Assembly: GCA_013214965.1 (NCBI GenBank)
Contig: JABSRU010000030.1
Coordinates: 1 to 55,739 of the forward strand
Direction: 5' to 3'
Length of the DNA: 55,739 nucleotides
Source of the DNA: Gammaproteobacteria bacterium
Lineage (GTDB): Bacteria; Pseudomonadota; Gammaproteobacteria; Enterobacterales; Psychrobiaceae
In this document: positions 1 through 55,739 of the stretch, in pieces
Position numbering within the stretch: the first letter of the stretch is position 1
How the letters are laid out: each line of letters begins with the position of its first letter
Made by a program: the position numbers and the translations under genes
The notes under the pieces: model-generated
Seen by the model: the letters and a program-made list of their open reading frames with translations, nothing else
The model's database searches: none
Told to the model about the DNA's origin: nothing

Positions 1-2484
1 ATTACTATTACTCCAGAAAATAGCCCGATCAATAATAGTCCGTGGTATGCGTTTAAGGCATCCTCATTGACTGAAAAAACTATCGAGGTGGTGATTAATT
101 ATCGTGGTGGCGATCATCGCTATCAACCAAAATTAACCTTGGACGGTAATAATTGGCAAGCGATCGAGCATCAAGCTGACAAAGACTCGGTGCGCTTTAA
201 TTTGTCGCTGAGCAGCAAACCAGTCACTGTTGCCGCGCAAGAAATCATTACCAATGATGATTATCGGCAGTGGATGCAGCAATTAGCGTTACATGAATCT
301 GTCCGTTATACAACACTGGGGCTGTCGACCCAGCAACGCGAGATTGGCCAGCTTGAAATCACTGGTCAAGGTAATGAATGGTTGGTTATTTTGGGGCGAC
401 AACACCCACCTGAAGTGACTGGAGCTTTGGCGTTGTTGCCATTTGTTGAATATTTGCTGCAAGATAATTCACAGACTCGGGCATTTAGGCAGCGTTTTAA
501 TGTCTTGGTTATTCCAGATCTAAACCCCGATGGCGTTGCGTTGGGTAATTGGCGTCATAATGCCAACGGTGTTGATTTAAATCGAGACTGGAAAGAATTT
601 AAGCAAATTGAATCACGGTTAGTTAGAGACAAGCTAGTGTCAATTACTCAGCAGGGTGGCAAAATAGTTTATGGCGTTGATTTTCATTCGACCCGCCATG
701 ATGTTTTTTACACGATGCCTGGGGATTATGGGTTAAGTCCTGCACTACTTTCACAGCAGTGGTTAGGCTACTTGGCTCAGCAGGCAGCTCCTTTTGTGGT
801 AATCCAAAAATCAGGTAATAACCCTGATAAAGGGGTCTTTAAACAATATATCGCCGATACGTTTGGGGTCCATGCTGTTACCTATGAAATGGGCGATCAT
901 ACCGACCGCAACATCATTAGCGATATAGCTAAACAAGCCAGTGAAACATTAATCGCAACCTTATTAGCGACTCCTGCTGCTGCGTTTGAAAAAACGTCAC
1001 TATTGTCAGTTGATCTGTTAATTAGCGCGAGCAAGGTATTTGTCGGAGATGGCAGTGCTGGCAAGGCTCTCGATATAGGGATTTGTGGTGAACTAATTTG
1101 CGCAATTAGTGAGCGCGGACAGGTTGATTATCAGGCCACACGCAGGATAACTAGTGATGATTTAATCGTTAGCCCGGGCTTTATTGACGCTCATACTCAT
1201 AGTTTACAAGAACTGCTAAGTAAGAATGACAATGGCAACCTTAATTATCTGACCCAAGGTGTCACAACCGTGGTCAATGGTAACGATGGCAGTGGTCCTG
1301 TTGATATAAAGGCAATGACTCAGCGTTTATTAAATAACGGCATTGGCACCAATACGGCATTATTAGTTGGTCATGGCAGCATTAGAAAGCAAGTGTTGGG
1401 CTTGGCCGAACGCCATGCCAAGACTGATGAAATTAAACAAATGCAGGCACTTACTGAGCAGGCGATGAGGGATGGTGCTATTGGATTGTCGAGCGGGCTC
1501 TATTATGTGCCTGGGATCTTTGCTGATACTGCTGAAGTGGTGGCATTGGCAAAAGTTGCGGCTAAATATAATGGCATATATGACACTCACTTACGCGATG
1601 AAAGTACCTTCAATATTGGGTTTGGTGAAGCAGTTGCCGAGGCCATCGAAATTGCCAAACAGGCAGATATTCATTTGCACATCGCCCATATCAAAGCATT
1701 AGGGGTTGATGTGTGGGGGCAAAGTGTCCCGATCATCAAACAGATTGAAGCCGCGCAACAGCAGGGCGTTAGTATTTCAGCCGATCAATATCCATGGCAG
1801 GCTTCTGGTACTCATTTACGCAGTGCGGTAGTCCCTAAATGGGTAATGGCTGATTCAATCACAGCCTTCCATCAACGATTAAATGATCCGAAATTGTTAC
1901 CGAAAATTCGGATTGAAATTATTGAGAATATTCGCCGTCGTGGTGGTGCAGAAGCTTTACTTTTTACTGTTAGCGACGATCCCGCGTTGGTGGGAAATAC
2001 ATTAGAACAAGTGGCAAAATTACGTCAGAAATCAGTAGTCGAAACCGTTATTGAACTAGTACAAGGCAATAAGATTCGAGTGGCTTCGTTTAATATGTCG
2101 ACAACGGATATTGAGAATTTCATGATTAAGTCTTGGGTTGTTACTTCATCTGACGGTACCGATGGCCATCCCAGAAAGTATGCCAGTTTCCCTAAGAAAT
2201 ATCGTCAGTATGTAGTTGAACAAAAGCTATTGTCGTTAGCTCAGTTTATAACGCAAAGCAGTGCGAAAACAGCACAAATACTTAAGCTAAAAAAACGTGG
2301 CCTATTGGTTGTTGGTAACTATGCCGATATCGTTATGTTTGATCCCGATAAATTTAGCGATCAAGCTACTTTTAGTCAATGGAATAGGTTGTCACAAGGT
2401 GTTGAATACGTGATGGTGAATGGACAGATTACTATCGATGGAGGACAGTATAACAATGTGCTTAATGGCAAGGTCGTTCGATAA
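1..2484 (+). CDS. M14 zinc carboxypeptidase fused to D-aminoacylase-like amidohydrolase (5' end outside window)
   Basis: The frame is open from base 1, so the true start lies upstream; the first start-like codon inside the window is TTG 67. The N-terminal part resembles M14 peptidases of the Nna1/AGBL type: a beta-rich lead-in, the zinc motif HPPE (bases 403-414), NPDG and GVDLNRDW, a third zinc histidine in DFHST, and the likely catalytic Glu in YEMGD. From about base 1000 an amidohydrolase of the N-acyl-D-amino-acid deacylase family follows: HTH metal motif (1192-1200), THLRDE, HIAHIKALG and the family signature SDGTDGHPRKYASF near 2150-2190. Both halves keep their metal ligands, so both may be active: a peptidase and a deacylase working on one substrate stream, for example peptides or acylated D-amino acids. 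The gene converges on gltS across a shared terminator. The substrate is unknown; D-glutamate is a guess from the neighbouring transporter. Confidence 0.8.
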   Translation: MTITPENSPINNSPWYAFKASSLTEKTIEVVINYRGGDHRYQPKLTLDGNNWQAIEHQADKDSVRFNLSLSSKPVTVAAQEIITNDDYRQWMQQLALHESVRYTTLGLSTQQREIGQLEITGQGNEWLVILGRQHPPEVTGALALLPFVEYLLQDNSQTRAFRQRFNVLVIPDLNPDGVALGNWRHNANGVDLNRDWKEFKQIESRLVRDKLVSITQQGGKIVYGVDFHSTRHDVFYTMPGDYGLSPALLSQQWLGYLAQQAAPFVVIQKSGNNPDKGVFKQYIADTFGVHAVTYEMGDHTDRNIISDIAKQASETLIATLLATPAAAFEKTSLLSVDLLISASKVFVGDGSAGKALDIGICGELICAISERGQVDYQATRRITSDDLIVSPGFIDAHTHSLQELLSKNDNGNLNYLTQGVTTVVNGNDGSGPVDIKAMTQRLLNNGIGTNTALLVGHGSIRKQVLGLAERHAKTDEIKQMQALTEQAMRDGAIGLSSGLYYVPGIFADTAEVVALAKVAAKYNGIYDTHLRDESTFNIGFGEAVAEAIEIAKQADIHLHIAHIKALGVDVWGQSVPIIKQIEAAQQQGVSISADQYPWQASGTHLRSAVVPKWVMADSITAFHQRLNDPKLLPKIRIEIIENIRRRGGAEALLFTVSDDPALVGNTLEQVAKLRQKSVVETVIELVQGNKIRVASFNMSTTDIENFMIKSWVVTSSDGTDGHPRKYASFPKKYRQYVVEQKLLSLAQFITQSSAKTAQILKLKKRGLLVVGNYADIVMFDPDKFSDQATFSQWNRLSQGVEYVMVNGQITIDGGQYNNVLNGKVVR

Positions 2485-2500
2485 TTTATAAAATAAATTG

Positions 2501-2534
2501 AAAAAACCAAAACTCAATCGAGTTTTGGTTTTTT
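2501..2534. terminator. Bidirectional intrinsic terminator
   Basis: A perfect 15-bp stem (2501-2515 with 2520-2534) closes a 4-nt AATC loop. A-runs on the left and T-runs on the right serve both strands. It lies between the convergent ends of the fusion peptidase gene and gltS. Confidence 0.9.
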
Positions 2535-2547
2535 GTTTCGATATTAT

Positions 2548-3750
2548 TTAGCCAATAAAGCTTAAATAAAACTGAATAACCAAGGCATTGGTTATATCAA
2601 TAAAAAACGCCCCAACTAACGGCACAACCAAGAATGCTTGTGGTGAAGGACCATGATGCGCCACTAAGGCTTCCATATTAGCCACAGCTGTCGGTGTTGC
2701 TCCTAAGCCAAAACCACAATGTCCGCCAGCCATAATCGCTGCATTATAATTTTTACCCATAACTCTAAAGGTAATAAAATAAGCAAACAGCATCAGCACT
2801 AATGTTTGCACTAAAATGATGGCGACCATTGGTCCAGCTAAGTTAGCTAGTTCCCATATTTTTAACGACATCAAAGCCATGGCCAGGAAGATAGACAGTG
2901 CCATCGTGCCCCATAAATCGATGCAAGCACGACTAATAGAATACAATTTAGAAAAATCACATAGATTGGTAGCGACGACACCAAAAAGTAGCGGCATTAA
3001 AAATGATGGTAATACTAAGCCCGCTGTTTTGAGTGCTGTATAAGCTAAGTCACCAACAACCATACACGTTAGAATAATGAACAAAGTTTCCATCATTTTT
3101 TTCGGAGTTACTAAGTCGTGATCTTCTGGGTTAAAAGTAACCGTGTCATCTAATTCTTCGTGAAACTCATCGGCTTTTAAATTGTAGCGTTTGATTAATC
3201 GTTTGCTAACGGGGCCACCAACCAATCCACCTAAAACCAGTCCCATGGTGGCAGCTGCCATGGCTAGTTCAAATATACTACTAGGCATATTGTATTGATC
3301 GATAAATAAGTCGGCATAAGTAGCACCATTGCCATGACCACCAGATAAAGTAACTGAACCAGCAATCAGCCCCAATAATGGTTCCATGCCACTGGCCATT
3401 GCCAGAGATACTCCTAATGCATTTTGGATAAATAAATAGACCGTTGCCACCGCTAGGAATAGCACCACTTTAGGACCGCCTTTAAGCAACAATTTAAAAC
3501 TTGCGCCAAGACCAACCGTGGTGAAAAATATCGTCATGAATGGGCCTTTAAGACTCATATCAAAAAGAACGTGAAAGTTAAACCAGCTATGTGCCAGTGC
3601 TGCAAGCAACGAAAAAACGATGCCGCCCACAACAGGCTCTGGAATATTATTATTGCGTAAAAAGGCTATTTTGCTGTTACAGAAATAACCTGTAAAAAGA
3701 ATGAGTAGTGCAACGAGTAATGTTTCAATAATGCCAACGTTAATATCCAT
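2548..3750 (-). CDS. gltS: Sodium/glutamate symporter GltS
   Basis: Inner-membrane Na+/glutamate symporter of the ESS family. The 400-residue product has the usual family length and alternating hydrophobic segments. Two glycine-rich re-entrant-loop signatures typical of GltS are visible: SGGHGNGATYADLF in the first half and AGGHCGFGLGATPTAVAN in the second. The conserved opening runs into a TGYFCN segment. It lies 81 bp downstream of a type III PLP enzyme on the same strand and could be co-transcribed with it. GltS proteins of known function carry L- and D-glutamate, which fits a glutamate-related role for the flanking enzymes; that link is inference. Confidence 0.93.
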   Translation of the reverse strand: MDINVGIIETLLVALLILFTGYFCNSKIAFLRNNNIPEPVVGGIVFSLLAALAHSWFNFHVLFDMSLKGPFMTIFFTTVGLGASFKLLLKGGPKVVLFLAVATVYLFIQNALGVSLAMASGMEPLLGLIAGSVTLSGGHGNGATYADLFIDQYNMPSSIFELAMAAATMGLVLGGLVGGPVSKRLIKRYNLKADEFHEELDDTVTFNPEDHDLVTPKKMMETLFIILTCMVVGDLAYTALKTAGLVLPSFLMPLLFGVVATNLCDFSKLYSISRACIDLWGTMALSIFLAMALMSLKIWELANLAGPMVAIILVQTLVLMLFAYFITFRVMGKNYNAAIMAGGHCGFGLGATPTAVANMEALVAHHGPSPQAFLVVPLVGAFFIDITNALVIQFYLSFIG

Positions 3751-3831
3751 AGTAGATCTTGTTCCTCTTGTTATTATTTTATACTGGGGTAACTAGAAGT
3801 CGTTATATGAAAGGCAGTAACGACATGGTAA

Positions 3832-5109
3832 TTACATTTTTCTTAATACATCTTGTAATGAGTCAGCCCGGCGGATGCATTTTATAGTTAAATTGTCCTC
3901 AATACCAGACACGGCGTAAACAGCGACACGAGGTAAACTGTTATAATCAAAATGATTACTAAAATAATAACCGCCTGTATCATGAACCATGACAAAATCG
4001 TTAGGCTGTAATTTTGGTAGCTGGCGGTTAACGCAAATTAAATCACCAGCGAAACAGCATGGGCCAGCGACGTCTGTGGCAACGACATCTGATATGGCCG
4101 CTGTTCTTTGTTGGCCATTGCTTAAGTATCCGGTAACCCGAATTGGCCATGACTTAGGCAAAAATGCAGTGCGAGTCATAATTTGTGCACCCGCATGGGT
4201 GATGGCAATATGGCGGCCACCAGAGGTTTTTGTGTATTCGACCCGGGTGATGATAATGCCATTTTTGGCCACGATAGCCCGACCAAATTCTGTTTTAATT
4301 TGGTATTTACCACTAAATAACGTCGGTACTGCTGCCGCTAATACCGTTGCATATTCTTTAAAAGAGGGTGTGATTTGGTCTGAGCTGAAATTCACCGGTA
4401 AACCACCGCCAATATCCAAACGAATAATTTGTTGATGACCGATGCTATCATTTATTTTTTCGGCTAATTGGACCAGAGCTGCAACGCCATTAGCCATTAA
4501 TTCGAGTGAACAACCTTGCGAACCACTATGAGTATGTAGACTTTTTAACCAAGGACGCTGTTGATAAATATTAATTAAATTTTGTTTATTATTGTCATCA
4601 GCCAATGCGTAACCAAACTTAGAGGTTGCCGTTGCAGTGCTGGTGGAACTTATCTCGCCACCACCGATTTGCGGATTGATCCTAAAACCGATCACCGATT
4701 TAGATTTTGGATACTCAAGCATTAGCCGGTCTATACGCGCTAATTCTTGTAAGTTATCGATATTAAGAGAAATGTCGTTTTGAATACAAGTGCGCAAGTC
4801 ATCCCATGTTTTTGCGGGGGAATCGTAAATAATCTCATGAGCTTGAAACCCTGCGGTTAATGCAATGGTTAATTCTCCTGGGCTGGCCACTTCTGCCCCC
4901 ATACCATATTGCCGTAAGGCAGTGAGCACCTTAACCAAGGCATTAGCCTTAACCGCGAATGTATGATAAAAATTATCAGGGAATGCAGCATACAGGCCGT
5001 CTACGGTATCCCTTAATGCATCAAAATCCATGATGCCAATTGCGGTTAACCGATCGTCGATAATCTGGATATCGAGTGCTTTTTTAATTATCTGGTCTTT
5101 TCTGGTCAT
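3832..5109 (-). CDS. Fold-type III PLP-dependent decarboxylase (DAP/ornithine decarboxylase superfamily)
   Basis: The 425-residue protein carries the marks of the diaminopimelate/ornithine decarboxylase superfamily: the PLP lysine in FAVKAN, a HSGSQ loop (HIGSQ in DapDC), the phosphate-binding GGGLP, an EFGRA motif in place of EPGR, a cysteine in GPCCFAGD for the second active site, and DTGGYYFS near the end. The superfamily decarboxylates diaminopimelate, ornithine, arginine or siderophore intermediates. It is probably not the housekeeping lysA, because motifs are divergent and the partner is gltS, but that was not tested. It is first in a likely two-gene unit with gltS. Its upstream region is a long non-coding stretch. 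Substrate unknown. Confidence 0.75.
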   Translation of the reverse strand: MTRKDQIIKKALDIQIIDDRLTAIGIMDFDALRDTVDGLYAAFPDNFYHTFAVKANALVKVLTALRQYGMGAEVASPGELTIALTAGFQAHEIIYDSPAKTWDDLRTCIQNDISLNIDNLQELARIDRLMLEYPKSKSVIGFRINPQIGGGEISSTSTATATSKFGYALADDNNKQNLINIYQQRPWLKSLHTHSGSQGCSLELMANGVAALVQLAEKINDSIGHQQIIRLDIGGGLPVNFSSDQITPSFKEYATVLAAAVPTLFSGKYQIKTEFGRAIVAKNGIIITRVEYTKTSGGRHIAITHAGAQIMTRTAFLPKSWPIRVTGYLSNGQQRTAAISDVVATDVAGPCCFAGDLICVNRQLPKLQPNDFVMVHDTGGYYFSNHFDYNSLPRVAVYAVSGIEDNLTIKCIRRADSLQDVLRKM

Positions 5110-5656
5110 ATTATTTACTTTCTATAGTTAATAAGCTTAATCAGTGCCTCACGATACTGACTTGATGAGTTCATAACCGTTGATGTTCAAAATAAATAGC
5201 ATATTTTAGCTTGATGCTAGCTGTAATATCGGCGAGAGTTTATTCCTCATCACATTGAACAGAGCCTAGTTATATCCTCGGTTACTGCACTGTTCATTTG
5301 TAACAAAGCCATCATCATTTTGTAATTGAAAAAATGTTGTAGAGTTATAACCTTTAGCTATGATTAATATAATGTTATAAAATTCAATAGATTAATTCGC
5401 TGTAATTGTTGGTTACTAAGATCTAATTTTAATGGCTAATAATCAGAGTAGACTTTAGGGCTATCATGCTACACGTCATAACATGTCAACATAAAATTGA
5501 TGAAATATTGTAAGTGACTCTAAGAAATAAACAGCATTGTCACCCAACTCTGGGTTAATGATTGAAAATATGAACAATCTCAACTATGGTCTTTCTATAT
5601 TCATTGTTTAGAGCGGGCGTAGGACTCTCTCAAAAATATTATATGAGGAGGTTTAC
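5110..5656. other. 547-bp gene-poor region
   Basis: No convincing ORF is seen here. It must hold the promoter of the minus-strand PLP gene and that of the plus-strand VOC gene, but no strong sigma-70 pair could be assigned. A weak copy of the palindrome found near 28000 and 31800 occurs at 5475-5487 (11 of 13 bases). GAACAG near 5258 and CTGTTC near 5310 form a loose inverted pair. Just before the VOC gene there is a very strong Shine-Dalgarno (GAGGAGG). Confidence 0.5.
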
Positions 5657-5917
5657 ATGAAGCGAGTTACTGGCATCGGCGGCATATTCTTCAAGGCAAA
5701 AGATGCACCTGCACTACAGGCTTGGTACAAGCGTCATCTCGGGATTGATGTTCAGGAGTGGGGCGGTACTGCGTTCAGCTGGGCCGATTCGGACGGTAAG
5801 CCTACAGGCGGAACAACTATCTGGTCTGTTGGTTCGGACAAAGACGATCAGTTTGCTTGGGTCATTGATCCTGAGGGAAACAAGATTGAGTTGTGGCAAC
5901 CACCTTCCGGTCAGTAG
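5657..5917 (+). CDS. VOC (glyoxalase/dioxygenase) family protein, apparently internally shortened
   Basis: The product has 86 residues, while single-domain VOC proteins usually have about 115-130. The N-terminus (GIGGIFFKAKD, then AWYKRHLGI and WGGTAFSWAD) and the C-terminus (FAWVIDPEGNKIELWQPP) both match typical family members. The central part that normally links them (the second beta-alpha unit, about 35-40 residues) is absent after GTTIWSVGSDKDD. The frame is intact, so this is either an in-frame deletion or an unusual short variant. A strong SD (GAGGAGG) sits 7 nt before the ATG. Counted G+C is 136/261 (52%), against 38% for the next VOC gene, which suggests recent acquisition. A stable fold is doubtful; it may be a decaying gene. 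Confidence 0.65.
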   Translation: MKRVTGIGGIFFKAKDAPALQAWYKRHLGIDVQEWGGTAFSWADSDGKPTGGTTIWSVGSDKDDQFAWVIDPEGNKIELWQPPSGQ

Positions 5918-5952
5918 GGTGTTAACTGTTAATAAATATCAGGACATTATTG

Positions 5953-6348
5953 ATGAAAGAGATCACCAGAATTAATCATGTTGGCTTGAGAGTAAGAAAC
6001 TTACATGTTACACGTTCGTTTTATGAACAGCTCGGTTTTGTGTTTTTGGTCGGACCAGTCGGTCCTGAACCCGTTGCTATCATGGTGCATCCATCAGGGG
6101 TTAATATCAACTTTATTTTAAATGCTGATGTCAACAGTGCTGAGAATGTCCTAATGGACATTGCTAAGAAGTATACGGGTTATACTCATATCGCTTTAGA
6201 GGTATCTGATGCCAAGATAGTTGCTAATAAAATTGAACAATTAGGTATCGTTATTACTGAACAGGTAGAATACGAAGGCGCTCAGTTTTTTTTTATTAGG
6301 GATCCTGATGATAATGTTATTGAGTTTCATCAACCAGCTGGCTTTTAA
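5953..6348 (+). CDS. VOC family protein (glyoxalase/bleomycin-resistance fold)
   Basis: 131 residues, a complete single VOC domain. It opens with INHVGLRVRNLHVTRSFYEQLGF, the first beta-alpha-beta unit with a candidate metal His. The second unit starts at YTHIALEVSD with another His, and the end RDPDDNVIEFHQP holds the conserved Glu. ATG 5953 is preferred over the in-frame TTG 5950 because AGGA at 5941-5944 is well spaced. It follows the short VOC gene by 35 bp and may share its transcript, yet has ordinary local base composition (38% G+C). The reaction is unknown; family members include lyases, dioxygenases and resistance proteins. Confidence 0.8.
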   Translation: MKEITRINHVGLRVRNLHVTRSFYEQLGFVFLVGPVGPEPVAIMVHPSGVNINFILNADVNSAENVLMDIAKKYTGYTHIALEVSDAKIVANKIEQLGIVITEQVEYEGAQFFFIRDPDDNVIEFHQPAGF

Positions 6349-6384
6349 AAAACACAGCGTTACTACAGTTAAACAAGGAATAAT

Positions 6385-6666
6385 ATGAAAGCCTTATTAA
6401 TGAAATTATTGTTAGCATTATTTATTGCTACGACTGTTTTTGGTTGTGCAACCACTAGCTCAAACCAATTCGCATGTGATTTTTTTGATGCAGCGAAAGA
6501 TAATATAGAAATTATTGATGGACGCGATAAATATGGAGATACCAGTAAGGCCGATAACACTACTTTTATCTTTGATAGTGTATTTGGGTTTGTCGTTGCT
6601 TCAAGTAAGGCAATAGGGCGGGTATTTTCTACGAAAAATGATGAAGCTTCAAGTCAATGTATATAG
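6385..6666 (+). CDS. Small lipoprotein
   Basis: 93 residues. The N-terminus has a positively charged start, a hydrophobic core and a lipobox ending VFGC, with Cys about residue 21, so lipidation and membrane anchoring are expected. The mature part contains two further cysteines (FACDFF and the C-terminal SQCI) that could form a disulfide. No domain was recognised. A purine-rich AAGGAA stretch lies before the ATG. It sits 69 bp upstream of a membrane-anchored thioredoxin-fold protein, a possible redox partner for a disulfide-bearing lipoprotein; that is inference. Confidence 0.7.
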   Translation: MKALLMKLLLALFIATTVFGCATTSSNQFACDFFDAAKDNIEIIDGRDKYGDTSKADNTTFIFDSVFGFVVASSKAIGRVFSTKNDEASSQCI

Positions 6667-6734
6667 ATAAGTTGTTTTTATTGTTTTTTTATTAATATTT
6701 TAGTTTTCATTCTCTTTATTATAGGTATTTTACA

Positions 6735-7049
6735 TTGAAAAAATTATTATTATTATGTGTTATTTTTGGCATTTATAAAAATTGGCCGTTGTTGTCAGGA
6801 GAAGAGGTTAGTTACGCTGAAGACAATGTAGTGGTTTTATATGCTACCGATTGGTGTGGCTACTGTAAAATGGCTAGAAAGTTCCTTAATGATAAAAATA
6901 TCCAATACAAAGAGTTCGATATCGAGAAATCAGATGAAGGGCGACAACGTTATGAGGAACTGGGCGGGCAGGGGATCCCTTTACTCCACATCAATGGCAA
7001 TATTGTAAAAGGCTTTAACAAATCAAAAATATTAAAACTGCTTAATTAA
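6735..7049 (+). CDS. Membrane-anchored glutaredoxin-like protein
   Basis: 104 residues with an N-terminal hydrophobic segment (LLLLCVIFGI) followed by a glutaredoxin fold. The redox motif is CGYC in ATDWCGYCKMARKFL, the cis-proline loop is QGIPLLHINGN, and the C-terminus holds the Gly-Phe-Asn turn. It probably acts as a membrane-tethered or exported thiol-disulfide exchanger, or in the DUF4124/glutaredoxin style seen in marine gammaproteobacteria. TTG 6735 is chosen because TAGG lies 8-10 nt upstream and the next start would remove the hydrophobic segment. It lies directly before holD. Confidence 0.75.
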   Translation: MKKLLLLCVIFGIYKNWPLLSGEEVSYAEDNVVVLYATDWCGYCKMARKFLNDKNIQYKEFDIEKSDEGRQRYEELGGQGIPLLHINGNIVKGFNKSKILKLLN

Positions 7050-7122
7050 TTTGACACTTATTCATGCTAATACAACGAATACTTTGTTACAATCAGGCAA
7101 AATTTTTGCAAGGTCAATATCG

Positions 7123-7434
7123 TTGAATTTTTCAAACTCACAAAGAGTATGCTTGGCTGCAATGGGGATACCACTATTGCAAAGCAGACAAAAAATCATC
7201 CCAGAGCAGCAAGCAGAACAACCACCTGCTTTATTAAGACAGCTAAATAGCTCGATTGATTACTGTCGTTCTCTAGCTGATAGTACGATTACATTAACTT
7301 GGTCGATTGATAATTCACTAACGAGTATTGAGCGACAAGATCAGCAGTTGCTTTTACCTGATTTAGTGACGGTATTTAGCTGTGCAACGTTAAAGAAACA
7401 ATTATGGGAACAGATTTATCATGTCTACCAGTAG
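7123..7434 (+). CDS. holD: DNA polymerase III psi subunit HolD (divergent)
   Basis: Psi links the clamp loader chi subunit to tau/gamma and SSB at the replication fork. Recognition rests on two points: the C-terminal pattern LPDLVTVFSCATLKKQLWEQIYHVYQ, which parallels the psi ending of other gammaproteobacteria, and overlap by 14 bp with rimI, the classical holD-rimI arrangement. The N-terminal signature LAAMGIPLLQSR fits the psi 'LQxMGI' start. The frame opens at TTG 7051, but TTG 7123 with AAGG at 7110-7113 gives a 103-residue protein that begins just before this signature, so I prefer it. The middle is poorly conserved. Confidence 0.7.
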   Translation: MNFSNSQRVCLAAMGIPLLQSRQKIIPEQQAEQPPALLRQLNSSIDYCRSLADSTITLTWSIDNSLTSIERQDQQLLLPDLVTVFSCATLKKQLWEQIYHVYQ

Positions 7435-7885
7435 TGAACGAGTAATAACCTATGGTGAGTTTTGTGCCCAAACCATCGAGCCAATTTATCAGATAGAACA
7501 AAATGCTCAATCCCACCCAATGAGCCAAAAAGTGATGTTGTCATGCCTTGGGAAACGCTATTTTAATCGTTCAATCTTGGTTAATGGGGTGATTGCTGGC
7601 TTTTATATTGCTGACTTTGTGATTGATGAGTCATCATTAATTGAGATCTGCATCGCCCCTAGTTTTCAGGGGCAAGGCTTAGGTAAGTTGTTGTTGCAGC
7701 ATTATATTGATAACACATTGCAACGTGGCGGCGTTAGCTGTTGGCTCGAAGTGAGAGAGTCTAATGTTGCGGCCCGTAAGCTGTATCAAGCATTAGACTT
7801 TAATGAAGTTGATTGTCGAGTTAACTATTATCCGACCGAATCAGGTCATGAAGATGCAATTATCATGAGCTATTATTCATTTTAA
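7421..7885 (+). CDS. rimI: Ribosomal protein bS18 N-alpha-acetyltransferase RimI
   Basis: GNAT acetyltransferase of 154 residues that acetylates the N-terminal Ala of ribosomal protein S18. The acetyl-CoA-binding motif A is clear: IEICIAPSFQGQGLGKLLLQ, with the Q-x-x-G-x-G loop. It is followed by LEVRESNVAARKLYQALDF, the typical RimI segment with the NxxAxxLY helix, and an NYYP stretch. The ATG lies inside the end of holD. Its last 9 bp overlap the 3' end of the convergent binding-protein gene, with no terminator between them. Confidence 0.92.
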   Translation: MSTSSERVITYGEFCAQTIEPIYQIEQNAQSHPMSQKVMLSCLGKRYFNRSILVNGVIAGFYIADFVIDESSLIEICIAPSFQGQGLGKLLLQHYIDNTLQRGGVSCWLEVRESNVAARKLYQALDFNEVDCRVNYYPTESGHEDAIIMSYYSF

Positions 7886-8581
7886 AATACCTTGTGCTAC
7901 TAGTTCTTTATAGGATTTTTCAAGATTAAATAATAGTTTTTTAGCATTGTTTGTTTTTTTTGAGATCACGAATTTAACGGAAAATTTTTCTAAATGATGA
8001 GTAATAATATTATCTACTTTAGTGGCTCCTAATGCTAATTTCATCGGCTCTTTGTAGGCTAAAAGGTATTTTGCTCGCCCTATTTTTAATAGTTTAAGTG
8101 CAGATTTATGATTAACTGTTCTTATTAATTGAATATTATTAGCTGGGTCATTTAAATAATCGATCCAGCCACCATAGCTATACCCTCTGATAATGATGAC
8201 TGTTTTATTGTTAAGTTGTTGCCGAGCTGTTATTTTCGTTGTTTTTCCTATTGAGTATGACTGCAAGGTAAAGTGATGAACGGTCGTAGAACCGATTAAT
8301 ACATGCTCGTTTAGTTTTTTTGAATTGGCTAAACCGACCCAAAGATCGATATCGCCTGATTTTAAATAAGAAAACATCCGTTTTGGGGGATATAAAGTAA
8401 AGGTATATTGATAGTTGGCATGCGCTAATGTTTTTTCTAAAATATTAATTAAAATCCCCTGCGCTTTACCATGATTGTTGATAAAGAGTAGGGGAGGAAA
8501 ATCGATATAGCCAACTTTTATGCTCTTAGCATCAGATGGGGTAAACATACATAAGAGGATCACCCAGAAGCACAATTTCAT
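7877..8581 (-). CDS. Periplasmic solute-binding protein, family 3 type
   Basis: 234 residues with a Sec signal peptide (short basic start, LCFWVILLCMF core, cleavage near SDA-KS). The mature part begins IKVGYIDFPPLLFINNHGKAQGILINILEKTL, the typical opening of amino-acid-type (SBP_bac_3) binding domains. The DLWVGLANSKK segment corresponds to the region where such proteins turn into lobe two. No ABC permease or ATPase genes are adjacent, so it may be an orphan binding or sensory protein like those common in Shewanella and Pseudoalteromonas. Ligand unknown. It is convergent with rimI. Confidence 0.75.
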   Translation of the reverse strand: MKLCFWVILLCMFTPSDAKSIKVGYIDFPPLLFINNHGKAQGILINILEKTLAHANYQYTFTLYPPKRMFSYLKSGDIDLWVGLANSKKLNEHVLIGSTTVHHFTLQSYSIGKTTKITARQQLNNKTVIIIRGYSYGGWIDYLNDPANNIQLIRTVNHKSALKLLKIGRAKYLLAYKEPMKLALGATKVDNIITHHLEKFSVKFVISKKTNNAKKLLFNLEKSYKELVAQGILK

Positions 8582-8624
8582 AGAAAACCCTATAGCACCA
8601 GATTAATGGTGATACTTATTATGA

Positions 8625-9440
8625 TTAATCGATCACTATCCCTGTTATATCAACCGCAAAACCAGCAGCATGAAAATGACCGCCACCGCCATATTTTTCA
8701 GCTATCTTAGCGACATCGATACCGTCTTTTGCTGAACGTAATGAATAAATTCTTTTGCCTTTACGTTCAAAGTAAATAGCAGCAAAAGGGTACCCCTGTG
8801 AAATTCTTTCACCGATCTCACTTACTAAATGTGTCGCATTGACACAAGGAATAGTATAGCCAGCTATTTGAGCTAAAGGCAGTTTATCACCTGATGGTAA
8901 GCGAGCCAATTGTTGATTTTGATATTCGACAATGGCATTGCCTTTAATGATTAACTGTTCAACATTGGCGTCAACTAAGTAGGGTTGCCATAGTTCAAAT
9001 GTTTTGTCTAGGGTTAGTAATGCTGCTGATACCGCTTTACTATTGTTTAATTGCCACTGCCATAAATCACGATCTTGAATATAAGCGAGTAACAAAGGTA
9101 CTTCTTCATGGGGAAATAGGGTTTGCCAAGTGAGTACGGCACCAGATTTTGACAAATCAAAGATGCAAAAATCTAAACCGTCTAAATCTTGTTGAGCACT
9201 TTGATGATGGTCAATCACTTGCATCGATTTTGCTTGTTGCTTTAATGCTAACAAAACATCGCGTTTGTAAGAGAAATCGACAATGAATACGTGTTTTCCC
9301 GTGACATCAGGAACCACATCACCATACTGAGCAGCAAGAAATTCGCATTCAAGTTGTTCTTTATCGCAATATCGTTTGACCGCCAGTGCTGCGCCAAAAC
9401 CATCGGCGCAATTTTTATGATAAATACATAAATAACTCAT
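8625..9440 (-). CDS. DHH-family phosphoesterase-like protein
   Basis: 271 residues. The N-terminus CIYHKNCADGFGAALAVK contains a metal-binding Asp in the position of the DxD of DHH enzymes. The family motif VIDHHQSA is intact near residue 77, and the C-terminal DHHA1-like glycine motif GGGGHFHAAGF is present. Members hydrolyse short oligonucleotides, cyclic dinucleotides or related phosphoesters. The protein is shorter than RecJ and resembles the compact nanoRNase/phosphoesterase group. Its ATG overlaps the stop of ywbE by 4 bp, so the two are translationally coupled. Substrate not deducible. Confidence 0.8.
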   Translation of the reverse strand: MSYLCIYHKNCADGFGAALAVKRYCDKEQLECEFLAAQYGDVVPDVTGKHVFIVDFSYKRDVLLALKQQAKSMQVIDHHQSAQQDLDGLDFCIFDLSKSGAVLTWQTLFPHEEVPLLLAYIQDRDLWQWQLNNSKAVSAALLTLDKTFELWQPYLVDANVEQLIIKGNAIVEYQNQQLARLPSGDKLPLAQIAGYTIPCVNATHLVSEIGERISQGYPFAAIYFERKGKRIYSLRSAKDGIDVAKIAEKYGGGGHFHAAGFAVDITGIVID

Positions 9441-9628
9441 TGAATTTCCTTTACCCGGCCAACATCACCGTTTTCTAGTCTCACTTTAATGCCATGGGGA
9501 TGATGAGGAGACTTAGTGAGTAAATCTTTTACTACGCCGGTGGTTAATGTGCCTGTTCTTTGATCTTTTTTGAGTACAATTGCGACACTTGCGCCAATTT
9601 TTATCTCAGATCGGTTGGTACCTGTCAT
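9437..9628 (-). CDS. YwbE family protein (DUF2196)
   Basis: 63 residues, matching the full length of the YwbE family. The pattern NRSEIKIGASVAIVLKKDQR, TGTLTTGVVKDLLT, HPHGIKVRLENGDVGRVKEI is nearly colinear with Bacillus YwbE and looks like a small beta-barrel (SH3/KOW-like) fold. Function is unknown; the fold suggests nucleic-acid or ribosome contact. It is translationally coupled to the downstream DHH gene. Confidence 0.85.
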   Translation of the reverse strand: MTGTNRSEIKIGASVAIVLKKDQRTGTLTTGVVKDLLTKSPHHPHGIKVRLENGDVGRVKEIQ

Positions 9629-9760
9629 TAAATTATCTCTGCATTTCGATGTTATATCAACAATACTATAGCAGAATGCAGATTAGATTATTTCATTCGC
9701 TGGTTATTAAAGTTTATTGTATGATAGTTATTCATCTACCGAGTATAGTAATGGACTATA

Positions 9761-11653
9761 ATGCATCGACTGTTAATCGCTTTTATTTTATTCTTTCCTC
9801 CTATCATTTTCGCTAATACGGTTCTCGAGCAAATAACTCAAGAAGAACAAAATATTAAGCATACAACGACCAACTCACTTCAAGCATTAGCCCAGTTGGC
9901 GCATAGCGGTGAAATGTCAAAGCAACCACGATTAATTCAAATCCGGTATTATTTGCTAACCACTAAAATGGCCTTAACTCTGTCAAATTTTGAAGAGGCA
10001 ATCGATCAGGCTAATATTGCACTTGAGCTAACGGGTTCACTTAATGAATTTAACTTGCAACGATTAGAGCTACAACGGTTGATATTGCAAAGTCTAATGG
10101 CTAACAAACAATATGAACTTGCCATTGAACGTGCGATAAAGTGGGGGGACTCTGCTAAACAAAATGTTCATCATCAAGCCGAAGTATTATTTATTAAGGC
10201 TAAACTATTTGACAAGTTAAGACGAAAAAGTGACGCACTATTCACCTATAAACAATCTTATAAAGTCGCATTACAAAGTGGTGATGATAATTTGTTGCAA
10301 AAAATATCTCTGATTCTTGCAGGGCGCTTACTTGATGTTAAAGATTACCAGCAAGCACAACAATTATTAGAAAAATCGAATCAATATTATGTTAACAACC
10401 CGCTCTCGATAGAGAATTTGATTGTTCAAATTAAATTATCAGACTTAGCTTACAGTCGTCATAAGCTCAATCACGCGCTGAGTATTTTAATCAAGGCAAA
10501 GGGATTGGCCGAGCTTGTTGGTTCAGGGTTATATCGATTTGTAATTGAATTAAGAATTGCAGAATTGCAAATTGAAACCAATCAAATCACCGCCGCTGGC
10601 GTCACCCTTCGTCATATTGAGGTGCTCAAGCAGTATTTGCGCCGAGCCGATGATCAAGACCGACTGCTATTAGTACAGGCGCGTTATAAAGTGGCACTAA
10701 ATGACTACTCAGGACTTCAACAGTTGCTGAAGTCAAATGGCCGATTACGACTAACGGGGAGTAGTAAAAAAGATGGCCGGGTGCTTGATTTATTACAACT
10801 TAAAGCGAAAGGGCTTGCCGCTCAAGGGCTATTTGAACAAGCATATGCAATTTTAGAACAGCATCAAGGTGACTTTGCAACGCAGAGTCAGCGGCGAAAT
10901 TCTTATAGTTTACAACGACAAAAATTGATGTTTGATGTGGAACTGCTTGAGCAAAAAAATAAAAATTTACATGATAATAACTCAAAGCAAGTGTTCGAAA
11001 TTAAACGTCAAGCTGAAGCTAAATCACAGTTACTATTATTGTTATTGGTGTTGGCTATCATTGCTGCTACGGCTATTGTGCTTGCCATTTTGTTGTATCG
11101 AAAACGACAACAATTGAGTCGTTTATCCTATTTAGATCCATTAACCGGCGTTTATAATCGCCGTTATTTATCGGAGATTTTTCCTCAATATCAGAAAAAT
11201 TATTTAAATGATCATGAATCACTAAGCGGTATTATGTTGGATATTGATCAATTTAAACACATTAATGATACTTACGGCCATGGGGTTGGAGATCAAGTTA
11301 TCATTGCTTTTGCGCAATGTTGTCAACATCAATTACCGGCGAATGCGGTTATCATTCGATTGGGTGGTGAAGAGATATTGGCGTTAATTCCGCAATGGTC
11401 TAGTACTAAGGCGTTGGAAGTCGCCGATAAGTTACGGATTGCCATTTCAGAACTTGAAATGGTTAGCGATGATGGCGTTTCCTTTAATTTTACAGTCAGT
11501 ATCGGTGTTGCTAATTTAAGTGATGAGATTAATGATCAACATAGTTTGCTAAGGTTGGTCGATCAACGCTTGTATATCGCTAAATCTGAAGGAAGAGACA
11601 GAGTCGTTGGTGAGTCGATAATACCTAAGAATAACTTTGAATATGCGCTTTAA
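9761..11653 (+). CDS. Membrane diguanylate cyclase with periplasmic TPR-like sensor region
   Basis: 630 residues. A signal peptide (LLIAFILFFPPIIFA) is followed by about 400 residues of helical repeats with TPR character (ALTLSNFEEAIDQANIALEL, DALFTYKQSYKVALQ), a coiled-coil stretch, one TM helix near 422-446 and a GGDEF domain from about 453. The active loop is GGEE (near residue 535) and substrate residues in LDIDQFKHINDTYGHGVGD are conserved, so c-di-GMP synthesis is expected. The inhibitory I-site RxxD is replaced by PANA, so product inhibition at that site is probably lost. An inverted repeat (TATAGT/ACTATA, 9744-9760) abuts the ATG. Confidence 0.9.
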   Translation: MHRLLIAFILFFPPIIFANTVLEQITQEEQNIKHTTTNSLQALAQLAHSGEMSKQPRLIQIRYYLLTTKMALTLSNFEEAIDQANIALELTGSLNEFNLQRLELQRLILQSLMANKQYELAIERAIKWGDSAKQNVHHQAEVLFIKAKLFDKLRRKSDALFTYKQSYKVALQSGDDNLLQKISLILAGRLLDVKDYQQAQQLLEKSNQYYVNNPLSIENLIVQIKLSDLAYSRHKLNHALSILIKAKGLAELVGSGLYRFVIELRIAELQIETNQITAAGVTLRHIEVLKQYLRRADDQDRLLLVQARYKVALNDYSGLQQLLKSNGRLRLTGSSKKDGRVLDLLQLKAKGLAAQGLFEQAYAILEQHQGDFATQSQRRNSYSLQRQKLMFDVELLEQKNKNLHDNNSKQVFEIKRQAEAKSQLLLLLLVLAIIAATAIVLAILLYRKRQQLSRLSYLDPLTGVYNRRYLSEIFPQYQKNYLNDHESLSGIMLDIDQFKHINDTYGHGVGDQVIIAFAQCCQHQLPANAVIIRLGGEEILALIPQWSSTKALEVADKLRIAISELEMVSDDGVSFNFTVSIGVANLSDEINDQHSLLRLVDQRLYIAKSEGRDRVVGESIIPKNNFEYAL

Positions 11654-11697
11654 AACACGTTACAATAATCAATATATTCTTAAATGATGGTTCTTAT

Positions 11698-12459
11698 ATG
11701 TCTATTTCACGTCACTTATTACTGAGTCATCTCGATCAGTTATTGCAACCTGCAAAAATTAAAGATTATTGCCCCAATGGGTTGCAAGTCGAAGGAAAAT
11801 CTAAGATAAAAAAAATTGTGACCGGAGTGACGGCAAGTCAAGCGCTAATCGATGCGGCTATTGCGGCAAACGCTGATGCGTTGTTAGTTCATCATGGTTA
11901 TTTTTGGAAGGGTGAAAACCCAGTAATATGTTCAATTAAAAAGAATAGAATCAAAGCATTATTACAGGCTGATATCAGTTTGATTGCCTACCATTTACCC
12001 TTAGATATTCATCCGACACTGGGCAATAATGCGCAACTGGCTAAGCTATTTGGCATCACTGATGTTGAAGGTTTAGAATCAGGAAATCCAGTAAGTGTGG
12101 CAATGAAAGGCCAGCTACTGCAACCAAGTACTGTTGCAGCCTTAACTCAAGTGATTACTCAGCAATTAAAGCGTCAACCACTAGTTGAAGGTGACCCTGA
12201 TAAAGTCATCAAAACAATAGCGTGGTGTAGTGGTGGTGGTCAAAGTTTTATTGAAATGGCCGCTGAGCAAGGGATTGATGCATTTATCAGTGGTGAAGTC
12301 TCGGAACAAACCATTCATATCGCCCGTGAAATGAATGTGGCATTTTTTGCTGCGGGTCATCATGCTACAGAGCGTTATGGGGTGCAGGCGTTAGGCCAAC
12401 ACCTTGCGCAGGAATTTGAGCTTGATGTTGAATTTATCGATATTGATAATCCGGTGTGA
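11698..12459 (+). CDS. Nif3-like dinuclear metal-centre protein (YbgI family)
   Basis: 253 residues, standard for YbgI/Nif3 proteins, which form hexameric toroids with a two-metal site. Metal-ligand motifs are present: LLVHHGYFWKG (HH), AYHLPLDIHPTLGNN (H and D) and the C-terminal AAGHHATERYGVQAL (H and E). NGLQVEG near the start is diagnostic. The family is annotated as GTP cyclohydrolase I type 2 or as of unknown function; the true reaction is unsettled. The gene stands alone between the diguanylate cyclase and the convergent aroH. Confidence 0.9.
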   Translation: MSISRHLLLSHLDQLLQPAKIKDYCPNGLQVEGKSKIKKIVTGVTASQALIDAAIAANADALLVHHGYFWKGENPVICSIKKNRIKALLQADISLIAYHLPLDIHPTLGNNAQLAKLFGITDVEGLESGNPVSVAMKGQLLQPSTVAALTQVITQQLKRQPLVEGDPDKVIKTIAWCSGGGQSFIEMAAEQGIDAFISGEVSEQTIHIAREMNVAFFAAGHHATERYGVQALGQHLAQEFELDVEFIDIDNPV

Positions 12460-12462
12460 AAT

Positions 12463-12497
12463 ATAGGGCTAGGTTATTTATTGTAGCCTAGCCCTAT
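12463..12497. terminator. Hairpin between convergent genes
   Basis: An 11-bp perfect stem (12463-12473 with 12487-12497) closes a 13-nt loop between the ends of the Nif3 gene and aroH. T-tracts are weak on both sides, so it may be a weak bidirectional terminator or a transcript-stabilising stem. Confidence 0.6.
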
Positions 12498-12500
12498 GGA

Positions 12501-13559
12501 TTATTTTAGCGCCATTCTATCACTAGATGCTTGGGCCAGATCAGCCAACAGCTTTTCAGTGTCGCACCAGTTAATACAAGCATCAGTAATACTCTTACCA
12601 TAAACGAGAGGCTCACCTATCACGACTTTTTGCGTGCCTTCTTCTAAGAAACTTTCCGCCATAATTCCTGAAATTTGATAACTACCGGCCCGCATTTGTT
12701 GCATAATATCCTTGGCGACTAATAATTGATTAGTATGCAACTTTTGGCTGTTACCATGACTGAAATCCACCACAACCGACGGCATTAATCCAGCGTCATT
12801 GAGGAGAGCACAAGCTTTCGCAATATGGACTTCACTGTAGTTTGGTTCTTTACCACCCCGTAAAATGATATGACCAAAAGGATTACCGTGGGTGCGATAA
12901 ACCGTCATTAAGCCATCTTTATCAGGCGAATAAAAGATATGTGGCACTTGCGCGGCACGAACCGCGTCAATCGCGATTTTGGTGTTGCCATCAGTGCCAT
13001 TTTTAAACCCTACTGGACAAGATAGTGCAGAGGCCATTTCACGGTGAATTTGACTTTCGGTGGTTCTGGCACCGATCGCGCCCCAACTGATTAGATCAGC
13101 AATATACTGGCCATTCACCATATCAAGAAACTCGGTCGCGATTGGGATCCCCATTTCAGTGATATCGACCAGCAAGCTGCGGGCTAAGCGTAATCCTTTA
13201 TTAGCTTGATATTTACCGTTAAGGTCAGGATCACTAATTAACCCTTTCCAACCAACAATGGTCCGCGGCTTTTCAAAATAAACTCGCATTGCGATGACTA
13301 AGCTATTTTGGTGCTGCTGTTGTAATACGGCCAAGCGTTTAGCGTAATCTAGGGCGGCAGTTGTATCATGGATTGAACAAGGTCCAATGATCACCAGCAA
13401 GCGTTTATCTTTACCTTCGATGACAGCTTCGATGTCACGACGATTTTTAATCAGCTGTTGAGCTGCGCTGTCAGAAAGTGGGAATTCTTTGGTTAGTTGA
13501 CTCGGTGTAATTACTTGATCTATATAAGTGGTTCTTAATTCATCGGTTTTAATGGACAT
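12501..13559 (-). CDS. aroH: 3-deoxy-7-phosphoheptulonate (DAHP) synthase, class I, AroH-like
   Basis: First enzyme of the shikimate pathway: condenses PEP and erythrose 4-phosphate. 352 residues, the class I AroFGH length. Conserved blocks include LLVIIGPCSIHD, RVYFEKPRTIVGWKGLI, TEFLDM, IGARTTESQIHREMASALSCPVGFKNGTDG and VVDFSHGNSQK. The start MSIKTDELRT resembles E. coli AroH (Trp-sensitive), and the order aroH-ppsR with ppsA nearby is the same as in E. coli, so AroH is favoured; the feedback specificity itself was not tested. Clustering with PEP synthase links PEP supply to aromatic biosynthesis. Confidence 0.88.
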   Translation of the reverse strand: MSIKTDELRTTYIDQVITPSQLTKEFPLSDSAAQQLIKNRRDIEAVIEGKDKRLLVIIGPCSIHDTTAALDYAKRLAVLQQQHQNSLVIAMRVYFEKPRTIVGWKGLISDPDLNGKYQANKGLRLARSLLVDITEMGIPIATEFLDMVNGQYIADLISWGAIGARTTESQIHREMASALSCPVGFKNGTDGNTKIAIDAVRAAQVPHIFYSPDKDGLMTVYRTHGNPFGHIILRGGKEPNYSEVHIAKACALLNDAGLMPSVVVDFSHGNSQKLHTNQLLVAKDIMQQMRAGSYQISGIMAESFLEEGTQKVVIGEPLVYGKSITDACINWCDTEKLLADLAQASSDRMALK

Positions 13560-13633
13560 TGATATTATTACTTTTTAGGTTAGCTAGGCGTACCATATCG
13601 CACTATCTTAATCTTTTAAAGGGTTTAGAGCAC

Positions 13634-13659
13634 AAAACTCGGGTTGTTCACCGAGTTTT
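13634..13659 (-). terminator. Intrinsic terminator after ppsR
   Basis: A 9-bp stem, AAAACTCGG with CCGAGTTTT, closes an 8-nt loop and, on the minus strand, ends in a T-run. It lies between the ppsR stop and aroH start and may separate the two transcripts. Confidence 0.75.
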
Positions 13660-13688
13660 TAATGCATATCAAAAAAGAATTTGGCCTA

Positions 13689-14495
13689 TTAAAACATTTG
13701 GCGTTTTAGACCGGTGGTATCGATGATTTTTGCGGTGATCTCTTCAACGCTATGTTTAGTGGTATCGATAAATGGGATCCGTTCTCGTCGATATAACATT
13801 TCGACTTCTTTAACTTCTGCTCGACATTGACGCAGAGAGGCGTACTTACTGTTGGCTAAACGTTGCGTTCTTATTTCATGTAAACGATACGGATCAATGG
13901 TTAGGCCAAATATTTTATGTTTATTTTTCTTTAATTCTGGTGGTAGTTTTAAATTTTCCATGTCTTCGTTAATAAAGGGATAGTTGGCGGTGGCAATGCC
14001 AAACTGCATCGCTAAATAAAGGCTGCTGGGGGTTTTACCACAACGTGAAACACCGACTAAAATGAGTTCACTTTTATCTAAGTGCTTAAGGCTAATACCA
14101 TCATCATTATCGAGTGAATAATTAATGGCGTCGATTCTGGCGCTGTAGGCTTCGTTGGCAATACCATGGGTGCGATGCGTTTTCGGCTCTGCTTTTATTC
14201 CTAGCTGTTTTTCTAGCGGTGCGACAAAAGTATTTAAAAAGTCATAACTAATGCCATTACAACGCTCAATGGTTGCTCTGATTTTTTCATCAACAATGGA
14301 GTGAAAAATCAATGGCGGTTGCTGTTCAAAGAAACTTTGATCAATTTTGATGACCACTTCGGCTGCTTTTTCCATCGATTCAACAAAAGGGATGGTGATT
14401 TGTTCAAATTCGATATCAAATTGAGAAAGTACCGCATGACCTAAAATTTCGGCTGTAATCGCCGTGCCATCAGAGATGTAAAAGACTTTTCGCAC
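13689..14495 (-). CDS. ppsR: PEP synthase regulatory kinase/pyrophosphorylase PpsR
   Basis: Bifunctional regulator that inactivates PEP synthase by ADP-dependent phosphorylation and reactivates it by Pi-dependent dephosphorylation. 268 residues with the DUF299 hallmarks: an N-terminal [12 protein letters not shown], the P-loop-like [13 protein letters not shown], and the end region [34 protein letters not shown]. The start is GTG 14495, with AAGGTGA upstream. It is divergent from its target gene ppsA, the normal arrangement. Confidence 0.95.
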
Positions 14496-14628
14496 AATAT
14501 TTCACCTTGAGATTTAAAATTAATTGAGAGTTATTCTTTATTATGATTTACGAGACAAATTGTAGCAGTGTAGAATGCAACAAACCATATTGTTAGTTAG
14601 TCCACATTTGTGAATTTGGAGATTTACA

Positions 14629-16995
14629 GTGCAAAAATATGTACTTTGGTATGAACAGCTTGGCATGAACGATGTTGAAGTTGTCGGCGGAAAAAACGCA
14701 TCATTAGGCGAAATGATCAGTAATTTATCTAATGCAGGTGTTCAAGTGCCCGGAGGCTTTGCAACAACTGCACACGCTTTTAATGAGTTTTTAGAAGGCA
14801 GTGGTATTAACGAAAAAATATATCAGCTGCTTGATGAACTCGATGTTGATGATTTAGCAGCGCTAGGCAGTGCTGGTAAAACTATTCGGCAATGGATCCT
14901 TGATACCCCATTTCAATCACAGTTTGAAGCAGCGATAGCTACTTCTTATCAACAGTTAGCAGACAGTTCAGCGGGTATGTCATTTGCTGTTCGTTCATCG
15001 GCGACTGCTGAAGATATGCCGGACGCATCATTTGCGGGTCAGCAAGAAACTTTTTTAAATGTTGTTGGTCTTGATGCTGTTCGTGAAGCGATTAAGCATG
15101 TGTTTGCTTCATTGTTTAACGATCGTGCTATCTCATATCGTGTTCATCAAGGTTATTCTCATCGTGGTGTTGCCTTGTCCGCTGGTGTTCAGCGCATGGT
15201 ACGCAGTGACATTGCAGCGTCAGGTGTGATGTTTACCCTTGATACGGAGTCTGGCTTTGATGATGTGGTCTTTATTACGTCATCATGGGGCCTGGGCGAG
15301 ATGGTGGTGCAGGGTGCAGTTAACCCTGATGAATTTTATGTTCATAAACCTACCTTGAATGCGCAAAGACCAGCGGTTGTTCGTCGTAATATCGGTAGTA
15401 AGCTGATTGAAATGGTTTACTCAGATAAAACGGAGCACGGCAAGCAAGTCGTGATTAAAGATATTGAACCAGAGCGTGCTAATAAATTCTCAATCACCGA
15501 TGCTGAAGTGACTGAGCTTGCCAAACAAGCGTTAGTGATTGAACAGCATTACGGCCGAGCAATGGATATTGAGTGGGCTAAAGACGGTAATGATGGCAAG
15601 TTGTACATTGTACAAGCGCGTCCAGAAACCGTGCGCTCTCGTGAAGATAGCAATATCATGGAACGTTACACCTTGAATGAAAAATCCGCTATTTTAGTCG
15701 AAGGACGTGCGATTGGTGGAAAAATTGGTTCTGGAAAAGTGAAGGTACTATCATCGATTGATGAGATGGACCGGATTCAGCCAGGTGACGTGCTAGTGAC
15801 TGACATGACCGATCCTGATTGGGAACCAATCATGAAACGTGCATCGGCGATAGTGACTAATCGTGGTGGACGAACTTGCCATGCCGCAATCATTGCCCGT
15901 GAGTTGGGTGTTCCTGCTGTAGTAGGCTGTGGTAATGCGACCGATTTGATTAAAGAAGGTCAAACCGTCACGGTATCATGTGCTGAAGGTGACACTGGCT
16001 TTATTTATGAAGGCGAGTTAGATTTTACAGTAACTTCTTCAGAAGTGAATAACTTACCGGCTTTGCCACTCAAAATCATGATGAACGTGGGTAACCCTGA
16101 TCGTGCATTTGACTTTGCCCGTTTACCTCATGCTGGTATTGGTTTAGCGCGTTTAGAATTTATCATTAATCGGATGATTGGTATTCACCCGAAAGCGCTG
16201 ATTAATTTTGATGATCAAGATGAACGTACTCAGCGTGAAATCACTGAAATGATGGCGGGTTATAGCTCTCCTATCGAATTTTATGTCGCGAAGTTAACCG
16301 AAGGCATCTCAACATTGGCTTGTGCTTTCTCTCCAGAGAAAGTGATTGTGCGAATGTCTGATTTTAAATCGAACGAATATGCCAACTTGCTTGGTGGTGA
16401 ACGTTACGAGCCGGAAGAAGAAAATCCAATGCTGGGTTTCCGTGGAGCATCTCGCTATATTTCTGAAGATTTCAGAGATTGTTTTGCGCTAGAGTGTGAA
16501 GCAATTAAGCGAGTTCGTAATGACATGGGCTTTACCAATGTCGAAATCATGATCCCATTCGTCAGAACTGTTGACGAAGCTAAGTCGGTGATCGAGCTAC
16601 TGGCCGCTCATGGTCTTAAGCGTGGTGAAAATGGTTTACGGGTTATTATGATGTGTGAATTACCGTCTAATGCCTTATTAGCCGATGAGTTCTTAGCATA
16701 CTTTGATGGTTTCTCGATTGGTTCAAACGATTTAACTCAGTTAACACTTGGATTAGACCGTGATTCAGGCATTGTGTCTGAGTTGTTTGACGAACGAAAC
16801 CCTGCGGTTAAAAAACTGTTGTCGATGGCGATTCAAGCCTGTAAAGCACAAGGTAAATACGTGGGAATTTGTGGTCAAGGACCATCAGATCATGACGACT
16901 TTGCAGCATGGTTAGTGGAAGAGGGCATCGATAGTTTGTCATTAAACCCTGACACCGTGTTACAGACTTGGTTATATCTTGGTAAAAATAGCTAA
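14629..16995 (+). CDS. ppsA: Phosphoenolpyruvate synthase
   Basis: Converts pyruvate, ATP and water to PEP, AMP and Pi for gluconeogenesis. 788 residues, normal for PpsA. Domains in order: N-terminal ATP-grasp ([37 protein letters not shown]), swivelling phosphohistidine domain with catalytic His in [23 protein letters not shown], and C-terminal PEP/pyruvate-binding barrel ([47 protein letters not shown]). The start is GTG 14629 with TTGGAG 7-12 nt before it. Control by the divergent ppsR is expected. It ends at a strong terminator. Confidence 0.97.
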
Positions 16996-17018
16996 GAGTC
17001 GTTAATCAATCGGATCAA

Positions 17019-17060
17019 AAAGCCTCGATATTTATTGTAAATATCGAGGCTTTCTTTTTT
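17019..17060 (+). terminator. Strong intrinsic terminator of ppsA
   Basis: A perfect 16-bp stem (17019-17034 with 17038-17053) closes a TTG loop and is followed by CTTTTTT. Confidence 0.95.
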
Positions 17061-17073
17061 CAAGGGGAAAATA

Positions 17074-19281
17074 TTGAATAAAAATGAAAAATATACCATT
17101 GGCCAATGGCGTTTCGTTGTACCAGAACAGACGTTGAATGATTCCCCGAATCAGCTCGATGAAAACAAGGTCGATTTAACACCATACCAAACCCTAATAT
17201 TATTAACATTAGTGATGGAATATCCAAATGTCGTCAGTAGTGAACAATTACTTAATTTGGATAATGTCGAAAGGCAACAAACAAAAAACAAACTGTATCA
17301 AAGTATTGCGAAACTAAGGCGGATATTTAATGATTCCGTTCACCGAGGTGATTTTATTGAGACGGTGCCCAAATTGGGTTATCGATTACACATTGAACCC
17401 AAACCGATAGTTGAAGGAGAGGCCTTATCCAGTGAAACTGAGCCCAATAAAAATGATGCTGTTGCCGCCAGTAGTATTTTTGATGATCTTAGTTTTATTG
17501 ACCATCATTCTGCCGCTAATTCGGCAACTGAGCATGTTAAAGAACTGGTCCCGGTCCAAGAGCCTGCACCAATCAAAGCCCTGCTCATTGTTAATCAGTC
17601 AGAACATTGGCTTAAGCAATACACTAGAAGTGTGGCCTTTGTGCTTGGGGTACTCATTATTGCGACACTGGTTGTCATCAGTGGTTTAAATCGTCAAGAG
17701 CAGCAACTGGTACCACAGGTGTTGCCACAACAACTGTATATTGAGCCACTGACGCTAGAAATAACCAACAAGACGTTGGCTGAGCCGATAGAATCTGTGG
17801 CGACTAAACAATTAAAACAAAACCTGCAATGGTGGCTGGTGCAAAAATTTCAGCATTTACCATTAATAAAAATTATTGAGCAAAATGAAACGATTGAACA
17901 ATATCCCCGTTTAAGTAGTCATCTGATGGTCAACAATGGCCAAATTTCGATTAACCAAACCTATTATCATTCAGAGAATGACGCTGGTTACTTACTGCCG
18001 GAGACAACAGTAGCAAACTATCAAATCAATCAACACCTGGTTAAACGGTTACTGGGCGAAGTGATGATCGAACAATCACCTAGTGAGTGTGACTTAAGTA
18101 GTTTTTTACCCCGATTAACAATACCGCAAGAACTTATCACAACGCATTGCATCAGTGATTATCGCATTGTCATTAGTCAATTGTGGATAAACCTCACCAA
18201 GGCGGCCAATAGTCCTGAGGATCGAGCACAATGGCAGCAGCAAATCAGCCTTTACCTCAATCAAATTCGAACACAGTTTCCCGAGAATAGCTTTAGTTAT
18301 GAGATAGAGGGGAAATTAGAAGATGACTTGGGTAATCATCAGCAAGCAATTGCCGCTTACCAACAAGCGATTGATTATAATCGTTCTAACAGTCGTAATT
18401 TTTTTGCACTATCGAGGCTGTATCGAGACCGTGCTAATTTTCGTTTAAGTTTTGATATGTTAAATAAGCTGGTGGATCTAATCGGTCAAAATGACCAATT
18501 ATCTTATTGGTTGGCGCGGGATTTACAGCAGTTAGGTTATTACTCCAGAGCTCTGTCGATGCTATCGCAGTTAAAGGAAGCGCCAAATAGTTTAATCTAT
18601 CGGCTGCGTTTTTCTCATTTGAACTATAATACGTTATTAGAGGTATTTAATAATGACAGTCATGCTAACGGGTTTGATAAAAAATTAGCGGCAAGGATGA
18701 CAACTGTATTCAATAATAATGTTTTACTTTTAGATCGCCCCAAATTAAATCTAAGTCATTATGAATCTGATGAATTTAATATAATGACCGATAAATGGCG
18801 TTACCTTGCGCTGTTAGTGACTAACAAAAAAGTGTCTGAAGGACTTAGTTTTATGAAAAATCATCGGATGATCCCAAATGATTTTGATGACTTAGGTGTG
18901 TTAGCCGATCAGGTGTTTTACCTAAATTATTACGCTAAGTTGTTATTATTGAATAATGAAAAAAAACAAGCCAGTGAGTTATTAGCGGCATTAATTGTCT
19001 TCTTTAGTGAAGACAAAAGCCAGCAAGCTATTTTTTCAACGTATTTAGCTGAATCATATGCATTGAACGGACAGCCGCTATTAGCCTTAGATGAATTAGC
19101 AAAGGTAGTGAGTGATGGTTGGTTACCTGATTCTCGATACGACTTGGCTAACCTAAGAACTAATCCCCATTTGATTTCACTGAAAGAGCAATGGTCGTTT
19201 ATAACTTTGGTGCAATTGGTAGAGCAACGACAATTGTTTTTAAAGCAATTAGACAGTGATTCAAAGAGTTTAACTAAGTGA
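17074..19281 (+). CDS. ToxR/CadC-like membrane transcriptional regulator with periplasmic TPR region
   Basis: 735 residues. The N-terminal ~110 residues are an OmpR/ToxR-type winged helix (DLTPYQTLILLTLVMEYPNVVSSEQLL; KLYQSIAKLRRIFNDS; ETVPKLGYRL). A proline-rich acidic linker leads to one TM helix near 186-207, then a large periplasmic region with TPR-like repeats (GNHQQAIAAYQQAIDYNRSN; YYSRALSMLSQL). The topology is that of one-component regulators that sense in the periplasm and bind DNA in the cytoplasm. The start is TTG 17074, 4 nt after AAGGGGAAA. The next gene follows after 12 bp and is probably in the same operon, so it may take part in signalling with this regulator. Signal and targets unknown. 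Confidence 0.85.
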   Translation: MNKNEKYTIGQWRFVVPEQTLNDSPNQLDENKVDLTPYQTLILLTLVMEYPNVVSSEQLLNLDNVERQQTKNKLYQSIAKLRRIFNDSVHRGDFIETVPKLGYRLHIEPKPIVEGEALSSETEPNKNDAVAASSIFDDLSFIDHHSAANSATEHVKELVPVQEPAPIKALLIVNQSEHWLKQYTRSVAFVLGVLIIATLVVISGLNRQEQQLVPQVLPQQLYIEPLTLEITNKTLAEPIESVATKQLKQNLQWWLVQKFQHLPLIKIIEQNETIEQYPRLSSHLMVNNGQISINQTYYHSENDAGYLLPETTVANYQINQHLVKRLLGEVMIEQSPSECDLSSFLPRLTIPQELITTHCISDYRIVISQLWINLTKAANSPEDRAQWQQQISLYLNQIRTQFPENSFSYEIEGKLEDDLGNHQQAIAAYQQAIDYNRSNSRNFFALSRLYRDRANFRLSFDMLNKLVDLIGQNDQLSYWLARDLQQLGYYSRALSMLSQLKEAPNSLIYRLRFSHLNYNTLLEVFNNDSHANGFDKKLAARMTTVFNNNVLLLDRPKLNLSHYESDEFNIMTDKWRYLALLVTNKKVSEGLSFMKNHRMIPNDFDDLGVLADQVFYLNYYAKLLLLNNEKKQASELLAALIVFFSEDKSQQAIFSTYLAESYALNGQPLLALDELAKVVSDGWLPDSRYDLANLRTNPHLISLKEQWSFITLVQLVEQRQLFLKQLDSDSKSLTK

Positions 19282-19293
19282 GAATTTATATTG

Positions 19294-21219
19294 ATGAATA
19301 TGTCGCTCGTGAGATTTTTAAAATTGTTGATGTGGTGGCTAACACTTGCATATGCAGCTGTTGGCACCACTACGCACGCGACAACAAAAATGACCAACGT
19401 CACAGTACAGTTAAAATGGTATCACCAATTTCAGTTTGCCGGATTTTATGCCGCTAAAGAGTTAGGATATTATCGTGACTTAGGCTTGAATGTAACGATT
19501 GCACCTCGAGACTTTAAGTTATCTGTATTAGATAGCGTCTTGAGCGGACAAGCACAATTTGGCGTTTCTGACGGGACATTAATTATGCATCGCTTAAAAG
19601 GCTTGCCCGTTGTTGCCTTATTGTCCAATTTTGATCAATCTCCCATGGTGTTAATTACCCGTCAAGAAGATCGCATTATTAACGTCCTGCAATTGAAAAA
19701 TAAAAGAATAATGCTTTTAAAAAATCAAGATGATAGCTCGATAAAAGCGTTATTTAAACAATTTGACATCACAGATACTGATTATCAACATGTTGAACTC
19801 AACGAACCAATGGACGCCTTAACAAACAAAGAAATTGATGCTTATACCGGTTATATCACCAACGAACCGTTTCTCCATCAAGTAAATGGGTTGGCGATTA
19901 ATGTCATAAACCCAGCAAACTACGGGATTAGTTCGTTAGGGAATTTAACCTTTACCACGGAAAGTTATTTAGCCAGTAATTTTGATCAAGTGAATAACTT
20001 TAGAATGGCTACGATTAAAGGATGGAACTATGCGCTGGCGAACCCTGACCAAGTGATTAAATGGTTAATTAATATATATCAGTCACCTAAGAGTAAGCGG
20101 GCCTTGGAGTACGAGGCTAATATGGTGCTTAATTTATTCGATGATATGGATAATATTGGTGTTATATCAACACAAAAAATTCGTGATGTTGAAATGTTTT
20201 ACAAGGCAACTTCAAATGTCGCACAGCATAGCGATATCAGTGGTTTTTTATGGTCTGATTATGATTCGGAGGTACAACGTTATTGGCAATGGCTTTTTAT
20301 CTTTATGGTTAGTGTACCGTTGTTTTTTATCATGTTATTTAAAAACCGCCGAGTCTTAATCACATTTTCGCGGTTTGTTAATAGTATTTTTTCAAAAACA
20401 GCATTACTTGAAACACAACATCAGCAGTTAATTGAACAAAATATCTTGAGTTTTCGGACTGACGAGCAAGATAATCTCATTTTTGTCTCACCGGCACTTT
20501 GTTCAAAATTAGGCTTTGAGAGCATTGAATTAATCGGTAAACCGCGGATGATGATTTATCATCCTCAATTCGATGGCATAGTGCTCGATAGAATAAATAA
20601 TAAGATATTATCCTACGCCCCTTGGCAGGGGGAAATTAAATATCAAGGTAAACATGGTGAGAGTTTTTGGCATCGGAGCCAACTGGACCCCATCGTTAAA
20701 AATGGCCGCTTGCTCGGTTATACAGCGCTTGAATATGATATCTCCGATCAGAAGTGTATTGAACAATCCGCATCAGTTGAGCCTTTATCAGGCTTGTTGA
20801 CCCGGTTTAGAGTTGAGCAATTGATTCAGTATGAGCGTAATCGCTCGCTACGAACTAATTTACCTTTATCAGTGTTAATTTTGAATTTTGATGGCCTAGA
20901 ATTGATTAAAAATAAGCAAGGAAGTCATGGGATTAAAAAGATGTGGGCGATGATAATTAATATTATTAATGCTGAAGTTAGGATTTCCGATACACTCGGT
21001 ATTTGGCAATCACAACAATTGCTTATCCTATCACCTGAGACAAATGCCGAAGGGGTTAGGGTGTTAAATAATAAAATTATTAATGCGATTGATAATTATG
21101 ATTTTAACTCACCTTTTTTACCAAAGATGGTTTCTCAGGTCGGTACTTTAAAAAAAGAAGATATTGATTATTTTATTCATAAAATTGAAAATAATCTAAA
21201 GGAAAAACTATTACACTAG
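19294..21219 (+). CDS. NMT1/THI5-like binding domain, PAS and degenerate GGDEF sensor protein
   Basis: 641 residues from ATG 19294. A signal peptide leads to a periplasmic NMT1/THI5-like (thiamine-precursor/nitrate-type) binding domain: VQLKWYHQFQFAGFYAAKELGYYRDLGLNVTIAP, then FGVSDGTLI. A TM helix lies near 332-350, a PAS domain near 390-490 (TDEQDNLIFVSPALCSKLGF; FWHRSQLDPIVKNGRLLGYTALEYDISDQ), and the last ~150 residues align with GGDEF (EPLSGLLTRFRVEQLI). The catalytic GGDEF stretch is replaced by WQSQQ, so cyclase activity is unlikely. It could bind a ligand in the periplasm and relay to a partner, perhaps the coupled upstream regulator. An in-frame TTG at 19291 is a less likely start. 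Confidence 0.82.
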   Translation: MNMSLVRFLKLLMWWLTLAYAAVGTTTHATTKMTNVTVQLKWYHQFQFAGFYAAKELGYYRDLGLNVTIAPRDFKLSVLDSVLSGQAQFGVSDGTLIMHRLKGLPVVALLSNFDQSPMVLITRQEDRIINVLQLKNKRIMLLKNQDDSSIKALFKQFDITDTDYQHVELNEPMDALTNKEIDAYTGYITNEPFLHQVNGLAINVINPANYGISSLGNLTFTTESYLASNFDQVNNFRMATIKGWNYALANPDQVIKWLINIYQSPKSKRALEYEANMVLNLFDDMDNIGVISTQKIRDVEMFYKATSNVAQHSDISGFLWSDYDSEVQRYWQWLFIFMVSVPLFFIMLFKNRRVLITFSRFVNSIFSKTALLETQHQQLIEQNILSFRTDEQDNLIFVSPALCSKLGFESIELIGKPRMMIYHPQFDGIVLDRINNKILSYAPWQGEIKYQGKHGESFWHRSQLDPIVKNGRLLGYTALEYDISDQKCIEQSASVEPLSGLLTRFRVEQLIQYERNRSLRTNLPLSVLILNFDGLELIKNKQGSHGIKKMWAMIINIINAEVRISDTLGIWQSQQLLILSPETNAEGVRVLNNKIINAIDNYDFNSPFLPKMVSQVGTLKKEDIDYFIHKIENNLKEKLLH

Positions 21220-21244
21220 TTTTCCCTTCAAATTAACTCGTTGC

Positions 21245-22435
21245 TTAAATAACTGCGGTTATCGCTTTACACAGAGCATCCATATTGTGAGTGGTCATGC
21301 CTGCCACACTAATACGACCGGAGCCAACAATGTAGACCGCATGAGTTTCTCGTAACTCTTCAACTTGGCTTTTATTGAGACCCGAAAAAGAGAACATCCC
21401 ATTTTGGCTGCTAATAAAAGAATAGTCTTCCACCGCACCATGTGTTTTTAATCGCTCAACAAACAAAATTCTCATTTGATGAATACGCTGACGCATCTCG
21501 GTAACTTCTTGATGCCACAATTCGGTGAGTTTTGTGTCGTTCAAGATGGTGGTCACAATGGCGGCCCCATGAGATGGGGGATTAGAATAATTAGATCGGA
21601 TAATTGCTTTAATTTGACTAAAAGCAGAACTCGCGGTGTTATGATCTTGAGCGACTAGTGTGACGGCACCAACACGTTCATTATACAAGCCGAAATTTTT
21701 AGAGAATGAATTAGCAATTAATAACTCTTTGTTTTGTGCTGCATACAATCTTAGCCCTTGAGCATCTTCCTCAATACCAGTCCCAAACCCTTGGTAAGCA
21801 AAATCAAATAACGCCAGAAAATTATTTTTAGTGCCTAAATCAGCAATTTGTTGCCATTGTTCAATCGTTGGGTCTATACCTGTTGGATTATGGCAACAAC
21901 CGTGGAACAACACCGCATCTTCACTCGTTGCTTGTGCGAGTGATGCTAACATCCCTGCAAAATTTAACGATTTAGAATCGGCGTCGTAATAATCATATTC
22001 AATAATTTCTAAACCAGCGGTTTTAAACACATTACCATGGTTTGCCCACGTTGGATCACTGACCCAAATGCGCTTAATTCCTAATTGAGTCACCATGAAA
22101 TCAGCAGCTATTCTTAATGCTCCGGTACCGCCAGGTGCTTGAGCTGTGATGGCTCGTTGATTGGTAATAATTTCATTATCAATCGAAAAAAGTAACTGTT
22201 GAACACATTTAGCGTAGTCAACACTGCCTTCAATACTTAGATAAGATTTTGTTTTTTCGTTGTTAAGAATAATCGCTTCAGCTTGCTTCACACAATCTAA
22301 AACTGGTGTGGTCCCTTGGTCTGTTTTATAAATGCCAACACCTAAGTTGATTTTATGAGCTCGGGGGTCTTTTTTGAAAGCATCAGTTAAACCAAGAATG
22401 GGGTCAGCAGGGGCTGTTTTTACCACTTCAAACAT
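21245..22435 (-). CDS. tyrB: Aromatic/aspartate aminotransferase (fold-type I PLP)
   Basis: 396 residues, class I aminotransferase of the AspC/TyrB group. It opens [24 protein letters not shown] and INLGVGIYK, like E. coli TyrB/AspC. PLP lysine lies in [14 protein letters not shown]; the CHNPTG block and the substrate Arg in GSGRISVAG are present. It catalyses transamination between tyrosine/phenylalanine/aspartate and 2-oxoglutarate. AspC and TyrB are hard to separate by eye, so the symbol is provisional. AGGAAC gives a good SD. It follows elyC by 52 bp on the same strand. Confidence 0.85.
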
Positions 22436-22487
22436 GGGAAAGTTCCTAAATATTAAATTATAAGCTATTTATAACATGCGCATGGTG

Positions 22488-23321
22488 CTAGTGGTAGTGG
22501 ACTTCGGGAAGATTTTCCGGATTTTCTTCGATTTTCTCAGGAAAAAAAGAATCAGACATCCCCAAAATATAATATTTAAGTAATCCTAACCATTCGTGGC
22601 TAGCATATTCAATTAAATACAGCTTTCTGGTGAGGCTAAAAGCACTAAACCATTGCCCGTGATTGGTTAGTTGATATTCAACGGGGTAAGGCGTCACGGT
22701 GATTTTTTGTTTAGTAAATACTCCTAGTGCACGAGGCATATGTCCAGCCGAAGTAATCAATAAGCTATGGTTGAATTGGAGTTGTGTGGTCATACTTTTG
22801 GTAATCTGGGCATTATCATAAGTGTCATTGGAGCGACTATTAATGATTAACTTATCAGGGGAAAAATTAGCGAGCCGAGCGATTAGTTTGATACTTTCTG
22901 CTTCAGCATACCATTGACCATCGACTTGTTTTGAGCCGCCAACAAAAATGACAGGAACATTTAGTTTTTTCGCTAAATCAATCGCTGAAATGACTCGGCC
23001 AGTGTGTTGACCTAAGCCGCTATAGGGATACTGCTTACTTTGGAGTACTCGTTGACCACCACCAAGTACAATGATTGAGTCTATATGAGTCAGAGATCGT
23101 GGTGGTTTGATTCTTTGCTCAAGCGGAGCGAGGAGCCAATGTTCAATTGGACTAAAGGCAATAACAAAGAAACAAAAAGTGACACCCGACACCAAGGTTA
23201 ACCCTAATGGTCGCTTGAACCAAAGAAGAAGAACACCAACGGTGAGTAATATGATTAACAAATGGCTCGGTGCTAATACATACCATAAAGCAATGCCAAT
23301 ATAATAATGGAGTAGTTCCAT
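22488..23321 (-). CDS. elyC: Envelope biogenesis factor ElyC (DUF218/YdcF family)
   Basis: 277 residues with two N-terminal TM helices (LLIILLTVGVLLLW; GVTFCFFVIAF) and a DUF218 domain: SIIVLGGGQR, PVIFVGGSKQ, SRSNDTYDNAQITKSM and LLITSAGHMPRALGVF. Length and topology match ElyC, which supports peptidoglycan assembly through the lipid carrier at low temperature in E. coli. AGG is spaced 7 nt before ATG. The gene begins 8 bp after pepE, so the two are co-transcribed. Confidence 0.85.
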   Translation of the reverse strand: MELLHYYIGIALWYVLAPSHLLIILLTVGVLLLWFKRPLGLTLVSGVTFCFFVIAFSPIEHWLLAPLEQRIKPPRSLTHIDSIIVLGGGQRVLQSKQYPYSGLGQHTGRVISAIDLAKKLNVPVIFVGGSKQVDGQWYAEAESIKLIARLANFSPDKLIINSRSNDTYDNAQITKSMTTQLQFNHSLLITSAGHMPRALGVFTKQKITVTPYPVEYQLTNHGQWFSAFSLTRKLYLIEYASHEWLGLLKYYILGMSDSFFPEKIEENPENLPEVHYH

Positions 23322-23329
23322 GCTGTGAC

Positions 23330-24040
23330 CTATAAAAAATCCGTTAAATCGGTGTTAGTGTCTATTATTTGCTTTTGAATCTTACCGGTAAATAAATATC
23401 CTTCTTTTTCGCCAATGAGTAACAACTTATCATTGATTAATGTCAGAGCGCTACCCTCTTGAATCCCTATAATGGGTGTAATTGGGTCGACGCAGGTAAA
23501 CTCTAATAAACGCTGCGCGCGAGTTTCACCGTTGTGCCCTGGTGCTTGATAATCTGAGTAGTGCGGGTTTAATTGAAATGGCACCAATGCTAGGGCATTA
23601 AATGAAGGGGGCTCTATTATCGGCATATCATTGGTGGTACGGATAGAGAGCCCTGCGATATTTGAACCAGCACTCCAGCCAATGTATGGGAGGCCTTGTT
23701 CAACTTTGTTTCGAATCAGCTCGACTAAGTCAAAATGGTAGAGTTGATGTAATAAATGAAAGGTATTACCGCCGCCCACCATAATGGCTTGTGCTTGTTC
23801 AACGGCCTGTTTCGGATCTTTTGTATCGGCGATATTAAGGATGGTTAAATTAAGCGGTGCCAGTGCCTTGGTGACTTTATCCGTGTATTGTTGATAGCTG
23901 ATTGAGACACCGGCATAGGGAATAAATAATATTTCTGTGATGCTTTGAGTCAAAAAATGTTGAATATGCGGTAATGCATGGCTCAAATATTGGGTGCTGC
24001 CAGCGCCCGAACTGCTTAAAAGTAATAATTTTTTCATCAT
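23330..24040 (-). CDS. pepE: Dipeptidase E (peptidase S51)
   Basis: Cytoplasmic Asp-specific dipeptidase of 236 residues. The nucleophile serine is in [11 protein letters not shown], the typical S51 elbow; [13 protein letters not shown] and [19 protein letters not shown] are diagnostic of PepE, the latter carrying the catalytic His region. It begins [12 protein letters not shown]; either Met could start, and no clear SD distinguishes them. First gene of a likely pepE-elyC unit. Confidence 0.9.
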
Positions 24041-24238
24041 CGAATATCATATCTTAATTTCATTAGTGTTAAATATTGTACTTATAAATAATAATTTATA
24101 AATAGAAAACGATAATTTGTTGATTTATATCTTTTGTTAATGCGAAAATATGCCTTAGGCCAAGGAGGATAATAAAATAACTCGTTAAGCTTCAATTCAG
24201 GGCAAAATTGTTTTAATGCTCTGCAACAAAGGAGGGCA

Positions 24239-24331
24239 ATGTATAGACCTCCAAAATCGACCCTAATATATTTACCAGTTATTTATAATTACAAGGAAAT
24301 ACAAGATGAAAACTACTTCAATGAAACGTAA
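24239..24331 (+). CDS. Possible 30-codon upstream ORF overlapping the ompA start
   Basis: ATG 24239 is preceded by AAAGGAGGG at 5-nt spacing, a better SD than ompA's own. The frame reads 30 codons (MYRPPKSTLIYLPVIYNYKE, then ten more) and stops at TAA 24329-24331, 26 bp inside ompA in another frame. The GGAGG (24231-24235) could pair with CCTCC (24248-24252) and hide the ATG. No homologue is known to me. It may be a leader peptide affecting ompA translation, or chance. Confidence 0.35.
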   Translation: MYRPPKSTLIYLPVIYNYKEIQDENYFNET

Positions 24332-25337
24332 TGTCTTAACCCCAATCGCATTGGGTGTATTACTAGCTTCAGCATCAGTTATGGCTGAGCAGACTGATGT
24401 TGAAAAAGGTTGGTTCGTACAAGGTGACGTTGCTCAAGCTAAAAGTTACGGCCAAGAAGGGATTTACAGTGACTTAAGAATGTCTGAAAAGCGTCGTGCC
24501 TGGAAAACAAGCACCGGTTACCGCTTTAACAATAACATTGCAGTAGCACTTAGCTATGCAGACATGGGTGTTGTTGAAGATTTCGTTAACCGCGCTGCCT
24601 TAGAGTCTATCGCGGGCAATGCAACTGGTTTATCTGCAATCTATAACATTCCTTTCTCTAATAGCGTTAACGCTCATGCTAAGTTAGGTTATGCTCACTT
24701 TAGTGGTCGTAACAACCGTTTATCTAACGGCAGCCATGCTTGGCATAGAACGTCTGATAATGCTGCATTTTTCGGTGCTGGTATGTCATTCGATCTAAAC
24801 AAAAACCTATCATTAATGCTTGATTGGGAGCGTTACAGATTTGATAGCAAAACTGATTTAGCATCGGTAGGTCTTCGTTACACTTTTGGTGATATCACTA
24901 AGCCAGCAGCAAAGCCAGCTCCTGTTCCTGTTTATGTTAAGCCTGAGCCTGTGGTTGAAGCACCAAAACCTGAGCCTAAGCCAGAACCTGTTATTGAACT
25001 TAAGCCATTACAAGTGAATGTGTTCTTTACTAACGATAGCAGTGAACTAACGAGCGAAACATTAGATGTACTGGCTCAAGCTAAAAGTCAATTAGTGAAT
25101 GATCGTTTAGACTCTGTTAATGTCGCGGGCTTTGCATCTGCTGTTGGTGATAGCGAATATAACCAAGCACTATCTGAGCGTCGCGCTAAGGCTGTTGTTG
25201 AATACATTCGCAATAACTGGAATGTAGCAAGCGACAAAGTGTCAGTCGTTGCTAATGGCGAAGATATGCTAATTAATGAAGATAACACCAATAACTCACG
25301 TGACCGTCGCGTGATGGTTAAAGTTAGCTTCAATTAA
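24306..25337 (+). CDS. OmpA-family outer-membrane porin/anchor
   Basis: 343 residues. Signal peptide ends near VMAEQ. A beta-barrel of alternating hydrophobic strands follows (WFVQGDVAQAKSYG; GYRFNNNIAVALSYADMG; LSLMLDWERYRFD), closing with SVGLRYTFG. A proline-rich hinge with repeated KPEP units precedes the C-terminal OmpA peptidoglycan-binding domain: VNVFFTNDSSELTSETLDVLAQ, VAGFASAVGDSEYNQALSERRAKAVVEYI and NNSRDRRVMVKVSF, with the conserved Asp and Arg for diaminopimelate binding. It ties the outer membrane to the cell wall. AAGGAAA lies before ATG; a perfect terminator follows. Confidence 0.92.
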   Translation: MKTTSMKRNVLTPIALGVLLASASVMAEQTDVEKGWFVQGDVAQAKSYGQEGIYSDLRMSEKRRAWKTSTGYRFNNNIAVALSYADMGVVEDFVNRAALESIAGNATGLSAIYNIPFSNSVNAHAKLGYAHFSGRNNRLSNGSHAWHRTSDNAAFFGAGMSFDLNKNLSLMLDWERYRFDSKTDLASVGLRYTFGDITKPAAKPAPVPVYVKPEPVVEAPKPEPKPEPVIELKPLQVNVFFTNDSSELTSETLDVLAQAKSQLVNDRLDSVNVAGFASAVGDSEYNQALSERRAKAVVEYIRNNWNVASDKVSVVANGEDMLINEDNTNNSRDRRVMVKVSFN

Positions 25338-25354
25338 TTAACCATTAGATACTA

Positions 25355-25381
25355 AAAAGCCATCGTCACGATGGCTTTTTT
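25355..25381. terminator. Intrinsic terminator after ompA, bidirectional
   Basis: A 12-bp perfect stem (25355-25366 with 25370-25381) with a TCA loop and flanking A- and T-runs. It can serve ompA and the convergent minus-strand channel operon. Confidence 0.93.
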
Positions 25382-25407
25382 TTGCTAAAAATAAAGTAGG
25401 GTCAGGT

Positions 25408-25836
25408 TCAACTATTACGCTTTTTCAATTCGGCTGTTAGTTGTGATATCTGCTCTAAAATTTGTGCATTTTGACGACGTAATTCACGGTTTTTAACATT
25501 AGTATCTGAAAACCCCATGATTTTACTCGCAATTAAAGCACCGATATATCCCATCATGCCAACACCGATATAAAACATGGCGGTAACGACCACATAGCCG
25601 CCAGCAGTCGTTGGATAGTAATCGCCAAAGCCGATGGTTGAACTTGCCATAATCAAGACCCAGAATGCTTCACCGTAGGTGTGAATATTAGCGTCTGGAT
25701 TCGCTTGCTCAAACTGGAGCACTAGCGCTGCACCGATAGCGATAATGATATAGATAATTATCATACCCATCATGGCTAAATAGCGGGTTTTATAGTTGGT
25801 CACGCCATACTCATCGACATCATGTAGTGCACTCAT
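25408..25836 (-). CDS. Two-TM potassium-channel-like protein
   Basis: 142 residues: TM1 (MMGMIIIYIIIAIGAALVL), a pore helix and filter FWVLIMASSTIGFGDYYP, TM2 (VVVTAMFYIGVGMMGYIGALIA) and a C-terminal coiled coil rich in Q, L and E. TIGFGD is a standard variant of the K+ filter TVGYGD, so a tetrameric K+ channel without RCK or voltage sensor is expected; gating could run through the coiled coil. It is the last gene of the YjfI/PspA block, 10 bp after the RHH-like gene. Similar channels are known companions of this PspA group, which makes a role in envelope-stress or turgor response plausible. Confidence 0.85.
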   Translation of the reverse strand: MSALHDVDEYGVTNYKTRYLAMMGMIIIYIIIAIGAALVLQFEQANPDANIHTYGEAFWVLIMASSTIGFGDYYPTTAGGYVVVTAMFYIGVGMMGYIGALIASKIMGFSDTNVKNRELRRQNAQILEQISQLTAELKKRNS

Positions 25837-25846
25837 TTGTTATCCT

Positions 25847-26188
25847 TTATTGCTCATTCTTCTTTGCAAAACTAATTAACTCATCGACTACAATTTTCTT
25901 TATTTCTAATTGTTGTGATGATTCAAGTGAATATTTTTGAGCGAGCAACTCATAATCTTGTTGATTAAGAGAGACCGTTAGGCGCGGACGTTTCGGCCTT
26001 TTTGAGCACGGTAAACCAAGAATATGACGAATTTGATCGGAGGGACTCAGACCTTGCTCTAGAGCTTGTCGTCTGATTTGGTATTGGATTTTTTCATCCA
26101 TGTCAAAAGCGACTTGAGTGGCTTTTATCGCTTTAGTCGCGTTTTGCCATTTTTCAGGCAACACGTTTTTTTTGGTTGTTTTAGTCAT
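25847..26188 (-). CDS. Small protein with two ribbon-helix-helix-like segments
   Basis: 113 residues, basic N-terminus. Residues about 26-62 read strand-helix-turn-helix (QVAFDMDEKIQYQIRRQALEQ, then GLSPSDQIRHILGLP), as in MetJ/Arc/CopG proteins. A basic linker (CSKRPKRPR) leads to a second similar unit (LTVSLNQQDYELLAQKY, then a helix ending VVDELISFAKK). I infer a DNA-binding regulator, possibly acting at the palindromes of this locus. It lies between yjfK (19 bp) and the channel gene (10 bp), clearly co-transcribed. Homology was judged by eye only; a structural or protein-binding role is also possible. Confidence 0.6.
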   Translation of the reverse strand: MTKTTKKNVLPEKWQNATKAIKATQVAFDMDEKIQYQIRRQALEQGLSPSDQIRHILGLPCSKRPKRPRLTVSLNQQDYELLAQKYSLESSQQLEIKKIVVDELISFAKKNEQ

Positions 26189-26207
26189 CGATTGTTAAAA
26201 CTTTATC

Positions 26208-26858
26208 TTAGGACGCTGGCCAATATTGGCGAATATCTGAAATAGGTCGATATAAGCACAGTATGACATCTGTTTCGCCATCTTGATAGACCTCAGCCTC
26301 AATCCCTTGTTTTTCATCATCAGTTAGCGCGCTGTAACGTTCAAAGGATTCGCCTTGATCGCTTCCTTCAAATTCACTAATTTGTTCCGTACGATAATCT
26401 TTTTGATGAAAGTAACCAACAGCGGCAAATTCACTTTGACGATATTGTTGACCAAGCCATTGTCCAAACTCATTCGATGGTTGCTTGACATCGATAATCG
26501 CATTGCCGGATTCATCAAAGAGCTGACCAAACTGTTCGATATCGAAAATATTTTCAACTTGCTCTCGTGTCACCTTGATTGAAAACACCAGTGACTGAGC
26601 ATCATCATCGTCGATTGACAAGAAGATAAGTTGATCATCGTTACCGCGCAACACCCACTCACATGATTTACTAAACTCATACTCATAGGTGTTAACCTGC
26701 GTAACTTCAAGGGATTGTCCTTTCAGTTGGCTTGGCAGGGCGAAGCTGTCATCAAGGGTGATGATATCGCCCTTGATTAGCTTGCTTGGGTGGTCCAGTT
26801 GACGTTCTGGCTGGCTATCTTTAGTTGATTTACCAAATAACTTAGCGAGAAACCCCAT
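26208..26858 (-). CDS. yjfK: YjfK family protein (DUF2491)
   Basis: 216 residues, matching E. coli YjfK in size. It starts MGFLAKLFGKS, like a membrane-surface amphipathic helix, followed by a mainly beta domain (LIKGDIITLDDSFALPSQLKG; SCEWVLRGNDDQLIFLSIDD) and an acidic C-terminal domain ending in LCLYRPISDIRQYWPA. The yjfI-yjfJ-yjfK order is that of the E. coli yjf operon. No enzymatic motif is visible; it is thought of as a partner of the PspA-like YjfJ. Start is 3 bp after the yjfJ stop, so translational coupling is likely. Confidence 0.78.
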   Translation of the reverse strand: MGFLAKLFGKSTKDSQPERQLDHPSKLIKGDIITLDDSFALPSQLKGQSLEVTQVNTYEYEFSKSCEWVLRGNDDQLIFLSIDDDDAQSLVFSIKVTREQVENIFDIEQFGQLFDESGNAIIDVKQPSNEFGQWLGQQYRQSEFAAVGYFHQKDYRTEQISEFEGSDQGESFERYSALTDDEKQGIEAEVYQDGETDVILCLYRPISDIRQYWPAS

Positions 26859-26861
26859 GAC

Positions 26862-27551
26862 TTACCCTTGCTTTGCTTTTAAACGTTCCAGTACCGAATT
26901 GGCACTCGCCTGTTGTTCACCGATGCCGGCTTGAGCTAATTTGTCCTTTAATGACTTGTCGCTGCCTTCAGCCTCTAATGCGTCAGCGGCTTTCATTCGG
27001 TCATCAAAATTTTGTTGCTTAGCTTTAATGCGCTCGAGAGACTCTTTAGCGTTTAGCAACTTAGAGTTACTATTACTAAAATTAGTGGTAATCGCTGCGG
27101 TTGCTTTTTGAACACTTTCAGTGGTCTTTACCATACTCAATTGGCGTTGGTAGTCTGCTAGCTGGCGCTCAGTGGTTTTGACTAATTCTTTTAAGCGTTG
27201 AGCACTGGTGTTATAGCTTTCATTCGCTTGTTGTTGCTCATTAAGCTCGACTTCTAATCCTGCTATTTTCTCAGCAACTTCTAAAGCTAAGGCTTCATTA
27301 CCTTGGCTCAATGCCTGAGTAACATAACCTTCATGCTCGGTAACACTACGTTGCACGCGAGTGACTTCCCGCTCTGCTTGCATTTGCTTGGCCATGATAT
27401 CGGTTAAGTCACGTTTTGCTTTCGTTAAGTGGTTTTCGGCATCACGAATTTCTTGAGCGAAAATACGGGTCGCATTAGCATCAACAATAGCTTCACCAGC
27501 TTCTGTTGCGCCACCACGTAATGCAGTAATAATTTTTCTAAATATACTCAT
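26862..27551 (-). CDS. yjfJ: PspA/IM30-family protein (YjfJ)
   Basis: 229 residues, almost all helical and charged: MSIFRKIITALRGGATEAGEAIVDANATRIFAQEIRDAE, then long coiled-coil helices (ALALEVAEKIAGLEVELNEQ; RLKELVKTTERQLADYQRQL). This is the ESCRT-III-like PspA/Vipp1 architecture, with an N-terminal amphipathic helix for membrane binding. Family members polymerise on damaged inner membrane and preserve the proton gradient. The usual pspF/pspBC genes are absent; the neighbours are YjfI, YjfK, a DUF350 protein and a spermidine-synthase-like enzyme, so it belongs to the second PspA type. Confidence 0.88.
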   Translation of the reverse strand: MSIFRKIITALRGGATEAGEAIVDANATRIFAQEIRDAENHLTKAKRDLTDIMAKQMQAEREVTRVQRSVTEHEGYVTQALSQGNEALALEVAEKIAGLEVELNEQQQANESYNTSAQRLKELVKTTERQLADYQRQLSMVKTTESVQKATAAITTNFSNSNSKLLNAKESLERIKAKQQNFDDRMKAADALEAEGSDKSLKDKLAQAGIGEQQASANSVLERLKAKQG

Positions 27552-27563
27552 AATAGTTCTCCG

Positions 27564-27977
27564 TTAAATAAGGTAGTCGGTCATTTCGTTGATGACTTCA
27601 AGCGAATTGTCACTTAAGACGGCTAATTCATGTTCAACATCTGATAATGAAGAACCGACCGATAATGCGCCGAAAATGACGTATTTATTGTCAATTTTTG
27701 AAAATGAAGATAAAGGCATTGGAATATTCATTTCAACCATGGCTTCTAACATTTCGCTGCGGCTCGATTGTTTGACTTCGTCTTCACCCCAAAGGTAAGC
27801 GATACATAGAATTTGGTCTTCAGTCACCGAGACAAAAATGGGTAATTCTTCTCGGTCAATAATGGTGACTTGTAACACATCAACTTCACCAGCGATTGGT
27901 AGGCAATCAAAGGTAAAACCGGTGTGACTGATGTCTGCTAATTCGTTTAAATAATTTGCAATAGTGTGAATATTCAT
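27564..27977 (-). CDS. yjfI: YjfI family protein (DUF2170)
   Basis: 137 residues from ATG 27977. An upstream in-frame ATG (28031) lies inside a palindrome and lacks an SD, while AAAGGA stands correctly before 27977, so the shorter form is preferred. The sequence MNIHTIANYLNELADISHTGFTFDCLPIAGEVDVLQVTI and ILCIAYLWGEDEVKQSSR fits DUF2170, resembling the CesT/secretion-chaperone-like alpha/beta fold. First gene of the promoter-proximal yjfI-yjfJ-yjfK-RHH-channel group. Role unknown; probably assists YjfJ. Confidence 0.78.
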   Translation of the reverse strand: MNIHTIANYLNELADISHTGFTFDCLPIAGEVDVLQVTIIDREELPIFVSVTEDQILCIAYLWGEDEVKQSSRSEMLEAMVEMNIPMPLSSFSKIDNKYVIFGALSVGSSLSDVEHELAVLSDNSLEVINEMTDYLI

Positions 27978-27990
27978 TCGATGTCCTTTT

Positions 27991-28003
27991 GACATATTAT
28001 GTC
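27991..28003. promoter_or_regulatory. Palindromic operator candidate, copy 1
   Basis: GACATA-T-TATGTC, perfect 6-bp arms around one base. It stands just upstream of the yjfI SD, beyond the predicted transcription start. With its flanks (TGACATATTATGTCT) it is identical to the copy at 31811-31825. Confidence 0.7.
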
Positions 28004-28012
28004 TGAGTGATG

Positions 28013-28041
28013 AATTTAAAACATTTGACATATTATGTCAA
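28013..28041 (-). promoter_or_regulatory. Predicted sigma-70 promoter for yjfI operon
   Basis: On the minus strand, TTGACA (28041-28036) is followed after 17 nt by TAAATT (28018-28013). The -35 lies inside the long palindrome and copy 1 lies downstream of +1, a layout that suits repression by a dimeric regulator. Confidence 0.55.
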
Positions 28042-28048
28042 ATGTTTT
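28018..28048. promoter_or_regulatory. Palindromic operator candidate, copy 2 (31-bp perfect palindrome)
   Basis: Arms AAAACATTTGACATA (28018-28032) and TATGTCAAATGTTTT (28034-28048) are perfect inverses around base 28033. The core is the same as in the other two copies. It overlaps the -35 and spacer of the likely yjfI promoter. It lacks a loop, so an operator is more likely than a terminator. Confidence 0.75.
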
Positions 28049-28076
28049 TTGTTAATTAACCTATACGGAACTCAGG

Positions 28077-29804
28077 TTAATTATTATCTTGGTACCAACT
28101 GTTATTGAGACCTTGTTGTGATTCCCACGCTTGTTGATGGTAACGATAAAGGGTGAAGCTGCCAAGTCGATTGACCTTAATTTTATCTTTATCTTGATAA
28201 AAAGTTTTTGAAAATTCAAAGCTTGCTTGGATCAAGCCTCGCGTTAGCCAAGGCTCAAACGGTTTTATTGGTTGGCTGGCTAAACGTTGCCTAGCACTAA
28301 CGCCCATCGGAGTGGCGATGGTCCAACCCCATTGACCAAAACTTGGAACATTAAAATTAAATTGTTCAACATTTTTCCAACCTGCAGCGCTAACGGTGTT
28401 GCCAATGCTAATAAAGGCATTTTTGGCGTGAAAGGGGGAAGTTGATTGAATCACCATTGCACCATCAGGACTCAGTAAGTATTTTAATTTTTGATAAAAT
28501 ACTTGAGAGTACAATTTATTAAGATCCGGATGGGACGGGTCCGGTAGATCGACAATAATGGTGTCATAAACCCGTTGCTGACTTAATAATTGGTCAATGC
28601 CATTAAAGGCATCGTTATTGATTATTTCGACCCGGTTATCATTGAGGGAATCGTGGTTTAATTTTAATATTGCGTTAGCAATGTTTGATGCGACGATTTT
28701 CTGTGGCTGCTTAAACAGCGCGATAACATCAGGGTCTAAATCCATTAATGTGACACTTTTGGGTTGCCATAACAATACCTCTCGCAGGGCTAAACCATCA
28801 CCACCACCGATAATTAAAATGTTGTCTTGGCGAGCTGAACTAGCCAGCGCAGGATACACTAAAAACTTATGGTAAATGTGTTCATCATTGGCGGAAAATT
28901 GCAGTCGACCGTTTAAATAGAGGTTATAACTGGGCATGGTTTGGTCGTTAATATGGCGCTCGGTTAAGACCACTTGGGCAAAACGGGTTTGTTGCTGATG
29001 CACCACTTTATCGAGATATAATAAGTTATTGAGCTCTTTGCTCCATTGACCACCATAACTAAAAATTGCCACGACCAGTATCGATGTCGCAATATGACCG
29101 GCGAGTAATAATTGATGATATCTAATATGCTGGCGATACCTTAACCAAAAAACAAACCCGGCCAGCAAGTTAGCACTGGCGGTAATACTGGCACTAAGGT
29201 TAATTTCAATGGATAACATTACGGTGATCCAAATCGCGGCACCAATGCCAGCACCGATATAATCTGCGCCATAAATAGTTCCGGTATTATGCACGAGATG
29301 CTGGGCATGAATATGCTCACGTACTCGGGCTATTAATGGGATCTCCATGCCAATAAAACAGCCGAGAATCGCACCAATCACATAGGGACTGTAGTGCGTA
29401 ATTTGATGTAGTGTTTTTATCAAGCCACCTTGAGGCAGTGAGTCGGGCGGAATATTAAAGGATTGGGAAATTATTTGTGGCATTAATTGCACAAAGGCGA
29501 TCATCGATGAAATGATTAAAATGGCACTACAGCCAATGATCGCAATAAATAACTCTAACCAAGCGAATCCGGTAAAAGCGCAACGAATTTTTCGCGCCAT
29601 AAATGAGCCAATACCCATGGAAACGATCATGATCCCAATCATGGTGTAAATTGCTGATTCAACTGCACCAATAACTCGGCCAGCATAGTGAGACAGTAAA
29701 TACTCGTAAATCAAGCCACAGCCAGCTAAGACCGCCATGATAGTGATTAGAATAATATCGTCGAGTAAATGAGGAGAGCGGCTAGTGCTTTTTTTTTGCA
29801 TCAA
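28077..29804 (-). CDS. Membrane-bound spermidine/spermine synthase-like aminopropyltransferase
   Basis: 575 residues. The N-terminal half has about seven TM helices (IILITIMAVLAGCGLIYEYLLS; YVIGAILGCFIGMEIPLIA; GADYIGAGIGAAIWITVML). The C-terminal half is a spermidine-synthase Rossmann domain: NLYLNGRLQFSANDEHIYHK, the SAM-pocket motif ILIIGGGDGLALREVL, LMDLDPDVI, and the catalytic-region VDLPDPSHPDLNKLYS. Soluble SpeE transfers aminopropyl from decarboxylated SAM to putrescine; membrane versions occur in PspA-linked loci and their product is not established. It follows the DUF350 gene across a 13-bp hairpin and precedes the yjfI promoter. Confidence 0.85.
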   Translation of the reverse strand: MMQKKSTSRSPHLLDDIILITIMAVLAGCGLIYEYLLSHYAGRVIGAVESAIYTMIGIMIVSMGIGSFMARKIRCAFTGFAWLELFIAIIGCSAILIISSMIAFVQLMPQIISQSFNIPPDSLPQGGLIKTLHQITHYSPYVIGAILGCFIGMEIPLIARVREHIHAQHLVHNTGTIYGADYIGAGIGAAIWITVMLSIEINLSASITASANLLAGFVFWLRYRQHIRYHQLLLAGHIATSILVVAIFSYGGQWSKELNNLLYLDKVVHQQQTRFAQVVLTERHINDQTMPSYNLYLNGRLQFSANDEHIYHKFLVYPALASSARQDNILIIGGGDGLALREVLLWQPKSVTLMDLDPDVIALFKQPQKIVASNIANAILKLNHDSLNDNRVEIINNDAFNGIDQLLSQQRVYDTIIVDLPDPSHPDLNKLYSQVFYQKLKYLLSPDGAMVIQSTSPFHAKNAFISIGNTVSAAGWKNVEQFNFNVPSFGQWGWTIATPMGVSARQRLASQPIKPFEPWLTRGLIQASFEFSKTFYQDKDKIKVNRLGSFTLYRYHQQAWESQQGLNNSWYQDNN

Positions 29805-29831
29805 GATTACACATATTAAGAAGGTAGGTAT

Positions 29832-29863
29832 CGCCTCAATTAGCCAGTCTGCTGATTGAGGCG
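29832..29863 (-). promoter_or_regulatory. Intercistronic hairpin
   Basis: A 13-bp stem with one G-U pair (29832-29844 with 29851-29863) closes a 6-nt loop between the DUF350 stop and the spermidine-synthase-like start. No T-run follows, so an attenuating or transcript-processing stem is more likely than a terminator. Confidence 0.65.
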
Positions 29864-29871
29864 GCGAAAGG

Positions 29872-30780
29872 TTAAGCCATTAAAGACATTAAAATTAGTG
29901 CGACAGCAATGCTTAACACAAACTCTAAAGTGGCAACGCCAATATTATGTTGAAAATCAACTTCCTCGGTTAAGTTAATCCGTGACAGGACGATTTTCTT
30001 AATCAGTGGTACCAGAATATACAGCAGCGTCACCATCAAACTACCGTATGTTAGCCAGCCTAATATATTGGTGACATAAGCGGTTGGTTGATAGTCCAAG
30101 AAATTACTGGCACCAGTCAGGGTAAAGCCCATCGCAATTAAAAATCCTGCATGACGAATAGCTAACGCGACCTGACCGTCAATCAATGCTTGTTGGAAAC
30201 AAGCGCCTTGATTATCCTTTCGATAAGCACGTTCCCGTAAGCGGGTAATAACCACCAGTAATGCTTGTGAAATCGCAAAACCGGACAATATGGCAATCAG
30301 GGTATTTACATTCAAGCCGTGAGCCCAAATTAGGGTTGCTCGAATTATTAACGCTGTAGTGACTAAAGCTGCGGCATCGACGATAGCAACACTCATGTTA
30401 CCTTTCTCAATTTCAGCCGCTTTATTCAAACCAGGCAGCGCCCATTTATCATGAATAATTCGTCCCGCTTTAATGAGGACTAAGCCAAGTACCCCGTAAA
30501 TACTCATGCCAATGGCTTCTTGAGTAAAAGAAACCGCCGACTCGCCGGTAATCGCACCCGTTAAGACAATGGCTAATGCCAGTAAGCTGCCAGATAGTGA
30601 AACACCAAAAGCAAAATTATCTTTGGTCGCCAGCTCTTCGGTGGTATTAACACCAGCCCATAAACCAGAGATAAAGCGCATGGCACACAGTAAGATGATT
30701 GCAATAACTAAGTCGATCACCAGAAAACCAGCCATTTCGCTATGTTGGGTAATTAATTGTTGTAATTGTTCCATTGACAT
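29872..30780 (-). CDS. Double DUF350 inner-membrane protein
   Basis: 302 residues with about eight TM helices in two similar halves. Each half shows the DUF350 pattern of a charged residue pair followed by a Gly/Ala-rich helix: TKDNFAFGVSLSGSLLALAIVLTGAI in the first and LIDGQVALAIRHAGFLIAMGFTLTGA in the second, and NMSVAIVDAAALVTTALIIRA against NIGVATLEFVLSIAVALIL. E. coli YjfL has one unit; here two are fused. Function unknown; DUF350 proteins are regular partners of PspA-like YjfJ. It begins 8 bp after the upstream lipoprotein gene. Confidence 0.82.
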   Translation of the reverse strand: MSMEQLQQLITQHSEMAGFLVIDLVIAIILLCAMRFISGLWAGVNTTEELATKDNFAFGVSLSGSLLALAIVLTGAITGESAVSFTQEAIGMSIYGVLGLVLIKAGRIIHDKWALPGLNKAAEIEKGNMSVAIVDAAALVTTALIIRATLIWAHGLNVNTLIAILSGFAISQALLVVITRLRERAYRKDNQGACFQQALIDGQVALAIRHAGFLIAMGFTLTGASNFLDYQPTAYVTNILGWLTYGSLMVTLLYILVPLIKKIVLSRINLTEEVDFQHNIGVATLEFVLSIAVALILMSLMA

Positions 30781-30788
30781 GATTCCTG

Positions 30789-31757
30789 TTATTTTCCGCG
30801 ACTAACGCCACGTGATGTGGTGCTGCGACTGTTTCTAAAGCTCGAACTATTTGAGTAACTTGAGGTTGAACGTTGCTTTCTAAATTTGTTGCTGCTACTA
30901 AAACCTGTGCCTGCTGCCGATTTAGCTTGGATACTGTTGCTTGATAATCGGCTTGCCCCAACTCTGGATTTACTGTAAGGCGTGGCGTAACGCTGACCAG
31001 TACTAAATTTCTTTTTAGTTCTGTTCCACACTTTTTGTTGCTGATTTCGTTGTTTAGGTGAGCTGTAGCGATAGCGACCATAATCATTATAGTAGCTATA
31101 TCCACGATTACGCCCCCAACGATCATAACCAATACCGCCACGGGTTAAACTCGAAAACATCGCGTACATGCCATACCATTGCCAAAATGATGTGCCATTA
31201 CTGCCAGACGACCAATTGCCATAGTTAGGGTTGCCGACTAGCTGTGAACCAGCACCAAAATCACCAGAACCATTAGCATATTGCTCTTGTGCTTGGCTAA
31301 TTGAATTAACCCGCGCTAATGAGCCCTTTGACATATCGGCCATCACATTTAACGGGTCACTTAAGGCATCATTAAATAAATTGGGCGAAAGCGCCTGATT
31401 GATATTTTCAAGTTCATCAAGCAATTGCTCTTTACTGGTGAAGTTTTCGGAGTTTGCTGTGGCACTCACTCGCTTGCTTAGGCCATTAAATAAAGCACCT
31501 TGACTAGTACCGTCTTTGGCCAATTGATTTAATAACTCCGTTAATTCAGGGCGCTGTTGAGTCAATATTTTTGCATATTGGCTTAACAGCATCGCGTTGC
31601 GGATCTGACCACGGTCAAGTTGCTGTCCTAAACTGGTTAATTTAGTTGTATTTTGTTGGCTTAATAAATTAATGCTATCTGCTATTGGATCACTACAGCC
31701 GACACCGAGTAATAAAATGAACATTAAACAAAAAATTCTTATGGGCTTACCTGCCAT
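30789..31757 (-). CDS. Lipoprotein with Ser/Arg/Tyr-rich low-complexity tail
   Basis: 322 residues with a lipobox LGVGC near residue 21. The first ~150 residues are helical (LTSLGQQLDRGQIRNAMLLSQYAKIL), the middle is Gly/Trp/Tyr-rich (NPNYGNWSSGSNGTSFWQWYG; GYDRWGRNRGYSYYNDYGRYRY), and the last ~90 residues are basic and Ser-rich (RKQRSTSSYSNSSSFRNSRS). It may bridge membrane and periplasmic polymers. It is first in the block, with AGAGG before ATG and a palindrome about 55 bp upstream. Not DUF1190-like by eye; no known family recognised. Confidence 0.75.
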   Translation of the reverse strand: MAGKPIRIFCLMFILLLGVGCSDPIADSINLLSQQNTTKLTSLGQQLDRGQIRNAMLLSQYAKILTQQRPELTELLNQLAKDGTSQGALFNGLSKRVSATANSENFTSKEQLLDELENINQALSPNLFNDALSDPLNVMADMSKGSLARVNSISQAQEQYANGSGDFGAGSQLVGNPNYGNWSSGSNGTSFWQWYGMYAMFSSLTRGGIGYDRWGRNRGYSYYNDYGRYRYSSPKQRNQQQKVWNRTKKKFSTGQRYATPYSKSRVGASRLSSNSIQAKSAAGTGFSSSNKFRKQRSTSSYSNSSSFRNSRSTTSRGVSRGK

Positions 31758-31810
31758 AAAGACCTCTTCGATGATATTGTTACAAAAATAAGATTTAGTT
31801 GTATCAGTTT

Positions 31811-31825
31811 TGACATATTATGTCT
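31811..31825. promoter_or_regulatory. Palindromic operator candidate, copy 3
   Basis: TGACATATTATGTCT in the 83-bp divergent space between the lipoprotein gene and glnE. Its 13-bp core is identical to copies 1 and 2. It overlaps the upstream in-frame ATG of glnE, supporting the later glnE start. Confidence 0.7.
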
Positions 31826-31840
31826 AATGGAAATGAAATA

Positions 31841-34735
31841 ATGAACACTCACATCATACTGAAAAATTCTATCGGCTTGCCTAACTCGCTGTTTAAGCTA
31901 GCTTGTGAACGCTATTATGAGATCTACGAGATAAATGGTCAACCATTGCAACTGCTTAGTTCACTACAGCGAGATAAGTTACTAGAAGTATTAGGGTTAA
32001 GTGATTTTGTTTTTACCCAATTATTACGTTATCCGCAATGGATAACGGATATATTCGAATCGAGTTATCTTGATAACCAGCAATTAGAATTGATGATGCC
32101 ACAACGATTAACAGCGTTAATTGATGATTGTGTTGAGGAAGCACGGTTTGATCAGGCGATAAGGCAATGTCGTAATTATTTTCAGTTAGTGATTGCATGG
32201 CGCGATTTATGCCATCTTGGTGAGGTTAAAGATTCTCTACGTCATATTGCGACGCTAGCTGAATTATTGATTATCGCCACTCGAGATTGGCACTATCAGC
32301 AATTAGCCAACACTTGGGGGGTTCCTTGTGATGAACACGGTGAGCAGCAGCCATTGTTGATTTTAGGTATGGGTAAGCTCGGTGGGCGGGAGTTAAATTT
32401 CTCATCGGATATTGATCTTATTTTTACCTTTCCTGAGCACGGTCAAACTCAAGGTGGTCGTCGAAGCACCGATAATCAACAATTTTTTGTCAAATTAGCA
32501 CAAAAATTGATTAATTCGCTCGATAAATACAGTTTTGAAGGCTTTGTTTATCGTGTTGATATGAGATTACGGCCCTTTGGTAATTCGGGTCCGCTAGTGG
32601 TGAGTTTTAATGCACTGGAAGATTATTATCAGTCACAAGGCCGTGAATGGGAACGTTATGCCATGGTTAAAGCACGAGTTTTAGGGCTCGATGGTGACTT
32701 TTCAGCACAACTTAGTCAATTATTAAGGCCGTTTGTGTTCCGGCGCTATATTGATTTTAGTGCGATTGAATCATTGCGGCAAATGAAGCAATTGATTAGC
32801 CACGAAGTTAGGCGAAGGGGTTTGGTTGATAACATTAAGCTCGGTGCTGGTGGCATTCGTGAAGTTGAATTTATTATTCAGGTCTTTCAAATGATCAGAG
32901 GAGGTCGAGAACCTTTATTACGACAACAGTCTTTGTTGGCTACCTTAAAACATTTTGAGACCTTGGCTATATTCCCCGCTGATATCTGTCATTCACTGGC
33001 CGAAAGTTATTTATACTTACGCCAAGTTGAGCATTATTTACAGCAATTCAACGATCAGCAAACTCAAACGTTACCGGACAATCCTCAAGACTGGCAACGA
33101 CTTATTTACTTGATGAATAATGATGACGAAGATGACTTTAGAGTCACGTTAAATCGTCATTTAAGTTTTATCACCAGTCAATTTTACGCGGTTATTGGTG
33201 AGGATGAATCCGAAAATGAACAAGAAAATAAAGAGTTAAACCTATTAAAATTAGTGTTTGAGTCTGATGCGGACTTTGATGGTGAATCTATTTTGTTTGA
33301 GCTCGATTGTCGTGACCCTCAACCATTATTTGAGCAGCTCCAACTCATAAAAATTGATTTAGCTAAACGCTCAATGGGACCGCGAGGACGGGAAGTTTTG
33401 TCACGGTTAATGCCTAAAATATTACTGGCTATTATCGCAAGGCCGCAAGCAGGTATATTACTGGCAAGGCTCGGTGGGCTATTGAGTAAAATAGCGACGC
33501 GAACAGCTTATATTGAGCTTCTGGAAGAAAACCCCGGCGCGCTAACCCAGCTGATTAAATTGTGTGATGCCAGTAGCTGGATCAGCGATAAATTGACTCA
33601 TTTTCCGATGTTACTCGATGAATTACTCGACCCTGAATTATTATATAATCCAACATCGTTACTGGAGTATGAGGCGGAACTTCATCAATATTTGTTACGG
33701 ATCCCTGTTGATGATATGGAACAAATGATGGAGGCTGTACGTCAATACAAGCAGTCGCAACAACTGCGGATTGCGGCCGCTGATATTACCGGTGTGTTAC
33801 CGCTGATGGCGGTCAGCGATCATTTAACGGCTCTGGCACAAGCCATTGTTAAACAAACTATTGAGATGGCTTGGCAGCAAATGGTGGCCCGATATGGTCA
33901 GCCAGTCCATTTAGGAGAAGATAAAGGATTTGCCGCCATTGGTTATGGCAAGTTGGGTGGGATGGAATTGGGTTATAGCTCCGATCTTGATATGGTGTTT
34001 GTTCATTGTGCTAAGCCTAATACAGTGACTGACGGTGATAAGTCGATAGCCAGTAATCATTTCTATTTAAAATTAGCGCAACGGATCCTCCATTTATTTA
34101 TTACTCGCACTAATACTGGCATTTTATATGAAGCGGATATGCGTTTACGGCCCTCGGGTAATTCTGGATTGATGGTTTCCGATATTGAGACTTTTATTGA
34201 GTACCAGTATCAAGAAGCTTGGATTTGGGAGCATCAAGCGCTAATTAGGGCGAGAGTTGTCGTCGGTGATCAATACTTAAGTCATAAATTTGATGCTGCT
34301 CGGTTTAACATTATTACTCAAACGAGAGACTTATCATCACTACAACAAGAAGTGGTGAAAATGCGTGAAAAAATGCGTGAGCATTTAGGGTCTAAAAATT
34401 TAACTCAGTTCGACTTAAAGCAAGACACCGGTGGGATTGCTGACATTGAGTTTCTCGCCCAATATTTAGTGTTAGGCTACGCACAGCAGTATCCAGCGTT
34501 GGCTAAAATCTCAGATAATGTCCGAATTTTTGAAACACTATCAAGTTGTGGAATGTTAGATGATGATACTGCTGCTGCATTAAATGATGCCTATTGTTGC
34601 TACCGCGATAAAGGACATCGCTTGGCGCTACAGCAGCAGAAAAATACCGTAGCAAGTGACGAATTTCATCAAGAGAAACAACTGGTCACTAAGCAATGGC
34701 GGTATTGGTTACTTAGTCCTCCAAGTGGAGTTTAA
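31841..34735 (+). CDS. glnE: Glutamine synthetase adenylyltransferase/deadenylase
   Basis: Bifunctional enzyme that adds AMP to and removes it from glutamine synthetase in response to PII. 964 residues from ATG 31841, close to E. coli GlnE. Two nucleotidyltransferase domains are clear: LILGMGKLGGRELNFSSDIDLIF in the first (deadenylase) and AIGYGKLGGMELGYSSDLDMVF in the second (adenylylase), each with the GxSD(I/L)DxxF metal Asp pair, followed by RVDMRLRPFGNSG and EADMRLRPSGNSG. An upstream ATG at 31820 sits in a palindrome and lacks an SD. Its stop overlaps the stop of the convergent His-rich gene by 3 bp. Confidence 0.95.
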   Translation: MNTHIILKNSIGLPNSLFKLACERYYEIYEINGQPLQLLSSLQRDKLLEVLGLSDFVFTQLLRYPQWITDIFESSYLDNQQLELMMPQRLTALIDDCVEEARFDQAIRQCRNYFQLVIAWRDLCHLGEVKDSLRHIATLAELLIIATRDWHYQQLANTWGVPCDEHGEQQPLLILGMGKLGGRELNFSSDIDLIFTFPEHGQTQGGRRSTDNQQFFVKLAQKLINSLDKYSFEGFVYRVDMRLRPFGNSGPLVVSFNALEDYYQSQGREWERYAMVKARVLGLDGDFSAQLSQLLRPFVFRRYIDFSAIESLRQMKQLISHEVRRRGLVDNIKLGAGGIREVEFIIQVFQMIRGGREPLLRQQSLLATLKHFETLAIFPADICHSLAESYLYLRQVEHYLQQFNDQQTQTLPDNPQDWQRLIYLMNNDDEDDFRVTLNRHLSFITSQFYAVIGEDESENEQENKELNLLKLVFESDADFDGESILFELDCRDPQPLFEQLQLIKIDLAKRSMGPRGREVLSRLMPKILLAIIARPQAGILLARLGGLLSKIATRTAYIELLEENPGALTQLIKLCDASSWISDKLTHFPMLLDELLDPELLYNPTSLLEYEAELHQYLLRIPVDDMEQMMEAVRQYKQSQQLRIAAADITGVLPLMAVSDHLTALAQAIVKQTIEMAWQQMVARYGQPVHLGEDKGFAAIGYGKLGGMELGYSSDLDMVFVHCAKPNTVTDGDKSIASNHFYLKLAQRILHLFITRTNTGILYEADMRLRPSGNSGLMVSDIETFIEYQYQEAWIWEHQALIRARVVVGDQYLSHKFDAARFNIITQTRDLSSLQQEVVKMREKMREHLGSKNLTQFDLKQDTGGIADIEFLAQYLVLGYAQQYPALAKISDNVRIFETLSSCGMLDDDTAAALNDAYCCYRDKGHRLALQQQKNTVASDEFHQEKQLVTKQWRYWLLSPPSGV

Positions 34736-35190
34736 AAGCCACAATTAAGGTTCGGCACTTGAGTTAGAATTTCATGACCAAATTTATTGTTATTGACTAA
34801 GTAACACTCGGTACCGTTAAGCACTCGATAGGTCGTGGTTGGTGAATGCTTAACCACGACTGGGTTATTATAATATCGAGGATAGTTATTGGTATATTGG
34901 GTATTGTAAGTACGGGTGTAGGATGTTCGTCGATGATTACTCGATAGGTTGTCAAAAACATTACTTAAGATAACCCCACCAATAATGCCACCAATAATAT
35001 GTTTAGTCTTATGATGTGAACGATGGCGACGGGAATCACGATGGTGATTACTGTAGTGCTGATGTTTATTATTGTAATGCTTGTAATTATGATGGCTATT
35101 GTGACCATGGCCTGCCATGGCAGGAATAGACACTAGCATTGAGATGACACCCAACGAAGCGATAAAAGTATTAATACCGTTAATTTTCAT
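34732..35190 (-). CDS. His-rich exported protein with glycine-zipper-like segment
   Basis: 152 residues from ATG 35190, chosen for AGAGGAA upstream. A signal peptide ends near AMAGHG. The next 45 residues are dominated by His, Asn, Tyr, Arg and Lys (GHGHNSHHNYKHYNNKHQHY). Then IIGGIIGGVILSNVF forms a glycine-zipper-like hydrophobic stretch, and the C-terminus has a small domain with two cysteines (TECYLVNN and LNCGF). The His-rich part could bind Zn, Cu or Ni in the periplasm. Similar short 'RcnB/glycine zipper' proteins occur in Shewanella, but no family assignment is claimed. Confidence 0.7.
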   Translation of the reverse strand: MKINGINTFIASLGVISMLVSIPAMAGHGHNSHHNYKHYNNKHQHYSNHHRDSRRHRSHHKTKHIIGGIIGGVILSNVFDNLSSNHRRTSYTRTYNTQYTNNYPRYYNNPVVVKHSPTTTYRVLNGTECYLVNNNKFGHEILTQVPNLNCGF

Positions 35191-35352
35191 GATTAAGTTC
35201 CTCTTTATTACCACTCATCATAAGGTTTTTTTATTAATTTTAGCTTAACCTTTAGCTATTATTTACTTAAATTATCGATTATTGAAGGGATTAATTGGAT
35301 AAAAATGTAATGTGCACTATAACTTATGGCAACGTTATAGCTTGGAAAGTTT

Positions 35353-36240
35353 ATGCCTATTATGAATCAGGGACAGTGGTTAGTGAACGGTGATTTATCA
35401 ATACTTGAGCAGGTCGACATATTTAACACCGACATGAGTAAGGGTGCTGGACGTTATCACTTTTATTTTTCTTACGGCTGCCCAATTAGTCATCGTTTAC
35501 TCTTGTTATGGTCGATGTTCGATCTTAAACATGCCATTAGTGCATCGTCGGTTGATAGTTGTGTCAATTCATGCGGCTGGGAGTTTAGCGATGCGTTTCC
35601 GGATCCGCTTTATCGAAAAACCTTATTACTTGAACTCTATCGTGCAACCAAGCCTGATTATAGCGGTGAGATTAAGCTGCCATTATTGTGGGATAAGCAA
35701 AGACAGAGCATTTCCTGTAATCAGCCTGAACAATTAATTACCGCTTGGGCGAGTGATTATGGGCCCGCTATTTTAGGTAGTGACTTAGGGGTGAATAATT
35801 CAGCGGTGACCGAGTATAACGAATGGCTTGATGAAAATTTTTGCCAGAAAATCAAACAAATTAGTCAGGCTTCTTGTCAATCACATTATCAAACATTGTG
35901 CCTTGAGTTATTTGAGTCGTTGGAGCTTATTGTAAAAAAACTAGGGGCTAATTCTTTCCTCCAGGGGGAGCAACTAACACTCTCTGATATTTATTTTTTC
36001 CCTTGTTTAATTCGTTTTGATTTAATTTATTATCCTTTATTTAAAACGAATTTGAAATCGATTGCTCAATATCCAAATTTGGTCGCCTATATTTTTAGAA
36101 TACTGGAGATCGATGGTATAAAGAATACTATTGATATTGAACATATTAAGCAGCATTATTATCAATCGACGATATATCACCAATCCAATAATCTTATTCC
36201 GCTGGGACCGGATATCAATTATTTATTCCAATTTCGTTAA
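35353..36240 (+). CDS. Divergent glutathionyl-hydroquinone-reductase-like (YqjG/ECM4) protein
   Basis: 295 residues with a GST fold. The N-terminal opening GAGRYHFYFSYGCPISHRLLLLW corresponds to the YqjG active-site region; the nucleophile Cys is kept but CPWA is CPIS. DPLYRKTLLLELY, KLPLLWDK and the C-terminal GST helix FLQGEQLTLSDIYFFPCLIRFD match the family. Normal members reduce glutathionyl-hydroquinones; the loss of the Trp and of the usual 'NNGVYKCGFA' stretch (here ENFCQKIKQISQA) suggests altered specificity. Its stop overlaps the LysR gene end by 4 bp (convergent). Confidence 0.7.
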   Translation: MPIMNQGQWLVNGDLSILEQVDIFNTDMSKGAGRYHFYFSYGCPISHRLLLLWSMFDLKHAISASSVDSCVNSCGWEFSDAFPDPLYRKTLLLELYRATKPDYSGEIKLPLLWDKQRQSISCNQPEQLITAWASDYGPAILGSDLGVNNSAVTEYNEWLDENFCQKIKQISQASCQSHYQTLCLELFESLELIVKKLGANSFLQGEQLTLSDIYFFPCLIRFDLIYYPLFKTNLKSIAQYPNLVAYIFRILEIDGIKNTIDIEHIKQHYYQSTIYHQSNNLIPLGPDINYLFQFR

Positions 36241-37121
36241 ATGAATGATTGAGTGAGGTGTTGCCAAAAAAATTGGCCAACGGGGCCGAGCATTCGCTCG
36301 CTTTTTCTAATCAATCTTATTTCACCACTGAGATTACTTTCACTATCTTGCAGCAGCACTCTTTGCAAGGAGCCATCTTTAAGTTCCTGTTCAATTAAAT
36401 ATTTAGGAATAATTGCGATCCCTAAACCAGCGAGTAGCATTGATTTTAAGGTATGAACATCTTTCGTTTTAAATTGCTGACTCACCGAAGCAAAACCAAG
36501 TCGATCGTTATCAAAACTTAAATTTGTTTGTAATAAGGTTATTGACGGGTATAGGTTTAATTGATTCTTAAATGTTATATCTTTGGCTTGGCATAACTTA
36601 GGAGATACTACCAATACGACTTCAAATTGGGTTAATTCATGGGTTTCAAAATCATCAATGGCATGAAACAGGTGAAACCAAGCCCCAATGGCAATATCCA
36701 CTTCATCATTTTTGATATGCTCTAACGCGGTAAAGCGGGTACCAGCTAGTAGTTGGAACTCGGTGGTTGGGTAATGTTGTTGACACAGGAGCAATGTCTG
36801 AGAAATATCAGCAATGGAAAAAACCGGATCGTAGGCAATTTTTATCACCGCTTCATTACCTTGAGCCAAGTGGTGTCCTAAGGAATTTAATTGATCGGCG
36901 CCTATCAATATTTGTTGAGCATGGCGATAAAAAATTCTTCCCTTTTCAGTGAGAGTTAAGCGATATTGGCTGCGGTCAAGTAGCACCACATTGTATTGTT
37001 GCTCTAATTTTTTGATCGCCATTGATAATGCGGGCTGTGTCTTGTGTAGTGCATCTGCCGCCGCTTTAAGACTGCCCAGTTCAACTATTTTCCTAAGAAC
37101 TCTTAACTGTTCCAATGTCAT
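36237..37121 (-). CDS. LysR-family transcriptional regulator
   Basis: About 294 residues. The winged helix-turn-helix MTLEQLRVLRKIVELGSLKAAADALHKTQPALSMAIKKLEQQ is typical LysR, followed by the effector-binding domain (IKIAYDPVFSIADISQTLLLCQQHYP; EVVLVVSPKLCQAKD; LLAGLGIAIIPKYLI). ATG 37121 is preferred; in-frame GTG 37136 and TTG 37142 would add a few residues. It is divergent from the RND efflux pair across a 134-bp A+T-rich gap, the usual arrangement for a local LysR regulator. Confidence 0.9.
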   Translation of the reverse strand: MTLEQLRVLRKIVELGSLKAAADALHKTQPALSMAIKKLEQQYNVVLLDRSQYRLTLTEKGRIFYRHAQQILIGADQLNSLGHHLAQGNEAVIKIAYDPVFSIADISQTLLLCQQHYPTTEFQLLAGTRFTALEHIKNDEVDIAIGAWFHLFHAIDDFETHELTQFEVVLVVSPKLCQAKDITFKNQLNLYPSITLLQTNLSFDNDRLGFASVSQQFKTKDVHTLKSMLLAGLGIAIIPKYLIEQELKDGSLQRVLLQDSESNLSGEIRLIRKSERMLGPVGQFFWQHLTQSFI

Positions 37122-37255
37122 TTTGTTTGTACTCACTATCAAGTTAAATTTATTTTATCATTAATTTAATTTTATATAAATTTTATTATGTTGATAGTGG
37201 GAGTAAGATAGCGTCATTAACGTCAAACTAATGATTTATCACTAAGGCTTATAAA

Positions 37256-38365
37256 ATGTTTATTCCACTTAAAATACTCAACAAATACGCTTGTGCTTTG
37301 GTTGTGCTCTCCTTGCTAAGTGCTTGTAGTAAGAAGCAAGAAGAACAAGGTAGCGTTGTAAAAACACCAACGGTTAAAGTTATTGATGTGGCAGGTAATA
37401 GTACCGGTGCATTGCGTCAATTTCCGGCTGAAGTTGAAGCTAATCAAGATTCTCATTTAGCCTTTAGAGTCGGTGGTGAACTATCAAGATTTGCGGTTAA
37501 AGCCGGTAATAGGGTCAAAAAAGGCCAACTATTAGCAAAGCTCGATCCAACAGATTTTGAAATTAAGCTTAATGACCGTCAAGCTCGTTATACTTTAGCA
37601 AAGGCGCAATTTAAACGTGCTGAGCAATTGCTAGTGAAAAAACTCGTATCACAAGCGCAATTTGATGAAGCCAAAGCGAATTTACTGGTGGCGGAATCGA
37701 CGCTAAGGTCAGCCAAAATAGCGCTGGAATATACAACCTTACGGGCACCTTATGATGGCATTATTGCTAAGGTCTATGCTGAGAATTTGCAGAATATTCG
37801 TGCGCAGCAAGTGATTTTAGATATGCAAAATGTTGATACTCTTGATGTTTCTATTCAGGTTCCTGAGCGTATTATCGCGACTTTAAATCGAGATAATAAG
37901 TATCAGCCGATGGTCGCATTTGATTTTGATCCAGACACTCAATACCGTTTAACGATTAAAGAATGGGATGCGCAGGCTGATTTATTAACCCGCACCTATA
38001 AAATTGTCTTTTCGATGCCGATACCGGCTAATACCAATATCCTTCCGGGCATGACAGGCATTGTATATGCCGATATGAATCAAGTGTTACAGCAAAGCTA
38101 TGTTAAAAATAAAGTAATCATTGTACCGGTGGTTGCGGTATTTTCCGATCAAGGGGAGGCACTGAGTGATAACAAGCGTTATGTTTGGCAAGTTATTGAT
38201 GATATGAGTATTAAAAAAGTGGCCGTTGAAGTGGGCGAAATTAATGGTCAAGGTATCGTTGTGTTAAGTGGTTTAACTGGCGGTGAAAAAATTGTCGGTG
38301 CCGGGGTTCACTATCTTCAAGAGGGCATGACGGTCCGTGCTTGGCAGCGTGAGAGAGGTTTGTAA
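37256..38365 (+). CDS. RND efflux periplasmic adaptor (membrane fusion protein), lipoprotein
   Basis: 369 residues. A lipobox LLSAC places the mature N-terminus at Cys 24. The HlyD/AcrA order is visible: first lipoyl half (DSHLAFRVGGELSRFAVKAGNRVKKGQLLAKLDPTDF), coiled-coil hairpin (LNDRQARYTLAKAQFKRAEQLLVKKLVS), second lipoyl half (TTLRAPYDGIIAKVYAENLQNIRAQQ), beta-barrel and membrane-proximal domain. It links the inner-membrane pump to an outer-membrane channel. Its stop TAA overlaps the pump ATG (TAATG), so the genes are coupled. No TolC-like gene is adjacent. Confidence 0.93.
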   Translation: MFIPLKILNKYACALVVLSLLSACSKKQEEQGSVVKTPTVKVIDVAGNSTGALRQFPAEVEANQDSHLAFRVGGELSRFAVKAGNRVKKGQLLAKLDPTDFEIKLNDRQARYTLAKAQFKRAEQLLVKKLVSQAQFDEAKANLLVAESTLRSAKIALEYTTLRAPYDGIIAKVYAENLQNIRAQQVILDMQNVDTLDVSIQVPERIIATLNRDNKYQPMVAFDFDPDTQYRLTIKEWDAQADLLTRTYKIVFSMPIPANTNILPGMTGIVYADMNQVLQQSYVKNKVIIVPVVAVFSDQGEALSDNKRYVWQVIDDMSIKKVAVEVGEINGQGIVVLSGLTGGEKIVGAGVHYLQEGMTVRAWQRERGL

Positions 38366-41300
38366 TGGATATCGCCAAGATTTCGATTAACCATAAAGTC
38401 GTTTGTTGGATGTTCAGCCTGATTTTGTTGGTTGGCGGCTTTGTTTCGTATTTGGGGCTTGGTCAGCTTGAAGATCCTGAATTTACGCTAAAGAAAGCGA
38501 TGATTGTGACCGCCTATCCTGGCGCAAGTCCAGAGCAAGTTGAAGAGGAAGTGACTTACCCCATTGAGAATGCATTACAGCAATTAGCCTATGTTGATTT
38601 CGTCACTTCGGTATCATCTCCCGGCATGTCGCAGATTGTTGTTGAAATGAAGAGTACTTACCGTAAGGAAGAATTACGACAAATATGGGATGAGTTACGC
38701 CGTAAGGTCAATGATCTCAGTGGCCATTTACCACAAGGAGTACTACCACCCAAAGTCGTCGATGATTTTGGTGATGTTTATGGTGTGTTACTTGCGGTCA
38801 CCGGTCAAGGTTTTGCCTACGATGAGTTAAAAGATTATGTTGATTATTTACGCCGTGAATTGGTGTTAGTTGACGGGGTCGGTAAGGTGAGTATTGCTGG
38901 TCAACAAAGAGAACAAATTGTGGTTGAAATATCGCGCCATAAACTGGTTGCACTGGGGATCCCGCAACAACGTATTTTTCAATTGTTGCAAACCCAAAAT
39001 ACTGTCTCCAATGCTGGACGAATTAAGGTTGAACAAGAAAACATTCGTTTTTATTCCACCGGCGAATTCCAAGATGTCAGTGAACTCGAATCATTAATTA
39101 TTTCTAATCCCGGTAGTAACAAGTTAATTTATCTCGGCGATGTTGCAAGCGTTAGTCGTGGCTATGCTGAGATTCCTAGTCATATTATTAATTATGATCA
39201 ACAGCAATCATTGTTGATTGGGGTTTCATTTAGTAGTGGGGTCAATGTTGTTGATATTGGCAAAAAACTTGACCGACGATTGGCAGAACTCGAGTATTTT
39301 AAACCATTAGGGATTGAAATTAACGCGGTATATGATCAACCTAAAGAAGTGGAAAAGTCGGTCAATAGTTTTATTTTGAGTCTGGTTGAAGCCGTTGCTA
39401 TCGTTATTATTGTGTTATTTATTTTCATGGGAGTACGCAGTGGTTTACTCATTGGTGGCATCCTATTAATCACTGTTTTCGGTACGTTTATTTTCATGAA
39501 TATGATGGCGATTGATTTACAACGTATTTCTTTAGGGGCACTTATTATTGCTTTAGGGATGTTAGTTGATAATGCAATTGTCGTGACCGAAGGTATTTTA
39601 ATTGGCATGCGTAAAGGCCGCACTAAAGCACAAGCCGCGAGCGATATTGTGAAGCAAACAAAATGGCCACTATTAGGCGCGACGGTGATTGCTATTGTCG
39701 CCTTTGCACCCATTGGTTTGTCGTCTGATTCCACTGGTGAGTTTGCAGGTAGTTTATTTTGGGTATTATTGATTTCATTATTATTGAGCTGGGTAACAGC
39801 CATTACATTAACGCCATTTTTTGCAAGCTTACTTTTTAATGATAAAGACGTCATTAATGACAGTGAGTCAGACCCTTATCGTGGCGTGATCTTTACCGCA
39901 TACCGAGCACTACTTGAGTTTTGTATGCATTATCGGAAAACAATGTTGGTGTCACTGACATTAATGTTGTTGGGGGCCGTTGTGGGATTTGGCATGGTGA
40001 AGCAATCATTTTTTCCTGCGTCAAACACCCCAATGTTTTATGTCGACTTATGGCGTTATCAAGGTTCTGATATCCATGAAACTCAAAAAGATATTGAGAA
40101 ATTACAACGATTTTTAGCGCAGCAGTCAGGGGTTGAGCAAGTGACCTCAACGGTAGGTAAGGGAGCGTTAAGGTTTATGTTGACCTACGCACCACAAAAA
40201 TCCTATGAAGCCTATGGTCAATTAATTGTGCGAGCTCAAGACACCGAAGTTCAACAAACCATCATGAAGGCGACTCGGGAATATGCTGCTAATAATTTCC
40301 CCGATGCGGTAATAAAGATCAAACCGATGGAGATTGGACCGGCGACTGACTCTAAAATCGAAGTGCGTTTCTCCGGGCCTAACCCGGATAAATTACGTCA
40401 AATCGCCTTGCAAACACAAGAGATTATGACTCAAGATGGCACTATTTTTAATATTAGAAATGATTGGCGTCAACGGACTAAAATAATTCGTCCACAATTT
40501 AATGAGGCGATGGGCCGTCGAGTTGGCATTACTAAGTCCGATCTGGATCAACTATTATTAGTGAGTTTTTCGGGTAAAACCGTCGGTTTATATCGTGATG
40601 GTACGCAAATGTTACCTATTGTAGCTAGGCCGCCAGCGGCTGAGCGCTTAACCATCGATAGCTTGCATGCTTTACAAATTTACAGTTCAACCCTCAATCG
40701 TTATATTCCGATTTCACAGGTTGTTAACCGTTTTGATACCGAGTGGGAAGATTCACTGATTATGCGTCGAGACCGTAAACGTACGATTACGGTCAAAGCT
40801 GATCACGATATGCTCGGCGACAGTACGGCTGCTAAAGCGCTAAGTCGAGTGCGTGATAAAATAGAAGCGATTGAACTGCCTAAAGGTTATTCATTAGAAT
40901 GGGGTGGCGAGTATGAATCTTCAACCAAAGCCCAAAAAGCCTTGATTGGTGGGATGCCAGTTGGCTATTTAATCATGTTTATGATCACCGTGTTGTTATT
41001 CAACTCGATTAAAGGTCCATTGGTGATTTGGGCGACTGTACCGTTAGCCATTATCGGGGTCAGTTTTGGGTTATTAGTGATGGGAGCCCCTTTCAGCTTT
41101 ATGGCGTTATTGGGATTACTGAGCTTATCAGGCATGCTAATTAAAAATGGTATTGTGTTATTGGATCAAATTAACATTGAATTAGCCTCTGGTATTGACC
41201 CGTATCAAGCGATATATAACTCTGGAGTTAGCCGTGTTCGTCCGGTGGCGATGGCAGCTATTACAACAATATTAGGGATGATCCCGTTATTGTTTGATGC

Positions 41301-41421
41301 ATTTTTCCAGTCAATGGCGGTTACCATTATGTTTGGGTTAGGCTTTGCCACTATCCTTACGTTAGTTGTTGTGCCAGTGTTATATGCGATGATCCATGGG
41401 ATTAAATACCATAAGGTCTGA
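38365..41421 (+). CDS. RND-family efflux pump inner-membrane subunit
   Basis: 1018 residues, 12 TM helices in the RND pattern: one N-terminal helix, a large periplasmic porter domain, helices 2-6, a second porter domain and helices 7-12. Key motifs are FTLKKAMIVTAYPGASPEQVEEEVTYPIENALQQL, the proton-relay helix 4 stretch LGALIIALGMLVDNAIVVTEG with its Asp, and MPVGYLIMFMITVLLFNS. It resembles the less-studied AcrB/VexK-like group (MexK/TriC-like) found with a single adaptor. Drug or solute substrate is not deducible. A perfect palindromic terminator follows. Confidence 0.94.
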   Translation: MDIAKISINHKVVCWMFSLILLVGGFVSYLGLGQLEDPEFTLKKAMIVTAYPGASPEQVEEEVTYPIENALQQLAYVDFVTSVSSPGMSQIVVEMKSTYRKEELRQIWDELRRKVNDLSGHLPQGVLPPKVVDDFGDVYGVLLAVTGQGFAYDELKDYVDYLRRELVLVDGVGKVSIAGQQREQIVVEISRHKLVALGIPQQRIFQLLQTQNTVSNAGRIKVEQENIRFYSTGEFQDVSELESLIISNPGSNKLIYLGDVASVSRGYAEIPSHIINYDQQQSLLIGVSFSSGVNVVDIGKKLDRRLAELEYFKPLGIEINAVYDQPKEVEKSVNSFILSLVEAVAIVIIVLFIFMGVRSGLLIGGILLITVFGTFIFMNMMAIDLQRISLGALIIALGMLVDNAIVVTEGILIGMRKGRTKAQAASDIVKQTKWPLLGATVIAIVAFAPIGLSSDSTGEFAGSLFWVLLISLLLSWVTAITLTPFFASLLFNDKDVINDSESDPYRGVIFTAYRALLEFCMHYRKTMLVSLTLMLLGAVVGFGMVKQSFFPASNTPMFYVDLWRYQGSDIHETQKDIEKLQRFLAQQSGVEQVTSTVGKGALRFMLTYAPQKSYEAYGQLIVRAQDTEVQQTIMKATREYAANNFPDAVIKIKPMEIGPATDSKIEVRFSGPNPDKLRQIALQTQEIMTQDGTIFNIRNDWRQRTKIIRPQFNEAMGRRVGITKSDLDQLLLVSFSGKTVGLYRDGTQMLPIVARPPAAERLTIDSLHALQIYSSTLNRYIPISQVVNRFDTEWEDSLIMRRDRKRTITVKADHDMLGDSTAAKALSRVRDKIEAIELPKGYSLEWGGEYESSTKAQKALIGGMPVGYLIMFMITVLLFNSIKGPLVIWATVPLAIIGVSFGLLVMGAPFSFMALLGLLSLSGMLIKNGIVLLDQINIELASGIDPYQAIYNSGVSRVRPVAMAAITTILGMIPLLFDAFFQSMAVTIMFGLGFATILTLVVVPVLYAMIHGIKYHKV

Positions 41422-41444
41422 ATGTATTAATAACGATTAGACAT

Positions 41445-41474
41445 AAAAAAACCACCGATATCGGTGGTTTTTTT
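41445..41474. terminator. Bidirectional terminator
   Basis: A perfect 30-bp palindrome with 15-bp arms, seven A's and seven T's at the ends and a CCACCGAT core, sits between the RND gene and metK, which converge. Confidence 0.95.
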
Positions 41475-41490
41475 TATGCGTGGCTAATGG

Positions 41491-42642
41491 TTAAAATTTA
41501 ACTGAATCTTTTAACGCTTGCGCTTTATCGGTATTTTCCCATGGGAATTCAGGACGTCCAAAATGACCATATGCTGCAGTCGCTTGATACATTGGACGAT
41601 TTAGATTTAGCATCTCGATTAAACCGTATGGACGTAAGTCGAAATTTTCACGAACCAGTTCAATTAAGACTTGCTCACTGACTTTACCAGTACCGAACGT
41701 TTCAATGCTGATTGACGTTGGATCTGCCACACCAATCGCATAAGACAACTGCAGTTCACAACGATCAGCAAGACCAGCCGCTACAATATTTTTAGCGACA
41801 TAACGTGCTGCATAAGCGGCACTACGATCAACTTTTGATGGATCTTTACCTGAGAAAGCACCACCACCATGTCGCGCCATACCGCCATAAGTATCAACAA
41901 TAATTTTTCGACCCGTTAAACCACAGTCGCCCATTGGACCACCAATCACGAAGCGGCCCGTTGGATTAATAAAGAACTTAGTATCTTTCGTTAACCATTT
42001 TTCCGGTAACACCGGCTTGATGATTGTTTCCATCACACCTTCAATTAGGTCATCTTGCGCAATTGAATCACAATGTTGCGTTGATAATACGACCGCATCA
42101 ATACCAGTAATAATGCCATTCTCATAGGCAAAGGTTACTTGAGATTTGGCGTCTGGACGTAACCAAGGCAATGTACCATTTTTTCTGACTTGTGCTTGGC
42201 GTTTAACTAAACGGTGAGCGTAAGTAATTGGGGCAGGCATTAATTCTTCAGTTTCATTGGACGCGTAACCAAACATTAAGCCTTGGTCACCAGCACCCAT
42301 TTCGCGAGGATCGCTACGATCAACACCTTGGTTGATGTCTGGTGATTGCTTACCAATGGCATTTAAGACAGCACAAGAATCAGCATCAAAGCCCATATCA
42401 GAATTGGTATAGCCAATATCTCTAACGGTTTTACGAGTGATTTCTTCAATATCTACCCAAGCAGAGGTGGTTATTTCGCCACCAACCATGACCATACCGG
42501 TCTTTACGTAGGTTTCACAAGCAACACGCGCTTTAGGATCTTGCTCTAGAATAGCATCCAATACAGCATCTGAAATTTGATCTGCAATTTTATCTGGGTG
42601 CCCTTCAGAAACAGATTCTGAAGTGAATAAGTGTTGTGCCAT
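41491..42642 (-). CDS. metK: S-adenosylmethionine synthetase
   Basis: Makes SAM from methionine and ATP. 383 residues from ATG 42642, matching E. coli MetK; the start [18 protein letters not shown] is the conserved opening, and AGGG lies upstream. Other signatures: [12 protein letters not shown] (ATP-binding hexapeptide), [45 protein letters not shown] (P-loop-like). Three in-register met boxes lie upstream, so MetJ repression is expected. SAM made here feeds, after decarboxylation, the aminopropyl donor used by spermidine synthases. Confidence 0.97.
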
Positions 42643-42664
42643 AATTAATAGCCCTTTCATTAAA

Positions 42665-42688
42665 AGATGTTTTTACGTCCAGACGGCT
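42665..42688. promoter_or_regulatory. MetJ operator (three tandem met boxes) upstream of metK
   Basis: AGATGTTT, TTACGTCC and AGACGGCT follow one another without gaps and match the met box AGACGTCT at 6, 5 and 7 of 8 bases. They lie between metK and a minus-strand TACAAT -10-like element (42694-42689). MetJ binds two or more tandem boxes cooperatively. Confidence 0.75.
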
Positions 42689-42919
42689 ATTGTAATGTAT
42701 TTTAGACCTTAATAGAAAGCTAATTATTAGCGAAACCACCACACAAATGAAAAAATTTGCAGCCCGTCATGAAAAATTAATCGTTGAACGTGACTAGTAC
42801 TAATATATTGATAAATTATTACGGTTAGTTCTATCTGCGTATTTAGGCTATATTGGTTAAAGTTATTGTCAAATTTGCCGATTAATTAGTATAAGGATTT
42901 AAATTGTCGGAGTTTAAAG

Positions 42920-43201
42920 ATGGTCAGTCAAGACTTGATATATTCAGTGTTACCTAGGCACACCGGTCAGGTTGAACACAAAAATCGGATGGTCGAAAAA
43001 GTGGTTAGGCGTTCATCATTAAAAGCCATCGATGAGCATGAGTCATCAAGCCAAGATGTCGTTGTCACTCGAAAAGAACGGCGAGGTGATCGTCGCACTA
43101 AAGATCGTCGTCAAGTTGAAATTGACACCGGCACACCAACGAGCAGTACTGACCGTAGCGACGATAATGAAGATAACCATAGTCTTGATGTGTTCGTATA
43201 A
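42920..43201 (+). CDS. Small charged protein of unknown function
   Basis: 93 residues, no signal peptide or TM. Most of it is predicted disordered; the notable stretch is RKERRGDRRTKDRRQ, a basic RR-repeat motif, followed by an acidic tail (SDDNEDNHSLDVF). CGGAG lies 7-11 nt before the ATG. The pattern recurs in hypothetical proteins of Shewanella-like genomes, but no function is known to me. The nearest downstream gene is the DUF2868 membrane protein. Confidence 0.65.
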   Translation: MVSQDLIYSVLPRHTGQVEHKNRMVEKVVRRSSLKAIDEHESSSQDVVVTRKERRGDRRTKDRRQVEIDTGTPTSSTDRSDDNEDNHSLDVFV

Positions 43202-43292
43202 ACACTAATCGTTACATTTTTAGCGCAGAGATATTTGCAACTGATTAATAAAAGAGTCAAAATAAATTTTTGAGCGGTGCAAGGTATCTTTA

Positions 43293-44396
43293 GTGACTAA
43301 CAAATCTTATGAGCATTTTAGTTGGTTCTTTTCTTTCTTTGTTTTTGTCATTGGCATATTTAGCACCGTCACGGTGGTATCCGGTGATAGTAGTGGTCGA
43401 GTCAACTTACTTTATCTTATTCTATTATATGTATTATTCCCGATTGTTTCATTAATCAGTTTGTTGTTTTTTTCTGTGTTCAAAAGTCAATCTTCGGCGG
43501 CTAGTGCGTTCTTTCTCGCGCCAATTTGGCCAAGGCAGTGGCAAGCGGCTTTATTAGAACTTAAACGTGAAAAGCTATTTAAATTCTGGTTGCTTAATCA
43601 GACCCAAAAGCTGATGCTGGCATTTACGCTAGGCTGTAGTTTGTCTTTTATCATTGTTTTATTATTTAACGATCTCTATTTTGTGTGGCGCAGCACGCTG
43701 TTAAGCGCTGAGCATATCTTCCCGATATTGAATGCTATCGCATTGCCTTGGTTCTTTGTTGATTCCGCCCAACCGGTGCTTGAATTATTAATTGACACCC
43801 AAGATTCACGATTAACTCATGACGTCAACCAAGCAACAAATTATGGTGCTTGGTGGCAGTTTATCCTAGCAGCTCAATTATTTTATGGTATTTTACCAAG
43901 GAGTTTGTTATTTGCTACGTCTTATTATCGATTTAAAAATCAGTTAAAAAATATTACAAATCACGGCGAGACATTGCTCTCGCCGTTAATTAATCAGTCA
44001 CCGGCAGTGCCGCAATTATCGCCCATTGTCAGTACGACTGAGTTGACTCAATACTGCTTGGTCATCTGGGCTGATTTTCCTAAAGCATTAGAGCAGCTTA
44101 TCGTTAATCAATATGGAACACCAATGAACACTTATCATGTCGGTCCCCATGGTGAGATGAGTGAAGAGTTAGCGGCAGAACAAGACACATCAATGAAATT
44201 AGTTATTGTCGCTTCCTGGGAGCCGCCAATGGGTGAATTGCAGGATTTCTTGCAACTAGGCCATGGTTATTTAATGCCTTTAGATTGGCAGCAACAGAGA
44301 TTTAACCCCATTACTGACCTTCATTTAGATGAGTGGCGTAGGTTTTGTCATCAGCTCAAGGATTGGACGTTACTACAACCTAAGGATCTATTATGA
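43293..44396 (+). CDS. DUF2868 membrane protein
   Basis: 367 residues with four or five hydrophobic helices (FFSFFVFVIGIFSTVTVV; LLYLILLYVLFPIVSLISLL; LAFTLGCSLSFIIVLLF; QFILAAQLFYGILPRSLLF) and a C-terminal soluble part. The topology fits DUF2868, whose genes regularly precede DUF3482 GTPases in gammaproteobacteria. The start is GTG 43293 with AAGG 8-12 nt upstream. Its end overlaps the GTPase ATG by 4 bp, so the proteins probably act together, for instance at the inner membrane. Confidence 0.78.
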   Translation: MTNKSYEHFSWFFSFFVFVIGIFSTVTVVSGDSSGRVNLLYLILLYVLFPIVSLISLLFFSVFKSQSSAASAFFLAPIWPRQWQAALLELKREKLFKFWLLNQTQKLMLAFTLGCSLSFIIVLLFNDLYFVWRSTLLSAEHIFPILNAIALPWFFVDSAQPVLELLIDTQDSRLTHDVNQATNYGAWWQFILAAQLFYGILPRSLLFATSYYRFKNQLKNITNHGETLLSPLINQSPAVPQLSPIVSTTELTQYCLVIWADFPKALEQLIVNQYGTPMNTYHVGPHGEMSEELAAEQDTSMKLVIVASWEPPMGELQDFLQLGHGYLMPLDWQQQRFNPITDLHLDEWRRFCHQLKDWTLLQPKDLL

Positions 44397-45754
44397 AACC
44401 AAGTTTTGCGGTGGTCGGTCATCCCAATAAAGGCAAATCATCGGTGGTCTCCACATTAGCCCGAGATGATCGGGTTGCGGTTTCAATGCAAAGTGGCACC
44501 ACCGTGGTAGCCGAAGCATTCGATATTAGTGTCGGTCAGTCGAGCTATCAACTGATTGATACCCCCGGATTTCAGCGACCAAGAAAAGTGTTAGCTTGGC
44601 TTAATCAAATCAATGTCTCTGCTGATAAGCGCAGCGAGCGGATTAGAGAGTTTATTAAAGATCCTCAGTGTACGAGACAGTTTAAAGATGAAATAGAATT
44701 ATTGCGCCCGATTATGGCGGGTGCAGCTATTTTGTATGTGGTTGATGGTTCTAGGCCTTATAGCGCTGAATATGAGGCTGAAATGGAAATATTGCGTTGG
44801 ACTGGCCAGCCAAGTATGGCGCTCATCAATCCAATTGAAAATCATGATTATGTTGATAATTGGCAAAATGCTTTATTACAATATTTTAAAGTGGTGCGAG
44901 TATTTGATGCCGTTACTGCTGATTTAAATCATCATATTGAATTATTAGAAGCTTTTGCTCATATTCATCAACCTTGGTCTGAGTCGTTAAAAAAATTGGT
45001 GGTGGAATTTAACTCTGAAGTGGTTCGGCAGCGTCAACGTAGTTGCCAGCTGTGTGCTCAGTTGTTGGAAGATTTAACCGGCTATCAACTGAGTCAAAAA
45101 GTAGTGACCAAAACTCAGGCGCAATCGTTACAACTATTGCTAGAACAACGTTATTATCAATGGATGCGGCAAAGAGAAATGAAAGCCCATGATCAATTAC
45201 AGAGTATTTTTAGGCACTATCAACTGGATCGTGTTAACCATGAATTGACTCTACCTGACGATTTATTTGATACCGACAAATGGTATGGCTGGGGTTTAGA
45301 TCGTCGTCAACTAACCACAGTTGCCGGTATTGCTGGGGCGACAGCAGGTTCGGTCATAGATATGGCTGTGGCTGGTCATTCTTTGTTATTGGGGGCTTTG
45401 GGGGGAGGAATTATCGGTTCTTCAGCCGCTTGGTTTGGGGCTGATAAATTAGCTAATCATAAAGTTAAAGGTGTTCCGATGGGAGGCTTTGAAGCAAGGC
45501 AAGGACCGATCGACAACAAAAATTTTCCCTATGTTGTGTTAGGGCGATTATTGTTTGTTTATCGAGCCTTGCTCAGTCGAAATCATGCCCAGCGTAATGA
45601 GCTTATCGTGGAAGAATTACGAATTAGTCAATTGTTAGAACAGCTCAATACCACAGAGAAAAAAGATATTTATTTGGCTCTCGATCGCTTGAGTCGTCAC
45701 AAAAATGTGCCAGACCTAGCACTAGTGATAGAGCCATTGTTTACATTAGCTTAA
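44393..45754 (+). CDS. Era-like GTPase with DUF3482
   Basis: 453 residues. G1 is GHPNKGKSS, G3 is DTPGF, and the Walker-type folding continues to AILYVVDGSRPYSAEYEAEMEIL; G2 is in SGTTVVAEA. G4 (NKxD) is unclear: the place reads INPIENHD, so nucleotide specificity may be altered. The C-terminal half is helical with a hydrophobic Gly-rich stretch (TVAGIAGATAGSVIDMAVAGHSLLLGALGGGIIGSSAAWFGADK), suggesting membrane association. It is coupled to the DUF2868 gene. Role unknown; possibly membrane-linked GTPase signalling. Confidence 0.83.
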   Translation: MKPSFAVVGHPNKGKSSVVSTLARDDRVAVSMQSGTTVVAEAFDISVGQSSYQLIDTPGFQRPRKVLAWLNQINVSADKRSERIREFIKDPQCTRQFKDEIELLRPIMAGAAILYVVDGSRPYSAEYEAEMEILRWTGQPSMALINPIENHDYVDNWQNALLQYFKVVRVFDAVTADLNHHIELLEAFAHIHQPWSESLKKLVVEFNSEVVRQRQRSCQLCAQLLEDLTGYQLSQKVVTKTQAQSLQLLLEQRYYQWMRQREMKAHDQLQSIFRHYQLDRVNHELTLPDDLFDTDKWYGWGLDRRQLTTVAGIAGATAGSVIDMAVAGHSLLLGALGGGIIGSSAAWFGADKLANHKVKGVPMGGFEARQGPIDNKNFPYVVLGRLLFVYRALLSRNHAQRNELIVEELRISQLLEQLNTTEKKDIYLALDRLSRHKNVPDLALVIEPLFTLA

Positions 45755-45774
45755 GTTGGTCTAAATGAGAGTCA

Positions 45775-46578
45775 TTAGTTGTTATTTTTTGTCGCCAACT
45801 CTTTTTCTAAGCTTTGGCACATATCTAGTGCAGGCATAATACTTTCTGGCGAACCAATTTGTTTTGCTGGTACGCCGGCCACAGTGGTGTGGGCTTTGAC
45901 GGGTTTTAATACCACGCTACCAGCACCAATTTTGGCGCCTTGGCCGATCTCGATATTGCCTAATATTTTTGAGCCTGCGCCGATTAACACACCGGCTCGG
46001 ACCTTAGGATGGCGATCGCCGCTTTCTTTACCGGTGCCGCCTAGCGTGACGCCTTGTAAAATAGAGACATTATCCTCAACCACTGAAGTTTCCCCGATGA
46101 CGATGCCATTGGCATGATCTAACATCACGCCTTTGCCGATAACTGCAGCAGGGTGAATATCGACATCGAAGATTTGAGAAATTCTACTTTGAAGATATAA
46201 AGCTACTTGTTGGCGGTCATTAAGCCAGAGTTGATGGGCGATGCGATAACCTTGCAGGGCCATAAAGCCTTTCAAATAAAGCAGCACCTCTGGGTAACCC
46301 GAAATAGCAGGATCACGTTCACACACCGCTTGAATATCGCGACTAGCATCATTTACAATTGAAGGTGATCGCGATAGTTCTTGATTAAACAACTGCTCAA
46401 GTTGCTGCAAAGGAATATAAACATCAAACAGCTTACTGGCTAAAATGTTACTTAATGCCGCAGCCAATGACGGTTGATCGATTAAATGACTACGATAGAG
46501 ATTAGTCAAAAGGGGCTCTTGCTCTATCGTATGGTTGGCTTGCTCAACAATTTTTTGCCAAAATGATTCAATATTCAT
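45775..46578 (-). CDS. cysE: Serine O-acetyltransferase
   Basis: First committed step of cysteine synthesis: acetylates serine with acetyl-CoA. 267 residues from ATG 46578 (E. coli CysE has 273). The N-terminal helical domain is followed by a left-handed beta-helix of hexapeptide repeats: DIHPAAVIGKGVMLDHANGIVIGETSVVEDNVSILQGVTLGG, with the catalytic HANG(I) His and conserved DRHP, and VLIGAGSKILGNIEIGQGAKIGAGSVVL. An upstream in-frame start (46638) lacks family support. Stands alone. Confidence 0.95.
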   Translation of the reverse strand: MNIESFWQKIVEQANHTIEQEPLLTNLYRSHLIDQPSLAAALSNILASKLFDVYIPLQQLEQLFNQELSRSPSIVNDASRDIQAVCERDPAISGYPEVLLYLKGFMALQGYRIAHQLWLNDRQQVALYLQSRISQIFDVDIHPAAVIGKGVMLDHANGIVIGETSVVEDNVSILQGVTLGGTGKESGDRHPKVRAGVLIGAGSKILGNIEIGQGAKIGAGSVVLKPVKAHTTVAGVPAKQIGSPESIMPALDMCQSLEKELATKNNN

Positions 46579-46689
46579 ATTTTCGAATATAAAAGGGATA
46601 GTTAAGCCTACTGTGCCACGATGAAAAATTAAGGGCAAGATTTTTTAACTATATATTATGCAACTTTATGTATATCGAGCTCTCGCTAT

Positions 46690-47052
46690 TTACATCGATT
46701 CGACATCGGCAACCATTAATTGGTCCTGGGCTAAATCGAACGTTAATCCTGATAATTGAACATTAAACCATTGTAAAAATAGGTTAAGGTTTGGTTGAGT
46801 TGGCGCATGATCTAAAAATTCATCCCAGACACTTAATTCACTTTGCCAAATGGTTAAATAATGTTGGCTAATAATTTCAGTGATTAAGACGTCAATTGGC
46901 AGTTCATTTTCTGGTTCATCTAGTAAATAACTACTTGATTCACTCTGGAACTCAATGAGGCTTGGTAGCTCTTCATTAGTAAAGGTGGTGATCCAATCTA
47001 ACATCGGTTGTTGTGGGGTAATAACGAGGGAAATTCGATTAAGTAGTTTCAT
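46690..47052 (-). CDS. Hypothetical acidic protein
   Basis: 120 residues, no signal peptide or TM, rich in Asp, Glu and Leu (EFQSESSSYLLDEPENELPIDVLI; LSVWDEFLDHAPTQPNLNLFLQWF). Codon use and the spacing of GGA before ATG support a real gene. It follows a PAS protein and a response regulator on the same strand (59 bp gap) and might be a partner of that pathway. I recognise no family. Confidence 0.6.
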   Translation of the reverse strand: MKLLNRISLVITPQQPMLDWITTFTNEELPSLIEFQSESSSYLLDEPENELPIDVLITEIISQHYLTIWQSELSVWDEFLDHAPTQPNLNLFLQWFNVQLSGLTFDLAQDQLMVADVESM

Positions 47053-47111
47053 AGTGTCGATCCAATAGCAATTTGGGCTGATCCTGAATTAATTGCCATA
47101 AAAAAGCAAGG

Positions 47112-47582
47112 TTATCCTTGCTCTAATTGCTTTATACGCTGGTTCGCTTGCTGTAAGGCAATTCGATTAGTCGCCATATCCGTGACATCGTAAATAATTA
47201 AACTAATTTGTTCGACTACGCCGGTTAATGACATTAAAGGAATAATGGTGATGTTTTGATACATAAATTCCACGCGGCCGGTGATCGGGCGGTAGTTTTT
47301 AAATGGGAACAAATAATCCCGTTGTTCCCAGGTGATAAACGATTGGTTTTGAATTGTTTTTACTGATTCAATTTTCCGTTGAAACCATTTTTTTGGTAAC
47401 TGAGGGAACAGTTCAAAAATATTTTTATTTTTAGCATCACTGGCATCGATATTACTATGATGCTCCATAAATCCATTCCAGATTTTTATGTTGTAATCGT
47501 TATCGATAACAACCATGCCGGCATCAATGTTATTAATTAGGCTAGCCATCCAATGAAATTCTTTAAAGTTTGATCCGCTCAT
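47112..47582 (-). CDS. Single-domain PAS protein
   Basis: 156 residues: one PAS domain (MASLINNIDAGMVVIDNDYNIKIWNGFMEHHS; FELFPQLPKKWFQRKIESV; VEFMYQNITIIPLMSLTGVVEQISLIIYDVT) and a short C-terminal coiled coil. It has no histidine kinase or GGDEF output, so it must signal through a partner, probably the REC-CheC protein encoded 1 bp upstream on the same strand. ATG lies immediately after the regulator stop (TGACATG). Ligand or cofactor unknown. Confidence 0.82.
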   Translation of the reverse strand: MSGSNFKEFHWMASLINNIDAGMVVIDNDYNIKIWNGFMEHHSNIDASDAKNKNIFELFPQLPKKWFQRKIESVKTIQNQSFITWEQRDYLFPFKNYRPITGRVEFMYQNITIIPLMSLTGVVEQISLIIYDVTDMATNRIALQQANQRIKQLEQG

Positions 47583-47583
47583 G

Positions 47584-48627
47584 TCATTTCTCGTCCAGCA
47601 AGTAAATAATTTTGTTATTGAAGGTTTTTAATGATTGTTGAGTAATTAATATTAATAAATCACATTTAAAGTCATGGTCTTCGATAACGTAGTTAATTTC
47701 GATCGCTAAGATCTCTTGCCAATTTCTAACTTCTGAATTGATAATATCATTAACATTACGGTGTAATCCTAATAATTCCGGATGGGACTGACTAAAGGAT
47801 AAATCCAGTTGATCTGAAATCCCTTTCAAAAACGCGCCGATTAATATGTTAGATAAATCAACCAACATTTCGCGTTCGGCTGCGTCATTGACTTCACCCT
47901 CGTACTTCATTAATTTTGCTAACTCATCTAATGACGAATCATAAAACAAGATTAACGCTTCTCCTGAAATCCCTGAACCAATAAATCCTTGGCAGACCGC
48001 AGATATCCCTTGGTTTTCCTCGGTTGCTTTTAGCATCATGTGCAGTTCACTACTGGCTAAAATATTGACATTTGGGATCGGTAATTGAACCTTAACCCCT
48101 AGTACTCGGGCTAATAAGTCACCAGCTCGACCCATTGCCACGTTAGCGACTTCTTGATAAGGGTCTAGATGGAGTAATTTGTCCTCCGAAACACGTAATC
48201 GGGAGTCATCGTCCTCAATTTTTATCTCATTGAGGATTTCGTTGGCAATAAGGTCTTCATCTCGCAGCACACCGTAATTACGAAGAATTTCTTTAACTTT
48301 GCTTTTACTGGTTGGTTTCTTAATGAAATCTAAAGCACCATATGCTTTAACACGTTTATGAGCCTCAGGTTGAATATCCCCAGAGACCACAATGGTTAAG
48401 GTGGGTAAGTCTTGTTCTGAAATGATTTTAAGGGTGCCATAACCGTCGAGCACTGGCATATTGAGGTCGAGAAAGAGGATGTCGGCTTTACCCGCTTTTA
48501 TCGCCGTAATTGCTTCTTCGCCATTTTCGGCAAAGGAGATGCAAACATCCCAATTGTCGGGAAGGGCACGTACCATTTGTTTTCTGGCAAAACTGGAATC
48601 ATCACAAATTAAAATAGGTATTGTCAT
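47584..48627 (-). CDS. Response regulator with CheC-type phosphatase domain
   Basis: 347 residues. The N-terminal REC domain keeps the acidic pocket (ILICDDSSFARK), phospho-acceptor Asp in LFLDLNMPVLDG and the Thr/Lys switch (VSGD, KKP). The C-terminal CheC/CheX-like domain has one intact phosphatase motif D-x3-E-x2-N (DPYQEVANVAMG); in the second (MLVDLSNILIGAFL) the Glu is Asp, so only one site may be active. Members dephosphorylate CheY-P or related regulators. With the PAS partner this looks like a phosphatase-output pathway, perhaps near motility, though no che gene is in view. Confidence 0.85.
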   Translation of the reverse strand: MTIPILICDDSSFARKQMVRALPDNWDVCISFAENGEEAITAIKAGKADILFLDLNMPVLDGYGTLKIISEQDLPTLTIVVSGDIQPEAHKRVKAYGALDFIKKPTSKSKVKEILRNYGVLRDEDLIANEILNEIKIEDDDSRLRVSEDKLLHLDPYQEVANVAMGRAGDLLARVLGVKVQLPIPNVNILASSELHMMLKATEENQGISAVCQGFIGSGISGEALILFYDSSLDELAKLMKYEGEVNDAAEREMLVDLSNILIGAFLKGISDQLDLSFSQSHPELLGLHRNVNDIINSEVRNWQEILAIEINYVIEDHDFKCDLLILITQQSLKTFNNKIIYLLDEK

Positions 48628-48721
48628 TCAGGCTGGTCCATAGCTCACTATTACTGTTTATATATAGCTATTAAATACCAAATTTGGTTATTTAGGAATC
48701 ATTAAAATCAATTTTTCATGA

Positions 48722-48748
48722 AAAAGGAAAGCGAGCAGCTTTCCTTTT
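48722..48748 (-). terminator. Terminator of the SH3-domain gene
   Basis: An 11-bp stem, AAAAGGAAAGC with GCTTTCCTTTT, loop GAGCA; on the minus strand it ends in a T-run. It lies just after the stop at 48756. Confidence 0.88.
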
Positions 48749-48755
48749 GATAAAT

Positions 48756-49340
48756 TTATGACCAATTGCCACTACTTTTCTTTTTCTTTTTTGGTAAAAA
48801 GGTTAATGCGATACCAAATAAAATACTAAAGCCGACCAGCACACCACCATTAATCAACCATTGCATTCTGATATGAGCATCTTCACCTTCGAGTTTCGAT
48901 AACGCTAAACGCTCTGAATTTTTGGCTTGTATTAATTCATCGCTTGATTGTTTTAGAGACTGCTCTAAATTTGCGACTTTTGCTAATGCTTGCTCTAAAC
49001 TATTAGACGAAGAGCTTGCTTGTTGCTCGATAGCGCTAAGCTTATCTTGTAAATTGTCATAACGTACCCTTAAACTGTTTTTTGATGAGGTAAAAGATGA
49101 CTTAACCCAGCCAGTACGGCCTTTAGGATCTTTAATTTTATTAAATTGACCGTCGTCAGATTGTTTAAGAATTTCAATTGGCGTACCAGCGGTTAAGCTA
49201 CCTAAAATTTTGAAATTGGTGCCAGGGCCACTGTGGAAAAAGATGTAAATATTATCACTAATATGACCTGAAGCGGCATAGAGGCTACCAGAGCATAGTA
49301 AGGTCATTACTATCGCGAAACGAGAAAAGAATTTAAGCAT
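48756..49340 (-). CDS. SH3 domain, coiled coil and C-terminal membrane anchor protein
   Basis: 194 residues from ATG 49340 (AGGA upstream). Signal peptide (FFSRFAIVMTLLCSGSLYA), an SH3b domain (DNIYIFFHSGPGTNFKILGSLTAGTPIEILKQSDDGQFNKIKDPKGRTGWVKSSF), a coiled coil of about 80 residues, and a C-terminal TM helix (WLINGGVLVGFSILFGIALTFL) with a lysine-rich tail. This is the YgiM/TIGR04211 architecture, an inner-membrane protein with periplasmic SH3; E. coli YgiM influences division and peptidoglycan. Stands alone between terminators. Confidence 0.85.
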   Translation of the reverse strand: MLKFFSRFAIVMTLLCSGSLYAASGHISDNIYIFFHSGPGTNFKILGSLTAGTPIEILKQSDDGQFNKIKDPKGRTGWVKSSFTSSKNSLRVRYDNLQDKLSAIEQQASSSSNSLEQALAKVANLEQSLKQSSDELIQAKNSERLALSKLEGEDAHIRMQWLINGGVLVGFSILFGIALTFLPKKKKKSSGNWS

Positions 49341-49461
49341 TGTGGATCCTATATTTTGAGCGTGACTTATCCTATTATGTTGCAACAATTACTGCAATAT
49401 ATAAGGTCTGTTTTTATTGGGATTTTAATGAATTTATGGCTGTCGTTAGTATTACAGGGTA

Positions 49462-49495
49462 AAAAGTCCGTTCAGTAATTGCTCAACGGACTTTT
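49462..49495 (-). terminator. Terminator of the Agd3-like gene
   Basis: An 11-bp stem, AAAAGTCCGTT with AACGGACTTTT, closes a 12-nt loop; on the minus strand it ends in a T-run, 22 bp after the stop at 49518. Confidence 0.85.
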
Positions 49496-49517
49496 GTTTT
49501 ACCTTTGTACCTATTTA

Positions 49518-52004
49518 TTAGTGGAGTCGGCGATCAACGGTTAGGACATTTTGATAGCGACCGACATCGGTTTGAATGATGTTTTGACCACCATAAATTT
49601 CACCATCTTTAATGCCTGTGATTTGAGCACTTACATTATCATCGGCTGTTATGGTCACCGTATTATTATCTCGATTCCAAAAGCCTCGAACATTCGCGGA
49701 TTTTGAGGCCAGTTTGTTCTTACTGAGTTCACCAATATCATAAAAATCTAGATTTTTGACTGGCAGATCAATAAACATGTTATAGCGTTCGGCTACCGCA
49801 TTTAACCAATCGAATTGCAGCGTTGCACCATCACGGTAATTTTTCAAATTCGAGATATGGAAATAATGAGGATATGACTTATATGACAACATATGACGAA
49901 CCGCGTTTATTGCTTGTTGTTCAAGAATTTGTTGATAAGTTAATGGCTGACAAATGGCGGCCGGATCAACACAAGGGTCAATGCCTCGTTCAATAAATGA
50001 CTCATGATAAATATAATTATATTCGTCAGTTAAGGCCTCAGGCGTTGTCACGTTATAAAAGACCGAAGTCGGGTAACGTGGTAACATTAATATACTGGTA
50101 TTAGGGATATAAGCGACTTGGTCCTGATTAACTTGCGAAGTATCAGAAGCCATGTACTTGATGCCAAGATCTTCAATAACATCCATTAAGTCAAGGTTAC
50201 GACCTTGTGGGTACGGAATATACACGGGTGATGGAACATTTGAACTTTCAGTATCTTCTAACCCTGAATGATTACCAGTGACCAGAGTTTGAGCACCTAT
50301 TTCAAAACCAGGTAAGTCCATTTGTTGCCATACACGTAAGTTTTCTGCTATTTCATGCTTCGCAATGGCATAAGTTGCTCCAGAACTGGTATACATATCA
50401 CGATGAGTTAAGGTGTGGTTTAAAAAGCGAAACTGATTTTTTGTCTCAAGAATTGCGGTAACTAAATCATCTTCACTTCCCATGTAGTGCACGTCAAGTT
50501 TAGGCTGTCGTCGAGAACCAGCTTCACTGGTAAAAATTTTAGTCGTGATATTATTAGTGCCAATAAAAATTAACCCTAATTTAGTGGCGTTAGTTGTTTG
50601 CCAATGATTAACAAGAGGTGTGATATCTGCGGTGATAGACCCCCACTGTTCTTGATAGTTGACACAATGATTTTTTTTAAAATCGCCGCCAGGATGACGC
50701 CAATTTGATATAGCATCTTTACGGTACCATGTTGCATTACTGTCCCACGTCTTGTTTGTGAGACAAATTTTACCGCGGCCTCTGAAAAAGAAGCCATACC
50801 ATTTTTTTTTCGTCACCAATTTCAAAATGGCTTGAACGACCGTGGTGTCTTTTTCGACATCAAAATTAAATAAGGCGCGGCGTTTGGCAAACCGACTGTG
50901 CTTAACTTTAGCAATACGACGTTGAACGTGAGTATGGTGCGGTGTTCTTGTTGATAAATAGGTATCGTTAGTTGCACCGATTGATACTTGTCGATTAGTT
51001 GGTAATGTTGCGTAACCCCCATTAAAGGCAAAATCTAATTTGAAACCAGAAAAATTAGGGTGCTGTTGAGTAAATAAATATTGAGATAAAGCTGTATTGT
51101 GAATGCTAGCGGCTGAATTGCGATACTCATTACTGATATGGTTTTCATTGGTTACTGGATCCCAAAGTGCATCGGCGGCAAATAAGTCATCAACATGAGC
51201 GGCTAAATAAATTTTCCTGCCACCAATAAAGACCCCTTGAGTCGCGTAATTTACAAATTCATAATTTAAAATTTGTGAATATAATAAATAACTTGCATTA
51301 GCAATGGTTGATAAAAGAACCTTTCGGCCATCAGGGTAGGTTATTTCAGATATCATGGTCTTGTTCGTGGCACTGTCTTTTAATAACGGGACAACCACTG
51401 GACCTTGAGGATCATTACTTGGGTCAACCGCAACTGCATAGTCATTAATCGCTAATGGCGTTTGCTTGTTAACGTATTCATAAAACTCACCTTGCCCTAC
51501 CGGAACTTGCCAGTCAGCAGAAAAGGAGGTGCCTTCGACCAGTGTTGTTAGATCCATTCCATAATCTAAATCGTAATTTTGACGATAATATTCCCCCGAG
51601 ACAGGGTAGCCAGAAATAACAGATTCTCTGACATTAAAATCACGTTCATACTGATGAAGTAATTTCCATTCTTGCAGGGTTAATGCTGAATCTTGATAAT
51701 TATTAGGACCTTCATAATGCATGAACGTATCAGTTAGGATAATGCCGTTATAATTCCCTTTATTATCGGTAATCAGCATATCCTTGGTTAATGCTGTTTG
51801 ACTGGCATCTAACACATCATAAGGAACACCCATATCATCGAGTATATCATCTATATAATCTAAACCTGAATCTTGCTCAGCAGTGCCAGAGGCGATGACT
51901 AATAGTTTTAAATTAACAGTTTTTGCTTCGGTAAAAGTTGCGATCGAAAATATCGACGATATTAATAACAGCTTTCTTCCCCAAAAATTTATTTTGTTAC
52001 TCAT
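49518..52004 (-). CDS. Agd3-like (CE18-type) exopolysaccharide deacetylase with inserted DNRLRE/CBM96-like domain
   Basis: 828 residues, exported (signal peptide ends near TEAK). The N-terminus (LKLLVIASGTAEQDSGLDYI; GVPYDVLDASQTALT; NYNGIILTD) matches the flavodoxin-like opening of the fungal galactosaminogalactan deacetylase Agd3. The catalytic NodB-like part has the Asp pair in LAAHVDDLFAADALWD (about residue 266) and the metal His pair in NHTLTHRDMY (about 527). Between them, about 344-505, a beta-sandwich like DNRLRE domains is inserted (DTYLSTRTPHHTH; ALFNFDVEKDTTVVQAILKL; GSITADITPLVNHWQT), which may bind sugar. A secreted or periplasmic deacetylase of an amino-sugar polymer is inferred; no synthase genes are nearby. 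Confidence 0.6.
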   Translation of the reverse strand: MSNKINFWGRKLLLISSIFSIATFTEAKTVNLKLLVIASGTAEQDSGLDYIDDILDDMGVPYDVLDASQTALTKDMLITDNKGNYNGIILTDTFMHYEGPNNYQDSALTLQEWKLLHQYERDFNVRESVISGYPVSGEYYRQNYDLDYGMDLTTLVEGTSFSADWQVPVGQGEFYEYVNKQTPLAINDYAVAVDPSNDPQGPVVVPLLKDSATNKTMISEITYPDGRKVLLSTIANASYLLYSQILNYEFVNYATQGVFIGGRKIYLAAHVDDLFAADALWDPVTNENHISNEYRNSAASIHNTALSQYLFTQQHPNFSGFKLDFAFNGGYATLPTNRQVSIGATNDTYLSTRTPHHTHVQRRIAKVKHSRFAKRRALFNFDVEKDTTVVQAILKLVTKKKWYGFFFRGRGKICLTNKTWDSNATWYRKDAISNWRHPGGDFKKNHCVNYQEQWGSITADITPLVNHWQTTNATKLGLIFIGTNNITTKIFTSEAGSRRQPKLDVHYMGSEDDLVTAILETKNQFRFLNHTLTHRDMYTSSGATYAIAKHEIAENLRVWQQMDLPGFEIGAQTLVTGNHSGLEDTESSNVPSPVYIPYPQGRNLDLMDVIEDLGIKYMASDTSQVNQDQVAYIPNTSILMLPRYPTSVFYNVTTPEALTDEYNYIYHESFIERGIDPCVDPAAICQPLTYQQILEQQAINAVRHMLSYKSYPHYFHISNLKNYRDGATLQFDWLNAVAERYNMFIDLPVKNLDFYDIGELSKNKLASKSANVRGFWNRDNNTVTITADDNVSAQITGIKDGEIYGGQNIIQTDVGRYQNVLTVDRRLH

Positions 52005-52338
52005 TTGGGCCTCTTGTTATTGGCTTTTAAAAGCTGAATGTTAATATAAAACGATAATATTTAAAGTTTTTTGGCTATTTAAAAGTTAATTTGACCTTTA
52101 AGACTTGCTTGTGTTTTATTATTGATTCTTTTGTCTTAGCGCTTCTTAATGGCAAATTATTTTATTTGAAAGTGTCATTTTTAATTAAAAAAACAAATTT
52201 AAGCATAAAGTGCTTTATGCACTAGACCATTTCATTGTAAAATCAATCCTTATGTTAATTTTTTTTTATTACTTATTGAATTAAGTAGTTTAATTGGAAT
52301 TCTAGGTCATTGAATGTTAATTAAATTTGGAGTTAAAC
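52005..52338. other. 334-bp A+T-rich divergent intergenic region
   Basis: No ORF. It separates the deacetylase from uvrY and should hold both promoters. It contains an 8-bp-arm inverted repeat GCATAAAG-TG-CTTTATGC (52203-52220) and a smaller palindrome GCTTTTAAAAGC (52023-52034). No clear sigma-70 pair could be assigned. Confidence 0.5.
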
Positions 52339-52983
52339 GTGATAAATGTTTTTTTGGTCGACGATCATGAATTAGTTCGTACTGGCATTAAACGCTTACT
52401 GGAGGATGTTCGCGGTATCAAAGTAGTTGGCGAAGCTGCGTCTGGGGAAATGGCGGTACAATGGTGTAGAGGTAATGAAACCGATATTGTCTTGATGGAT
52501 ATGAACATGCCAGGCATTGGCGGTATTGAAGCCACTCGACGCATATTGCGTAACAAGCCTGATGTAAAAATCATTGTTATTAGTATTCATAATGAAGAGC
52601 CTTATCCGACGAAAGTAATGCAGGCCGGTGCCGCGGGATATTTAACGAAAGGGGCTGCGCCGATGGAAATGATCAACGCGATTCGTCAGGTTAAATCAGG
52701 CCAACGTTATTTATCACCTGAAATTGCACAACAAATGGCGTTAAGTCAGTTTAAACCGGCTGAGGATAATCCATTTCAAGCATTGTCAGAGCGTGAATTA
52801 CAAATCATGATGATGATAACCACCGGGCAGAAAGTGACCGATATTTCTGAACAGTTAAGTTTAAGCCCTAAAACCGTTAATTCTTATCGTTATCGTTTGT
52901 TTAATAAGTTAGACGTTAGTGGCGATGTTGAGTTGACTCATTTAGCGATTCGTCACGGTATTTTAGACACTGAAAAGTTATAA
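52339..52983 (+). CDS. uvrY: NarL-type response regulator UvrY/GacA
   Basis: 214 residues. REC domain with FLVDDHELVRTGI, phospho-acceptor in IVLMDMNMPGIGGIEATR, and a LuxR/NarL helix-turn-helix (LSERELQIMMMITTGQKVTDISEQLSLSPKTVNSYRYRLFNKL). It is very close to E. coli UvrY. Start GTG 52339 (MINVFLVDDHE) is preferred over the earlier in-frame TTG 52327, since TTGGAG lies 6-11 nt before the GTG. It is the response regulator of the BarA-UvrY pathway that drives csr small RNAs. The next gene, uvrC, begins within 8 bp. Confidence 0.96.
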   Translation: MINVFLVDDHELVRTGIKRLLEDVRGIKVVGEAASGEMAVQWCRGNETDIVLMDMNMPGIGGIEATRRILRNKPDVKIIVISIHNEEPYPTKVMQAGAAGYLTKGAAPMEMINAIRQVKSGQRYLSPEIAQQMALSQFKPAEDNPFQALSERELQIMMMITTGQKVTDISEQLSLSPKTVNSYRYRLFNKLDVSGDVELTHLAIRHGILDTEKL

Positions 52984-52990
52984 GCAATTG

Positions 52991-54811
52991 GTGTTCGATA
53001 GTCAATTTTTCTTAAAGAATGTAACCACTAATCCTGGTGTCTATCAGATGCTTGATGCTGATAGCCAGGTTATTTATGTGGGCAAAGCTAAACAACTAAA
53101 AAAACGTCTCGCCAGTTATTTCCGAGCCAATATCCCCCAAGGGAAAACTCGTGCCTTGGTGGCAAAAATTGCTGATATTAAAGTAATCGTGACCGCCACT
53201 GAGACGGAAGCTTTGATCCTTGAAAATGATCTGATTAAGCATCACATGCCCAAATACAATGTGTTGCTCAGAGATGATAAGTCTTATCCTTTTATCTTTA
53301 TCTCAGAACACAAACACCCGCAAATTAGTATTCATCGTGGGGCCAAAAAGCGCAAAGGTAAATACTTTGGTCCGTACCCTAACAGTGGCGCGGTGCGCGA
53401 AAGTTTGCATTTAATGCAAAAGATCTTCCAAGTACGTCAATGTGACGATAGCTACTACCGTAATCGCAGTCGCCCCTGCTTGCAGCATCAACTGGATCGG
53501 TGCTTAGCCCCTTGTGTCGGTAAAGTTAGCGATGATGACTATGGCAACGAAGTTAAATTAGCAGCATTGTTTTTATCCGGTGAAAGTCAGCAAGTGTTAG
53601 GGCGTGTGGTGGAAAACATGGAGCAAGCGAGTGTTAAACTCGATTTTGAAAATGCCGCTAGATACCGCGACCAATTAACGGCATTACGTAAAGTGCAAGA
53701 ACAGCAATGGATCAATTCGGATCAAAGTGACATTGATGTGTTGGGGTTTTGCTATCACCATGGTATTGCTTGCTTTCATCTTTTGTTTATTCGCAATGGT
53801 AAGGTGCTAGGAAGCCGTAGCTATTATCCTAAAACACCTAAAGATACTGATGTTAGTGAATTGTATGTTGCCTTTGTGATGCAATTTTATCTAAACAGCG
53901 CCTCAGGACGTCAAATACCGAGACAAATATTACACGACTGTGAGTTTTTAGAACACGATTTAATCGAACAAGTGCTGACACAACAAGCGGGTTATGGGGT
54001 GTCATTGCACCGTAATACCCGTGCTGAGCGGGCTAAATTAGTACAAATGGCTAATAAAAATGCTCAGATAGGCGTTGATAGCAAACTCGCGCAAAAGGGC
54101 ACGGTGTTGCAGCGTATCACCGCTTTAGAACAAGCATTAGATTTAGGCAGTAAAATTCATCGCATGGAGTGTTTTGATATTTCTCACACCATGGGGCAGC
54201 ACACTGTGGCCTCCTGTGTAGTCTTTGACCGCGAAGGACCCGCAAAAGCGCAATATCGAAAATTTAATATTGAAGGGATAACCGGCGGTGATGATTATGC
54301 GGCGATAAAGCAAGCGTTGACTCGGCGCTTTGCTAAAGCGATTGAGGCGGATCTAATCCCTGATATTTTATTTATTGACGGTGGTAAAGGGCAATTAACC
54401 CAAGCTGAAGCCGTGATGGATGTATATCGCCCCTCGCTGCCTAAAATGCCGTTGTTGATTGGCGTTGCAAAGGGTGAGGGGCGTAAAGCCGGATTAGAAA
54501 CATTATTTGTCGGCAGTGGCCGCGAAATTATCTCCCTGCCTAACGACTCTCCCGCCTTACATTTAATCCAGCATATTCGCGATGAATCACACCGTTTTGC
54601 GATTACCGGTCATCGTGCTCGGCGCGACAAAGCAAAAAAGACCTCGACTCTGGAAAGTATTAATGGCGTTGGGCCTAAAAAACGCCAAATGCTGATTAAG
54701 TATATGGGCGGACTAATCCCGCTCAAACAGGCGAGTGTCGATGAGATTGCTAAAGTGCCAGGGATCAGTAAAAAGTTGGCACAGACTATCTTTGATGCAT
54801 TAAACGAGTAG
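52991..54811 (+). CDS. uvrC: UvrABC excinuclease subunit C
   Basis: Makes the dual incisions in nucleotide excision repair. 606 residues, the family length. GIY-YIG domain at the N-terminus (GVYQMLDADSQVIYVGKAKQLKKRLASYF), a Cys-rich segment (RQCDDSYYRNRSRPCLQHQLDRCLAPCVG), UVR motif (VKLDFENAARYRDQLTALR), RNase-H-like endonuclease (MECFDISHTMGQHTVASCVVF; ILFIDGGKGQLTQAEAVM) and C-terminal (HhH)2 (TLESINGVGPKKRQMLIKYMGGL). Start GTG 52991 or TTG 52988; neither has a clear SD. Coupled to uvrY, as in other gammaproteobacteria. Confidence 0.96.
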   Translation: MFDSQFFLKNVTTNPGVYQMLDADSQVIYVGKAKQLKKRLASYFRANIPQGKTRALVAKIADIKVIVTATETEALILENDLIKHHMPKYNVLLRDDKSYPFIFISEHKHPQISIHRGAKKRKGKYFGPYPNSGAVRESLHLMQKIFQVRQCDDSYYRNRSRPCLQHQLDRCLAPCVGKVSDDDYGNEVKLAALFLSGESQQVLGRVVENMEQASVKLDFENAARYRDQLTALRKVQEQQWINSDQSDIDVLGFCYHHGIACFHLLFIRNGKVLGSRSYYPKTPKDTDVSELYVAFVMQFYLNSASGRQIPRQILHDCEFLEHDLIEQVLTQQAGYGVSLHRNTRAERAKLVQMANKNAQIGVDSKLAQKGTVLQRITALEQALDLGSKIHRMECFDISHTMGQHTVASCVVFDREGPAKAQYRKFNIEGITGGDDYAAIKQALTRRFAKAIEADLIPDILFIDGGKGQLTQAEAVMDVYRPSLPKMPLLIGVAKGEGRKAGLETLFVGSGREIISLPNDSPALHLIQHIRDESHRFAITGHRARRDKAKKTSTLESINGVGPKKRQMLIKYMGGLIPLKQASVDEIAKVPGISKKLAQTIFDALNE

Positions 54812-54909
54812 TCAATTGAGCTACAATTAAATAATTCGTCATTTCGTAATTGAAATAGTGGGGGGTTTGGTGCAACATATGGGCAAATCTATTATAAATT
54901 TGTATCATA

Positions 54910-55464
54910 ATGCTTTTAACTGTTCCTAATATGCTTACTTTTCTGCGGGTTTTCCTCATCCCCGTTTTCCTCATCTCTTTTTACTTACCTATTGAATTTA
55001 ACTACTTGCTCGCTGCTTTTGTTTTTTGGTTTGCCGCTGGTACCGATATCCTTGATGGGTATTTAGCGCGAAAGTTAAATCAAACGACAAAATTTGGTGC
55101 TTTCCTTGATCCGGTCGCCGATAAGGTGATGGTAGCTTGTGCGTTATTATTAATTACTCAGGATTATCAAACCATCTGGGTAACTGTACCCGCTGCTATT
55201 ATGATTGGTCGTGAAATCATTATTAGTGCATTACGAGAATGGATGGCTGAATTGAATTTGCGAGATACCGTCGCGGTGTCGATATGGGGAAAAATTAAAG
55301 CGGCGACTCAAATGCTGGCGTTAATAGCTCTATTATCACGTTATAACGAAACGGTGATTAATATTGGCTATGGTTTGCTTTATATTGCCACTGTTTTAAC
55401 GATTACGTCGATGCTTACTTATTTATACTCAGCGGTGGTCTCAATTAAGAACTCACAATCATAA
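54910..55464 (+). CDS. pgsA: CDP-diacylglycerol-glycerol-3-phosphate 3-phosphatidyltransferase
   Basis: Makes phosphatidylglycerol phosphate in the inner membrane. 184 residues, multi-TM, with the CDP-alcohol phosphotransferase motif: D-x2-D-G-x2-A-R-x8-G-x3-D-x3-D in DILDGYLARKLNQTTKFGAFLDPVADK. The start MLLTVPNMLTFLRVFLIP is the PgsA opening. It follows uvrC at 98 bp and precedes tRNA-Gly, as in E. coli (uvrY-uvrC-pgsA-glyW). Confidence 0.95.
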   Translation: MLLTVPNMLTFLRVFLIPVFLISFYLPIEFNYLLAAFVFWFAAGTDILDGYLARKLNQTTKFGAFLDPVADKVMVACALLLITQDYQTIWVTVPAAIMIGREIIISALREWMAELNLRDTVAVSIWGKIKAATQMLALIALLSRYNETVINIGYGLLYIATVLTITSMLTYLYSAVVSIKNSQS

Positions 55465-55552
55465 AAGTGGCATATTAATTCGACATATCGAGGTAATGTT
55501 GAGCTTTTAGCGTGTTATTTGCTCAAGTGAAACAAAAAGATAAAAAACACTG

Positions 55553-55580
55553 TTGACTCGCCTTCATAAATCATTAGAAT
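55553..55580 (+). promoter_or_regulatory. tRNA promoter, stringent type
   Basis: TTGACT (55553-55558), 16-bp spacer, TAGAAT (55575-55580), then the G+C-rich discriminator GCGCTGC. A G+C-rich discriminator is typical of ppGpp-repressed stable-RNA promoters. It stands about 80 bp before tRNA-Gly. Confidence 0.75.
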
Positions 55581-55662
55581 GCGCTGCATCGGATGAGACA
55601 ACGACTTACCAGAAGTTGTTAAAACGATAACCTCTAGTCAAATAGAGATTGCTTTAAAAGAC

Positions 55663-55738
55663 GCGACTTTAGCTCAGCTGGTAGAGCGGAACCTTGCCAA
55701 GGTTCAGGTCAGGAGTTCGAGCCTCCTAAGTCGCTCCA
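55663..55738 (+). tRNA. tRNA-Gly (anticodon GCC)
   Basis: 76 nt. Acceptor GCGACTT pairs perfectly with AAGTCGC; D-arm GCTC...GAGC; anticodon stem GAACC/GGTTC around loop TTGCCAA, anticodon GCC; T-arm AGGAG/CTCCT with TTCGAGC; discriminator T and encoded CCA. In E. coli glyW lies at the same place before cysT and leuZ; further tRNAs may follow beyond the window. Confidence 0.97.
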
Positions 55739-55739
55739 T

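Follow-up and report, generated by a model that had tools for sequence, protein, structure and literature searches.

The Psp response of Escherichia coli is built on PspF, sigma-54 and PspA, and joint control of PspA-like proteins and other membrane genes is exerted by sigma-W and LiaRS in Bacillus and by ClgR in mycobacteria. In a second group of CesT/Tir (YjfI)-PspA operons, the accessible text of Ravi et al. (2024, PMC11237479) brings together YjfI, PspA, a spermine-synthase-like membrane protein, DUF350, a lipoprotein and DUF4178, and states that such operons 'in some cases' end with a ribbon-helix-helix (RHH) transcription factor. The bac operon of Pseudomonas aeruginosa, as far as the accessible part of its description goes (PMC10948618), encodes BacA, a relative of YjfI, and a YjfI/DUF2170 gene adjoins a PspA-like gene there.

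The locus described here lies in a window of 55,739 nucleotides, the whole stretch of DNA analysed, and its gene block is the same as that of the second group of Ravi et al., the DUF2170-PspA dyad standing together with speE-like, DUF350 and lipoprotein genes and with a DUF4178 match below the cut-off. In that paper (PMC11237479) the RHH gene is named, whereas the accessible text gives no operator, targets, promoter layout or mode of action. The locus also has in common with the bac operon the YjfI/DUF2170 gene beside a PspA-like gene, but a sigma-54 site was proposed there in the accessible part of the description (PMC10948618); protein P0001 scores 57 bits against the BacA model, whose cut-off is 300. 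PspA-centred membrane protection is common to this locus and the E. coli-type Psp system (PspF, sigma-54, PspA), but here the conserved promoter looks sigma-70-like and carries the operator on its -35 box. From the Bacillus sigma-W and LiaRS and the mycobacterial ClgR systems, insofar as the accessible parts of the sources describe them, it differs in regulator type and logic.

We infer that the 13-bp palindrome GACATAWTATGTC is the operator of a dedicated, autoregulating repressor, the tandem RHH protein P0002, which would control a membrane-maintenance regulon (PspA/SPFH/HtpX); binding, repression and autoregulation all form part of this reading, to which we assign a probability of about 0.8. 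Comparisons at the locus level refer to 80 named loci, each holding a relative of the RHH protein and together the best 80 of 326 (1.26 Mb in total, ~8 kb on each side), a sample that consequently leans to close relatives and is silent on window genes lying farther away, such as the LysR gene at 36237. The features of the block are as follows.

25408 to 25836, minus strand: ion-channel gene, present in 49 of the 80 loci
25847 to 26188, minus strand: gene of the candidate regulator, the 113-aa tandem RHH protein P0002
26208 to 26858, minus strand: DUF4178-like gene, Pfam match below cut-off
26862 to 27551, minus strand: pspA (PspA/IM30)
27564 to 27977, minus strand: yjfI (DUF2170)
27991 to 28003: putative operator O2, downstream of the expected transcription start and ahead of the yjfI ribosome-binding site
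28013 to 28018, minus strand: -10 hexamer TAAATT of the yjfI-pspA promoter
28018 to 28048: 31-bp perfect palindrome around O1, found in this genome only
28027 to 28039: putative operator O1 (GACATATTATGTC), overlapping the yjfI promoter's -35 box
28036 to 28041, minus strand: -35 hexamer TTGACA of the yjfI-pspA promoter, kept in 72 of 72 related pairs
28077 to 29804, minus strand: membrane spermidine-synthase-like (speE-like) gene, polyamine aminopropyltransferase model
29872 to 30780, minus strand: DUF350 gene
30789 to 31757, minus strand: lipoprotein gene heading the second operon, present in 72 of the 80 loci, without Pfam match
31798 to 31803, minus strand: possible -10 element TGA-TACAAC of the lipoprotein promoter, 17-bp spacer from TAGACA, read from the sequence
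31812 to 31824: putative operator O3, overlapping the lipoprotein promoter's -35 region (TAGACA, 31826-31821) and upstream of glnE as well
31841 to 34735, plus strand: glnE, divergent neighbour, start set by comparison with locus L095

The minus strand reads lipoprotein, DUF350, speE-like, yjfI, pspA, DUF4178-like, RHH and ion channel, and glnE runs in the opposite direction.

The 13-bp sequence GACATAWTATGTC (GACATA-N-TATGTC) is an odd-centred perfect palindrome with three copies in the window, all in the form GACATATTATGTC and starting at 27991, 28027 and 31812, where the first-pass annotation had reported three identical 13-mers (27991-28003, 28027-28039 and 31812-31824). The window holds 23 distinct odd-centred perfect palindromes of this length, of which GACATA-N-TATGTC occurs three times and every other one once, with 0.0035 copies expected from base composition. 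Its core presumably differs from the met box. A weaker match at 5475-5487, previously offered as a fourth copy, has the letters reported, but at up to three mismatches the window contains 24 matches versus 21.9 +/- 5.5 in shuffled sequences, and this candidate was rejected as being at chance level. Across the home genome (4.25 Mb, 144 contigs) GACATAWTATGTC has 8 exact sites, against 0.27 expected from composition and none for the reversed control; allowing up to two mismatches yielded 46 forward and 67 reverse matches versus 41 and 28 for the reversed control, so that degenerate matches are mostly background. Of the five further exact sites, four lie upstream of a Tim44-domain gene (L001), nhaA (L002), htpX (L003) and a YqiJ-like gene that is followed by a flotillin-like one (L008), and the fifth lies between carbonic anhydrase and ppk (L007). 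Neither these other targets nor the candidate regulator gene at 25847-26188 had been noticed in the first-pass annotation.

The bases GACA of the -35 hexamer TTGACA (28041-28036, minus strand) are common to the -35 box and O1, and the copy at 27991, said earlier to fall between +1 and the yjfI Shine-Dalgarno sequence, agrees with the position of O2. The copy at 31812 indeed stands before the lipoprotein gene and glnE, and in addition overlaps the lipoprotein promoter's -35 region, a point that had been missed; relatives keep the first T of this hexamer in 99% of cases and show TGnTATtAT as the consensus -10 element. The 80 loci include Shewanella, Colwellia, Cognaticolwellia, Thalassotalea, Moritella, Litorilituus, Parashewanella, Zobellella and Oceanimonas, and contain 213 exact sites in their 1.26 Mb. 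A yjfI ORF was called in 75 of them, and 72 of these 75 have two exact copies within 220 bp upstream, so that the motif withstood the check on its conservation before orthologous loci; the exceptions are L127 with one copy, L174 with none and L193, in which the pair and TTGACA lie farther upstream. An exact site also occurs near the lipoprotein start in 66 related loci. All 72 pairs carry TTGACA at O1, and 9 of them at O2 too, the conserved yjfI promoter being TTGACA-15/17-TAaaTT, with a -10-like hexamer 15-17 bp on, mostly after TGn. The distance between O1 and O2 ranges in relatives from 34 to 39 bp (36 bp in 34 loci, 34 bp in 21), which indicates a variable helical phase between the two. 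Both the 31-bp palindrome (28018-28048) and its overlap with TTGACA-17-TAAATT on the minus strand, pointed out before, are real, but the length is specific to this genome and a meaning of the extension is not supported: at O1 the perfect palindrome spans 13 bp in 36 of the 72 loci, 15 in 16, 17 in 8, 19 in 6, 21 in 2, 25 in 1 and 29 in 3. The conserved unit is the 13-bp core, not the long arms.

P0002 is the sole recognisable DNA-binding protein among the window genes conserved across the 80 loci. Its predicted fold comprises two strand-helix-helix units, together making up an RHH dimer fold from a single chain, and the best fold matches were TraY, AvtR and single-chain Arc, with about 12-17% identity in the alignment. 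According to the accessible text of the respective papers, F TraY folds like an RHH dimer within a single chain and the subsites of R1 TraY include ATGT and ACAT (PMC12117103), and AvtR recognises imperfect inverted repeats and acts as a repressor of its own gene (PMC5569661). Unlike TraY, AvtR and single-chain Arc, the present system is chromosomal and linked to genes of membrane stress, with a perfect 13-bp palindrome. Neither P0002 nor 21 members of the RHH profile matched any Pfam or NCBIfam family above the cut-off; two distant members gave sub-cut-off matches to RHH_1 (E 0.006 and 0.017) and to NikA-like proteins (E 0.012 and 1e-4). No match appeared between the RHH profile and a ParD profile made from four ParD relatives, searching the sequences of solved structures with two RHH profiles brought up no convincing match, and PLSDB plasmids contained neither YjfI nor the RHH protein at E 1e-5. 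The presumed outward strand residues Q25, A27, R69, T71 and S73 are invariant in 34 sequences, and in a wider RHH set invariance is left at Q25 and R69 only; comparison by eye of strand residues with the operator variants of families f12, f25 and f92 revealed no covariation. An RHH-like fragment with an internal stop adjoins an intact copy at G201:C79:51101-51214. The dedicated dimeric regulator postulated in the first-pass annotation is supported as regards 'dedicated' by conservation, few targets and a co-occurring in-operon DNA-binding protein, but 'dimeric' needs rewording, since P0002 is predicted to be a single-chain pseudo-dimer, which would place two chains on one palindrome.

That P0002 is very probably the binder of the palindrome is suggested by the co-occurrence of the two, an RHH-negative genome being one absent from the match lists of the RHH profile search. 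Among 58 relatives the RHH gene is present in 23, the exact site in 23 and both in 21, the site without the gene occurring in a draft that is 88% complete (G003) and in G026, with one site; the 40 stretches fetched around listed sites of this survey are a subset. In an order-wide survey of 247 genomes, each at least 90% complete, RHH was found in 79, the exact site in 71 and the reversed control in 3. The exact site occurs in 60 of the 79 RHH genomes (279 sites) versus 11 of the 168 without RHH (12 sites), an association with a Fisher p of 4e-29 if relatedness is ignored. It is also seen inside mixed families, where genomes with and without RHH carry the site in 7/7 versus 1/12 (f7), 2/2 versus 0/17 (f8) and 4/5 versus 0/13 (f25). 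The 19 RHH genomes devoid of an exact site are 18 of the 19 members of f12, in which all 10 examined have GACATTWAATGTC at O2, and G244, which carries GACTTATTATGTC, a variant shared with Zobellella and Oceanimonas. In two genomes of f92 (L267, L268) both copies before yjfI have CC replacing the first GA.

The same surveys leave some room for the palindrome being the operator of an unlinked factor, for instance a TetR-, GntR- or MarR-type dimer, with the RHH gene as a co-inherited passenger. Odd-centred 13-bp palindromes are typical of HTH dimers, which counts for such a factor. Moreover, close yjfI relatives (E below 1e-20) occur in exactly the 79 RHH genomes of the 247, and any factor co-inherited with the block would look alike; 13 more genomes have weak yjfI relatives only, and the one site among them is that of G103. 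The RHH gene of G030 sits away from the block, together with DUF4178 and a channel-like gene; no site accompanies it, and the yjfI block is siteless too. In this genome sites precede htpX, nhaA, a yqiJ-like gene and a pspA copy, the last with two of them at a distance of 36 bp, so that sites do not simply mark yjfI. Against an unlinked factor, the block is confined to 2/19, 7/19 and 5/18 genomes of f8, f7 and f25, and sites and block appear together in these single lineages, which would demand repeated joint gain; no other DNA-binding gene was seen among the window genes conserved in the 80 loci; and the linkage to RHH is kept in two different operon layouts. Two f8 genomes (L206, L207) present yjfI-pspA-RHH followed by YqiJ-like, flotillin-like and large ORFs, with two exact sites before yjfI, and f17 locus L214 has the same order up to a contig end at yjfI. 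In a class-wide survey of 276 genomes, RHH was found in 12, the site in 12 and both in 8 (reversed control in 7 genomes), and 4 of the 264 genomes without RHH have one site each. Five of six distant site-bearing genomes from other orders have sites in tandem, spaced by 15 to 46 bp, right upstream of yjfI at the RHH locus; in G319 one member of the pair is exact and the other a near copy. In the sixth, G412, sites stand upstream of a second yjfI on a different contig, and a copy with one mismatch is present at the RHH locus. This second yjfI (L274, G412:C153, 16-496) lies beside a speE-like gene, with two exact operators 18 bp apart upstream. RHH relatives of G457 (L269) and G502 (L266), from other orders, have no nearby yjfI or pspA and no recognisable site, and may read a different operator. 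Taken together, we regard an unlinked factor as unlikely.

If P0002 is the binder, the sign of control is to be weighed. The palindrome binder probably represses, as argued by a consensus -35 box that the operator covers, another operator downstream of the expected start, the location of the gene within the controlled operon and the usual role of RHH proteins, which is that of repressors. A binder that mainly activates, or does both in a dose-dependent manner like AvtR, appears improbable: the consensus -35 inside the operator in 72 of 72 pairs, together with the second operator past the start, should block polymerase at the yjfI promoter. For AvtR, both repressor and activator functions are described in the accessible text of PMC5569661. 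In favour of activation, many sites away from the locus are placed elsewhere relative to the promoter. Leaving out L095 (lipoprotein/glnE site) and L087 (RHH-less genome), TTGACA lies on one strand in 31 of 70 distinct non-locus sites (12 expected) and is accompanied by a -10-like hexamer, whose background rate is 22%, in 19, so that overlap with the -35 box is common, not universal.

The target list was drawn from 66 stretches surrounding sites other than those of the yjfI promoter, giving 93 site-gene pairs with divergent sites counted on both sides. Phmmer assigned 10 pairs to htpX (10 genomes; f1, f6, f13, f16, f23, f25), 10 to nhaA (9 genomes; f1, f7, f23), 13 to NfeD, SPFH or YqiJ-like genes, 4 to pepE-like genes, 2 each to Tim44, M16 peptidase, AIM24 and pspA, and 1 each to ppk, carbonic anhydrase and ion channel, the remaining 45 being other genes; both the AIM24 and the pspA pairs represent one gene with two sites. 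The HtpX, NhaA, SPFH, NfeD, Tim44, M16, AIM24 and PspA labels were checked on representatives, and the YqiJ-/flotillin-type labels of L008, L065, L084 and L207 were given by eye (no Pfam match; L065 weakly resembles FloT). Three of the four pepE-like pairs lie opposite listed htpX; the gene, labelled by eye as dipeptidase-E-like, is divergent from htpX across the operator in L080, L225 and L232. A gene resembling it is found near the block in the window (23330-24040). In L063 (G014; 1355-2513) a site lies 170 bp before the first gene of a PspA-equivalog operon (TIGR02977), a small secreted-protein gene ahead of pspA, which suggests that in this lineage the regulator also reaches a classical-type pspA.

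It is highly improbable that 28018-28048 is an RNA hairpin or terminator of the upstream gene in place of an operator. The segment folds well as RNA (-14.9 kcal/mol, z -4.7 on the plus strand; -14.4, z -5.7 on the minus strand), and a scan detected a terminator-like T tail after the hairpin on the plus strand and none on the minus strand. However, the upstream speE is encoded on the minus strand, and the long arms are not kept (13 bp in 36 of 72 loci) whereas the core and the -35 and -10 elements are, the core recurring at other promoters; unconserved arms and a minus-strand speE devoid of a T tail rule this out as a general explanation. A mobile or dispersed repeat, which the genome-wide count allowing up to two mismatches was to reveal, is next to impossible and was ruled out, the 8 exact sites in 4.25 Mb having differing flanks and differing downstream genes and being orthologously placed across families.

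In the repressor reading, two P0002 chains would occupy each palindrome, each as a single-chain RHH pair on one GACAT/ATGTC half. P0002 on O1 would hide the -35 box of the yjfI-pspA-DUF4178-RHH promoter, on O2 it would sit across the transcript start and on O3 it would hide the -35 box of the lipoprotein-DUF350-speE promoter. Being encoded inside its own operon, the repressor would limit its own level, and as the site also precedes htpX, nhaA, the YqiJ-like/flotillin-like operon and the Tim44 gene and lies between carbonic anhydrase and ppk, release of P0002 would jointly induce membrane-maintenance genes. The YjfI-PspA pair is an attractive candidate for the source of the inducing signal, for which the PspA-PspF interaction serves as a model. 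YjfI, a CesT/Tir-like chaperone, and membrane-binding PspA come from the same operon, and these sensor products might control their own repressor. The complete scheme, where a tandem-RHH repressor holds PspA, YjfI, SPFH/NfeD, HtpX and NhaA and the YjfI-PspA pair releases it on membrane damage, is tentative, and the odds are rather against it.

The operon and its RHH gene are already in print. In the literature searched, which excluded supplements and curated regulon databases, no description was found of the operator, promoter layout or regulon of YjfI-type PspA operons, and the letters of the motif returned only an unrelated plant paper; term searches of the accessible text found no psp, htpX or GACATA in the main text of two regulon-reconstruction papers and no RHH, DUF2170, yjfI or Shewanella in PMC9239133. 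Judged by that literature, the operator, the promoter layout, the regulon and a Psp-type membrane-stress control by a tandem-RHH repressor would be new.

The results point to a conserved DNA-binding family unnamed by Pfam/NCBIfam in the searches made here, and the 13-bp site makes the inducing signal directly approachable by a reporter. If true, our reading would supply, for bacteria of the Shewanella, Colwellia and Psychrobium types, a regulator together with its exact site and its list of targets. It would then unite PspA, HtpX, NhaA and the SPFH/NfeD proteins in a single response, governed by a switch of membrane-stress defence not described before, whose site is conserved across many related marine bacteria.
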